From NCBI GenBank assembly GCA_033065855.1, contig JAVXUO010002519.1, positions 1 to 64,000 on the forward strand: a stretch of DNA of 64,000 nt. Direction: 5' to 3'. The notes beneath the pieces are model-generated. The model did no database searches. It was not told the origin of the DNA and saw only the letters and a program-made list of their open reading frames with translations. The position numbers and the translations under genes are program-made. Shown here piece by piece: positions 1 through 64,000 of this stretch; within the stretch, counting starts at the first letter, position 1; the number at the start of each line of letters is the position of its first letter. Source of the DNA: Escallonia rubra. Lineage: Eukaryota; Streptophyta; Magnoliopsida; Escalloniales; Escalloniaceae.

Positions 1-206
1 ACGCTGAATCGGGTATTTTGCTGCCAGAGCGTAGATAGTGTCGCTAATGTTTCTTGCCGTGACAAATTTACCTAGATGCGGCCCCACTCTAACAGCCAAA
101 TAGGAAGAGACTACAACCTCCCCCAGTATGGCGATCATCTGTGGGTCGTATTGCCTAGGGGTATTTATATAAAAGCCTTGGACGATATTTTACAAGAGTA
201 TTTTAC
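1..206 (-). CDS. Possible exon fragment, unknown protein (partial, runs off window)
   Basis: On the minus strand one frame stays open from about position 206 to the window edge (66 codons). Its composition is clearly less AT-rich than the neighbouring DNA. The peptide includes NTPRQYDPQMIAILGEVVVS and, further on, a conserved-looking hydrophobic stretch, so it may be the last visible exon of a gene or of another element continuing to the left. A splice acceptor is possible just upstream (ccaag, near 190). I do not recognise the family, and no start codon lies in the open stretch upstream of the conserved-looking part. It could be chance. Confidence 0.3.
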
Positions 207-249
207 ATTCACTAATTAGAATTGACTATTAATTGTCGTTATCTATGGG

Positions 250-530
250 GGCTATAGCATCTTGAAGAATGTGCGTTAATGCGGGTGTGGCACCTCCTAG
301 AATGTGCGTTATAACTAAGATTTTCTCAATTGAGAATGTGTATTTTTCCACATCTTAAAATGCTTTCACATCATTTTTCGCTAAAATGGTTTATATGAAG
401 ATAGAAGATTGTTAGGAATTGATTCCGATATAGTCAAACCTAATATAATCTTGATTAAATCAGGTTGATAGGTGTTTGGCTTACTTACAAAACTATTAAA
501 TCAGCTTCCACAAGCTAAAAAATGATCTAA
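250..530 (+). repeat. Direct repeat, copy 1 (left of the MULE)
   Basis: This stretch aligns in the same orientation with 13728-13985, by eye at about three quarters identity. Shared blocks include ggctatagcatctt, tcaattgagaatgt, tttcacatcattt and taggtgtttggct. The two copies flank the 12.2 kb MULE about 13 kb apart. No coding potential. It is either a dispersed repeat family present twice, or an older local duplication into which the MULE inserted between the copies. Confidence 0.7.
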
Positions 531-670
531 TCACGGATATATACATATGTACTATACCAAGAATAGCGACATACAGTAAATGCCCCGTCCAAGCCAATCG
601 CTTTAAACTAAGTTTTACCATAACATGCCCCTAATTTGGAGTATTTACAAACATATATACTTGCGCGTGT

Positions 671-696
671 ATATATATATATATATATATATATAT
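671..696. repeat. TA microsatellite at left MULE junction
   Basis: An uninterrupted (AT)n run directly abuts the first base of the MULE. A matching (TA)n run abuts the other end (12914-12936). The 8-11 bp target duplication typical of Mutator elements must lie inside these runs, so its exact length cannot be read. Confidence 0.9.
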
Positions 697-736
697 GGGG
701 CCCGATCCGCACCCACCGGTGGAGAAAAAAAATCTC

Positions 737-985
737 TCCACCCAACCCCATGTAAGAGAGCGGTTGCGATTTTTTTTTTGTCGTGGGCCCCACCACAAAA
801 AGCACTCCTTTTTTTTTGCCCAACCGCATGTAAGAGAAGCGGTTGGGTATAATTATTTTTTTGACGTGGGCCCACCACAAAAAACCACTCCACCCAACCG
901 CTTCTCTTAGAAGCGGTTGGTAAGCACTTTTTTTTTTAACAATTTTTTTAAAAACCCAACCGCATATAAGAGAAGCGGTTGGTGG
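737..985. repeat. Hairpin array near left MULE end
   Basis: Four imperfect palindromes have arms of the type CCAACCGC / GCGGTTGG around an about 10 bp loop (atgtaagaga or similar). They are spaced about 65-80 bp apart, with T-rich or A-rich tracts between. The same four recur mirrored at 12625-12870. These could be transposase-binding or structure-forming subterminal repeats. Confidence 0.85.
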
Positions 986-1070
986 CTTTTTTTTGGGTGG
1001 CTCCCACACAAAAAATTTCAGATTTTTTGGTTGGTCACAAAAAAAAAAAAAAAAAATTGGAGACAAGCCT

Positions 1071-1460
1071 GCCACGTGGCCTCCCCCGCGACTGCCACGT
1101 GGCCCAACCGCGTGAAGGCACCGGTTGGGCGATGGCCCTGCCACGTGGCCTCCTCCACGCCTGCCACGTGGCCCAACCGCATGAAGGGACACCGGTTGGT
1201 GCGATGGCCCTGCCACGTAGTCTCCCCCGCGCCTGCCACGTGGCCCAACCGCGTGAAGGGGCGCCGGTTGGTGCGATGCCCTGCCACGTGGCCTCCCCCA
1301 CGCCTGCCACGTGGCCTTCACACGCCTGCCACGTGGCCCAACGCGGGAAGGTGCGCCGGTTGTTGCGATGGCCCTGCCACGTAGTCTCCCCCGCGCCTGC
1401 CACGTGGCCCAACCGCGTGAAGGGGCCCCGCGGCTTGCCCTCTCCCCCTGCCACGTGGCC
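1071..1460. promoter_or_regulatory. G-box palindrome array in left TIR
   Basis: The ten-base palindrome GCCACGTGGC occurs ten times (near 1071, 1094, 1140, 1163, 1235, 1283, 1305, 1328, 1399 and 1450), plus two variants reading CCACGTAG. The palindromes alternate with CCAACCGCGTGAAGG-type spacers. CACGTG with these flanks is the classical plant G-box/ABRE core bound by bZIP and bHLH factors. The array is upstream of the PMD-Ulp1 gene. It could serve as an enhancer or as a transposase-binding array; the sequence cannot decide between these. Confidence 0.8.
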
Positions 1461-1886
1461 CCCCCCCCCACGCGTCCTTCGCTCCCCGTGACTGTCCTTC
1501 CCAGTGCTTTTTCTTTGTTTGCAGAGTCTTTTTTCTTTGTTTGCAGAGTCTGCCAAATTTTTTTTTTTTTTTCAGAGACCACCACTCACGGGTTTTTTTT
1601 TCCTCTTTTTTTTTTTCTCTTCCTTTTTCTTCTCTATTTATAATCCCCTCCCCCTTCTTCCCACACTTCTTCTCCGCACTTCTTCTCCACAAACCAAAAA
1701 ATTTTAGCGCTAGAAGATCGGTGGATAATCGCTAGAAGATCGGTAGATTTTTCTTCAAATACATCAAGTCACAACAAGTAAGTATTTTGAATTTCCTTAT
1801 AATTCAATGTTAGGTTTATACAAATCAGCGTATTACACTTAGCGTATTACATTTATAGCGATTCAAAATAGCGTATTACATTTATA

Positions 1887-2520
1887 GACAGTTTTTCACG
1901 GATTTATAAAAAATAGCTAGAGCGAGATTTTGCCAAAGTACAAAAAAGAGACCCTAGTTATTCTGAAAGGATCTGTATCAGGTAAAAATTTCAGATTTTT
2001 CCAAAGACTGTAAAGGGGCTAACTGATACGGGGAACCGTGTACCTTCGCAGTCTAATTTAAAATACCAAGCTAGCGCGATTTCGTGCGAAAATTTTAGGA
2101 GAACCTTAGGATGTTGGGAAGTTCCATTCCCCAGGATTTCGCGCCATTCCGGAGCCGTTAGCTATTTTTTTGCCCGAACGGCCCTTTCAGCGCTCGCCCT
2201 TTAATTAGACAGCTTTTTCACGGATTTATAAAAAATAGCTAGAGCGTGATTTGGCCAAAGTGCAAAACAGAGACCCTAGTTATTCTGAAAGGATCTGTAT
2301 CAGGTAAAAATTTCAGATTTTTCCAAAGACTGTAAAGGGGCTAACTGATACGGGGAACCGTGTACCTTCGCAGTCTAATTTAAAATACCAAGCTAGCGCG
2401 ATTTCGCGCGAAACTTTTACGAGAACCCTAGGATGTTGGGAAGTTCCATTCCCCAGGATTTCGCGCCATTCCGGAGCCGTTAGCTATTTTTTTGCCCGAA
2501 CGGCCCTTTCAGCGCTCGAT
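1887..2520. repeat. Tandem duplication of an about 320 bp unit, left TIR
   Basis: Two head-to-tail copies begin at gacagtttttcacggattta (about 1887) and gacagctttttcacggattt (about 2208) and end in ttgcccgaacggccctttca. The mirrored right TIR also has two copies (about 11140-11775), so the duplication predates the present TIR homogenisation or was copied between the ends. The second left copy runs on into additional TIR sequence. Confidence 0.85.
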
Positions 2521-3336
2521 CCGGACACCGGTTCGCGATTTTTGCGCGAAAAATCCGTAAAGTACTTTTTAGGCCAATGATGAACTCACGAAGCGTAAAG
2601 TAGCATTTCGAGGCACCTTTGAGATTTTTCCTGATGCCAGGGGCATTTCGGTAATTTGTCACCCCGCGAGGGGTGTTTCGGTAATTTTCCCGCGCCAAGT
2701 TTTTAATTACACAGTTTTAGTCCAGGAATGTAATCACAGAACCTGAAATGTTGTTTTGAAGCTGGTTCGGGGCCGTTGGGGTGATAGTGAACCCCCGGGG
2801 GCATTTCGGTAATTTGCCGCTCATCGGGGACTATTTTGCTAGGAAGGATCCAGCTTAAAGGGCCATACCTTAAAATAACTTTTAGTTCAGCAAAGGGTGT
2901 CAGACACCCGAAAACTTTTATTGTTCCGGGTGAATTCAGGAACTTGTGACGCACCGGCGATGACTGCCACGCGGTATGGTGCACAAGTAGCGGGTGTTTT
3001 GGTAACTTTCCCCCTTTCAAATTTTTCCTGATATATTTGGTATATAATTGACGTAATACATTTAAAAACTTGAGTTCAAAGCGGTTTTTAGGTCTTTTGG
3101 GTGTAGGGGCCATCGGGGGGTATATTGCTATATAACCACGTTGGCGCTAAATTCAGTGAGAACTAGCGTAATTAAGCGTTCGGAGTGGTGGGAAGTGAGG
3201 ATTTGTTTTAATACATTGAAATAATGACTATTGCTAATGTGTTGGTAAGCTAGGTTAAAGATCCAGGAATGTAGTTTTGGAATGTAAATATTATGGACGC
3301 TAAGTTGGTTTACGATTATATTTTGTTCTTAGAGAT

Positions 3337-6249
3337 ATGGATTTCAACCCCGGACCTCATGATACATCAATCCTATACGATGACGATGACCACGTCGCGA
3401 GGCACGTATTTGACGGTGTCGATAGGGGTGTTTTGGAAACAATTCAAACCACAAGAGGAATTGAAGAGTGGGTACTAAACGAGGAACAAAAAGCCCTTAT
3501 ACACGGTCAAAATTTAAGCCTGTTCACCGATTGCGGGAAATGGTATCGCCACGACGATTGCCTTATATCCGCTCTAGTTGAACGATGGAGGAGCGAGACG
3601 AACTCATTTCATTTCCGGTTTGGTGAAATGACTGTTACGTTAGAGGACGTCGGATATATACTTGGAATCCCATGTCACGGCAGACCCGTTACTCTGAGCG
3701 TGCCGTCTGCATCCGTAGCGAATATGGCTAGGCATTATTTTCTGGGAATTCCAAGGGCAGCTCTTACAACAAACGGCGTCAAGCTTAAATGGCTGAGAGA
3801 GCAGTATGGCGTGCTACCGGATGAATACACTCGTCAGGATTTCGTGACGTATACGAGGGCATACCTTCTGTATATTATTGGAGCCATATTACTTCCGACG
3901 CATTCGAAAAACACGGTGCATCCGAAGTATATGGTGTTATTGGAGGATCTTGACGAGGTATACTCGTATTCGTGGGGTTCAGCTGTCCTTGCGCACCTAT
4001 ATCGAGCACTGCATAAGGCTACGAGATTCGGTGCCAAGTCCATTGCCGCCTGCCTGACTCTATTACAGGTATGAGCATTTATTTTCTTATCCGGATCCTT
4101 AGTCAATATATTCGGGATTCATTACTAATTCCATATAATGTTTGCGTTCACAGGTTTGGTCTTACGAGAGGCTACCCACGGGTCGTCCACAACCGTTGGC
4201 AGATTCCGATGAGACGTGGCCTAGGGTGTGGGCCTGGGGGCCTCCGACCAACCGGAGGAGGAGACGGGTAGACCCTCACAACCATCTACAGTTCTATCGG
4301 GGGGAACTAGAGATGCTGGATGCATACCAGGTGGCGTGGCAGCCATATGACAAGGTGATGCATCTGTTGGATGAGTTGTGTTGGCAACTTCCGGTGTCGT
4401 ACGTGCTTGCAGGTTTGGTTCGGGTGCCGCTCATTCACTTCGAAGAATGTGAGTTTCAGATGCCCGATCGAGTTATGAAGCAAGCTGGCTGTCCACAAGG
4501 GATTCCGAAACCCGCTGTAGACATGCGGCCATACAGGGGTGGTCGAGGGCCGAACTTCGAGGTGGCTAATGCCTTGACTGTGTTGGGTGACGAGGTGCAA
4601 CAATGGAATACCTGGCAGGAAACGTATGACAGCCTTGTATCGATGAAGCACGACGGCATCAGTACTGAGGACTACTTACAGTGGTTTCTCAGGGTGACGC
4701 GCACGAGGGTGACTCGCCCTGCCCAAGTGAGGACCAAATCGTATGCGCCACGTGAGGTCTATGACCAGTTCTGGGCATTGGCCATTGTAAGTCATGCTAG
4801 TGTTGTTTGATAATTTATTTGCGCACGCGTATCGACCATCAAATGAAATGATTAGCCATATTTTCTATGCATGTTTTTTAGGTTGACCAGGCCACTGACG
4901 TGTTCAAGCAGCTGGAGTCGTTTGACTGGTTTGTCGCGCAGGCTCCTGATAATATCAAGAGGTCCATTGAGAGGTACAAGACTGATGTTCAAAACTTTAG
5001 TCTTGCGTACCGGGGTTACCAAGGGGAGCCGTCTAGTCGCCCTCCTCCTGACGCTTACGACTATCAGCCCCAGAGTCAGGTGTGGGAGCCGTCTAGTCGC
5101 CCTCCTCCTGACGCGTACGACTACCGAACTTCGAGTCAGGTGTGGGAGCCGTCTAGTCGCCCTCCTACTGACGCGTACGACTACGGGGCTTCGAGTCAGG
5201 TGTGGGAGCCGTCTAGTCGCCCTCCTACTGACGCGTACGACTACGGAACTTCGAGTCAGGTGTGGGAGCCGTATAGTCGCCCTCCTCCTGACGCATACGA
5301 CTCTCAATGCCAGAGTCAGGTTCCCCAAGTAGGAATCCATGCCTCGTGGCCAAGATTCCGGTCTAACAAAGGACAAGCGACGAAGCCATTGAGGCCGGAG
5401 AAGATGGGTTGGATCGACCGGTACTACTTCGGGCATGAGCCTGTCAATGCAACAGACTTCCCTCTTGGGACACACCTAGGTCATTCGGATGTCAGAATGT
5501 TGGCGCCGGAGACAGATCTTTCAAATTTTGTCATCAACGCTTACATAGATCTGCTCCGGATTAGAGAGCATCAATTTAACCGTTCTGAATACTGTAAGCT
5601 TAACATGTATCCCACTCATTTTGTGGAATTAGCGATCCGGGAATTCCATCAATGGAGGCAAGGGGGCAACATGAGTAATTGGAAACCAGGTCGAAATGTG
5701 TTAGCCATGATGAACGCAGAGTATCAATGTCCCGCTGCTGATGCGAACCTTATCATGATACCTTGTCTTCATGGGCACCACTGGTTCCTATTAGTTCTCC
5801 ATCCAGCGTTCAGAACGGTTCACATATACGATAGCCTAAGGGAGGACGAGCCTGGACAGCTGCTGGCACAGATGTACAACGACTACATCACTTTAGTGGT
5901 TAGTTTTTATTTTTTGACCTTGGCTCATAGTATATTGTTGTTGTTTCATAGGCTTGATTCTCGATTTTATTGTTGGATGCAGACTACTGTCCTCTCGATA
6001 GCGTGCGGACGGCCACGGGGGGAGCCTTGGATTGTCGTGATGATAAAGGACCGACCAAAGCAATTTAACGGTAACGATTGCGGGATTTACGTCCTCAAGT
6101 ACATGGACTACATTGCTCGCTCGGAAGTGCTCAAACACTCCTCGTGGACTAGGAAGAATGCCTTGACGTTTAGGTGTAGGATAGCTTGGGAACTGAAAAA
6201 GAATGAAGCCAGACGACTTCATTACCATTATCCTGACGTGCGTGGCTAG
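3337..6249 (+). CDS. Plant mobile domain plus Ulp1 (C48) cysteine protease fusion, spliced
   Basis: The inferred exons are 3337-4068, 4154-4786, 4882-5898 and 5983-6249; all introns fall between codons and have GT/AG ends. This gives about 882 residues. Residues ~40-420 match the plant mobile domain (PMD, the MAIN/MAIL1 aminotransferase-like domain), with FRFGEMTVTLEDVGYILGIP and, across the first splice, CLTLLQVWSYERLPTGRP. Residues ~504-604 hold five 20-residue tandem repeats (EPSSRPPPDAYDY...). Residues ~640-882 are a Ulp1-type SUMO-protease domain with the full catalytic set: H755 (GHHWF), D772 (YDSL), Q821 and C827 (NGNDCG). The last intron is 84 nt, a multiple of three with no stop, so retention would give a 910-residue form. 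The chosen ATG is the first in this frame after the TIR. The protein probably acts in the nucleus. It sits where MuDR carries mudrB. That it helps transposition or counters host control is inference only. Confidence 0.82.
5026..5325 (+). repeat. Five in-frame 60 bp coding repeats in PMD-Ulp1 gene
   Basis: Five consecutive 60 bp units each encode about 20 residues of the form EPSSRPPxDAYDYxxxSQVW. The period is exactly 60 nt, so frame is kept. Differences cluster at the Pro/Thr position and at the three residues after DAYDY. They form a Tyr/Pro-rich, probably disordered linker between the mobile domain and the protease. The antisense strand is also open across the array, which is a by-product of the repeat. 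Confidence 0.95.
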
Positions 6250-6299
6250 CTGCTGTGATGTTACAAAAAACTGTACCAAAAAGAAATGTACATAATTTT

Positions 6300-7430
6300 T
6301 CGCATGCTATTTTTTTGGCGCTAAAACGTGCGCGAATATACAGTTCATCTGACGCATTCGAAAAAATAACGTGTCTCGTTTTTTGCCGAAATACATAAGA
6401 ATGAGCTAACTAGCGCGCCTCATGTGCAATGAGCGAAAAAAAGTGACTAAAAAATTTACAAGATTTTTCGAACGTTATGAATTGGCCCCTAAAGTGTGCC
6501 CGAATAGGCCCTTCATAGGAAAACCGAAAAAATAACGTGTCTCGTTTTTCGCCGAAATACATAAGAATGGGCTAACTAGCGCGCCTCATGTGCAATGAGC
6601 GAAAAAAAAGTCACAAAAAAATTTACAAGATTTTTCGAACGTTATGAATTGGCCCCTTTAGTGTGCCCGAATAGGCCCATCATAGGAAAACCGAAAAAAT
6701 AACGTGTCTCGTTTTTCGCCGAAATACATAAGAATGGGCTAACTAGCGCGCCTCATGTGCAATGAGCGAAAAAAAAGTGACTAAAAAAGTCACGGCAGAT
6801 TTTTCGAACGTTATGAATTGGCCCCTAAAGTGTGCCCGAATAGGCCCTTCATAGGAAAACCGAAAAAATAACCTGTCTCGTTTTTCGCCGAAATACATAA
6901 GAATGGGCTAACTAGCGCGCCTCATGTGCAATGAGCGAAAAAAAAGTCACAAAAAATTTTACAAGATTTGTCGAACGTTATGAATTGGCCCCTTTAGTGT
7001 GCCCGAATAGGCCCATCATAGGAAAACCGAAAAAATAACGTGTCTCGTTTTTCGCCGAAATACATAAGAATGGGCTAACTAGCGCGCCTCATGTGCAATG
7101 AGCGAAAAAAAAGTGACTAAAAAATTTACAAGATTTTTCGAACGTTATGAATTGGCCCCTAAAGTGTGCCCGAATAGGCCCTTCATAGGAAAACCGAAAA
7201 AATAACCTGTCTCGTTTTTCGCCAAAATACATAAGAATGGGCTAACTAGCGCGCCTCATGTGCAATGAGCGAAAAAAGAGCCGTCTAAAAAATTTACTTG
7301 ATTTTTCGAACGTTGTGAATTGGCTCATAAAGCGTGCCTAAAGTGCAATGAACAAAACAAATTACAAGATTTTTCGCCAAAATGCTATGAATTGGGCGCT
7401 AAAGCGTGCGCGAATATGCCATTCAAAACA
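6300..7430. repeat. Satellite-like array, about six units of ~167 bp, between the two MULE genes
   Basis: The phrase (g/c)tgtctcgtttttcgcc recurs at 6371, 6537, 6704, 6873, 7040 and 7207, a period of 166-169 bp. Each unit also holds ctaactagcgcgcctcatgt and ttcgaacgttatgaattggc. Units alternate between two subtypes (ccctaaagtg and cccctttagtg), suggesting growth by a higher-order two-unit step. Flanking partial, more diverged units lie at both ends. The array fills the gap between the 3' ends of the convergent genes. No coding potential. Confidence 0.92.
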
Positions 7431-7561
7431 TTTCAATAATCCACAAACCAAATCACAAATTAAAGATTCAACAAATCAAATCACAAATTAAAGATTCAAC
7501 AAATCAAATCACAAATTTAAAGATTATAAAAGTTATTCGTTATACAACTGAAACATTAACC

Positions 7562-9856
7562 CTAACACTCTTCCTCCTCATCGTCCTCCTCGACCATACT
7601 GCCAGGTGCGAGACCTAACACTTTATAATGGTTTCTCTTGTCATGATCAGTCATCTTATTACACAACGCACACTTTCGCAATTTTTTTTGACCCGTTGCT
7701 TTTTCAATCGGATTCTTCATGCGCATTTCTCGTTTTTGCCCTTTTGTTTGAGAAATAATTGGATCAAAAACCTTGTCGTCCTCCTCACCTTGCATGCTAG
7801 TGCCGTCAATGACTGGCTGTTTGGCTCGATTGAATCTACCGGCTGGAGTCGGTCGAGGGTCCCGGCTTTCTGGTAATGCCATCCTAAACTGTGCATGCTT
7901 AGCATGATCCCGTGCGGCTGCTTCAACTTGATAAGTGTACCCATCAAATGTTGACGCTGCATCCATTGATAAACCGTGCATGATGTTACAAAGATGATTA
8001 TATCGCAGCGCCTCAGATTGCCTGAAATCAACTGAAACACTGGGCACGTAAGGAATGTGACCGTGGACTCTATTGGCTTCCTTCGTCCACCGTTCCAAGA
8101 TATACTGTGGAGGGATTTGAGTTGCATTCTTGGCGCTCAAAACCCTCAACGCATGTCGACAAAGTATACCTTTATGCTCAAACAGTTGACAGTTGCAATT
8201 TACCAACCCGGTGTCCATACATTTAGCTACGGTAAAATGTCTTCTGTTCCTCGGAGCCGACGAAGAGCACGGATTGGCATAATTCGTCACATTTTTCAAA
8301 GCATAAACCTTGAGATCTCTGGTGGAAAACTCGTGCAACTTTGTCATGCTATATTGATTCGACTTTAATAGTTCCTCTTGAAACTGTCGAAACATTTCCT
8401 TCGTATAGACTTGAGCCGCATGAGCCTCCAAAGGTGAACAAAGTAGTATGGCTCTTTCTCTGTAAACTGTAGCCGCGTCGGCTTCTCTCTCACGGTACAA
8501 TTGCCTCTCAAGGGCTTTCTGCATCTCTAGTACAAACTCCGCTATACTTGAAGACTGGCCTACGTACCCATCAAAGAATGAATTCATAGCTTCGCTTCTC
8601 GATGTCGTAGTCATTCCGGCTGCAAAAAACTTCTTGGTGTAGGCACCGACCCACTGTGTCTTGAGCTCATACAACGATTGTAACCATCCATGATTGTGCA
8701 AACCGTAGTCATCCATTAATGTGGCCCACCTCTCCTCGAACACGTCTACCGTCAACGATTTCTTCACACATGTATTAAAGTCAGTCCTGAATGACGGATG
8801 GTTTGCATATACATTGTGAAGCCGTTCGGGATATTTGTTGCTTATGTGCCATGTGCACAGGCCATGGTGAGTATCTGGAAGGACCTTAGCAATTGCATTT
8901 TTCATTGCCAGATCTTGGTCGGTGATGATGGTCTTTGGAGGAATATGGTACATTGCTTTAAGCCACGTTTCAAATAACCACGTAAATGACTCCTCCGTCT
9001 CATCCCTAAGCAGGGCAAAGCCAAATGAGATTGACTGATAGTGGTGGTTCACCCCGGTGAACGGAGCAAAAGGCATAGAGTACTTATTGGTGCGGTATGT
9101 GGTGTCAAACGTCACAACATCCCCAAAATTTTGGTAAGCAGCTCTAGAACGGGGGTCCGCCCAAAATATAGTACTAATGCGGTCCTCATCATCCACTTGG
9201 AGACTGTAGAAAAATCCAGAATTCTCACTCTGAAGGCACCTGAAGATATCAAGTGTAGCTTGAGAATCGATCTGACCGAAAGACTCTCTCCTCTGAGCAC
9301 GGAGTTCATTTCGAAGGTCAACTTCGTTGAAAGTCAACTTGTCAATCCCCCCAGCCCGGCTTGAGAAAACCCCCATCATCTTAGAAGGTGGAATTTTAGC
9401 GTCGGCCATTGTTGAAATCAGTTGTCTGTGTGCCGCGCTTATTTCTCGGTGTTGATGAATTTGACCAATCATACTAGGGGTGCAAAACTGATGATTATGG
9501 CTCAACTCCACACCCGTCACAACCCAATGGTTTTCATTTTTCCGGTGTACTGCATACACATGGGCTTTGCAGCCGGTACCCGGAAATGTGTCCCGTTTTC
9601 TTTGTCTTGTTGTCCCTTCGTCACTGATCTGAACGACCGGGGGTACATACGGTGCTCCTCTATGACACTCAAATAACCTTGCACCAATTTGATCGGTATC
9701 CACCCGTGTTCTAGTCGTCTTTGTTCTAAGACCGAAATCCATCGTTTTCGAATATGCTCTGTAGTATGCTTCGACTTCGTCCAGTGTTTGAAAAACTTGA
9801 CCCAAGTAAGGTGGATCAGAACCTTCACAAAAAATATTTCCTCCAGTTGCATCCAT
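7562..9856 (-). CDS. FAR1/MuDR-type MULE transposase
   Basis: A single uninterrupted 764-residue frame. An N-terminal FAR1/WRKY-GCM1-like zinc-binding domain spans about residues 19-122 (C64, C96, H120/H122). The central MULE transposase DDE domain has D251 in TFDTTYRTN, D313 in IITDQDLAMKNAI and E422 in SRSEAMNSFF, with the C/H motif CTWHISNKYPERL between the second and third. A SWIM zinc finger carries C554, C556, C566 and H568 (CNCQLFEHKGILCRHAL). The C-terminal C729-C732-H738-H743 patch may be a zinc knuckle, followed by an acidic tail. Length is typical for the FHY3/FAR1-related clade. The start ATG precedes the conserved N-terminal block. It cuts and joins the element at its TIRs. All catalytic residues are present, so it looks functional. 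Confidence 0.93.
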   Translation of the reverse strand: MDATGGNIFCEGSDPPYLGQVFQTLDEVEAYYRAYSKTMDFGLRTKTTRTRVDTDQIGARLFECHRGAPYVPPVVQISDEGTTRQRKRDTFPGTGCKAHVYAVHRKNENHWVVTGVELSHNHQFCTPSMIGQIHQHREISAAHRQLISTMADAKIPPSKMMGVFSSRAGGIDKLTFNEVDLRNELRAQRRESFGQIDSQATLDIFRCLQSENSGFFYSLQVDDEDRISTIFWADPRSRAAYQNFGDVVTFDTTYRTNKYSMPFAPFTGVNHHYQSISFGFALLRDETEESFTWLFETWLKAMYHIPPKTIITDQDLAMKNAIAKVLPDTHHGLCTWHISNKYPERLHNVYANHPSFRTDFNTCVKKSLTVDVFEERWATLMDDYGLHNHGWLQSLYELKTQWVGAYTKKFFAAGMTTTSRSEAMNSFFDGYVGQSSSIAEFVLEMQKALERQLYREREADAATVYRERAILLCSPLEAHAAQVYTKEMFRQFQEELLKSNQYSMTKLHEFSTRDLKVYALKNVTNYANPCSSSAPRNRRHFTVAKCMDTGLVNCNCQLFEHKGILCRHALRVLSAKNATQIPPQYILERWTKEANRVHGHIPYVPSVSVDFRQSEALRYNHLCNIMHGLSMDAASTFDGYTYQVEAAARDHAKHAQFRMALPESRDPRPTPAGRFNRAKQPVIDGTSMQGEEDDKVFDPIISQTKGQKREMRMKNPIEKATGQKKLRKCALCNKMTDHDKRNHYKVLGLAPGSMVEEDDEEEEC

Positions 9857-9974
9857 ATTTATACTGAAATCTAAAAAATAAAAACCAATACGATTATCAA
9901 CAAGTCATAGAATTAAATAAAAGAAGAATAAAAATTATTTAAACGTAATTGCTGGAAAAATTCGTATAATGTAA

Positions 9975-10362
9975 AATTATCAAAATAGCCCCCGACGAGC
10001 GGCAAATTAGCAAAATGCCCCCGGGGAGTTCATTATCACCCTAACGTCCCAAATCAGCTTGAAAACAACCTTTCAGGTGCTTTGCTTACATTTCTGGACT
10101 AAGAAGTCCTTTAAAAAACTTAACGCTGCAAAATTACGAAAATACCCCCCTCGGGGCTGCGAATTACCAAAAAATGCCCCCTGGCATCAAAATAAGCTTC
10201 CTGAATTCATCTGGGACAAAATAAGTTTTCGGGTGTCTGACACCCTTTGCTGAACTAAAAGTTATTTTAAGGTATGGCCCTTTAAGCTGGATCCTTCCTA
10301 ACAAAATAGCCCCCGATGAGCGGCAAATTACCGAAATGCCCCAGGGGGTTCACTATCAGGTT
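9975..10362. repeat. Diverged third copy of inner TIR sequence
   Basis: 9975-10106 resembles 10818-10940 of the right TIR (cccccg...agcggcaaatta, then ccagctt/tcagctt...cctttcaggt). 10170-10360 resembles 10690-10880 (gggtgtctgacaccctttgc, aagctggatccttcct). It lies between the transposase gene and the right TIR, in the same orientation as that TIR, and is more diverged than the two TIRs are from each other. It is probably the proximal promoter region of the transposase gene and a relic of TIR slippage or duplication. Confidence 0.75.
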
Positions 10363-12188
10363 ATAATATTTACATTCCAAAACTACATTCCTGGATCTTT
10401 AACCTAGCTTACCAACACATTAGCAATAGTCATTATTTCAATGTATTAAAACAAATCCTCACTTCCCACCACTCCGAACGCTTAATTACGCTAGTTCTCA
10501 CTGAATTTAGCGCCAACGTGGTTATATAGCAATATACCCCCCGATGGCCCCTACACCCCCAAGACCTCAAAACCGCTTTGAAGTCAAGTTTTTAAATGTA
10601 TTACGTCAATTATATACCAAATATATCAGGAAAAATTTTAAAGGGGGAAAGTTACCAAAACACCCGCTACTTGTGCAAAATACCCCCTGGCAGTCATCGC
10701 CGGTGCGTCACAAGTTCCTGAATTCACCCGGAACAATAAAAGTTTTCGGGTGTCTGACACCCTTTGCTGAACTAAAAGTTATTTTAAGGTATGGCCCTTT
10801 AAGCTGGATCCTTCCTAGCAAAATAGTCCCCGATTAGCGGCAAATTACCGAAATGCCCCCGGGGGTTCACTATCACCCCAACGCCCCCGAACCAGCTTCA
10901 AAACAACATTTCAGGTTCTGTGATTACATTCCTGGACTAAAACTGTGTAATTAAAAACTGGGCGCGGGAAAATTACCGAAACACCCCTCGCGGGGTGGCA
11001 AATTACCGAAATGCCCCTGGCATCAGGAAAAATCTCAAAGGTGCCTCAAAATGCTACTTTACGCTTCGTGAGTTTAACAATGGGCTAAAAAATACTTTAC
11101 GGATTTTTCGCGCAAAAATCGCGAACCGGTGTCCGGATCGAGCGCTGAAAGGGCCGTTCGGGCAAAAAAATAGCTAACATCACTGGAATGGCGCGAAATC
11201 CTGGGGAATGGAACTTCCCAACATCCTAGGGTTCTCGTAAAATTTTCGCGCGAAATCGCTCTAGCTTGGTATTTTAAATTAGACTGCGAAGGTACACGGT
11301 TCCCCGTACCAGTTAGCCCCTTTACAGTCTTTGGAAAAATCTGAAATTTTTACCTGATACAGATCCTTTCAGAATAACTAGGGTCTCTGTTTTGCACTTT
11401 GGCCAAATCACGCTCTAGCTATTTTTTATAAATCCGTGAAAAAGCTGTCTAATTAAAGGGCGAGCGCTGAAAGGGCCGTTCGGGCAAAAAAATAGCTAAC
11501 GGATCCGGAATGGCGCGAAATCCTGGGGAATGGAACTTCCCAACATCCTAGGGTTCTCGTAGAAGTTTCGCGCGAAATCGCGCTAGCTTGGTATTTTAAA
11601 TTAGACTGCGAAGGTACACGGTCCCCGTACCAGTTAGCCCCTTTACAGTCTTTGGAAAAATCTGAAATTTTTACCTGATACAGATCCTTTCAGAATAACT
11701 AGGGTCTCTTTTTTGCACTTTGGCAAAATCTCGCTCTAGCTATTTTTTATAAATCCGTGAAAAACTGTCTATAAATGTAATACGCTATTTTGAATCGCTA
11801 TAAATGTAATACGCTAAGTGTAATACGCTGATTTGTATAAACCTAACATTGAATTATAAGGAAATTCAAAATACTTGTTGTGACTTGATGTATTTGAAGA
11901 AAAATCTACCGATCTTCTAGCGATTATCCACCGATAAAATTTTTTGGTTTGTGGAGAAGAAGTGCGGAGAAGAAGTGTGGAGAAGAAGGGTTGGGGGGAG
12001 GGGATTATAAATAGAGAAGAAAAAGGAAGAGAGAAGAAAAAAGAGGGAAAAAAATACCCGTGAGTGAGTGGTCTCTGCAAAAAACAAAATTTGGCAGACT
12101 CTGCAAACAAAGAAAAAAGCACTGGGAAGGACAGTCACGGGGAGGGAAGGACAGTCACGGGGGAGCATCACCCGCGTGGGGGGGGGGG

Positions 12189-12531
12189 CCACGTGGCAGG
12201 GGGAGAGGGCAAGCCGCGGGGCCCCTTCACGCGGTTGGGCCACGTGGCAGGGCCATCACACCAACCGGCGCACCTTCTCGCGTTGGGCCACGTGGCAGGC
12301 GCGTGGAGGCCACGTGGTAGGGCATCGCACCAACCGGCGCCCCTTCACGCGGTTGGGCCACGTGGCAGGCGCGGGGGAGGCCACGTGGCAGGGCATCGCA
12401 CCCCCCGGTGTCCCTTCACGCGGTTGGGCCACGTGGCCGGAGCGGGAGAGGCCACGTGGCAGGGCCATCGCCCAACCGGCGCCCCTTCACGCGGTTGGGC
12501 CACGTGGCAGTCGCGGGGGAGGCCACGTGGC
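12189..12531. promoter_or_regulatory. G-box palindrome array in right TIR
   Basis: GCCACGTGGC occurs nine times (near 12189, 12240, 12288, 12358, 12380, 12429, 12451, 12500 and 12522), plus one GCCACGTGGT variant. It mirrors the left TIR array but differs in number and spacing, so the two arrays have changed independently. Confidence 0.8.
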
Positions 12532-12624
12532 AGGCTTGTCTCCAAATTTTTTTTTTTTTTGTTGTGTGACCAACCAAAAAATCTGAAATTTTTTGTGTGG
12601 GAGCCACCCAAAAAAAAAGCCACC

Positions 12625-12870
12625 AACCGCTTCTCTTATATGCGGTTGGTTTTTTAAAAAAATTGTTTAAAAAAAAAGTGCTTACCAACCGCTTCTAAGA
12701 GAAGCGGTTGGGTGGAGTGGTTTTTTGTGGTGGGCCCACGTCAAAAAAATAATTATACCCAACCGCTTCTCTTACATGCGGTTGGGCAAAAAAAAAGGGA
12801 GTGCTTTTTGTGGTGGGGTCCCCGAGAAAAAGAAATCGTACCCAACCGCTTCTCTTACATGCGGTTGGGT
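12625..12870. repeat. Hairpin array near right MULE end
   Basis: Four CCAACCGC / GCGGTTGG hairpins (about 12627, 12685, 12760 and 12841) mirror those at 737-985, separated by A-rich or T-rich tracts. Confidence 0.85.
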
Positions 12871-12913
12871 GGAAAAAAAAATTTTATCCACCGGTGGGTG
12901 TGGATCGGGCCCC

Positions 12914-12936
12914 TATATATATATATATATATATAT
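12914..12936. repeat. TA microsatellite at right MULE junction
   Basis: A (TA)n run follows the last MULE base directly and matches the run on the left side. It contains the target duplication, whose length cannot be resolved. Confidence 0.9.
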
Positions 12937-13727
12937 TAGACGAAGTGTTGTGAATTAGGGGAGCGACAATTTTCTTTTTTATCCCTTTAATTTTGCGACA
13001 CCTCATCATGTTTCTTTTTGTTTCCTTTTCCTCTTCAGCCCAAACTTATTAGAGTCACACGTGCATATTGACTCTTTAATAAAATGTATTATTGATAAAT
13101 TCATAAGTATTGTTGTCATAATTGTAATTTACCTTATAATAGTAGAAAGTCAATTCTACGTCTTCTAAAACTCTACCAAATCAATATATTAACATATAGG
13201 GCTTGATTTTGACTATGAGCACCTCAAAAACACTTTAAGCAAACAAATTAAGCACTCAAAACATATTAAAATGGAAATCACTTATGAAAATCAAAACTTA
13301 GTAGGTCAGAAGTTAAAAGCCTTCTTTTCTTCGAAGAGAAGCAACATACAAAATGAATATGACTTAATTGTTGAAAATAATAAATACCAAAATGATAGTA
13401 TATCTCATAAATTGATTTCACTATACAACATTGAACTTTGAAGCACATATGCCTTTTTAAGTGTTCTTTTTCTTTTTTTTACCGATCTTACTTATGCAAC
13501 ACGTCATCCTATTTGTTTTGGTATCATTTTCTTCTTTTTACCCCAGCTTACTAATGCTTTACTATAATTTATCATTTACAAGTTTTGTAGGCATTTTTCT
13601 CCTAATTATTGTAAACCCTTTAAAACTAGGAAACCAATTCATAATCTTTATCATATGATGTTGAACTTTCAAAAACATGAGCCCTTTTTAGTATTCTTTT
13701 CTATTTTTACCCCTTCTACTTATCGCT
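12937..13727. other. Gene-free AT-rich interval
   Basis: AT-rich sequence without a recognisable gene, terminal repeat or array. Reading frames are short and low in complexity. Confidence 0.6.
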
Positions 13728-13985
13728 AGGCTATAGCATCTTCCTAGAATGTTTGCTACAGCCAAGGTTTTTTCAATTGAGAATGTATGTTTTTCCACAT
13801 ATTAAAATGATTTCACATCATTTTGCGCTAAAATAGTTCATATAAAAGTAAAAGCTTGTTGGGAATTGACTATGAGATTGTCAAGCTAATTCAATCTAGA
13901 CTAAATCAAGTTCCTAGGTGTTTGGCTAACATATAAAGCTATGAAATCAGCTTTCATAGGCTGAAAAAGTGATATCCTCTAAAAT
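13728..13985 (+). repeat. Direct repeat, copy 2 (right of the MULE)
   Basis: Partner of 250-530, same orientation (see that entry). About 300 bp of featureless AT-rich DNA follows before the first LTR-like element. Confidence 0.7.
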
Positions 13986-16900
13986 ATAATAAGTGAAGCT
14001 AGAAACGCAATGAAACTCAATGATAGCTTCTTTGCCCGACACACCATTATTTCTTTGCGCGATACATCATCACATTACGTTGTCAATGTAAAACAGAATT
14101 ACAAGCACTTTACATATTATATATAAAAGTGGCGCTTAAGGTTTTCAATATTAACTCGAATGGGACCTTATTTCCAGATTAGTTAATTTATGTGTTAGTA
14201 AGCTTTATATAATTCAAAACATAGTTCTGAACATTCTGCAGCTCTCTTTAATAATCTATTGATTGACTAAGACATATTGACAATTGTATTGTAACACCCC
14301 GAACCGTGATATTGTCTAGCCGGTTAGTTTATTATTTATGCGACGAATTTTATACGGGAGATTTAGCGTCGATTTTCATTAGTGAAATTTTATAGGCAAC
14401 TTTTAGCGACAAATATTTAGAAAACCATAATTTGTAGCTTAATGATAGCAGTTATAGGTAATATTTATTTAGGTCTTCGGCGATGATTAGCGTTAATTTC
14501 TAGTATTGATATTTCGTACTTTAGCGACGATAAGCCTTTAGCGACAATTTCATATTTTATCGTTAGCATTGATATTATATTAGCGACTTTTAGCAACGAT
14601 TAGTGAAGTGAGGTTATGAAATAACCCGTTAAATTTTTCTAGTACATTAATCTATTGCAAATAACTATTTTGGGCCATTTCGTAAAAATAGAAAGTTTAG
14701 GGTTAGTTTTGAATAACTATAAAAAATGAGGGGGGTTTTGGTAAATTCCCACTTAGGGTTTTTATATTTAACATGCACATTCTGTAGCAGCCGTTTTCCA
14801 CCATTTTTCATCCTCAGAGTTACGGTAGAGAGAGGGGCAGAGAGAGAGAGATATATAGAAAGAAAGAGGAGACAACAATCGATTTTTCCGGCGAATTGCG
14901 TAGAATATTCCGATAAGATTTCTAGCCAATTTTTTCAGATTTACTCAATGTTTATGGAACTAAGGGAGTGGCCGTGAGGAAGGACTATGCCGTGAGGGGT
15001 GGGGTGTGATTTAAGAAGGTTACAACCATGGTAACCTTGACTGTGGTCCGTTTATGTTTGTATTTGGGGGGCTAAAAATTTTGGGGGAAGAAGCTGTTGT
15101 CGTTTCTGGGATTGTAGCGCAGCCATCTTGCCAAGAGGTGTAACACCCCGAAAATTCGAAGCTTTAACACCCGGACTTTTCCAGAGCGTTATCACCCCGA
15201 ACTCCTGGAGCGTTAAAAACAATCACTACTTAATGACATAAAAACCTCGATTTCAAATAACTAACTATGAAAACCTATGTCAGAGTTTCTAATCCTTACA
15301 ATTCCACAAATCAATTTAAGTCTAACCAACAAGCTAGAGAAGTTTACCCGCGCAGGGTCCTTAAAGATCAATACTAACAATTTAAATTCACTTTCTTTCG
15401 CTCGCTCTAATCCGCGTTGGCAACCTCAACCTAATGCTAGCTGTCACCTGTGGAAATGAAGTCAAAGGGGAGTGAGCTTTTGAGAGCCTAGTAAGGTCGA
15501 TCGAGGATTTAAACAACAAAAACGATTCGAACGATTTTACATTTAAACCAAATAAAAACTTTTAAAACGGAAAACAGAACGATTCAAACGATTTTTCTAT
15601 ATACAATCAAATGATAATTTTTAAAATCGGTTTTAAGTAAAACCACTGCATTTCAATGTAAACATAGGGATGAATATCAACTCAATCCCTTAAATCAATA
15701 ATCATTTCAAAATGCTTTAGGTGCAATAAAATAGAAACATGAAACATTGAACATGAGTAGTACGATATAGCAAAGCCACCCCGGCAGTGTTCAATACGAT
15801 TTACATATGCATATGTACACTGACTAGTCCATCTAGGCACTAGTTTAACCCAACCAACAGACCATCCTTATAACTCCAGTAATACATACCATCCTTATAA
15901 CTCTCAGATTAGTAACTCATGTCAACATTCAAGGAATTTAAACACAATTCAAAATATTTTACAATGATTGAATTAAATAAACAGATGAGAATAAAGAATT
16001 CCAAACGATCGCTATCATGCTCAAATTAGGGTTTCATGGACAGTTTCAAAACATATTTTATATCAAACATCAAATCGAATCAATGTAGTTCATAAAGCTA
16101 TCATAATAAAACATTTGAAATAAGAGTAATGATGGAGGGTTCGGAGAGAAAATCCTTACCTCGGTCCAAGCTAAGTGATGCCATGCCACCAACCTCGATT
16201 AATAATCTCTGAATGAACCTAGATTGACAATTTATTTGTTAATTTGTTAGAACACAATCTATGCTACTATACTAATAACCTAATATCAGCTACCCATCAC
16301 GTGTTCACTTCTAACTTCGGAATCGCTTAACTCAAAGCAGATCTCGCACACGGTTAACCTAACCGTAATCCTTATACACTCTTTAATACGTAACAATATT
16401 TTAAATTTATTATAAATTACAATAAAACACTTTTATAGTTTAAAACATTATAAAAAGTCAAAATATGAATTTTCTGGATTTTTGAATTAAAATAATTTCT
16501 TTGAATGAAATAAAAACCCATAAATTGCCAAAATTGCTTCTAGCTGAAAATAAAGTCCCATAATTTTTGTAACAGCTTTGAAATATGTATAAAAATTATT
16601 GAAATTAAAATCAGAAATTAAAAGGCATTAAAACTATTTTTAAATTATTCGTTTTGCAGAAACTAATGTGATACGGAAACTATAGAAAATCAGCTCCAAA
16701 AATCATCAAATTCAAACTAAGTCTTAGTTATACCATAAATACATTACTCTAATCTTTCCCTGAACATTTTCAGGGTTTAAAGTCTCCAAAAGAATTTTAC
16801 AAATCTGAAATTACAGAAAATATTAAAAATACATATGATTTCAGAAAATTATAAAATTTCTCCACGACTTCTAATATGGCCTAAAGTATTATACTGTAAT

Positions 16901-17730
16901 GTTTCACATGCTAACGATATCCGTGTGCTAGGTTACGCACGTGTCAAACATAACGCTAACTCAAATTACCCGCTCCGTACTTTTCTTCTTCTTCTTCTTT
17001 TCTGCTCACAGTCCAAAACCCAACACCCAACAGCCCTTAATCCCTCTCTCTCCTTTCTTGCAAACCCACACACTCATTCAAGCACTCACCACATTCACTC
17101 ACACAAAACCCAGCTCATACAAACATACTCACACAGCACACATGCACCCAAAAATTGTTGTATTTTATTGTCTCAAAACACACACAACTCAGCACATATA
17201 AAGACACTGCAAACACTCACGCACACAATCCACAGACTCACATACATGCACATAATGCACTCACTCTTACAAAGCTACTGCCTCATGGCAGTAGCTTCTC
17301 TTCTTTGTGTAAAACCCACACATATACACACATAAAATACACACGCATATGCAGCACCCACACACACATGAGCACACGGTACACACTCAGGCACACATAT
17401 ATGCACACACACGACACACCGTTTACTCACACTAACACACATATACACGCAGACAAACATACAAAACACATAGCAAGCACACACACTAAGGACAATACAC
17501 ACCCAACCCCCAATACAGCCACTGTCTTCCCTGCCAAACAATCAACACTCATGCACAACACACCCACTTGGCACACAGTGTACTCACATATATGTACACA
17601 GTCACCCACACTCTCCCTCTCTTTCTGTCCATCTTTTACCCTTTTCTTTCATGAACCCATTTCACCCCTTCTTCATTTCTACACTCACAGACTCAACATA
17701 CAAACAAGACTTACTCCAGTTCACTAATCT

Positions 17731-18319
17731 TGTAACAACCCCAAAATCTGAGGTTGGAGTTATGGTAAAAATCCCAACTAATCATTTATTGGACTTTAGT
17801 GACAAATTGGTGAACATTATACACTACGATCCTTAGTGACAAATTTTTGGGAACCATACGTTATAATTTAGCGGTAGCTAGATTTAAGTGACATTAATTA
17901 AAATCTTTAGTGATGGTTAGAGTAAACGACATTTTTGGAAAATAATTTTAACAACGATATATTTTATTCAACGTCGACGTGTATTTTAGCAATAAATTTA
18001 TTTTAAGCATTGGTATACTTATTAGCGACGTTTTAGCGATCTACTTATTAACGACGTTTTGGCAAACGAGACATCATAATAACTTGTTGCTAAATTTCTT
18101 AATGCATAAATTATTATAAGATATATTGTTGGACCATTTTTCGCAATAGTTAGTTTGGGTAAGAGGATTTAGCGACAAATGAAGGGGTAAGGTTTTCTTT
18201 CTTTGTCTAACTAGGGTTTCAATTCATATATATATATATACACATAATCTTCTCTGGCAGCCGCCAAAGGGCTCCTATTCAGGCCGTCGTACACACTACC
18301 TAGAGAGAGAGAGAACGAG

Positions 18320-18351
<32 letters not shown>

Positions 18352-21300
18352 AGGAGCAGCTAAGGGCTAAGGGAATCACACTGTAAGGATTCTTATTTCC
18401 TTCTAATTTTCATCCGTTATTTGGATATATGTGAGTATTTCTGTGTGTGTTTTACGCATGGGGTATGTTGTATGTGTGTAGATGAAAGGGGGAAGGGAAG
18501 AAACTGCCGTCAGGCAACGTATGTGCGTGTGTTTAGGGTTTGTTTATGTTGTATGGGTCACAGCCGAGTTTGGGGCTGTGAAAGAGGGGGACGTGGCTGC
18601 TAGGTATCTACTTATGAGGGTGTGAATGGGTGTGGAAGACAGGGGCGCTGCCCAAGCAGCGTGATGGTGCATTTGGTATTTTCTTGTGCCGTGAGTATGC
18701 GGTTGAGGCTGCCTTGCGGCAGGCCTGTACGTGCGCGCTAACTTTGTGGGTAGACAGCCACAGCTGTCCAGTGAGGGTGCAAGTGTGGGTTGTTTATATC
18801 ACGGTTTCGCTAAGTGTGTATAGTTTCTATGTGAAGGTATTTTGCAGGTGATGGGTGAGGGGGTGAATGATGTGTTTTGTATGTGTGCCGTTGGTGAGGA
18901 CAGCTGGACAATTTGAGAGGAACACCACTGCATGAAGCAGTGGGTTCAGTGGACACCATGGCCGTGCGTTTGTGGGTTATCAGTGGATGTAAGGGTGCAT
19001 AATGAAGGGATTGTGAACGGTTGAGGATGCGTGCAGGTGTGTGTACCCGGTGTGGCCGTGGGGTTGCAGCTGAGTCTTGAGTTGTGGGTTATTGTGAGTG
19101 TGAGTAAACTGCGGTGCGTGTGTACCCAGCAACGAAGAGTAGCCGTTAATGCAAGTGTGTATATAGATCAGTGTATGTGAGTGCGTGAGAGTGTGTTTGA
19201 GTGTGAGATGTGTGCATATGTTTGAGTATACTGTGAGCTGGGTGTTTTTCGTGGGTATTGCACGCCTGATGTGAGTGCATGCTTGTGGTTTGATAGGTGG
19301 GTAAAGGCTTGAATAAGGGAGTGTTGGGACTGTTGGCTGTTTGGGTGTTTTGAGTGATGGGTGTAGTGTATCTGTATATATATGCATGAGTTAAAGAAGT
19401 AAAGGAAGAGGGGGGAGAAGGATAGACCCACTGCCGTGGCAGTGGGTATGGAAAATCATATGGGTTTGCAAGAATGTGAAGAGCATTTGTGAGAGAGCGT
19501 GTGAGTGAGTCTGTGAAGGATTTCATACTATATATGTAAAATATAATGAAATGAAAGAAGAAGAAAGAGACAGGGGCATGGCAATGGGCACATTTTTAAT
19601 TATATGTACTAAGTGTTTATATGTATACATAAGTGTGTGCATGTGGGTTTTAGACAGAATAAGGACCATAAGCTCTGGGTGTAAATTTATAGAGAGAGGG
19701 AGATGGAGTTGCAACCGTGAACACAGTGAGTGTGAAATTGCAGTGTGTGTTTTGAGTTATTTAGCGTAAGTATGTGAGTGTGCGTTTGCAAGTAAGTGTG
19801 TATGTGGTGTGTTTATAGTAAAAAAATGTTGAAACTTTACAGGAAGAGTTGTAGGGTAATACTAGAATTTCTGGTAAAGTTTTATATTTTTCTGATAATG
19901 TGTGTATTTGTTATATTTACTGCAATTTCAGACTTTTTAAAATTATTTTGAGCCTTTAAACCCATGCAAATGTTTTGGACAAATTATAGTAATGTTCTTA
20001 CAGTATATTAAAAACTCAGTAAAATTTTGGTCATTTTTGGAGTTGATTTGTTATCATTTTCTGTATCGCATTGAATTTAGCAAAACAAAAAATAAAAAAA
20101 TAGTTTTAGTGCTTTCTAAATCCTGATTTTTATTTCTATAATTTTTATACATATATTAAGGTTTGTATAAAAATTATGAGTCTTTATTTTCAGCTAGAAG
20201 AAATTATGGCAATTTATTGGTTTTTAGTGTATTTAAGGAAATTATTTTTTAATTCGAAAATAATAAAAAATATTCAAAATTTATATGTTTATTACATATG
20301 CTGTCTTAAGCTATAAATAATGCTTAATGAACGATAAGGATATTCTTGGAATATTTCTGAGTCTCGGAGAGTGTGACTAGTTTCGGGGTAGATTAGTCGT
20401 GTGTGAAACCGTTCCGAGTTTCATCATTTCCGAGTAGAGAAATGGATACGTTGTGGATAGTTATATTAGGTTTATAATATAGCAGAATGAATAGTATTCT
20501 GATAAATGACTTTGTCAACCTAGGATAACTCCGAGGATTTGATCGAGAGTATTTTAGCTTCAGTACTTAGATCGAGGTAAGGGATTTCTTTCGAAACCCT
20601 ATTTCATCTATTTGACATCGTAATTTTTTTTCTCTAAATTGTTATCTAATTTTCATTGGACTCGATTATAATTGTTATGAAATTGCATCAATTGCCATTA
20701 ATACCCTGTTTTGAGCCTTATATGTTTATTGAAAATTACTTTCGATGCTACGTATTTATTTCTCGTTGTGCATCGATTTAATCATCGCATTATCGATAAT
20801 TGCACTCTGCATATTGACATGAGTTAGCGTATTGAGGAGTTATAAGGATGGTCTGTATTGGGGGTGATATAAGGATGGTCTGTTATTGTCGAGAGATGCT
20901 AGTACCTTGAGGGTCTAGCTAGTGTTCATTTGCATATTTAACAACAGTGTTATTGAGCATCGCCTTTGTGGCTTTGCTAAGTGATTATCCAGCACTGCCT
21001 GTGTGGCTTTGCTAAGTGTTTCCCTGCTTTGTCAGTATGGTTTTGCATTGTACTCATGTTCAATATCATCTACATTGTTTCAGTGTAATCGAAAGTGTTC
21101 TATTGATTTCTGATTTGAGGAATTGAGATTAATCTTTTCCTATAATGCCATTGAAATAATTTTTTTCAAATCGTTTGTACTCTATTGAATTCTAAGCGAC
21201 CTTACTGAGATCTTGAAAGCTCACTCCCTTTTCTGTTCCCTTCTGCAGGTAACAACCATCAGTAGACTTTTTGGATTGGTTAGAGCCTGGTTATGAAATT

Positions 21301-21703
21301 GGTGTAGATTTCATTAGTTTATTTCCTTTAGCCCCTACGTGGGAACCATTGTGTAAACCTAATTAATGGAGCACGTTAATTTTAGACTTTCCATTTAAGA
21401 ATAACTTAATTGAGAGTTTGAGTTATTGTAGAAGCTCTGATATACATTGGAGCTATTTGATTGAATTGGGGATTAGATTAGCATTTTTATTATTTATTAT
21501 TTAAGCCCCTTCGAGGGAACCAATGCATAACATAATAAACTAAGTACTTTACAGTTGTTTTGTGATGAGAACGGTTTGTTAAGACAGGTGATGAATTGTA
21601 GTGCTCTGATATGAATGTGGTTGGGTTGTCCTTAGCGGTATTGAATGGATTGAATAAGTAAGTATTGATATATTGAGTGGCTAACGTTCCGAGGGATGTT
21701 ACA
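17731..21703 (+). mobile_element. 4 kb LTR-like family, copy S2 (sense, complete solo unit)
   Basis: 3,973 bp, TGTAACAACCCC...GGATGTTACA, flanked by the 5 bp duplication aatct (17726-17730 and 21704-21708). In order: upstream part with TTAGCGAC-type motifs (17800-18190), a short TA run and (GA)n leader (18300-18352), an about 1.4 kb GT-rich tract (18420-19800), then the AT-rich 3' part with the gaccttactgagat and ctcactccctttt blocks near 21200. Inserted into copy A1 in opposite orientation. TG...CA ends, 5 bp duplication and absence of any reading frame with known domains fit a solo LTR. Tekay/Del and Ogre gypsy lineages have LTRs this long, but I cannot assign the family. Confidence 0.85.
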
Positions 21704-22304
21704 AATCTGCCATACATAACACATACACCCACTTATATTACACATACACAAAAGCACATCATTCTCTTAGGCGGTGGGTCTTCTCCTCTCCCCTCTTATT
21801 ATTATTATTTTTTTTTCTTTTGAACCACACACTCACATGAATACCATTTGGGTTTCCCTATCATTTCACATACACCAGCCTGGTACACATTATTTTCTTT
21901 TCACCCACAATATCCACGCATACACACGCAATTTACACAAACACACAACCCACCTCACTCACAAATTATCCTCACAATCATGGCCCCTCCCCATTTTCTT
22001 AACCATTGCACACACACAACTCACACACAGAACTACCCACGGCAGTCATGGCTGTTATTTCAGTCCCTCACTCACATAAGCACGCACTTTCACGGCAGCC
22101 CCATGGCTGCCCTTGCAGTGCCTGCTCACGGTCTTTCACCTTCACACAATACACATAGTCCTCACCCACACCAAGTTATTCACACGTAGGACACTCATGC
22201 CCACTCCCTTGCAGCCTCACACACAAACATACTCATATATAACTCACTCACCTAATCATTGTAACGTCAGAAAATGAAATGATCGGAACTTACCCAAAAA
22301 TAGC

Positions 22305-22748
22305 TGATATAGCTCAAAATACCCCTCAAATCTACGAACGACACGTGGCAGTTATGACACGTAACCCATACTGGCTCATTACTGATATGGCACTTACCAT
22401 ATCAATCACCGGGCAGAATCCTAAAGAAGCTCTGACTCTATCAGCTAAGATTGACATGAGATCCTCTAGGATCCTAATTAGATTCTGATTAGAGTTGGTC
22501 AAAGCTCAGTCCTACTAGGACTCCTCCTTCTACCACTATATAAAAGGGTTAAGCCCCCTCAGGTAAAGACAAGCTCACACACATACACATTGTGTCTTTA
22601 CTGCTTCTCAGAGTTCTACATTGTTAGCCACCTCTGACTTAAGCATCGGAGCGTTCCCCCGCCGGAACCCTACCCGGCGGTCACTCCGTGTTCTCTTTTG
22701 CAGGCCTGATTTCTGGTGTGGTTCCCGATCCAGTTTTTAGCTGTAACA
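22305..22748 (+). repeat. 5' LTR of the Tat element
   Basis: TGATATAGC...GCTGTAACA, 444 bp, matching 31561-31997. A TATA-like box (tatataaaagg) lies at 22537. The transcribed part starts soon after, in a CA-rich stretch. Confidence 0.92.
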
Positions 22749-22889
22749 GATTGGCACCATCCGTGGGACCACGACAGGGAACATGGCCAATCATTCTTCT
22801 TCCGGTGACTCTTCATAGAGTCATTCCCAGATCCATCGGGCGCGAACTAGCAGCTCTCATTGACCCAGTCGTTCTCATGACCAACACTC

Positions 22890-25800
22890 GACCCCTTTGC
22901 GCCGCCGTCGCGCCAGCTCTTCTGATGATGCATACGTTAACGTAACATCTGCTACTCTCGAATCAGAGACTAGACCTCGGAGAAACCGATCTCTAACGTC
23001 TACTCTGAAAAACGATGATCTTCATCATCGCTTGAACCGTCAGCTATTCAAATCACCCCATGCCGACCTTACAAAGGAAATCCACGAACTGAAGAATGTC
23101 GTGAACACTCTTGAATGAAAGCTCGACATGGCAGTGGCTCCGACGTCCACTCACCATTCTCATCTTGACCCTAGCGACCTTCGTCTTCGTCTCACCTCCA
23201 GATCAAGCTACGGCCGCAAATACAGGTCAACGGCCGATCCGACCTACGATCCCAAAGAGAAGAGCGGAGATCACATGACCAGGAGTAGATCATGCTATCG
23301 ACGTGATCTATCAGTCGAAGACAGTACCAACTCCTCTCCCGAACAGGTCGCCAGAGCTGAGACCCCTCGAAGATCTATCTACAAGAAGAGAGCGCCTGAG
23401 TTTCATTCCCGAGAACGAGACTCCTGGAAGATGGTCCCTAGATGTCATTCTCCAGAACGATCTCCCCCAAGGGAAGAATCTGGATATCCGTTATCCGAGG
23501 CCATCGAGAAGGCAAAGCTACCTCCCAGTTTTCGAATGCCTCAATGTGACCTCTACGACGGGACTGGAGATCCAGGAGAACATGTTTACCAGTTTGAAAC
23601 TAACATGCTACTCCTCCAGGTCTCAAATGCTGTCATGTGCAGAGCCTTTCCTACTACTCTGAGGAAGGCTGCACATGCATGGTTTAAATCTCTACAACCA
23701 AGATCCGTCCACTCTTTCATCTAGTTATCGGATCTCTTTCAAAAGAATTTTGTAAGTAGTCGCTCCCGACGAAAAAACTCAGTGAGTCTACTTAACATTG
23801 TTGAAGAGAAAAATGAGTCTTTGGCATTCTATCTTGGACGATTCAACGCAGCCACTTTGGAAGTCGATAACCTGGAAGAGTCCGTGAATTATATTGCCTT
23901 CCTTCGAGGCCTTCGACCGACATCCAAGTTTGCATTCTCTATTAACAAAAGTCCTCCAGGTAATATGAAAGCCCTTCTCGAGAAGGCTAACAAATATATT
24001 CAAGTTGAAGAATACTTAGAGACACACATAGGACAACGTGGAGAAGGGAAGGAAGAAAAGAAGAAACGATCCTGGGAACTAACTCCTTAAGGAAGAAAGT
24101 CAACAAAACGTTCTAAGCATGATGAACGGTGTCCGAAAGACCCATTTGCCCCCAAAAATCTGACACCCCTCAACACAAAACCATCACAGATTCTTCACGA
24201 GATCAAAGACAATAAAGCTCTCCAGTGGCCAGACAGAATGAGATCCCGGTCGAACAAAAGGAACAAAGATTTATGGTGTCACTTTCGCAACAATCATGGC
24301 CATACAACTGACAATTGCGGGTCACTCAAACAAGCAATCGAGGCCCTTATCAAACGTGGCCAGTTGAGAAAGTTTTTATCCCATAAAGAGGGACGACAAT
24401 AGACACCTCCGACCACGGAAGAAAGAGAAGATCGGGAAGAGAATGCGGGTACGATCAACACTATATCTGGGGGATTAGCCGCAGGAGGTTCATCAGGACA
24501 GGCTCGAAAAGCATACGCTAGAGAAGTGTGCATAACGAGTCAGCCCCTGAATAAGAAATAGAAGACGGTCCCCGTAGCGGCGATCACCTTTTCCGTTGAA
24601 GATTCAAAGCATGTAAAAACTCCTCATGATGATCCGTTAGTCATCACAATTAAGGCTGAGAACTTCGACGTAAAACGTGTCTTGATTGATAACGGAAGTT
24701 CCGCAGAAGTCTTATTTTACGATGCATTCAAGAAGATGAACATTCCCATGGACCGTTTCTGAAAGATGGATACACCGTTGTATGGATTCTCCAATCATCC
24801 AGTTGCAGTCGAAGGTATTATCGTACTCCCAGTTGCGATCGGCACACCTCCGGCACAAGCCAACTTCATGCTTGATTTTGTGGTGGTAAAGGTCCCTTCT
24901 GCATACCACGCCATATTGGGACGACCAGCACTCAATCAGTTACAGGTTGTAGTTTTAACTTATCACCTCAAGATGAAGTTCCCCACGGAACACGGGATTG
25001 GAGAGGTGAAAGGAGACCAGACTACAGCTCGTCAGTGCTACGTGACTTCATGCCGATCAAAGAACAAGGAAGCACTCATTATCAAAGACTTTCGGGAAGA
25101 TACAAAGATGCAAACGGGAGAACCAGTTGAAGATCTTGTAAGCATTGAAGTATATCCCGGAGAAGAAAACAAAACGGTTCGGATAGGTTCGAATCTTAAG
25201 GAAGACACTAAGCTCGAGTTGGTGAACCTATTGAGAACCTATGCGGATATATTTGCATGGATAGCCGCAGACATGCCTGGAATTGATCCCAAAATCATTA
25301 CCCATAGGCTAAACGTTGATCCATCCAAAAAACCTGTTAAGCAAAAGAAGAGGACTTTTGCGCCCGAAAGATAGGAAAAGATTGAAGAAGAGGTAGATAA
25401 ACTTCTAACTACCAACTTCAATGAAGATATCTACTACCCAGATTGGATCGCCAACGTCGTCATGGTTCCTAAGTTAGGCGGCCAATGGCGAATATGTATC
25501 GATTACACAGATTTCAACAAAGCATGCCCGAAGGACAGCTACCCGCTCCCAAGGATAGATTTTCTTATCGATGCTACTTCGGGCCATGAATTACTTAGTT
25601 TCATGGATGCATATTCTAGGTATAACTAGATTATGATGCACGAGGACGATGTCTCCAAAACTTCGTTCATCACGGAGAGAGGGTTATACTGCTATAAAGT
25701 AATGCTCTTTGGACTCAAGAACGCCGGGGCAACGTACCAACGCCTAGTGAACATGATCTTTCGAGACTTGATTGGAAAGAACATGGAAGTCTATGTTGAC

Positions 25801-27841
25801 GATATGCTCGTCAAAAGCATAAAGTCTGAATTTCATGTCAAAGACTTGAACAAAACTTTCGACATCCTTCGAAAGTATAAAATGAAGCTGAATCCACTCA
25901 AATGCGCTTTCGGAGTCGCATCAGGGAAATTTTTGGGGTTTATGGTTTCTCAACGAGGAATTGAGGCAAACCCGGAAAAGATCAAGGCCATTCAAACCAT
26001 GACGTCTTCAAAAACCATCAAACAAGTACAAGAGTTAATAGGAAGGGTCGCAGCCCTGGGAAGGTTCATGGCTCGATCAGTTTAACGATGCTTACTATTC
26101 TTCAAAGCCATCATAAAAGCAAAAAATTTCGTTTGGACAGACGATTGTCAAGAATCGTTCGAAGCACTCAAAACTTACTTGAGTTCTCCGCCCCTACTTT
26201 CAAAATCACTTCCCGGCGAAGACTTGTTTCTGTACCTCTCGGTCACCGAAGTCGCAGTTAGCACTATTTTAGTTAGAGAGGAGGATGGAGCTCAGAAACC
26301 TATCTATTATATCAGCAAAGTCTTACAAGATGTAGAGACGAGATATCCGAAGATTGACAAGATCGTACTAGCCCTTATCATATCAACTAGGCGTCTTCGA
26401 CCATATTTCCAGTCTCATACCATTATCGTGTTGACGGACCAACCACTTAGAAAGGTTTTACTGAGCCCCAAGGCATCAGGAAGATTAGTCAATTGGTCTG
26501 TCGAGTTGGGGGAATTCGAAATCCAGTATAAGCCTCGCACTACAATCAAAGCTCAAGCCCTAGCAGACTTTATTGTCGAGTGTACATTACCTGAAGACCC
26601 CCCTCAGTTGGTGATTTCTGAGGTTACAGACCCTTGGAATCTTTATGTAGACGGTTCTTCAGCTGTTGGTAGTAGCGAAGCCGGAATTATTCTTATAAGT
26701 CCAAAAGGTTTTACTATTGAGTACGTGCTTCGCTTTGGATTTCAAGCCTCAAATAACGAAGCAGAATATAAGGCTCTTCTTGCAGGGATAAGGCTAGCAC
26801 ATGCCTTAAAGGTGGATTCACTATCAGTTAATAGTGATTCCCAACTGGTGGTCAATCATGTCTTGGGAGATTACGAGGCCAGAGACGAAAGAATGGCTCA
26901 ATATCTCAACTTAGTTAAAACTTCAGCTGTGAAGTTTCAAAACTTCACCATTTGCCAAATCCCTCGAGATCAGAATACTCAGGCAGATACATTATCAAGG
27001 CTTGCTTTCGCTGAAGAAACTGATGTCCAGCGCCCGGTATACCTTGAATTCCTCTAGGGTCGCAGTATCAGTTCTCAAGTTGAGATTGAAATAATTGATC
27101 AAGAACCCTGTTGGATGGACATGATCATCAAATACTTGTCCACATGCGAATTACCAAGTGAAAGACATGGGGCGAGGAACCTTCGTGTCAAAGCTGCTCG
27201 GTATGCTTTAGTGGAAGGAACTCTATACAAGAAATCCTTCAGCCTTCCTTACCTCAGATGTTTACGCCCATCAGAATCCTTCTACGCATTACAAGAAGTA
27301 CATGAAGGGATATGTGGCCAACATCTTGGTTGTTGTGGGCTTATCGAACAACTCCACATTCGGTTACAGGGGAAACGCCTTTCTTACTGTGCTATGGAAC
27401 GGAAGTAATGTTGCCAGTTGAGATAGGAATTCCAACAATACGGGTCTCGCATTTCAACGAATTAAACAACGAAGTTTGACTCCGAGCAAATCTTGATTTG
27501 GTAGAAGAAGCTCGAACTCAAGCCATGAGCGATATGTTGTCATAAAACAACGAGTCGCACGTTATTACAATCAGAGAGTCCGATCCAAGCAGTTTAACGT
27601 GGGAGATTTAGTCCTTCACAAATTAGAAGTTTCCGATCCAAAGGCAGCGACGGGAAAGTTATCTCCAAATTGGGAAGGACCCTATCGTGTTATAAAGGTA
27701 CTCAAACCGGGTGCCTACACACTGGGAACACTTTCGGGAGAATCCATCCCTCGTACTTGGAATGCTGAGAACTTGCGTAGATATTTCTATTTTGGGGGGA
27801 TAAAGGGCCCAGACCTTATCAAAACCCCAATAAATAAATAG
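22890..27841 (+). pseudogene. gag-pol region of the Tat element (fossil)
   Basis: Recognisable family blocks: gag (about 23480-24060), aspartic protease (VLIDNGSSAEVLFYDAF near 24680), reverse transcriptase (about 25440-26090, with YVDDMLVKS at the active site), RNase H (about 26200-26600), a second RNase H typical of the Tat lineage (26640-27000, YVDGSSAVGSSEAG) and parts of integrase (27110-27840). Not intact; I treat it as a dead copy. Confidence 0.9.
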
Positions 27842-28497
27842 TCTTTAGCAGATTTTTGCGAATAAATAGGTTGTCAAGCAATACAATGTAAACTTTATCT
27901 TTTGCTCGAGCAATAAAGATTATTTTTCTCAGCATTGTTGTCATGTAAACTTAGCCAATTATTTTGCCCGAGCAGAATGATGGCCGAACACTCTGTCCGA
28001 ATAGAGGTTGAACTTAGACAAAACATTATGTTCGAACAGAGTGATGACCGAACACTCTGCCCGAACAGAATGATCAACTTAGTCAAAACATTCTATCCAA
28101 ACAGAGTGATGGTCGAACACTATGTCCGACAAAGTGCACAACTCTTGGGTTTTAAAAAAATACAAGAGTAGGCCAAACGAATTAGCTACAGATCTAAGTT
28201 TGTGAAGAAATAAAAGTTAATGGGGGCACCGTCACTCCACCAAAGCTTTTGCTTCTTCGAAGTTTAGGCCGAGTGAGGGTGCTCGACTTCTTTGCCAACC
28301 CTTTAAGTAACGAATAAAGGGTTTGAGTCAAAGTAAAAATAAATAATAATGTGTGAATGGTAAACACAACCCACGAGAAACACATAGTAAAGCAAAATAG
28401 CATGAAATAAACGATAGAATTTTACAATAAGCCCTTGAAAGGGCATCAAAATTCTCTGTCTGAACAAAGTAAAATGCCTAGTTACAAAGGCTAAAAT

Positions 28498-30510
28498 TTA
28501 AGGCTCGGGGGCATCACCAGAAGGACCTTCCCCTGGAAGATGAGAAGCTACGGCATCCCCTGCCTCTGAAGGCATAGCAGTCTCTCTAGATGGAGACACT
28601 ACTGTAGGTAGAACGAAATCATCAAAGGGGATGTCAAGAAAGCGCTCAGCAAACATCTCCTTGGCCTTCACAAAGCCAAGCTCATACATCTCAAGGCCAT
28701 CTTATGTCCGCTTCTTCGGCCATTCATCCCCAGCGTTTCCATCCAAGAAGTCGCGGATGCCTTGGTCTCGAGCTTTGGTCACCTCTTCTACTGCCCTCCT
28801 TTTTGCTCGCTCCAGCTTCTTCTCCAGAGTCGTAATCTGAGCAAGATGATCTGCCTCCTGCTTGCTCAGCTCTTCAGCACGATGAATAACTTCTTCTGCC
28901 TCCTTAACGACTTCCTTCTTCTGCTGAGCCTCCTCCGCTGCCACCTGCCTCGCCATCTCAAAGCGAGAAAGCATTTTAGACCCGCTAGCATACATCTAGA
29001 ATGAAGATTGGAACGATCAGCTAAATGGAAGTTGAAAGCAAAACATAAAACTAGTTGGGCTAAAGGATGTTACCGTATACACGGCCTAGGCGAAAGAACA
29101 GGCAAAGGTCTTGTGAGTCTGATTCTGGAAGACCTCCTTGTCTCGAGGAAGAATTCCATGAAGAAGATGCTGCTCAGAGACCTGGCTATCTGGCATCCCA
29201 AGGTCATCACGCCTAAGTGTCCATATCGGTCGAAAGATGGGATCATCATCGATGGACACTTGCTCAAGGATCCGTGGAGAACGTTCTGGAGGAGTGACTC
29301 TAGTCTTCTTAGGAGAAAGGGGCAACTCCACACTTGGTTGCTTCTCTTTTCGCTTCCCCTTGGCTTTTTGGAGAACGCCAAGAAAGCCTCATTGTGGCGA
29401 CTTTCCACTTCCGCTAGCCATTTCTGTAACGAAGAAAGAAATCAATATGGGAATAAACATTAAAACCAAATTGAAATCAATGACTTATATAAAGCACACC
29501 TAGAGGAATGGTCTCGACAGATGACACGCTAGGAACAGCGGGAGGAGGAGGAGGAATCAAAAAACCAGCTGGAATGGGCTTTGAAGGAATGATCTTTGCC
29601 CACTCCAATTGCTCCTTCGAAAGAGACTCATCAATAGAAAGACCGCCTCGAAGTTTAATGTGGCTAAGAATGTGCTTAGTGAGATTGTTGGGAGTGGGCT
29701 TGCCAGGATTCTCAAAATCCTTACAATAAGGATTCCAGTTTCTATCAAATGGAAGCTCCCCCTTGTCCAGGCGGCCAATGAAAAAGTATCTAGAATGCCA
29801 ACCTTTATTTGACTTCGGGCCTCCCTTCAGAAATCATTGGCTACTATGAATGTAATACTATCCCGGGCAGTTGGCGACTCCTTTGACGAAATAGATTTCG
29901 AAGAACACTCTCATAAAATCTGTTGCATCTGGTTTGTAGCCTGAAGTCTGAACCAAATATATAAGACCAGCAAGCTTACTCCAACCATTTGGAACAAGCT
30001 GCCCGGGAGCCATGCGATAATGCTCGAAGAAACGAATAGCAAAAGGGTGAAGATGAAGCCTATACCCAGACTTCACCTGCTCTTCGTAGATCCAAGTTTC
30101 AAACTTTGTGCCGTAATTAGCTGGTCCTTGCAAACCAGGAAGACGAGCATACTAACCTTCGGGAATAGGATATTCCCGAATTAACTCCAGCAAATCTTCA
30201 ATGGACATCTTACCTGAATTCTCATCAGTAGTATACCAAGGCTTGGGATTAGCCTTATCCTCGGCTTGATCCTTCACATCTCCTAAGGCATTTTTTCCAG
30301 ACAAAGAATGCGAAGGCTGAGAAGTGGAGGGTTGTGGAGGTTGAGAGGATGAAGGTGGAAATGGTTGGGAAGTCGAAGGTGGTGGAAGTTGTGGATTTGA
30401 AGTTCCAACTTCACTTCCTGAAGTTAGAACTCGTTCCGAACTTGAAGATGAACTACTTATATAAATATTTTCTTCGAACAAGGAAACAGACGCTGAAGTT
30501 TCGAACATGT
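28498..30510 (-). pseudogene. Antisense ORF region of the Tat element (fossil)
   Basis: Several minus-strand frames lie between pol and the 3' LTR, opposite to gag-pol. From the N-terminal side: a Ser/Pro-rich start (MFETSASVSL, 30508), a block with GWSKLAGLIYLVQTSGYKPD (about 29900-30000) like the 'putative gypsy type transposon' domain, and a coiled-coil-like Glu/Lys-rich block (about 28700-28990). Antisense ORFs in this position are known from Tat-lineage elements such as Retand and Grande. Function unknown. The copy is broken. Confidence 0.75.
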
Positions 30511-30779
30511 TTTCTATTAAACTAGGAAACTACGAAAAACTTGAAGTGCTGAACAGAAATAGGAGAGGAAAAGAGACTTACTTTAAGAGTAGTATGCTTC
30601 CAAATGATTCAAGTGAGGAAAAAATGAAGTGAAAGACTCCTATTATAGTGAAACTCCAAGTAACCGTCACTTGGGGAACCCAACGGTTCGTCTCCCCCCC
30701 CTACGTGTCAGAAGCCAAGCGAAGAGAAGTTTGAAAATTTCAAAAATTCTCGCTCAAAGGCATTAATGGAGAATGAGAC

Positions 30780-31440
30780 ACGTGGAAGGAACCAAAACTT
30801 TGGCCGAGCAGAATCTTTTCCGAGCACTCTGCCCGAGCAGAGTGATTGGCCGAATAGAATTCTGTCCGAACAGAATCCCGTCCGAACACTCTGCCCGAGC
30901 AGAGTGACCTTGGCCAAACAGAATTATGTCCGAATAGAATTTCGTCCGAACACTTTGCCCGAGCAATGACCTTGGCTGAACAGAATTCCGTCCGAATAGA
31001 ATCCCGTCCGAACACTCTGCCCGAGCAGAGTGACCATGGCCGAACAGAATTGTGCCTGAGCAGAATCCCGTCCGAACAGAATCGTTCCCGAGCAGAATCC
31101 CCGTCCGAACACTCTGCCCGAGAAGAGTGATCTTGGCCGAACAGATTTGTGCCCGAGCAGAATCTCGTCCGAACATAACTCTGTCCGAACAGATTCGTGC
31201 CCGAGCAGAATCCCATCCGAACAGAATCGTTCCCGAGCAGAATTCTGCCCGAACAGAATTCCGTCCGAACACTCTGCCTGAGCAGAGTGATCTAGGCCGA
31301 ACAGATTCGTGCCCGAGCAGAATCCCGTCCGAACAGAACTCTGTCCGAACAGATTAGTGCCCGAGCATAATCCTGTCCGAACAGAATTCTACCCGAGCAG
31401 AACTGTGTCCGAACAGAACCTTGTCCGAGCCGAGCACTAT
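30780..31440 (+). repeat. Minisatellite in the 3' region of the Tat element
   Basis: A degenerate tandem array is built on ccgaacagaatcc(c)gtccgaac and the alternating ctctgcccgagcagagtg. The second phrase is itself a near-palindrome (CACTCTGC/GCAGAGTG). A shorter related stretch lies upstream at about 27960-28130, before the antisense ORF. Reading frames over the array are repeat artefacts. Tat-lineage 3' regions are known sources of such tandem repeats. Confidence 0.88.
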
Positions 31441-31560
31441 TTGAATATTTGAAATGTTAGACAAACAGATTCAATTCTGTTTTTGGCATATTTCGCTATC
31501 ACCAGTGGTAAAAGCGTGCTTACACCCGCTTCATTAACGCTGGTAAAAGCAGGGGGCATA

Positions 31561-31997
31561 TGATATACCTAAAAATATCCATCCAATCTACAGACGACAC
31601 GTGGCAGTTATGACACGTAACCCATACTGGCTCATTACTGATATGGCACTTACCATATCAATCACCGGGCAGAATCCTAAAGAAGCTCTGACTCTATCAG
31701 TTAAGATTGACATGAGATTCTCTAGGATCCTAATTAGATTCTGATTAGGGTTGGTCAAAGCCCAGTCCTACTAGGACTCCTCATTCTACCACTATATAAA
31801 GGGGTTAAGCCCCCTCAGGTAAAGACAAGCTCACACACATACACATTATGTCTTTACTGCTTCTCAGAGTTCTACATTGTTAGCCACCTTTGACTTAAGC
31901 ATCGGAGCGTTCCCCCACCGGAACCCCACCGGGCGGTTGTTCTCTTTTGCAGGCCTGATTTCTGGTGTGGTTCCCGATCCAGTTTTTAGCTGCAACA
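31561..31997 (+). repeat. 3' LTR of the Tat element
   Basis: TGATATACC...GCTGCAACA, 437 bp, preceded directly by the purine tract agggggca. Pairs with 22305-22748. Confidence 0.92.
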
Positions 31998-34900
31998 ATA
32001 GCAACTTGCCAAAATTTTAATTTGTCGTCTCCCTTTATCCTTCTCACAAATACACAGTCTTCTATCTTCCTCTTTCTCTTTCTCTTTCTCTCTTTGCTGT
32101 GTCTTTGTTCTCCTCTGTTTCTCCTCTTCTCTGTATAATTTCTCCTTCTCTCTCAAGAATAATACTCACTGTGTTTCTCTTCCTCTGTTCTTTCTAAGTA
32201 ACCGAAAAGAGAGAAATCCTCTTTCTCTCGCTGCCTCTCTCTTTTCCTGACCCGTAACGGAAAAATGGGAAATAAATCCCCTTTGCACCAATTTCTTGTT
32301 GATTCCTCTTCTTGTTCCCTCTCTGATTATGCTTTCCAAAAATAAAGAGTTGACATTATAAAAGAAAATCAGATTTGATGTAATCTCTTATTTATTAAAT
32401 AGTCCCCGATTTAAATTTATATTTAAAACTTAGCCCGCTACACTAATTGTCGCTAAAATTTGCTAATAAAAAAAAATATCAATGCTAACTATAAAAATCA
32501 TCGTTGACTGTTGTTGATAAAATATTGCTCATGTACATTGTTTTTAGATATGCGTAGAAATGATCGCTAAATTTGTTAATATAATATTCATGCTAATGAT
32601 AGAGTATGAAAAATGTCACTAAAGATTTTTTTAAAGCTATTGTTAACGCTAATCTTTGTTGAAGACTTCAATCAATATCACCTATAACTGTTAACGTTAA
32701 TTTATAACTTATAGTTTCTTAAATAACTTGTCGCTAAGGGTCGGTCATAAACTACAACGCTCAGCTCCACTAATCTACAACATTACGCTTAAAAAATGTC
32801 GATAAAGTTGTAAAAAAAATAATGCTCAGCAAAATTGTTGCTAAAGGTCAGATAAATAATATATCTATGTTTTTTTAACTGTAAAACCTGCCTAAGATTT
32901 TGGAGTGTTACAAGAGGTGATGGCTGCCCGTGACGGGGTATGGGAGTTTTCAGAGATGACTATGTGTGTAAAAGGCAAGGGAGAGAGGGTAAACTATCGT
33001 GAAGTGGGTGAGTGTGAGTTTATGTGTATTGTGTTCGTGTTATGTGTGTATGTATATGTGTAAGCAGCAAGGTGGGACTACCATGGCTGTGTGCATGTGG
33101 GTTGAGTGTTGAGCAAAGAAGATAACCTACTGCCTCAATAATTTTGTGGGGGTGGGGGGGTGTATTTTTTTTTTTCTTCTTTCCTTTATGTATTGTGTGA
33201 AATCTGTGTGTGTCCTCCTTGTGTTAATGTGTGTATAGTGTGTGTAAGGAGTGTATGTGTGTATGTGTTTGAGAGGGCGTGAACAGCCGTGAGGGTGTGT
33301 GCGTTTTGTGTGTATGTTAAGTTCTGTGTATATGTGTGTGTGCTTGCATGTGCTGTGTGTATGCGTGTGTACTGGGTGTGTGAGTTTGTGTGTGCTGTGT
33401 GACGTGTGTGCGTGTGAGTGAATGTGTGTGTGTGTGTGTGTTACATGCCTGCAAATGTGTGCTTGTATGAAATAGTGGGTGTGTGTGTTTATATATGAGA
33501 AGGGGGCTGTGTGAGAGGGGTAAGGTAGTGTGAGTGACAAGTTTGTGTGTGTGGAAATGGAGTATTTTGAGTGAGTTTATGGCCCACGTGGGATGGGAAA
33601 GGGGCTGCCAAACACGCCCATAAGGATGTGTGGGTGTATTTTCTGTGAGTAAATAATGTGTGTGTATGTATTGAGTGTGATTTTAGTGTGTGAGTAAGTG
33701 TTTTGTGTGTGTTTATATATATTGTATGTATGAGTGTGTGTCTTGTGCATGAGGGTGGGTGTGTGTGTAAGTGTTGTGTGCATGTGTGTGTTCTAAGTGA
33801 ATAAAATGTAAGGGTTGTGAGTGATCTGTGAGGGAGTAGAGACTGAGTGGAAAGGGGAACAGGAAGAAGGAAGTACGGATCGGGTATCCTGTTGACGCTA
33901 AGTTTGGCACGTGCTTTGGCTAGCGCACAATTATTGTTAGCACATAAAACTTTATAGTATAATGCGTTAGGCTATATTATAATTCGTGGCACATTTTCAT
34001 AATTTTTTGAAATTGTGTGTATTAAAATTTCAGATTTGAAAAATTCATTTGGAGCCTTTAAACTCATGAATATTCTGGAAAAATTAGAGTACTTTTTTTT
34101 TGGTATAAATAAGTCCATCTTAAGTTTAGTGATTTTTAGAGTTGATTTGTTATCATTTCTGTATCGCATTGATTTTAGAAAAATGAATAATTTAAAAAAA
34201 GTTTATACCTTTTAAATTCTGATGTTAATTTCTATAATTCTTATAGGTATTCTAAAGTTGTTATAAAAATTATGGGACTTTATTTTCAGCTAGAAATAAT
34301 TATGTCCATATATGGGTTTTTCTTGCATTTAAAGAAATTATTTTAATTAAAATATATGCAAAAATTCAGAAAATTCATATTTTGACTTTTACTAATGTTT
34401 TAATCTATAAAAATGTTTTGTTATAATTTAATATGTATCTGGGATATCGTTACGCATTAAAGAGTGTATAGGGATTTCAGTTAGGTCAGCCGTGTGCCGA
34501 ACCACTTTGAGTTGCGCGATTTCGGAGTTGAGAGTGAGTACGTCGTGGGTTGTTATTATTAGGTTTATATTATAGCAGTGTAGATTATTTTTCTAATAAA
34601 TGAATTTGCCAATCTAGGTTGATTCAGAGAATTTGATCGAGGTCGATTAGCATCGCTTTGCTGGGATCAAGGTAAGGAATTCTATCCAAATCCTACTCAT
34701 CATTCTAAACTCATGTCTTTAATCTTAACTGTTTTGCAAATTCCGTGGAACTATGGTTTTATTAAATTTTCATGAAATGTTTGGATATTGCCCATGAAAC
34801 CCAAATTTGAGTCTTATAGCGATCGTTTGGAATTCTTGTATCATTCTCATATGTTTATTGATTCGATCATCGTAAAATGTTTTGAGTTGTACTTATCTAT

Positions 34901-35970
34901 TCTCATTCTCATATGTTTATTGATTCAATTATCGTAAAGCATTTTCAATTGTATTTATTTTTTAAAATGTTGACATGAGTTAGTAATCCTGGGAGTTATA
35001 AGGATGGTGCGTATTGTTAGCGTTAATAAGGATGGTCTGTTGGTTGGGTTAAACTAGTACCTAAATGCACTAGTCAGTGTACATATGCATATGTAAAGCG
35101 TATCGAGCACTGCCGGGGTGGCTTTGCTATAGTGTACTGCTCATGTTCAATATTTCCTATCTCTTTTTATTATACCTGAAGTGTTTTGAATGACTACTGA
35201 TTTAAGGGATTGAGATAATACTCGTCTCTATGTTTATATCGAATTGCTATGAATTCATCAAAAAATAAAATCCCTTGAAAAGATGTTATTTGACTTGAAT
35301 GTAAAAATCGTTTGAATCGTTTGTCTCTATCAAAGTGCTGCGTTTTACTGAAAATACTTTTAAAATTTTCCGTTTGACTCTATATGAAAACTCGTCCGAA
35401 TCGTTCTGTTGTTTTAATCTTTGATCAACCTTACTGGGCTTTCAAAAGCTCACTCCCTTTTGACTTCTATTAACCCTACGGTTATTTAACCTAGGATTAT
35501 ATTTGATTTTGATGATAACTGACATTGATGATTATGTTGTCTAACATGCATTGAGTTGATGAAGCAATATGTACAATCTCATACTCATGCAAATGGACAA
35601 TTAGACGAGCAAATCGATCAAAGACACTCAACGGAACGCATTAAAGATGAAATACTTTGATTGATTTTTACACTTAAGTTTATTCCTTTCTTTGTAACTA
35701 GACATAAAGAGTTGATCTTATCGATGACTGTGACCTAGAATTTGCCCATAGGTTTCCCTTGCATGCATAAACTTTTTCATTCTTTGAAAACAGGGAAAAC
35801 TGCATTTTGAGGAATACAGTTGACTGCATTGGAATGCAGTCAACTGCATGTTGGGCAGTGAGGTATTACAGTCGACTGCATTCCAATGCAGTCGACTGCA
35901 ATGACTTCCAGTAGCCTATTACAGTCGACTGCATTCGAATACAATCGACTGCAATTGGAAGTTTTGAATT

Positions 35971-36075
35971 GGGGAAAATAGGGAATGACCTCCTCTACTT
36001 TACACGTTGTGCGTTTTGCTCCCCTCTACTTCAAACTTAAGCACTAAACCCCCCCCACAGTTTAAGAAAATGGGC
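35971..36075 (+). repeat. Left TIR of the Pack-MULE
   Basis: It pairs with 39466-39569 inverted and includes tttacacgttgtgcgttttg, a C-run and agtttaagaaaatgggcaca. Confidence 0.92.
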
Positions 36076-36301
36076 ACAGTTGACGGAAATCATTCAAGTT
36101 AGCTGCATTTTTTTGGAGGTAAAGCATTGGCGTCCTAAAGGTATTTTTATAAGACCAAAATGCCCTTATACTCTCTTTATAACACAAAACTTCATCCATT
36201 ACCCTCATTTCTTCCACTACCAAACCTTCTAGCAGCCTCCTTTCTTCCTTTACCAACATCCCAACTACATTTTGGTTCTCTGCCCACATCTTCATGCCAT
36301 A

Positions 36302-36717
36302 ATGGATAACAGTATCATGCAAGAGCGAGGAATCAACATGCGGCTCTGCTACTTTGGTGTTATAGCTCCGGTGAAAACCTCATTCACTGTTCAAAACTTT
36401 GGAAGAAGGTTTTTTGGGTGTGCTATGTATAAGGTATGTAGTATAATTATGATTTCTCTAATTTTTAAAAATATAATTGATTTTCCTAATTTTTTAAGTT
36501 TTTGATGTTCTAAATCCAGGGAAATTGTGAATATTTTGATTGGATTGATCCTCCAATGTCCAGAAAAGGGAGTGAAGTTCTTGGCAATATGTTAGCCAAC
36601 ATCAAACAGCTTGAAAAGGAATTGGCTACATCTCATAAAAGGGAAAGGCTTTACAAGAAAGCCTTAATTGGAACTCTTGTTATCCTAATCTTTCTACTCT
36701 TTGCTAAGAAGATCTAG
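36302..36717 (+). CDS. GRF-type zinc-finger protein with C-terminal membrane segment (captured, two exons)
   Basis: Exon 1 is 36302-36433 and exon 2 is 36520-36717. The 86 nt intron has GT/AG ends and lies between codons. The product is 109 residues. The GRF zinc finger runs through PVKTSFTVQNFGRRFFGCAM and GNCEYFDWIDPP. The usual first pair Cys-x-Cys reads C-Y-F, so one of the expected zinc ligands is replaced by Phe. A short coiled-coil-like helix (LANIKQLEKELATSHKRER) and a terminal hydrophobic segment (ALIGTLVILIFLLFAKK) follow, as in the common plant family of small GRF membrane proteins. The frame is otherwise intact. The gene lies wholly inside the Pack-MULE, so it is a captured copy. 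Whether it is expressed is unknown. Confidence 0.75.
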
Positions 36718-36739
36718 TTGAAAATTTTGTTTGTGAACC

Positions 36740-36935
36740 TGCTAATGTGCTGTGTAACGAAAATGTGCCGTGTAACACAAATCTAACCGCTGTAATGTAC
36801 TGCTAATGTGCTGTGTAACGCATTGTGCTATTTTTAATTGTACTGCTAATGTGCTGTGTAACGCAAATCTAACCGCTGTAATGCAAATGTGTAATGCAAA
36901 TCTATCCTCTGTAAGTGTGTAGAGAGTTGTTTGTG
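36740..36935 (+). repeat. Short repeats after the captured GRF gene
   Basis: The phrase gctaatgtgctgtgtaacg occurs three times in the likely 3' untranslated region, with related aatctaaccgctgtaatg between the copies. Confidence 0.7.
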
Positions 36936-37245
36936 AACCTGTTTTAAGTGCTAATCCACATAAAAAAAACCTGTGAAAAACTAACTACTAATACCAACCA
37001 AATGCACCCTAAAAGCACCTGTTTGAAACATCACCATAAAAACCACCAACCAAATGCAATTTCCAACAAGTGCTTCCAAACTAAAGTCATCAGAAATCTA
37101 TACAAACATCTAACAATAAACCATATCAAAATCTAAATTAAAAACTAGCCAAAGTTTCCAACAACATTTTCTAAATCTAACAAGTTTCCAACAGTTCCAA
37201 CAAGTAAACCATAAAAATATCTAAAGTAAAGTACATGCCATATTC

Positions 37246-37402
37246 ATCATTCCACTACGTCTTGCCAACATGACCCTTCTTCCCTCCAACAGTTGTTTGC
37301 TTTGCAATTGAATCCATCTGTCTCTTTTTATCAGCAGCCTCCATCCTTTGTTGCCTTCTCAAAGCAGCTTCAAGTAAAACTTGTCCTCATTGTTTCAAAG
37401 CA
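37246..37402 (-). pseudogene. Unidentified captured exon fragment
   Basis: Minus-strand frame encoding a charged helix, LLEAALRRQQRMEAADKKRQ, followed by a Gly/Lys-rich end (TTVGGKKGHVGKT) and a stop. Codon use looks protein-coding. It may belong to a second captured gene or be a later exon of one; not recognised. Confidence 0.45.
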
Positions 37403-37599
37403 TTCCTATTTCAAGAAACATTTATCTCTTTTTCTGCTTTTGCAAAAAGATGCTTTATGATCAACCCCTCTCAAACTGTCAAGACTAGCCTATTGGCTAA
37501 AAAGGCATATTTATCTTTTTTTCTGCTTTTGCAAAAAGATGCTTTATGATCAAAAGATTAACACTAGGAAAAATGAAATATCCTATAGTTTACACATTT

Positions 37600-37844
37600 T
37601 TTCCATGATCATCACCTTTCTCAATCAAATCTTTAAGTGCAACAGGGAGAATCTTCTAAAACTCAGTGACAAACTCATTTCCTTTGCGCTTGCTGTTCTG
37701 CAAGATATCATTCGCAAGATACAAAAGAGGAACTTTCTGAGCTATATCTGAATCATGGAACTGTTTAGCCCATGTTGCAACAACTAGCTCTGCCTTGCTC
37801 CGGTGGAATATACACCAATGTGACAATGCTATACACAAAGTCAA
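37600..37844 (-). pseudogene. CID (RPRD-type) gene fragment captured by the Pack-MULE
   Basis: Minus-strand translation gives LSHWCIFHRSKAELVVATWA, then PLLYLANDILQNSKRKGNEF and, just after, KILPVALKDLIEKGDD. This is the RNA polymerase II CTD-interacting domain (CID) of the plant family related to human RPRD1 (annotated as ENTH/VHS family). A premature TAG replaces the Trp codon expected after NEFVTEF. Only part of the domain is present, so this is a gene fragment, not a functional gene. Further minus-strand, intron-like sequence extends to about 39275 but I cannot identify it. Confidence 0.8.
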
Positions 37845-39465
37845 GGTAGCAAGATATGACTAAATGCAACGAATTACCATCCAAACCAAAATTCAAAAAT
37901 ATTCACTTCTCCTAGACCAGACATCTTGAAGCTTTCAAACTTGAAACTTTGAGTAAGTTCAAAAGGCTCGTCATTCCATATCATAGAGGACTCCTGTTCT
38001 ACAAAAAGGGATCTAATAGGTTTCTGGATTCGATTTGTCAGTTTGACAGGATTCATCAACAAAAACTTACTAACAAAAGATCAAGCACGTTTTTGCATAC
38101 ATTTTTGGGATGGTAAGAAATTTGCTCTCTAACCTTTCTCAGTAAGAAATTTGCTCTCTAACCACCTCAGCCCGCAAAAAATGAAGGGTATACATGCATA
38201 AAATGAAAAGCTGCCAAGGAGCGTTCTTATGGTTGCTCAACTGACATGAACGATGACATGAGTCATCGAAACTCATCAAGAAAAAAAATATAAAATGTTC
38301 TATATGGAGTAGCAGATTGTTACTAATTAGTAAGCAACAGCCACAGAAGCACATATGACAACATTCTTATGAGTCCCAAGTATCTGTTATTAGCCAAGAA
38401 TGTAACCGTGTATTAGGAATTCAACGTTCAATAACAAAAATATCAGTCACAAGCTGAAAGATTCAACACAAAAGAGACGTCATAGTAAGCATCCAACAAG
38501 AGTTAGCCACGTCCTTAAAAGTTTCCACATAACCTCACTGATATCCAGAAATGGCATGCACGTCCTGCATACAGTCAAATAAGGAAAACCTCTAACTAAA
38601 CATGCAAACAGATGACTCCTCTCCAGAATCACCTGTGTTTAGTTATTCGTTAGATTCGGTAAAAAATATACTAATCACACCATAGTCTCTCATGATTACA
38701 TGTTTTGTGAATGTCCAATTGTTGAAATAAACTCATTATATCTCAGTCTGAACCGATAGCTCTCAGAGACAGGCAACCACACTGTCCAAAGAAAAGACAT
38801 ACAAGCTACCACAGTATAAAATAATTGTAAAGCAACTGTGTTGACTAAAAATGATCTAATTTTATTCTGATCGAAGCATTAAACACGAATGAAGGTAAGT
38901 CGAAACTGGTTCCATAGCAAGTTCCGACATGAACAAGCAGAAACGGAAACCGTTGACCTTTTCTCTTATAAGCCCTGAATGTAATCCTTCAAATATCCTC
39001 TACACAAATGATTCTAGGCCAGGCTCAAATAGAGCTTACAACCCAAGGACCAGAGCTAACGGATTACAGATTACGGCAAGGGTTACGTAGTGTTCGGCAA
39101 AGAGCGTAAAGTGCTTCAAAATCCAACAATTTTTCTCTCCACATACCTTTAGATGATGGGTATTAAGAAAAAACATACCTTTACGTAGAATCGCACCATA
39201 GAAGCACCGTTGCAGCTGAAGATCGATTTCAAAGTTGTTCCTCTCTTCGTTTAGTAGATCGGTGACGCGACGCATATGGGGATTAACAGAGAAGATTACA
39301 TTGGTTTGGGCATGCTTCCCAAAAAAATTTGAGAGAGAAAGATGAAATGGGTTTGGGCATAGAGAGAAGATTACACGGGTTTGGGCATGCTTCCCGAAAA
39401 GTTGAAGGTTATATGGAAGGATAAAAAAGACATTTTACAAAGATCTGTTACGGTCAATTAACTGT

Positions 39466-39569
39466 GTCCATTTTCTTAAACTGTGGGGGGGTTTAGTGCT
39501 TAAGTTTGAAATGGATGGAGGCAAAACGCACAACGTGTAAAGTAGAGGGGGTCATTCCCTATTTTCCCC
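39466..39569 (-). repeat. Right TIR of the Pack-MULE
   Basis: Inverted partner of 35971-36075, differing at a few positions. Confidence 0.92.
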
Positions 39570-40429
39570 TTTTGAATTTCCAACGGCTACTTTGGGAATA
39601 CAGTCGACTGCAATGATGCAATGCAGTCGACTGCGTTTACCATTTGGTGCAATAAATGCCCTACTTACTTCCAAACGGTCATATTAATTCCCACACCTAT
39701 ATAAACTCATCTTGGGCATTGTTTTGATTTATCAATTGCATTCAAAGATCTCTTATCTTGCATATACTCAAAGATCAAAACAATTGTTCAATCTTTCTTA
39801 GTTTTCATTATTTGCTCATCCAATTCAAGAGAGCATTTATTGTGAGCTTACATTTGAGAGATATACACTATCATAAGTCATCATACACTTGTCTCTCTTC
39901 TTCTAGAGCTTAAACTTGTACTCATCTACTTCTTGAGAGTGAATCTTTGTACACAATTCTTCATCTAAAGTTTCTTGTATCAAAGCTTGGGGGTGTCAAG
40001 CTTTGGAGCTTTGGGATAGTCAAAGATTGTTCTTGATGTGGGTATAGCATCCAGGGATTGTAAGAGGTTCGATCTTGATCCATAAGAAAGATCATACTAG
40101 TGGATTATAGGCCTTTCAATGGACTTCCTTGAAGGAGTGAACGTAGGCTTGAGGTTAATTCGAGCCGAACCATCTAAATCTCAAGTGTCAAGTATCTCTA
40201 AACTCTTCTCTCTTTACATTATTGTTTTATACTTATGTTGAGATTGGTTAGTTTGCTTATTTGAGATATTGTGTTTGAGGTTTTTGTTTGTTGTTTGAAG
40301 CTTTTTAAGTGTTCTTCATAGTTTTTCTAGGTTTATAGTGATTACTTGTTAATTTTTAAAGTAATCTTAAAACCCTATTCAACCCCCCCTCTAGGGTTAT
40401 CTTTTTGACTCATAAGGGTAGAAAGCATA

Positions 40430-40571
40430 TACTAATTTGCTTCTTAGTATGTTTTTTGTGTATTATCGAAAAGTGCAGTCTGTTTTTGTGAGCTATTTTA
40501 CTTATAAAAAAATTTATTGACTGCGATATATTTTAAGCACCCCTAAGGTAAAATCCTGGTTCCGCCGCTAA
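40430..40571. other. Element remnant between LTR fragments
   Basis: About 140 bp ending gcacccctaaggtaaaatcc and tggttccgccgct. This resembles the inverted end of the CAGGGGCGGAGGCA-type hAT-like elements (compare 56275-56311), so it is probably a truncated relative. Confidence 0.4.
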
Positions 40572-41275
40572 CAACACCCCTTTCAAACCCATCTTTACAC
40601 TACACACGCACTTCACGGCAGCCACCATGGCTGCTTCTCTTTCCCACCCATCTCACTGCTATAAGCCACGTTCACAAACACACTATCAGGGCCATGGCAA
40701 CCCCCTCACGTCACACATAAAACCCACAATATACACGCACATATGTACAAACACGCCATACACAAAATTCATTTACTAACTCACGGCACAGCTCCCTCGT
40801 TCCACCCCTACAAACACAATACAACATACAAACACACATACAAGCCCTCACGCACTCACTGTCTCAATGCCCATGGCCACCCACTCACAATTTCAGCCCC
40901 GTATTCCCCTAATACAACAGATTCATTAGACAAAGAATGGAAGTCTTACCGCAAATTGAACATTTTCACGGATTCGCACTTCGCTAGATTCCGACATATA
41001 TCTCCAACTCTTCTTTCTCTCTCTCTTTTCCCTCTTCTCTTTTCTCTGTCTTTGTTCTCCTCTATTTCTCCGTAATCTTAGAGCAAATTTTCTCTCTCTT
41101 TCTCTCCTTTTTTTTTCTTTCTCTTTGTAGCTGTAACCGAAATTCCTTTTAAGTGAAATGCTCATTTCACTGTCTTTATTTCTGACTGTAACTAAAAATG
41201 GGAATAAATCCCAATTGCTCCAATTTCTCCCCCCTTTCCCTCACTAATTTAGTTTTTCCATAATCACAGAGTTGA

Positions 41276-41278
<3 letters not shown>

Positions 41279-41314
<36 letters not shown>
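41279..41314. repeat. TA microsatellite
   Basis: (AT)n run of about 36 bp followed by a T-run, inside copy A2 between leader and motif-rich part. Confidence 0.9.
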
Positions 41315-41322
<8 letters not shown>

Positions 41323-41615
41323 TTTTTGGGTACCTTTTAATTATTCAATAACCCCAAACTTTAATTTAACTTTTCAAATATCCCCACTTCGTTAATTGTC
41401 GCTAAAGGCTGCCGCTAAAATTCGATCACGCTAATCGTCACTAAAGACCTAAAATAATATTTCTTATAACTACTATCATTAAATTACAACTTAGTTATAG
41501 TTTCTAAACATTATCGCTAAAGATAACAAAATTTAATACTCATCAATTCGTCGCTAAAGATACAATAAATAATTAACTAGAATTTTTAGCATGAAACTAG
41601 CCTCGGGTTTTGGGG

Positions 41616-42493
41616 TAGAGATGTCAAAGGGCCGAGCTTGGGCCGGCCCAGCCCAAGCCCATCGGGCCTGCTGTGGGGCCGGGCCAGTGGGGCTGCCAAC
41701 CGGGCCGGGCCGGGCCGGGCCTGCCGAAGGGAAACCTAGGCCCAGTCCAGGCCCTGGCCCTAGGCCCAATATCTAGGGCCGGGCTTGGGCCGGGCGGGGG
41801 CCGGGCCCAGGCCCAAATTTTTTATTTATTTTTTTGTTTCCCAACTTCTTGTTATTTATTTGTGTCGATGGCCAACAAGAATACATCAAATTAATTGGTT
41901 GAGATTGATACGTGTTAATTTGGTGTAATATTGACAAGTCTTTTTTGGCCTACTAACATTATAATTTAGAAGTAGCATTTTTCGAAAGTTTGGTAAATAG
42001 AAAATGACAATTACATCTATCGAATTGCTTAATACAATAGCTATTTAAATTTTCGCAAATGTTTGCATGGCATTTGATTATTGCAACAAAGAAGAACGAT
42101 CATCATAATTAATGTTAAGATTTAATACTCATTCGATCATCGTTGGACACGCACAATTATATATAATAATGTGTGTGTATATAATAATATTGGGCCAAAA
42201 GAGGGCATGTGTGTAGGGCCAAAAAAGGGCCAGAAATAGGGCCAACCTTAGGGTCAAAAGAGGGCCTGTGTGTAGGGCCAAAAAAGGGCCAGAAATAGGG
42301 CCAAAAGGGGGCCAGATTTCGGGCCAAAAGGGGGCCGGGCCGGGCCATGTTAGGGCCGGGCCAAAAAGGGGCCGTTTTAGGGCCGGGCCGGGCCCGGGCC
42401 TGTTTCTCAAAAAATTCGGCCTGGCCCTGGCCCAAGCCCTAGGGGTTAGGGCCGGGCCAGCCCGCGGGCCGCCCGGCCCATTTGACATCTCTA
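41616..42493. mobile_element. Non-autonomous hAT element, GGGCC-rich
   Basis: 878 bp with perfect 13 bp TIRs (TAGAGATGTCAAA) and a perfect 8 bp duplication, ttttgggg (41608-41615 and 42494-42501). The subterminal regions are packed with GGGCCGGGCC-type repeats; the AT-rich middle has no transposase. The TIRs and subterminal repeats match the autonomous-looking hAT at 49538-53865, which is its likely source of transposase. Frames through the GGGCC tracts are artefacts. Confidence 0.93.
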
Positions 42494-42865
42494 TTTTGGG
42501 GTGTTACATTGGTTGTGTTGTGTTTATTTATGTGTAGGAATATATACATATAGGTGTATTATGAGAGAATAGTGTAGGTATGTGTATATATAACATGTGT
42601 GTGTAACTGATATGCATAATGGGTAAAGATTATTAAATTACAACTTAGTTATAGTTTCTAAACATTATCGCTAAAGATAACAAAATTTAATACTCACCAA
42701 TTCGTCGCTAAAGATCCAATAAATAATTAACTAGAATTTTTAGCATAAAACTAGCCTCGGGTTTTGGGGTGTTACATTGGTTGTGTGTTGTGTTTATTTA
42801 TGTGTAGGAATATATACATATAGGTGTATTATGAGAGAATAGTGTAGGTATGTGTCTATATAACA

Positions 42866-44296
42866 TGTAATACCCCGAAAATTTCCTTATGCAAAAAATT
42901 GTATATTTTTTAATAAGTAAGTTTATGGTCTTTTGTTAAAACTATGAAAATGAATTGGGGTTGTTTCTGAAATTTTTGGTCAAATGAACAGTAACTTTTA
43001 GTCGAATTTAAAAGGTTTTAGTCGACTAAAAGAGTGCTTTCAGTCGACTAAAAGTTTAGTCGATGAACAGTAACTATGAACAGTGGTTTTGAACAGTGTT
43101 TTGAACGGTACTTTCAGTCGACTAAAATGTGTTTTCAGTCGACTGAAAGTTATTTTCGGTCGACTTAAAGGTTTAAAATTTTGTCCCCTATAAATAGTGT
43201 TCTATTTCATTCCTAGCCCTTTTGTTCTTGATTTCTTGCTCCTTTGCGGCGGAGAGAGAGAGAATAGGAGGCTTGGGAAGCTCATTGGCGCTAGAGTGGT
43301 GCTTTAAGGTTTTCTTTGGTTCAAAAGCTTGTTTGAGGTAAGGGTTTATACGATTTTTGCTGTGGAAAGGTATCTTCGAAAATCCGAAGGCTTATACTTT
43401 CATCACTTTTGATTCATCTATGCTCGTTTGGAATTGATTGCTCCATTTTTGCCTTCTTGAGAACATTGTTCACCCTTTCTCATGTGTGCCTTAATGATGC
43501 TCAACTTTGAATATGTACATTTGTGACCGTAAGATTGACATTGACTATGTTGAACAACTCTCAAATTGAGAGGGTCCTTTGGACACATGTTTGTTATACT
43601 AGAGAGCCGAAGTCTCCTAGTATGCTCCGGAGCACATGTTTGATGTTTGGTTTGACATTTGGGTCTTATGACCACCATAGTCATCGTATGTTTGTAGCGT
43701 ACCCGACATATAATTGAAATGTGTTTTGGGTTAAACGCTTAATGACGTTTGCTTTGGTATTTGACAGTAAGATATGATTGCACTTTCGTACCTTCGGGCT
43801 TGTATTTGATTTGGGTTCTTTAGACCACCTTATGAACATTTCGTATATTTGATTCGCCTTATTTGCATCGTAGTCAATTGTTATTATTTGCTCGTCAGAT
43901 ATTTGATTTTGTTTTGGACTACGAATCATCGTATTTGCTTCCCTTTTGTTTTCCCCACTTACTGGGCTATTCGAGCTCACCCCCCCTACTCGTTTGTTTT
44001 GTCCCTTACCACAGATATCAGACGTGATTTTCGGGCGTGGCATGTTTGGGGGAAATTAGAGTTTTTAGTCTTTGTTAGTATAATTGAGCAATGTAAATTA
44101 TTTCACCGCTGCGTTTGGTAATTATTTTGTAAAGGAATACTCAGTGGAATTATTTTTGTAGTTAAATATTTGAGATTTAGATAATTGTGTTTGTGGTATC
44201 CTAGATGCTCTGCTCTGTCTTCATAATAGTTATGTCATTGATGTGTAGATTTTGGTTTAAGAACGTGTTCGGACCCTCGGGTTTCGGGGCGTTACA
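42866..44296 (+). mobile_element. Solo LTR of another family, with AGTCGACT palindromes
   Basis: 1,431 bp, TGTAATACCCCG...CGGGGCGTTACA, with a 5 bp duplication, taaca (42861-42865 and 44297-44301). U3 has at least five AGTCGACT palindromes (43010-43165). A TATA-like box (tataaatag) at 43189 is followed by a GA-rich leader (43250-43270). No protein domain. Complete as a solo LTR. Confidence 0.88.
43189..43197 (+). promoter_or_regulatory. TATA-like box of the solo LTR
   Basis: tataaatag preceded by cccc and followed about 60 bp later by a (GA)n leader, the usual order at the U3/R border of plant LTRs. Confidence 0.6.
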
Positions 44297-46132
44297 TAAC
44301 ATGTGTGTGTAACTGATATGCATAATGGGTATTGTGTGTAGGTGGGTTGTGAGTGACCTATGAGTGAAATGGAGATATGTTGCAATAAACAGAGGGGGAA
44401 GTGATATGGGTGAAGTTAAATGTTGTACAGTGGCACCCTATGCTAACACAGGCGTGCCACTAAATTTCGCTACGTTTAATACGTGAGTTGGGCAGTGCAT
44501 GATGATTTTTAGTGTGTCAAACTTTATAGTAAAATACGATACGCCATATTAGAATTTATGGCAAATTTCTGAAATTGTATGTATTTGTTACCTTTTCTGC
44601 AAGTTCAAACTTATAAAATTCTTTTGAGCCTTTAAACTAGTGAAAATATTTTGAAAACATTTGAGTAATGTTTTTATAGTATAAGGAAGACTCAGTATAA
44701 ATTTGGTGATTTTTAGAGTCGATTTGCTATAATTTCCATATCGCAATGGTTTTAGCAAAACGAAAAAATAAAGAAATAGTTTTAGTGCCTTTTAAATTTT
44801 GATTTTGATTTTCTATAATTTTTATACATATATTAAGGCTTTAACAAAAATCATGAGTCTTTATTTCCAACTAGGAGCAATTATGGTAATTTATGGGTTT
44901 TTAGTGTATTTAAAGAATTATTTTTAATTTGAAAATATTCAAAAATTATATTTTTATTCCATGTGTAGTATTAAGCTATAAAGAGTCTCGAGGAGTGTAA
45001 CGAGTTTCGGGGTAGGTTGGCCGTGTGTGAAACCCGTTTCGAATTTTGTCGTTCCGGGTAGAGAAATGGGTACGCTGGGAATAGCTATATTAGGGTTGTG
45101 ATATATTAGTGTGGATGGTGTTCTGATAAGTGATTTGTCAACCTAGGTTAATTCTGAGGATTTGATCGAGAGCGTGTTAGCTTTAGCTCACTTGGATCGA
45201 GGTACGGGATTTCTATCCTAAACCCAATTTCATCTAATTGTCGTCGTATATATTCTTCTGGATTGTTATCGAATTTCTTTGGCATCTGTTATCGAATTGT
45301 TATGAGTATGCATTGTTTGCCCTTTTAAATACCTTGTTTTGTGCCTTACACGTTTATTGGAAATCTTATTCGATGCTCTGTATTTATTTCTCATTGTGCA
45401 TCGATTTAATAATTGTATTATCGTTTGTTGTCGTTCTGTTAAATTGGCATGAGATTCTGCATTGGTGTGTTTTAGCGGGAGTTGGTGTATAATGGAGGAC
45501 ATTGGTGTGGCTAGTACCTTGACGGACTAGCCGGTGTGTTGGTGTGGGCTAGTACTTTGATGGACTAGCCGGTGTAAAGTGTTAGTGAGCATCGCCTTTA
45601 TGGCTTTGCTAAGTGATTACCCTGCATTGCCTGTGTAGCTTTGCAATTGCTCATGTTCAATAGTATCTGTGATTGTTTGCATCGTATTTGAAATTTTTTA
45701 TTGATAACTAATCGAACTAGTTATGATTCTTTTGAAACTCTTGAAAATATTATCATTGAATTGCATCTGTGAATTGTTTCATAATTTCTTCGTTTGAGCG
45801 ACCTTACTGAGCTCTTAAAAGCTCACTCCCGTTTGACTTCCTTTCTGCAGGCAATAATCATCCATAGATCGCATTGGGTATTGATTAGTGCCGAACGAGG
45901 AAAAATTGAAATTTAAGTTTAGTATTGTCATTAGAACCCCTGCGTGGGTTATTATTATTATTTAGAACTTTTGACGTAAACTTGATGAATTATGATAGTA
46001 TGCTAAGAGTATTACTTTACTCAATCGTTTAGTCGCTCTGACTGAATGATGATTCTAAATCGGTTGATTTTGAGGTCATTATTGTCTTAGTATATATGAT
46101 CGATTGATTGGCTAACGCTCCGAGATGTTACA

Positions 46133-47632
46133 GCTAAATAATTCGAGAATTCTTTTTAATCGATACCTTAATTTAGCATCCTTCCCAGACACCAAAAAAT
46201 TCCAAATCTTTCCACAGTGTACGTCCCATAAAAATATTGGGGGTCACTATTTCGAACTTTGCCAAAATATGTTCATAATGGCCTTTAAAATTTGCATAGT
46301 ACAATGACGTAATAGTAAAGGATTTTAGCTACACGATACCCGGTTGAGCGCTACGCGACTAACAATGCTAAAATTAGCAAACGACATTAAAAACTCCTAA
46401 AACTTTAGATAGCACATTATCCTAGCTACATAAATTATTGTAAAAGTTTAGAATTTAATAACCTAAATTACTATTTTAAAATATGTCAAAAACTCTTTTT
46501 TGTTTTTGTTTTGTAAGGTCAATTAGCGCTTCTCACAGATATGGAAAAATCTCAAAAAATATCAAATCGTAGGTCTCATGAAAACAATAGGGGTAGTATT
46601 TTGCATTTTGTCCAAATATATTTCTAAGCATGTGTTAAAAATTGGGAAAACAATTACCTAAAAATCCCTATCTTTAGCAACACTTATAAACATTGCTCAT
46701 GATCAACAAACCTAGTATTACGCATTAGCATACATACACATGTCTTCTCCCCCACTTCCCCTCTGTCGAACACACACACACACGTTCCAACACACCCAAA
46801 CACACACTCTAATACACAATTACACGAAATCAAAACACAACACATATACACGCATTTCATCACTGCACACACTCAATCTCACTCACTGAACACACACACA
46901 CACACTGCACAGTGATTTAACACACACATTGCACGCACGACACGCACGGCACACACCCGCAGCAACTCTCCCCTACCCCTATGCACATGCAGACTTACTG
47001 ACCACACAATAACACACATTACACCACCCAACATATGCTGAAAACACACACACAAACACACAAGAACATACAGAGACACACAGAGTAAACAACTACACTA
47101 TGCACATAGAAAACACACAAACACACACTAAATTATGCAGAATATAAAGGGTAGAATAATTACCCTTGCTAAATCCTTCTCAATCTCTCTCTCTCTCTCT
47201 GGTTACTTTGGTCGAATCCTTTGCTTTCTCTCTCTCTCTCTTTTTCTTTGTTTCTAGTTTTACTTTTCTGTTTTCTTTTTTCCTTATTCTTTTTCTTTTC
47301 TTTTATTTAATCCTAAAGATTTAAATAATTAATTAATTTATTATTAAATCACATCAGTCACCAAATGCACAAGTAGGAGGTGGGACTTCCAAAACAATTC
47401 TCTCTAAAAATTTTGACACATTAGTGCATACTTTTCAAAATTGCAAATTAGCCCCCAAAGTTTTTCAAAATTACAAAATGACCCAAAAGTTTTCAAAATT
47501 ACATGTTTGCCCAAAAATCATTTTAACATTTCATTCTTTACTAATCTCCGAGCATTGCTCAAATTTATCATCTGTTTATTTTTCGGTCACAGATAGTTAT
47601 TTAAAACTGCTCGAAAAGTGCGGGATATTGCA
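46133..47632 (-). mobile_element. LTR-like fragment, antisense, family unclear
   Basis: On the minus strand it would begin TGCAATATCCCGCAC at 47632 and run through a tract with aattttgaaaa repeats, a (GA)n leader (plus-strand CT runs at 47185-47240), a GT-rich tract (plus-strand CA-rich 46730-47120) and an AT-rich end. The order of parts is that of the 4 kb family, but the sequence blocks differ. No clear target duplication. Probably an incomplete relative. Confidence 0.45.
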
Positions 47633-48489
47633 TAGACTCATCTCCCTGCACTAACATGTTGGCATGGCCCCAACTTATTCCTCTCTAGGTTGACCACTTT
47701 ATCATCTTCATCTACTTCAAAACCTATTCACTGGGTTCTTCTTGCTAGTATGGCTCGGCAACATCAATTGCCTCCTCTTCCTCCCGCTCAAGTAGATCAA
47801 AGAAGTTGTGTGAGCTTCAGCATCTCTGCTATGCACCAATTATTGCCTCACTATTGTCTTCCATATAGAAACTTGTTTAGCTTGAGATGCCAACACATAT
47901 GGTTGCTCCCTGTACTGTCTTCATGATATGTTAACACTGGTGATGTTCCATGCAGTATTAGTCTAGTCTAGTCTATTGTCCCCTCTATTTCACCAATCGC
48001 ACTTAAACAAGAGAACTCAATTACGCTGCCACAAGTATTATAACTCAATTATATCAGGGAATACACCATAAAATCGAGTAGATTTTATGTTATGCTCTCC
48101 GACATGGATATTTGTTGTCCCAAACATTCCTGATAAAACCGGGAAAAAAAAAACTCAATTACCCTGCTTTTTCAGGGTAAGAAGGGGTAGAAAAAATATG
48201 TCCGACTCGTTCGAATTAAATTAAGAAATTTTAAATATTCTTCTTTTTTTGTTTCTAAGGGAATGTTATTATGGGGCCTTGAAGGGGGCAGCTGAACCTA
48301 ATAAAATAGCAATTACAACCAAAGATTGACTAATCCTTTATATTGGAATGGGTGTATGGATCGTACATGGACGGTAGTTGGAGTCGGCGGCTCTCTTAGG
48401 GTCTTGTATAATTATCATGTATGTGAATATGAATCCATAACCACCATGGCATCGTTTTAGTTTTTCTATTCATCTCACGATCTTCAGTG
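47633..48489. other. Gene-free interval
   Basis: No recognised gene. A short open frame (47690-47926) matches nothing I know. It may be the 3' flank of the CACTA element, but I could not find a convincing CACTA terminus here. Confidence 0.4.
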
Positions 48490-49549
48490 TGGAACCTAAA
48501 CTTTTTCACGTTGCAACATGTATAGTGCTCCACTCGATCATCAGGTGCCTTAGCAATGGATAAAAGTGCCTCACTTGCACACCCTTCGATACTTTTGTTT
48601 CAACACCTTTTGAACAAAAACATCCATCGATATTGTGTTGGTCCACAAATCTTAGCTTCGGCAATGAGGTGCACCGTTAAGTGTACTATTACATCAAAGA
48701 ATGCTGGGGTAAAAATACGCTCGAGCTTGCACAAAGTTGAAACAATGTCCTTCTCAAATTTCTCTAACAATCCAAGAATAATGTCCTACAACACAATTTT
48801 TTGAAAAAATTGCTAAGCTCAATTGGTGCTTGGCACACTTCCTTAGATAGGTGTGCACGTACTGCAAGGGGGAGTATTCGTTGTAAGCAATATGATAATC
48901 ATGGCCTTACATTCCTGAGTTATGACACACTCTGAACTTCACACATCACGAGATATTTGACGCATAGCCATCTGAAAACTTGATTGAAGATAAAAACTTG
49001 AACAATTTGTTTTTCTTTTGTTAGATGACAAGTTATAGCATGTAGTGGGTATAACGTATAAGTCACCTACACGACGTATGTGTAATTCAGGTCTTAAATC
49101 TAACTCCATTGAATCGTTACGAGCATTCCACGTGTCCTTAGCCTTTTCATCAATAGTTATCAATGTACCAATTACATTATCCCACAAGTTCTTATCTATG
49201 TTCATGATATCCAAATAATGCCCAAACTTAAGAGTTTTCTAGTAGAAAAGTTCAAATGAAATACGTTGTTTTGTCCAGTTTGAATGACCATCCTTTCATC
49301 TTAACTTCTTCATTCTTTTAATGATTCGTGGTGCCTTGCAAAACTCAAATTGATCAATTGTACTCATTTGTTCAAAATTTATTAGTCCGATGTTGGTTCA
49401 ACTTGATCCCTTAAGTCTTTTTTACCATCAAATGCCTTCGTGTCTTTGTGCCATCCATGGTTGGATGGAAAATTTTGACGATGTCCCATATAGCAATAAT
49501 TTCACCTCCCATGCAAATGTAAAAAGGTACTCTCACCTAGAGGTGTCAA

Positions 49550-49720
49550 ACGGGCCGGGCTTGGGCCGCCCGGCACGGGCCCATCGGGCTTGAATCGGGG
49601 CCGGGCCAAGGGGGTGCCAAACCGGGCCGGGCCGACTGGGGAGAAATGTTAGGCCCAGTCCAAGCCCTGGCCCTAGGCCCAATATTTAGGGCCGGGCTTG
49701 GGCCGGGCCCGGGCCCAAAA
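49550..49720. repeat. GGGCC-rich subterminal repeats, left end of hAT
   Basis: Many copies of GGGCCGGGC and GGGCTTGGGCC within 170 bp, matching those of the small hAT at 41616-42493. Likely transposase-binding array, by analogy to Ac subterminal motifs. Confidence 0.8.
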
Positions 49721-50843
49721 TTTTTTTTTTGTTTTTGTTTGTGTAATTTCTTTCTTTAATTGGCTATAATTATCCCTCTTTACTCATAAAGTTGTTTTAT
49801 TAGAGATTTATGCTAAGCCATACAACAATCAACTTTTGCCAAAGAAGTATAAGTTACAAATACCTTATCACAGAAAAGTTGATTGTTTTAATATCAATAT
49901 GTGTCTAGGTAAGCGAAATAATTAGCAAGCATAATATCAACCACAGTAGTTTGAAGAGCCTATTATACTTTTACGTCTCATAAGAAGCGATTATCATAGA
50001 TCCCCTACTTCAGCCTTCTATTCATGGGTGTTACGGGAGTTAATTGGTATTTTTTCACAAAATGATATGGCAAAGCGTTCCACCTGTTTTAGGTTGCAAG
50101 TTATCTCCTCCCTCAACAGCAGCACTTCAACCTTAAGCATAACATAGATTAGCCAAGCATTCAGGTTCTGAATGATTTCAACCTTATAGCATTTTTTTAA
50201 TTTCAGTAAATAACTTGTTTTAGGAGAACATGTGAAAAACAAAAAAAAGTAGATAAGTGAGACTTAAGTGATGAATAGGAAAACATCAGCAAAAGAGTCG
50301 AATAAAATACTGAGGATCAGCTGATAAAAGGCAAATATGAAAAGTCCAGCTGTGCTCCTAAACATTACAAACTTAAAGAGAACTAGACTTTATCCTTTTA
50401 TTTCATTATAAGTAATATACATACATATGTATGTATATAATAATAATATTTGTTAGCCATTATATTTTTTATTATATGTTAAACATTTTCATACTCTTCT
50501 TGGTGAGCTTTATTAATAAAATCTTAACACATAATAATTTATATAGAAAAATAATAAATGTGTTCATAGGCCCTCCTCCTTTTATCCGGGCTTGGGACCG
50601 GCTGCTTGTAAACAAACAGGCGAAGTTACCTATTTTTTTATATATACGAAAAAATATATATCTTGCTTGTAAAAAATTATTTTATATATATGGAAAAAAA
50701 GTATATTTTGTGAAAAAATTTATTCTTAAAACTCTAACAATCAAAATAATAATGCATGTCTATCCAAAATATCAGCAATCAAAGATCAAGAAATCTGCAA
50801 CGTCAACCAAAAGGATCAAAAGAGGAAAATAAAAACAAATTAC

Positions 50844-52970
50844 CTAATCATCCGGAAGTATTTCAATATCCGAGTCACTGCTCTTCCTATCATCAATCGG
50901 TTTATCTTGCTCGCGGTATTTCGCATCAAGATAATCCTTCCAACATACACATAGCTCGAGCGACTCGAGGTTAAGACGACTCCTCCTGTCATCCAAAACC
51001 CTCCCGCTTGCTGAAAATGCCGACTCTGAAGCAACCGTGGAGGCTTGCACTGGCAGTACATCCCGTGCAATTTGGGATAAAGTTTTATACATGTTTTGAT
51101 TTTGTTTCCAAAAATTTAACAAATTAAAATTAACCTGTTCTTGCCTTGATAAATCAGAATAATGATCAGTATTTGCATATACACCAATCTCATTAAAAGA
51201 GGAAAAATTATACGAACCTCCCGAATTAGAAGTACCTTCACCTGGTAGTTGTCTTGCTACTAGATGTTCAAAGCCTTGAAGGTATGGCGCATAATACCTC
51301 TCAGCAGTGGATGATGATGTAGCTCGCCCGCGCACGTCAGCAGAATTACGATAGAGGTTGAACAAGTCCTCAAACCTCTTGCTCACTTTTGCTGTGAGCA
51401 AGGTTGTGTCCTCTGCTGTGTAGTGCATTAATTTCGATATCTCTTGTATCGAGGCGTTCACGCCATGCAACTTTAACCTAGGATCTAAACAAGTAGCCAC
51501 AGTAAAAATAGCAGGCAGTTTACTCCAATATTTATTAAATTTTTGATCCATCACTTGTACTATTTCCCTAAAGGGTCCTATATATCTCCATTTTGTTAAC
51601 ATTGTAGCCATCTTCAGAATTTCTATTACAGCGAGAGGAGAGGTGGGATAGTACGTACCAGACAATAAATTGGTAGACGTGTAGAATACCTCCAAAAATT
51701 CAGCTAGGTATGTGGCCATCTGCCATTCCTCTTGAGTTGGCAAGCCGGCTGGGAACTGGGTTAGTAGAAAATGCGTGTAGACTTCTCGGTATGCCAGAAT
51801 GTGTAAAAGCATGTGGTATGTAGAGTTCCACCTGTGGACCACATCTGTAACTGCTCTCCTGCGAGGCATATTATATTGAACACACAACGTTTTAAATTGT
51901 TGTGTTCTCAAACTCGAGCCATTAACATACGCTGTCATACCCCTCATTTTGAGCAGAATATCTCCTGCAGCAGCTAAACCATCTTGAACAATTAAATTAA
52001 TAATGTGACAAACACAACGAACATGAAATAATTCACCATGAAGTACAGGTTGAAGCGTTTCCTTTAAAGCTGCAACAGCAGCTTTATTATTAGAAGCATT
52101 ATCAAAACTAACACTCATAATCTTATCCTTAATTTTAAATGCGGTGCATGCTTTTAATATAAGAGTAGCAATGTTCATTCCATCGTGCGGATAAGGGAAG
52201 TGCTCGAAAGCGATGATTCTCTTGTGCATAACCCAATCTGCATCAATCCAATGAGCGGTCACACAAGAATAACTAATAAAAGTATAAGGAGATTGCCAAA
52301 TATCAGAAGTAAGACTAACTTTACCGTCAAATTTATCGAAATAATCGATAAGGCGTGCTTTAGCAGCCTTGTACTGTAGGAGTGCATCGGATCTAGTTGT
52401 GTTTCTAGTAACCTTTTTGTACAAAGGTTGGACGTATGTGTTCATATATCTAGAGTACTTAGGATTATCGGCAAAAGAAAAGGCTTGTTCATCATGAATA
52501 ACAAATTCAGCGAGACCGTCTCTTTGCTCTCGCTGATTATAAACAAATAACTTACCGTCAAAAGATAATTGCGTTTGGGTAGGTTCGACGTGACCTTGTC
52601 GAGGTGCACACTGAGGGTAATGCCTGTTAAGATGTCCATTACCACTACTAGTCGAAAATAATTTAAGACAGTACTTACATCGAGCTTTTCGGGTGTCGTC
52701 CACCGTAACTACGTCGAAATGATTCCAACACTCGGCTTTCTTCTTTTTTCCCTTTTGGACTTCTGGCACGTTATCGGAGGCATTGCTCGGCCCTTCTTCA
52801 TCATGACCAGGCATAGGGTTGAGATTATGCCACTGAGTAGTAGCTTCGCCAACCGAGCTGCGTCCTTGACTATAATGCGGGGGGTCTTCATCAGGCGTGT
52901 ATTCAAAATCTGGAATGTTTTGATTGAACTCCCAATTGGCTTGGGTATCTATCATAGAGCCTGTACTCAT
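50844..52970 (-). CDS. hAT transposase with BED zinc finger
   Basis: An uninterrupted frame of 708 residues. BED-type zinc finger at about 80-121 (C98, C101, H113, H117; CWNHFDVV...CKYC...NGHLNRHY). The RNase-H-like catalytic domain has D223 (LTSDIWQS), D290 (SVSFDNASNN) and E649 (ASESAFSASGR), with the insertion-domain motif RCVCHIINLIVQDGL near 318-332. The C-terminal hAT dimerisation region is at about 610-690. All three acidic catalytic residues are present and the length is typical of plant Ac-like/RICESLEEPER transposases. The frame stays open for about 48 codons upstream of the ATG with a Ser/Pro/Ala-rich sequence but no further ATG, so an upstream exon could extend the protein. It probably acts in the nucleus, cutting TAGAG-type ends. 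Confidence 0.94.
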   Translation of the reverse strand: MSTGSMIDTQANWEFNQNIPDFEYTPDEDPPHYSQGRSSVGEATTQWHNLNPMPGHDEEGPSNASDNVPEVQKGKKKKAECWNHFDVVTVDDTRKARCKYCLKLFSTSSGNGHLNRHYPQCAPRQGHVEPTQTQLSFDGKLFVYNQREQRDGLAEFVIHDEQAFSFADNPKYSRYMNTYVQPLYKKVTRNTTRSDALLQYKAAKARLIDYFDKFDGKVSLTSDIWQSPYTFISYSCVTAHWIDADWVMHKRIIAFEHFPYPHDGMNIATLILKACTAFKIKDKIMSVSFDNASNNKAAVAALKETLQPVLHGELFHVRCVCHIINLIVQDGLAAAGDILLKMRGMTAYVNGSSLRTQQFKTLCVQYNMPRRRAVTDVVHRWNSTYHMLLHILAYREVYTHFLLTQFPAGLPTQEEWQMATYLAEFLEVFYTSTNLLSGTYYPTSPLAVIEILKMATMLTKWRYIGPFREIVQVMDQKFNKYWSKLPAIFTVATCLDPRLKLHGVNASIQEISKLMHYTAEDTTLLTAKVSKRFEDLFNLYRNSADVRGRATSSSTAERYYAPYLQGFEHLVARQLPGEGTSNSGGSYNFSSFNEIGVYANTDHYSDLSRQEQVNFNLLNFWKQNQNMYKTLSQIARDVLPVQASTVASESAFSASGRVLDDRRSRLNLESLELCVCWKDYLDAKYREQDKPIDDRKSSDSDIEILPDD

Positions 52971-53654
52971 TCGTCCACGAACGAATGGTTGTGTTGGTGC
53001 TTGGATTGGTGTTTCTGATGGCCGTGGCGCTGGCGCTTGTGCTGGTGGTGGTGCTTGCGATGATGATGATGTTTTTCGTGATGACGATGCACGCCTAATT
53101 CTCTTAATTATTCAATAAATATTTCACGCTAAACTTTGTAAGAGTAACTAAATACAAAGTTAGTACTTAGTAATAATAAGAAATAATAAGAGTAACTAAA
53201 TATAAGAGTAGTAATAAGAAATAACAATTAAAAGAATGAACGAGTAACAAATATTAGAGAGTTAGTAATTAAAAAGAATTTAGCAAGACTAGTAATTAAT
53301 AAACAAGAGTACTAATTAGTAAATACTAGTAGTAATTAGCAAGAGTAGTAATTGGAGAGGAAAATAGTAGCAAAGCTTGTTGTGAGAGTAAGAAGAGAGT
53401 AAGAAGATTGGTGTGAAAAATTAGAGAGAAATGGTGTGAATTTATAGATTTTAGAAACTTCACAAAAGACCAAAATACCCCTACAAACTAGCCGTTTATA
53501 GTTGTTGGGGAGGGTAAGAGTGTAAAGGAGTTGAAAAATATAGGTTAGACTAAAATACCCCCCAAACTAGCCGTTATATAGCTGTTGGGGGGGTAAAAGT
53601 GGAAGTTTGGAAAAGGGGTGGAAGAAAGGGGGGGAAAAGCAAAAGATTCAAAAA

Positions 53655-53850
53655 AAGTGGGGCCAAACCGGGGCCAAACCCGGGCCGCAGACCGGGCCAA
53701 GCCCGGGCCAAACCCGGGCCGTGCCGGGCCGGGCCATTTTTCCAGATTTTGAAGGCCTGGTCCAGGCCCTCTGCACGCGGGCCGCTACTGTTCATCGACG
53801 GGGCCGGGCCAGCCCGGGCCAGGTCGGGCCAGCCCGCGGGCCGCCCGACC
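53655..53850. repeat. GGGCC-rich subterminal repeats, right end of hAT
   Basis: Counterpart of 49550-49720, with GGGCCAAACCCGGGCC and GGGCCGGGCC phrases up to the TIR. Confidence 0.8.
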
Positions 53851-54901
53851 CGTTTGACAACTCTACTCTCACCCATGTGAGTAAGGCATGCCAAATACCC
53901 TTTGGTGCTATATCCAGACAATATTGCATAAGCTGGAGTCTCATTAATTGTCAATAAAATAGTTGCACACAATTGAAATTTTTGTTTGGCATAGGCATCA
54001 TAAGTTTCGATTTCATATTCTCGTAACTCCTTTAGCTCGTCAATCAATTGTTAAAGATAAACGTCAATATCATTTCCTGGAGAACTAGGTTGTGGAATGG
54101 GTATAGACAATATGAAATAAGGATCTTTCATGCATTTCCAAGGAGGTAAGTTCTATGGAACAAGATAAGCCGGTCAAATCTTATACGCATTACTCATGTT
54201 TCCAAAAGGATTAAATCCATCTCTAGCCAGCCCTAGTAACATTGCAGGGATCTCGTGCAAATAATTTATGCTTCTTGCCAAAATATTTAAATGCTTCAGT
54301 ATCAGCAGGATGCTTCGTAACATTAACCTCATCAACTCGCTTATCCTTATGACATCTCGTATCAAAAGCAACATTTTATTCACACAATAACGCTCTAGTC
54401 TTGGCTTCAAGGGGAAGTAGCGCAACACCTTCGGAGATACCTTCTTGGTTCCTTCAAACTTTCATCTAGAAGTTTCATAACATCGTGAACACACATCCCA
54501 ATCCTTGTAAACTTTTTAGAGAAATGCACAATGGTTGGCGCATGCATGTATTGCCATGTACGTAAACCACAAATCTAATTCTTAGCATCATGGCACGACT
54601 TAGGTAATGTATTAGTATCAGAAGAACTTCCTTATAGGAATTAAGCAACTGATCGAACAATTTATTACTTCAAGCATTCATGATTTTTAGATGAAGCAAC
54701 TTTAGAATAGAAGAAAGATTAGAGTGATTAATAACCTGGATATACAGGTCATTTTGCATCACTTAGCAGTTTAAGAAAGGTGCTAACATCCCCTTCTTGA
54801 CTCGAGCACCTGGTTAAAAGGTTCTCCTACACCCATCAATTCATGCCCAAGTTAACGAATGGCCCAAGTTAACGAATGGCCCTATCACCTACTGGTTCAG
54901 G

Positions 54902-56311
54902 CAGGGGCGGAGGCACGTTAGGACAAGGGGGGGCTGAAGCACCCCCTGACTTCTGGGAAAAAAAAAATATATGATGTCAGTACTTGAGAGAGGGCATGTG
55001 AGTGTAGAAAACAAAACAAACAAGAGTGGGTGTTGGCATGGGTTTTTGAGTGTGCCGTGAGAGAGAGATTGTGTATCTGTTTGTAGGTGTGTAATGAAGG
55101 AGCAAGGGGGGCAGCCATGGCTGCCGTAGTGAGTGCCCATTGTGTATATTATAGGTGAATGTGTATATGGTAAGGGAGAAGGGAGCAGCCGTGAGGTGTG
55201 TTAAATGGGTTGTGAAAAGAAGTGGGTGTGGAGGGAAATGAAATGATTTTGGGTGTTCAAAAGGTGAAATGGGTTTTGGGTGTAAAAGTGTGTGCTCACT
55301 GTGTTGCATATTGTGTATGTGTTCTGTGTGTGCTCACTGTGTGCATGAGTTTGTATATATGTGAAGGTGTATGGTGCATGTGATGTCTGAGGGAGGGATG
55401 ACACAAGGGTATGTGTGAGTGTGTATTGTGTATTTTATGGGTGACTGGCAGAGAAAGTAAAGAAAAGAAAAGAGAAGTGGGTTTTGGATATGCGGTTAGC
55501 GGGTAATTTGGATTAGCGTGAAGTTCAACACGTGGATAAACTAGTGCACAATCATTGTTAGCATATAAAACTTTACAGTACAATACGCTAGGCCATATTA
55601 GAATTCGTGGAAAATTTTATACTTTTCTGAAATCGTATGTATTTTTAATATTTTCGGCAAGTTCAGGCTTATAAAATTCTTTTGAGCCTTTAGACTCATG
55701 AAAATGTTTTTGGAAAAATTAGGGTAATGTTTTTATGGTATGAATAAGACTCAGTTTGAATTTGATGATTTTTGGAGTTGATTTGCTACAATTTCCATAT
55801 CGCAATATTGGTTATAGCAAAACAAAAATTTTTAAAATAATTTTGATGTCTTTTAAATTCTGTTTTCTATTTTCTATAATTTTAATAAGTATTTTAAAGC
55901 AGTCCCGCGACGCGCCGGCGCCGACGCCCTTGAAGAACCAGATCTGAATTCTCATCCTGGCCTTGCGTGAGTCTTCCCTCTTGCTCTTAGATGCTGATTG
56001 CTGAATGAATTGCTGTCTGCTAGTGCTAGTATTTAATATGATAATATGTTACATTTATATTTTAGTTTAATATGTTACATATATATAGCTGAATTTGTAA
56101 TTTTGCTTGTAAACGCTTGGAGTATAATTTGTATTTGTATTTTTTTTTTTTTTTTGTACTTGTAAAGAGTCTTTAATGACTCTCATGAAACTTAATATTA
56201 CTTTTTGTATGCTTTATAAGTGCACTTTATTTTTAATTATTTTAATTAAAAATTTGGTAACGGACATATAATTTTTGCACCCCCTGAAAAAAATTCATGG
56301 CTCCGTCCCTT
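54902..56311. mobile_element. hAT-like non-autonomous element carrying LTR-family sequence
   Basis: Starts CAGGGGCGGAGGCACG and ends with the imperfect inverse (TGGCTCCGTCCCTT). Flanks are ggttcagg (54894-54901) and gtttcagg (56312-56319), an 8 bp duplication with one mismatch. The interrupted TNP2 sequence continues on both sides in matching order. CAGGGGCGGA termini are common in plant hAT elements. There is no transposase; the interior is mostly a piece of the 4 kb LTR family, plus an AT-rich tail with a GC-rich spot (cgacgcgccggcgccgacgc, 55908). Confidence 0.7.
54975..55905 (+). repeat. Fragment of the 4 kb LTR-like family inside the hAT-like element
   Basis: GT-rich tract (55000-55430), then agcctttagactcatgaaaa and atcgcaatattggttatagc, blocks shared with S1, S2 and S3. 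It lacks both family termini and stops at tattttaaagcag, so it is a piece, not an independent insertion. Confidence 0.75.
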
Positions 56312-56659
56312 GTTTCAGGAATGTCATCATTGTCATCCATTTTCTCATAATTTTCATCCCCATTGTCATCATCCTTGTGAGAATTGCTTCCAAAATATTT
56401 CACGTGATATATCCACCTATCATAGTCATTCATTATCTCATGTAATACCAAGTACTTTGCCACAACCTCACTAACTTTGCCACAACCTCACTACTCTGGT
56501 TAAAGAAGTTGTTGCAATGCATACAAGGAAAATGAATTTTAGTTTGTGGATCTTCAGTCGCATAAGCAAAGTCAAGATAGTCTTTTACTCCTTTTTCAAA
56601 AGCTAGGAGCATTCTATTTTGAGTTGTATCTAACTCTTATCCGTTTTTACGTACATTGT

Positions 56660-57420
56660 ATTAGAGCAAGTTGTGCAGTAGATATGCATTATATGGGTCT
56701 AAGTATAATAGTAGATAAATCCATATTCTATCTCTTCAGAGTGACGAGAGAACAAAGAGTCCATAAATAGTAAAGCACTTCTTGATATCTATTAAGAGAA
56801 GAACCCTTGGGATCTTATAACATAGGGATTTTAATCGGAGTAAACAACTTGTAATAGGTTGAGTATTAATTAAGCATACCTTTGCTTCTTCATTGTGTTC
56901 CTCGCTATTCTAGCAACTACGGCCTTGAAAACCAATGAGAATAGTAAAACTGGAAATAATGAGAATGCAAAAAGCATAGCAGTAAAAATAAATTTTGAGT
57001 TGACTTTATAGAAGGTAACTAACTAACTATTATCGGCTGCCGAAGTTCACCCAAGTTGTTATTCTTTAGTGGGTTTAAAAACTCCACCTTGGATTTTTGT
57101 ATGTGCTAACTTAGATGTGCTATGTTAAGCAAACCCTTTAGTTAAGTTAAAAATGGCTTTGTTTGCATAGGCATTACCCCATAAGGGGTCGTGGACACAT
57201 GTAATACGAGTGAAATACACCAAATAATGCAAAAAAAGGAAGAAAAACGCAAAAAGATACCTTTTTGATGATTATGAAAAATCAATGTGAAGAGGAATCT
57301 GAAAGAAAGATATCGCATACAAACTAAAGAAAATGAATTGCTCTATTTTAGGATTACCAATTAAAATATCCAACTACAAACAAAACATAAGAGACGTGAA
57401 TGACATAACTGAAACCAGAA
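56660..57420. other. Gene-free interval
   Basis: AT-rich, no recognised gene. Probably the outer part of the decayed CACTA element and its flank; no terminus identified. Confidence 0.45.
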
Positions 57421-57424
57421 AACA

Positions 57425-58790
57425 ACTCGGGAGGGGGGGGGGGGGGTTGGGGGGTGTTGGGGGTTGAATAAGGGTTTTGAAAGGTTATGAGAAATTTGAA
57501 CGAATCACAAGCATATATCTTAATCAAATTAATGAGAAAATTTAACCGATATGCTGACTGCATATCTCAAACTACTCTAGAACAATAGGTTAAGAGATTG
57601 AGTCCAGAGATACGTGACAAGGAGATTTAAATAGTTTACCTTAAACTACCCTCAAGCCTATATCCATCTTTTCAAGGAGATCTGTTTCAAGAGCCCTAAA
57701 ATTCATTAATATGGTTAACCTTTGGGTCAAAACCTAGCCACTATATCATTCCCATGGTGCTATGCACACACCAAGAACCAGCTTTGACAACCCCAAAGCT
57801 CCAAAACTTTACAACCCCAAGCTTTGCCACAAATTGAATGAAACGAAGTTTCTTGTTTAATTGGCGCACCCTCTATGAAGAAGATGTGTACAAGTGAAGC
57901 TCTAATCGATGGAGAGGTGAGAGAACCAATGACTTGAAGATGTTTCTCCCAGTCAAAGAATTTCTCACAAACATGCTCACTTTAATGATGTAAAATAACG
58001 AAGATGAAGAGAGAAAAGTTTCATTCTTGAGCCTTGATGCTTCTTTAATGAATGGAGGTTTAGAAAGTGGTTTGCATGGTGTATGATTTAGCCCCAAATC
58101 ATTTTTATTGGGTAGATACAAAATATAGGCGTTATATAGGATTTAGCATGATTTATCAAAATTTTCCACTGTTTCTTAATCCGGGCTTTCTTATGTCTGC
58201 CATTACATTAAAGGGTAGTGAAACAGAGAGCCTACACTTGACTGTAAGACGAATGAAGTCGACTGCATTCGTCTCGAGAAAATCCCCTTTCATACTTCAG
58301 GCTTAACTTTTTGTAGAAAAATCAGGTTGAGGCGTCGCTTTCCATGTTGGAAAGCTAGTGAAAGTTTCATGAAAATATAAAAAGATTAGCTCCAAGTTTA
58401 CGCATTTTCAAGAAACACGATTGTTTGAAGGTTATGAGCTCACATCCAATCCCAAGGTGTCCTAAGGTCATTCTAGGCCACAATCAGCAATCCAAGAATC
58501 TAACTGAGACTAGTTTTGGATAATGGTAAAGATCAATCACAACTGAAAGTTATTTAGTCTATGCATTTCTTGTTGCTCTTTGACATTGGAGTTGGTTTAT
58601 CTTTCATAGCTACTCCGCTACAGTTGTAAGCTCATTTGATTTCAATCCACATATCAATTTCTCAAACGTGTCTGCCATGAGGTGCATATCGATGTACCTA
58701 CAAAGAATCCACTCAAAGCACACACTATAACATAACCAATGTGTTGTTATCATTAAACAAGGTGTAAGCCTAGGTTATCCAACCATCGGG
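57425..58790 (-). mobile_element. SIRE-like LTR, antisense copy
   Basis: The plus-strand G-run ggaggggggggggggggttg (57429) and gttgaataagggttttga are the inverse of the C-rich end of the LTR at 35463-40411. 57760-57830 is the inverse of its ggagctttggg region, and 58740-58790 of its start (tgataaca...ctaggtta). One AAGTCGACTGCATTC site lies at 58255. No coding domain. Ends and target duplication not resolved; incomplete or solo. Confidence 0.6.
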
Positions 58791-59461
58791 CTCACATTCA
58801 TGATGTTTGAAAACTAGATTAGCAAGGATATAATTCTTAGCTAGAAAACCTACCATGTCACGAATTTTTTTTTGAGAACGTGATACAAATAAGATGGTAC
58901 TATATATACGTTAGGGATTGAACACAGTAACTGAACTTCAAATCTAATTCAGACCATGAACTATGAATAAGTTTACACATATACATTCTTTTATATGTGT
59001 GTGTGGGGATTATATTTTAATTATACAAAGTAATCTTGAGGAGATTTTCACTTGTTCTTTAGCTTGCCAAGGCACTCCTCAGGCCCTTCTATTTGGCTTT
59101 AATTTTATAATAGGCGGCGCAGGCCATGACTAACAAAGACGAGTGACTTTAAAAATGTCAAAGTTTTGATAAATTAGGAGACAGTTTGACCTTAGAAACA
59201 TTGCAGCTCAAGTCCTACAATTAGCTTACCAACAAATATGATAAAAATATAATATGGCAAATAAAACGCTACCATGTAACACATAAACTACCAAAGGCGG
59301 ATTAGCCTTATTTCAACATGATATTTCTAATCTTCTTATCTAGTTGTATCAAAATCAATGTAATTCTTGAAATTTGGAGAAGTTGTAGGCCCTTGTTTGC
59401 TTTACACACCTTATGCATGCTACTCTGCCTTGCCTTTTAATTTCCATTCTCTCTGTCCCAC
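58791..59461. other. Gene-free interval
   Basis: AT-rich sequence in which I see no gene, array or terminal repeat. Confidence 0.5.
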
Positions 59462-60717
59462 TGTAGACACTCCATTTTTTTGTAGTCTTTTTATTTATCT
59501 ATTATTATTGAGCTTTATTGGTAATTAAAGTTTGTTATTAATTATGGGTTGAAACCTAATAATATAATGAGCCTATCTATTTAATTAAGTCCAATAAGTG
59601 GTCCAGTCCAGTCTAGTTTGGGTCACGTCTAGTCTAGTCCAACGTGAATACAGTCCAATTAGAAGATTATGATTACTTGGATAATTTTAAAAAGATCTTG
59701 AGAATAATCCATGATGAATGCAAATCTCCTTGATTTAGATGAAATATGGAAATGATTTTCAAAATCTGGTATAGAGACAATTACCGAATTAGGGACAGAT
59801 AGTGGACCGAAATTTGAAAAAGAAAAAAAGCTTAAAAATATTAAGGGATGAACTGGCCGGTTCTCGACAAACCGGCCGGTTAGTTGACTTTTCTTCAATC
59901 TACAATTCTAATCAAACATCTTTCTTTATCACAATCTCAGACTCAAAAGTTATCTTTATCACTTCAGTTAGCCTCAGACTTTTATACAAATGGCCTTTTG
60001 GCTACAACTTAAGGAGGCCAAGGCTAATCTCTCTTGAGGTTTTGTACCATATATACTTAGAAGTGGTACATCATTTCTAATGAGAACTTCAACATTAACA
60101 CATATCTCTGCATCATGGGTTTGTCCTAAGGTGGTTCCAAGTTCTATACGCCATCATCGTCTAGAGGTAACTTTATGGTGCTTTCTAGTCTAGTTTAATT
60201 TGGTCTAGAGAAATCAAGAATATATCCTTTTTCGTGACCAAATTTCTATCCACAAAACAAGCTTTATAAAAAGAGTCTTTCGAATTTATTTCTTTATATT
60301 CATGTCAAAGACCAAAGTTTAGGTCGCTTGCCATGGGGTCTGGTGGTGATGTTGATCCCGGTTTGCCCGACTGGGTACATAAGGCATTTGACCTCAGTTG
60401 TCAAATTCAAACCAAAAAATAAAGAACTAAGAGTGGGGGTGTATTTATTAAATGGTTATGTGCTAAGTGTTTAAGAGACCAAAATTTCATAAAAAAAAGT
60501 AGAGACCGTAAGGGTATGGCGGATGCATAACACCTTCCCGCTGTATAACTTAGTCCCCGAACCCATTATTTCTGTTTTCAATAGATTAGAAGCCTGCTTG
60601 GCATCATAGAGTCTTTTCATTGTCTTTTATTTTTCCTTTATTCAAAAAATAAGACGGTGACTCCGAGTTCTTTTTAGACCTTTCAGGATCCAAAAGAAAT
60701 TTTTGGAGGCGGTTTGC
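59462..60717 (+). repeat. Probable 5' LTR of the Ogre-type element
   Basis: Begins TGTAGACACTCCATTTTT. Near 59850-59880 it holds the palindromic phrase aaccggccggtt and a related tggccggtt. It ends in gaggcggtttgcta directly before the primer-binding region. The second LTR is outside the window, so the borders cannot be confirmed. Confidence 0.5.
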
Positions 60718-61269
60718 TACTGCGGCGACTCATCTAGCGACTAAAATAAGACAAGTAGGCTTGAAAAGTTTTGTTGAAATTTTATCCTTTTTGTTTTATT
60801 TTGTTTTGTATAACATGTACAATATTCTACGACTGTGGTGATTGTGACTCACACGCACGCACGATTGTCCTGAACCCACTCACTCGAGGGCAACAGTTCA
60901 AACCGTCGACTTCCTAATTATCGGGGCGAATTCAATTGTTCTCTTACCTCCAAGGCTTAGTACTCAGAGGCTCCTGGTATCTCGGCATATTAAATGACTT
61001 ATGTAAACACACGGTGATCAACCATTATTAACTATATGAGTTACGAGTGAGAGGTATAAGTAAAAGTCAAGCCGACAGAGTGAGGTTATGCTCGGGATTG
61101 GGAAACAAACATACACCTTGACCATTTCCGAGATCTGCCCTCTTAAGGGGGAATACTTGCCAGGTTTATGGCATATCGGCTAGTAAATGGCTGGTCTTCT
61201 GTAAATCGGCTATTATTCTCACTAAAGGGCGATCACATTAATAGAGATCCTGATCAACTGGCCGGTTCA

Positions 61270-61910
61270 ACAAAAGGTTAACCGCACAGTTAGTAGGTAA
61301 GTGTTCTTCATGCAGATCTATATCAACCGGTTTATACCCATATTTTTACCCAAAAAGAGCTTGTTGAATAATCGGACGGTTAGCCTACAAAGTTAGCCAG
61401 CTGATTAATCACTATTCAACCCCTTTGCCAAACACTTTTCTAAAAATCCGCAACAACCCACTGATTAACCAGACAGTTACATTACTCAGCCTTTTTCCAA
61501 AAACTTCTCCAAATATCCAAAATAACCAGGCAGTTAATCAGTAATCAAACCTTTTCTAAACACTTTTTCAAAATTCCAAAATACCTAACAGACAATTACT
61601 CGTACTCAACCTTTCTTCAAACACTTTTTACAAAAATTAACCAGATGATTAGTCAGTATGCACCCCTTTTCAAATATTATTCCAAAAAACCAAAAACATA
61701 ACCCACTGATTAATCGGACAGTTAGTCAGTAGCATTTTTTTCAATTTTTTTTTTCAAAAACACTCCACTAAGTAACCAGATGGTTTAGCCAAAAAGTTAA
61801 TCGGGCAGTTAGTCAGTAACTTTTTTCTCGGACACTATTTCGAACATCCAAGACAACTCACTGAGCAACCAGTTGGTTTACTGATGTTTATTCAGTATTC
61901 AACCTCCCTG
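61270..61910. repeat. Degenerate tandem array in the Ogre-type leader
   Basis: About eight diverged units of roughly 65-80 bp, each with a form of aaccagacagttagtcagta followed by caacctttttcaaacacttt and tccaaaa. Divergence is high, so the array is old. Confidence 0.7.
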
Positions 61911-62084
61911 AATAAACAGGCTAGCTTCACACATGTCTTATGTGATTAAATTTTTTGTATTTTATTCTCTATTCAGCTAAGGGTAAGAAACTCTGGTACC
62001 GACATTCATCCAGAAAATTCATAAGAACCCCGATGGCCGAAAATTCCCTTAGATCATTGATTTGGTTTGTATCATAAGTAAATT

Positions 62085-62088
<4 letters not shown>

Positions 62089-62127
<39 letters not shown>
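62089..62127. repeat. TA microsatellite
   Basis: (TA)n run of about 39 bp within the leader of the Ogre-type element. Confidence 0.9.
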
Positions 62128-62130
<3 letters not shown>

Positions 62131-62199
62131 GACCAACTTCGTAACTCTGGCACCTCAATAGGCAAAGACTGTCTCAGACATAGAATTCCTTATAAAGAA

Positions 62200-63560
62200 A
62201 GATCGAGAGGACTATGAGGAAGAGTAACCTAAGGTAGAAAATAGGGAAGATAAGAATAATGTTGAATTTGATTGGCAATATGAATCAGAGGATGATGAAA
62301 GAAAAGCCGTCACCCCAGAATGGAAGGAAAGTTGGTTTGAGTCCCATGTTGCCATGATGAGAACCGCAGACGACCCAAAGGATCTCAATGCCCTTAAGTT
62401 ATGCGAGCATTGGCCCCTTATGGAGTCAGCAGAAACCAGATGATCTAGCTCTTTGATTGTACTCTGACAGGAGCCGCCTCTCGATGGTTCCTAACCTTTG
62501 ATGTGGCCCGAGACGAACATGGGAAGATGTAGTACAAGAGTTTGTGACCAATACCAATATTATACGAACTTGGATATCACTAGGAGAGATTTTGAGACCA
62601 CTAAACAAGAGCCAAGAGAGTCTATGTCAGCGTTTATAGTGAGATAGAGGAATAAGGCCACCAAAATGGTTAACTGCCCCTCGGAGGAGGACCAAGCTAA
62701 TATAGTAAGGAATAATCTTTACCGATGTATCATGAATACACCTTTGGACATTCACCTCTTTCAAGGCTTTGATAGGATCCTTAGTACAAATAGAATATGC
62801 TATCAATAAAGGAACCATATCCCATGAGACCAAACCCGGAGTTTATGGAGCCGGTACGAGGAATTCCATTTTGCAGCCTAAACCTGCCAGTACCAATAAT
62901 GTTAATAATGTTCAAGCATAGCAAGTTGTGTCATGGGAAGCTAGTCCTAAACCAAGATGAAGGTTTACTCCATTAAATGCTCTCTTGCTTAAGGTGTTTG
63001 AACAATTGCTGCGAAGGGGAACGATCTCTAAGTTACCCCCTACTCCCACATGGCCAATTATACCCGAAGGATCTTATATTCGGGCATTTTGTGTGTACCA
63101 CCAAATAAAAAGGCATTCCATGGAGAAATGTGTCACCCTCAGACATGCTACTCAAGATCATATCAATAAGGGGTGAAGTCTCCCTCTAGCTAAGCCAAAT
63201 ATGAGAAAATAACCCTTGCCTAGTCATAGGTTAATATGATTGATGAGGTTCTACGAGGGTTAGATCCTTCTACACTTGTAATACAAGTATGTCAGTATAT
63301 GGATGTTTCGCACATTTGTGGTCAAGTCCCCTTGTCAGAATTTAGCAATGTGATGTCTTTGGACGAATTGATGGAAGGTGAATCTTACACTGTAGGAGAA
63401 GAAGATTGTGACAAAGATACATGTTTTGTTTTCAAGCCCAACACCGCCATTTCACATTTAGTTGGGTCTGGTCAAGCTGACCAGACAACCAACCAGCCAG
63501 TTGTCTCAGATCCTTTGTTCTCCCAAGACCTGCAAATGATGAATTGTTCTGATGGTTGAA
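62200..63560 (+). pseudogene. gag remains of the Ogre-type element (fossil)
   Basis: Acidic stretch, then gag-like blocks. Near 63080-63170 a Cys/His region (FCVYHQIKRHSMEKCVTLRH, then ATQDHINKG) matches the C-terminal gag pattern of Ty3/gypsy elements of the Tat/Ogre type (C-x2-YH...H...C...L...I..LI). Not intact. Confidence 0.65.
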
Positions 63561-64000
63561 GAAAACTCAAGCCAACATTTCTATTTGGGGATTGTTGTAC
63601 GCCTCCTACTATTAGAGGCAGGCTATAATCAAACTATTCAACAAAGCCCAGGTCCCTATTCAAACCCAACATGAGGAGCTGTCTCATGTGCTCGTGCCCA
63701 TTCCTTATCGGAGTGTTCTTACATTCTTCGAAGTCTATCTACCGAAGACGGGACCAAGCCATAATGACCCGTTCCACATCACCATGAGGGATCTTGATCC
63801 GCCCTCAATGTTTGCCCTTGTGTAATGTTTCAATTCTTGGTTTTGACCCTTCAAAGTTCACTACATCCAGCCAAGCAGTAAGAGCTTGTGACAACACTAG
63901 GCGTGAGGTCATTGGTACAGTTAAGCATCCCATGTCTGTTAAGCATGGAAATATCTGCTAGGGGCTTCCCAGCTTCCTTGTTTTGGAGAACAAGAAAGAT

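Follow-up and report, generated by a model that had tools for sequence, protein, structure and literature searches.

A Jittery/FAR1-type TIR-MULE family in Escallonia rubra, probably autonomous, that carries a PMD-Ulp1 gene and targets (TA)n microsatellites

The window analysed, a 64,000-nucleotide stretch of an Escallonia rubra contig (JAVXUO010002519.1, positions 1 to 64,000), holds a MULE of 12,217 bp at positions 697-12913. We propose that it belongs to a probably autonomous Jittery/FAR1-type TIR-MULE family carrying PMD-Ulp1 as a VANC-like accessory factor, a statement to which, taken as a whole, we give a probability of about 0.4. As judged from the sequence, the element is almost certainly one transposon unit, formed by long terminal inverted repeats (TIRs) and a pair of convergent genes between them. 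The MULE domain, the TIRs and a 9-bp duplication at a sister copy place it in the TIR class of the MULE superfamily, whose target duplications measure 8-11 bp and typically 9.

Architecture of the element and its two genes

The features of the element are collected in Table 1. The inverted arms (2,598 bp on the left and 2,551 bp on the right) aligned end to end with 95.9% identity over 2,531 columns, in agreement with the 2.6-kb TIRs described in the initial annotation, and TIRs were confirmed over 1.8-2.0 kb in two further copies, C2188 and C518. Between 9 and 14 GCCACGTGGC palindromes per TIR end were present in all of the eight ends examined. The motif CACGCGC is that of FAR1/FHY3; as a TIR feature it was unsupported, with one copy in the whole element. 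The satellite previously noticed between the 3' ends of the genes was found again. The TA targeting, the TIR palindrome arrays and the resemblance to VANC had been missed in the first reading.

Table 1. Coordinates of the features of the element in the window
Feature	Position	Strand	Remarks
Left (TA)n target microsatellite	670..696	.	same flank joined to right flank at empty site C1928:47640-47790
Left terminal inverted repeat	697..3294	+	tip GGGGCCCGATCC
Ten GCCACGTGGC palindromes, outer left TIR	1071..1459	.	inside ~72-bp tandem repeats
322-bp tandem duplication in left TIR	1885..2518	.	
PMD-Ulp1 exon 1	3337..4068	+	N-terminal half of plant mobile domain
PMD-Ulp1 exon 2	4154..4786	+	remaining plant mobile domain
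PMD-Ulp1 exon 3	4882..5898	+	linker with 60-bp coding repeats (5024-5321), then C48 His and Asp
PMD-Ulp1 exon 4	5983..6249	+	C48 Gln and Cys
167-bp satellite	6359..7338	.	5.9 copies, separating 3' ends of both genes
Transposase, 764 aa	7562..9856	-	FAR1, MULE and SWIM; one open frame
Right terminal inverted repeat	10363..12913	-	tip GGGGCCCGATCC
Palindrome array, outer right TIR	12188..12531	.	nine GCCACGTGGC, ten CACGTG
Right (TA)n target microsatellite	12914..12936	.	

Two convergent open genes had been annotated. The convergence holds and the transposase is a single open frame, but PMD-Ulp1 is divided into four exons; moreover, its ATG (3337) lies 43 bp beyond the inner edge of the TIR (3294) instead of 43 bp inside the repeat, as had been stated. 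The pairing of a FAR1-type transposase with PMD-Ulp1 was borne out by Pfam. Matches of the transposase were FAR1 (PF03101, 1e-10), MULE (PF10551, 9e-33, spanning profile positions 1-98 of 99) and SWIM (PF04434, 2e-7); this domain content, with an N-terminal FAR1 of WRKY-GCM1 type and a C-terminal SWIM, assigns the predicted protein to the Jittery/FAR1 type. No credible match to the transposase was obtained in a sequence search of solved structures (best E 0.41).

When its exons, which have GT-AG borders, are joined, PMD-Ulp1 encodes 882 aa with matches to PMD (1e-69) and Peptidase_C48 (1e-15). The 84 bp at 5899-5982, bordered by GT-AG, are also open in frame, and their splicing is thus uncertain: they may be an intron or an insert that keeps the frame. 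The C48 part carries the active-site residues His-Asp-Gln-Cys of a predicted Ulp1/C48 cysteine protease and matched SENP2 at 4e-6 in the sequence search of solved structures, where PMD exon 1 gave no match up to E 10. These residues were retained in 24 of the 27 open copies; the catalytic Cys was replaced by Tyr in two and the His motif was changed in one. PMD cross-matched weakly with DUF7745 and with DUF1985 (PF09331), a VANC domain (6e-7 for exon 1 and 9e-6 for the joined protein, both under the curated cut-off).

Copies, selection and the possible role of PMD-Ulp1

The family is high-copy among the matches listed. Further copies with both genes, which the initial annotation had proposed to search for, were abundant: a PMD gene lay convergent within 2.6-4.1 kb in 52 of the 59 scored transposase matches listed from the host genome, and the gene pair was present in all 40 cores examined. 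The element is thus not a chance arrangement, its copies being at least as many as those among the matches listed. Distances of the genes co-varied across the 40 copies (0/999 permutations), and copy number varied among copies for both the peptide repeats and the non-coding arrays. Diverged copies (85-89% in the transposase) kept an identical layout, which in L069 and L070 included the peptide repeats and the satellite. The lack of a second copy, or a PMD-Ulp1 gene inserted separately into the MULE, had been named as evidence against the annotation; given the many paired copies and the layout common to two diverged copies, a late separate insertion of this gene is discarded. Both genes were open in 24/40 copies and PMD-Ulp1 in 27/40, the latter being broken in 13/40 as compared to 6/40 for the transposase. 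An initial tally of 29 two-ended elements, among the matches listed, gave 13 with both genes, 13 with PMD only and 3 with neither; C168 and C1631 also hold transposases, so that at least 15 of the 29 have both genes, and C2188 has a transposase as well. An excess of PMD-only over transposase-only derivatives was dropped, as this tally rested on the matches listed.

Copies of the recent burst were too alike for selection tests (mean dS of 0.023-0.029 across the transposase, PMD and C48) and four diverged copies (L069, L070, L071 and L072) were used for this reason. Among young copies, dN/dS was 0.46 for PMD, 0.44 for the transposase and 0.75 for C48, the last being near the neutral value if transitions are favoured. 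Against L070, omega was 0.45 for the transposase (p 2e-6), 0.53 for PMD (p 7e-4) and 0.50 for C48 (p 2e-4). Higher values were obtained against L072 (PMD 0.68, p 0.037; C48 0.93), L069 (transposase 0.70, p 0.09; PMD 1.11; C48 0.81) and L071 (PMD 0.83; C48 1.14), and eight of the nine comparisons with these three copies were not below 1 at p<0.05, the exception being PMD of L072. PMD-Ulp1 was broken in all four diverged copies, by a frame change in the peptide repeats (L069), stops (L070 and L072) or an internal deletion (L071), and such breakage raises omega; however, decay alone fails to explain the spread, since the lowest values came from L070, itself broken. The signal of purifying selection on PMD-Ulp1 is therefore mixed, significant against one diverged copy and mostly not against the three others. 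As the gene is broken in all four copies, three of them with little or no sign of constraint, we regard it as no more than rather likely that PMD-Ulp1 is useful to the element.

The mechanism we propose begins with the FAR1-type transposase, which would bind the TIRs, with the GCCACGTGGC / CCAACCGC arrays as candidate sites, and would move the element by cut and paste; a 9-bp duplication would result, hidden when inside TA repeats. With less confidence, PMD-Ulp1 may be a VANC-like accessory factor that the element itself encodes. The PMD part would guide the protein to the repetitive non-coding DNA of the element or towards MAIN/MAIL1, the silencing module of the host, where the C48 part would remove SUMO-like modifiers from silencing proteins, allowing transposase expression. 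VANC has DUF1985, peptide repeats and an action on tandem repeats (PMC5735166), and some VANC genes carry Ulp1 (PMC13317346). A VANC-like role is favoured by the weak cross-matches of PMD to DUF1985 (below cut-off) and to DUF7745, by the copy-number-variable peptide repeats and non-coding arrays found here, and by the presence of Ulp1 in some VANC genes. Of the roles considered for PMD-Ulp1, that of a VANC-like accessory or anti-silencing factor seems the likeliest; anti-silencing as its use, already put forward in the initial annotation for a protein in the mudrB place, is plausible, albeit tentative. That this TIR-MULE possesses a complete anti-silencing system specific to the element, as a parallel to VANDAL/VANC, is quite unlikely; in such a system, PMD-Ulp1 would read the element's own arrays (the palindromes of the TIRs or the 167-bp satellite), the variable 20-aa peptide repeats would track array changes, SUMO removal would reopen the element and TA targeting would spare host genes.

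PMD-Ulp1 could instead take the mudrB place and help transposition directly, in excision, reintegration or TA-site choice and with no relation to silencing, for example through removal of SUMO from repair or target-site proteins. Such a helper would agree with the position and orientation of the gene, which match those of the second gene in two-gene MULEs, with its pairing to the transposase in most matches listed and with a PMD constraint of the same size as that of the transposase in young copies. In contrast, one gene only is reported for Jittery and for AutoMuTAnT (PMC4486113), both related to the present element through their type of transposase, so that a second gene is required neither by a FAR1-type transposase nor by TA targeting, and host PMD is tied to silencing (PMC5418596). 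We regard this explanation as unlikely. It is likewise doubtful that PMD-Ulp1 was captured as a passenger, carried along with the transposase and dispensable to the element. MULEs often capture gene pieces, Ulp1 among them frequently (PMC2528002), and the near-neutral omega in most L069, L071 and L072 comparisons, the C48 ratio in young copies, the two open copies without catalytic Cys and the more frequent breakage of PMD-Ulp1 than of the transposase all fit a passenger; however, pairing and gene structure predate the recent burst, about two thirds of the copies (27/40) remain open, and PMD and C48 resembled the transposase against L070, with omega around 0.5.

Target sites and mobility

The family targets (TA)n microsatellites, into which all 10 two-ended elements examined were inserted. 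TA microsatellites contained 87 of 92 lettered tips, nine A/T preceded 29 of 33 exact tips, and several flanks were compound CA/TA or GT/TA microsatellites. Elements adjoined each other via TA tracts at C286, C1716 and C1928. The search for empty sites suggested in the initial annotation yielded one (C1928:47640-47790), where the same flanks as in the window enclose a TA-rich tract of ~40 bp without the element. A sister copy at a non-TA site (C194:111529-119383) displayed a clean 9-bp AATAAATAA duplication on both sides and no TA tract, whereas the target duplication of the window copy is ambiguous, since it lies inside TA repeats. Two candidates were rejected: an empty site for C2188, a copy whose flanks lie in repeated palindromic sequence so that their matches are paralogues and unusable as proof, and C1928:55737 as an independent insertion, its left flank being the same as that of the window. 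Production of the TA tracts after insertion, via slippage of a TA-rich duplication and without any targeting, is very improbable: slippage is able to lengthen TA tracts, and MuTAnT flanks are longer than its empty sites (PMC4486113), but the empty site of the window already has its TA-rich tract between the same flanks, several flanks are compound microsatellites and the non-TA copy has its clean duplication without a TA tract.

Both the empty site and the 9-bp duplication indicate that the family has been mobile. Together with the 24/40 copies in which both genes are open, they fit the possible autonomy put forward in the initial annotation; the window copy has both genes and both ends intact, the structure of an autonomous element, and the lineage is very probably autonomous.

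Relation to known elements and significance

The genes of MuDR in maize are convergent. MuDR and the present element each hold two genes in one TIR-MULE (PMC4486113), but MuDR has MURA, mudrB and TIRs of ~200 bp, as compared to a FAR1/Jittery-type transposase, PMD-Ulp1 and TIRs of 2.6 kb here. MuTAnT/AutoMuTAnT of Medicago truncatula shares the Jittery-like transposase, a GGGG tip, (TA)n insertion and 9-bp duplications outside microsatellites; nevertheless, AutoMuTAnT, 4,873 bp long, has one gene only, split into five exons, and the short MuTAnT copies have mean TIRs of 47 bp (PMC4486113), in contrast with 12.2 kb, an intron-free transposase frame, a second gene, 2.6-kb TIRs, a satellite and many open copies in our family. 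SaTar elements and the autonomous AgS- and ArS-MULEs (guayule, rice) are also MULEs in TA microsatellites with neighbours joined via TA tracts, but they are mostly short and non-autonomous, the larger ones being ~5 kb or defective (PMC5907723); neither PMD nor Ulp1 appears as a term in the PMC5907723 account of the guayule and rice elements, as far as its available part goes.

Other systems resemble the second gene. Jittery-like MULEs of grapevine and melon combine a Jittery-type transposase with a downstream Ulp1, sometimes in opposite orientation, although the source tabulates no TIRs for Jitvine-1 and Jitvine-2 and leaves PMD unmentioned in its available part (PMC2528002), whereas long TIRs and PMD occur here. 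In VANDAL/VANC-KIU elements of Arabidopsis, the second gene has peptide repeats, an N-terminal part that is PMD-like (DUF1985) and, in KIU forms, Ulp1, and the non-coding DNA carries tandem repeats; VANDALs are, however, non-TIR MULEs with another transposase type, unlike the very long TIRs found here, and anti-silencing is demonstrated for VANC only, as these accounts go (PMC5735166, PMC13317346). PMD-C captured by MULEs of grasses and Amborella lies within the MULE but fused to the transposase (PMC5418596), in contrast to the separate convergent gene fused to Ulp1 in our element. TA-targeting Jittery-like MULEs (PMC4486113), Ulp1 in Jittery-like MULEs (PMC2528002) and PMD-transposase fusions (PMC5418596) are thus already published. 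The initial annotation was aware of no described element with all of its traits, and a separate convergent PMD-Ulp1 gene in a TA-targeting Jittery-like MULE was not found in the literature searched, within the parts of it available.

Among the TA-targeting MULEs, the available accounts report so far one putative autonomous element (MuTAnT, PMC4486113) or defective ones (guayule and rice, PMC5907723); a large element with two genes now joins them. MAIN and MAIL1, which are PMD proteins of the host, silence transposons, and transposon-borne PMDs have been speculated to counter silencing (PMC5418596). A MULE family with many open PMD-Ulp1 genes beside the transposase is a concrete object on which PMD counter-silencing may be tested, with candidate target arrays visible.

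Organization of the element

Positions 697-12913 of the window are occupied by a single transposable element of 12,217 bp, with the terminal inverted repeat (TIR) tips GGGGCCCGATCC. The long TIRs, the convergent gene pair and the satellite between the 3' ends of both genes, as described in the initial annotation, were borne out by TIR alignment, domain matches and repeat period; the start of the plus-strand gene had been placed inside a TIR but was found 43 bp past its inner edge. The 882-aa protein matched the plant mobile domain (PMD; 1e-69) and the Ulp1/C48 protease domain (1e-15).

Features located in the window
Feature	Position	Strand	Description
TIRs	697-3294 and 10363-12913		inverted; end-to-end alignment, 95.9% identity over 2,531 aligned columns
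PMD-Ulp1 gene	exons 3337-4068, 4154-4786, 4882-5898, 5983-6249	plus	joined product of 882 aa
Transposase	7562-9856	minus	one open frame, 764 aa; FAR1, MULE and SWIM domains
Satellite	between 3' ends of transposase and PMD-Ulp1 genes		period 167
Open frame	26179-27057	plus	reverse-transcriptase-associated RNase H domains; retroelement piece
Tandem array	30804-31428		CCGAACAGA-like words; periods of ~64, 80 and 97 bp
Open frame	50844-52970	minus	708 aa; dimerisation (1e-21) and RNase-H-like (1e-12) domains of a hAT transposase; may be an intact hAT element

CACGTGGC appeared 42 times over both strands of the window, 39 of them inside TIRs, against 0.6 expected, and in the eight TIR ends read there were 9-14 GCCACGTGGC palindromes in the outer 1.1 kb of each and none in the next 0.9 kb inward. 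Length varied from copy to copy mostly by ~167-bp steps in the satellite and by 60-bp steps in the coding repeat. The satellite gave at least 40 matches in the host genome (40 scored among 581 candidates), many on contigs bearing the element.

Family size and age of the gene pair

The genome searched (566 Mb in 3,222 contigs; a plant, by its contents), for which copy counts are lower bounds, contained at least 59 transposase matches (59 scored among 4,643 candidates), 48 of them without in-frame stops, and at least 150 PMD-exon matches (150 scored among 4,378 candidates). A convergent PMD exon was located 2.6-4.1 kb from the transposase in 52 of the 59. Four of the other seven (on contigs C2420, C2369, C2816, and C1686) adjoined a C48 part, and neither this part nor a PMD exon was present near those of C984, C2261, and C1418 among the matches listed. 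The best 40 of the 52 pairs by transposase score were read, and the four exons and the transposase were present in all of them; further copies with the same gene pair, for which a search had been proposed, were thus abundant. The transposase was open in 34 of these 40 cores, PMD-Ulp1 in 27 and both genes in 24, although not every copy is independent (C1928:55737 has its left flank in common with the window's element, and L027/L033 and L039/L041 are near-identical pairs). GT-AG borders occurred at all three PMD-Ulp1 introns in 39/40 copies; the last "intron" (84 bp) was open in frame in 39/40, so that its splicing is uncertain.

Two diverged copies, L069 and L070, showed 85-89% amino-acid identity in the transposase, 79-88% in the PMD exons and 55-72% in the C48 exons. 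Both retained the gene order, with PMD, 60-bp coding repeats, C48, a 166/167-bp satellite (12.7 and 6.6 units, respectively) and the convergent transposase. The pairing therefore predates the recent burst, and PMD-Ulp1 is part of the element rather than the separate insertion considered at the outset. Gene distances co-varied among the 40 copies (Spearman 0.56 for transposase-PMD, 0.87 for transposase-C48 and 0.50 for PMD-C48; 0/999 permutations each). Among diverged copies PMD and C48 divergence were out of step (C48 greater than PMD in L069 and L070, lower in L072), which hints that domains may have been exchanged between subfamilies. In L071 (C1235:193900-197000), another PMD-Ulp1 copy, an internal deletion takes out the region between the start of exon 1 and the end of exon 2, which are thereby joined.

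Insertion in TA repeats

These copies constitute a two-gene TIR-MULE family located in TA repeats, with many open members. (TA)n tracts flanked both ends of all ten two-ended elements read (the window element and nine others, picked among TIR matches for possessing both ends). Genome-wide, 120 exact tips had nine A/T before them, with perfect TA alternation in 87 of the 92 for which letters were given; on contigs where every exact tip was listed, nine A/T preceded 29 of 33 and were missing from 4. The empty counterpart of the window's site, which the initial annotation had suggested looking for, was present at C1928:47640-47790, with the same flanks and a TA-rich tract of ~40 bp between them. 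A second copy on the window's contig (7.9 kb) carried AATAAATAA at both sides, a clean 9-bp duplication.

In the right flanks of the C286, C1716, and C1928 elements (L054, L066, and L068) the TA tract was followed by other MULE-like tips, which suggests that several TA-targeting families are stacked side by side, resembling the non-nested MULE arrays of guayule and rice (PMC5907723). The C518 element (L049, L050) presented TTAATTAGGATAAGATGAAAG past the TA tracts in both flanks, a 21-bp direct repeat exceeding a MULE duplication. The C2188 element (L051, L052) occupied the TA loop of a repetitive palindrome, and relatives of this palindrome that lack the element (L074; C1913:3290-3430) have a TA centre as well. 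Two family tips in the same orientation lay 129 bp apart at C1240:260073 and 260202.

Selection on PMD-Ulp1 and its proposed role

In young copies dN/dS was 0.44 for the transposase, 0.46 for PMD and 0.75 for C48; under a transition bias the neutral value of the method used would itself be below 1, and thus C48 is not clearly constrained in them. Pairwise codon models against L070, the deepest copy, gave values below 1 throughout (0.45 for the transposase, P = 2e-6; 0.53 for PMD, P = 7e-4; 0.50 for C48, P = 2e-4). Constraint was absent or blurred against L069 (0.70, P = 0.09; 1.11, P = 0.7; and 0.81, P = 0.36, respectively), L071 (PMD 0.83, P = 0.63; C48 1.14, P = 0.72) and L072 (PMD 0.68, P = 0.037; C48 0.93, P = 0.8), PMD-Ulp1 being broken in all four of these diverged copies. 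Such mixed results raise the likelihood of PMD-Ulp1 being a neutral, captured passenger, a reading that we nevertheless consider less likely than a use to the element. The His, Asp, Gln, and Cys motifs of C48 were kept in 24 of the 27 open copies, the exceptions being Cys to Tyr in a near-identical pair and an altered His motif in one. A role as transposition helper, comparable to mudrB, is also among the less likely readings.

Several of these traits have precedents. MuTAnT is likewise a TA-targeting Jittery-like MULE, but has one gene and 4.9 kb (PMC4486113); Ulp1 sequences are already known in Jittery-like MULEs of melon and grapevine (PMC2528002), PMDs occur in MULEs as transposase fusions (PMC5418596), and protease-domain fusions have been noted among genic PMDs (PMC7156037). 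In the open-access literature searched, no TA-targeting MULE of the FAR1 type was found described with PMD-Ulp1 as a separate, convergent gene.

The host PMD proteins MAIN and MAIL1 have roles in transposon silencing (PMC7156037, PMC5418596), and a counter-silencing role has been proposed for transposon-borne PMDs (PMC5418596). The anti-silencing proteins of Arabidopsis VANDAL MULEs, named VANC, combine a DUF1985 domain with tandem peptide motifs and exert their effect on tandem repeats of non-coding DNA (PMC5735166); some VANC genes contain an Ulp1 domain (PMC13317346). The window element has possible counterparts of these traits: its PMD gives weak cross-matches to DUF1985 (below the curated cut-off) and DUF7745, its second gene contains peptide repeats together with an Ulp1 domain, and its non-coding arrays vary between copies. 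The FAR1-type transposase would bind the TIRs and mobilise the element; less surely, and by the likeness to VANC, PMD-Ulp1 may serve it as an anti-silencing accessory.
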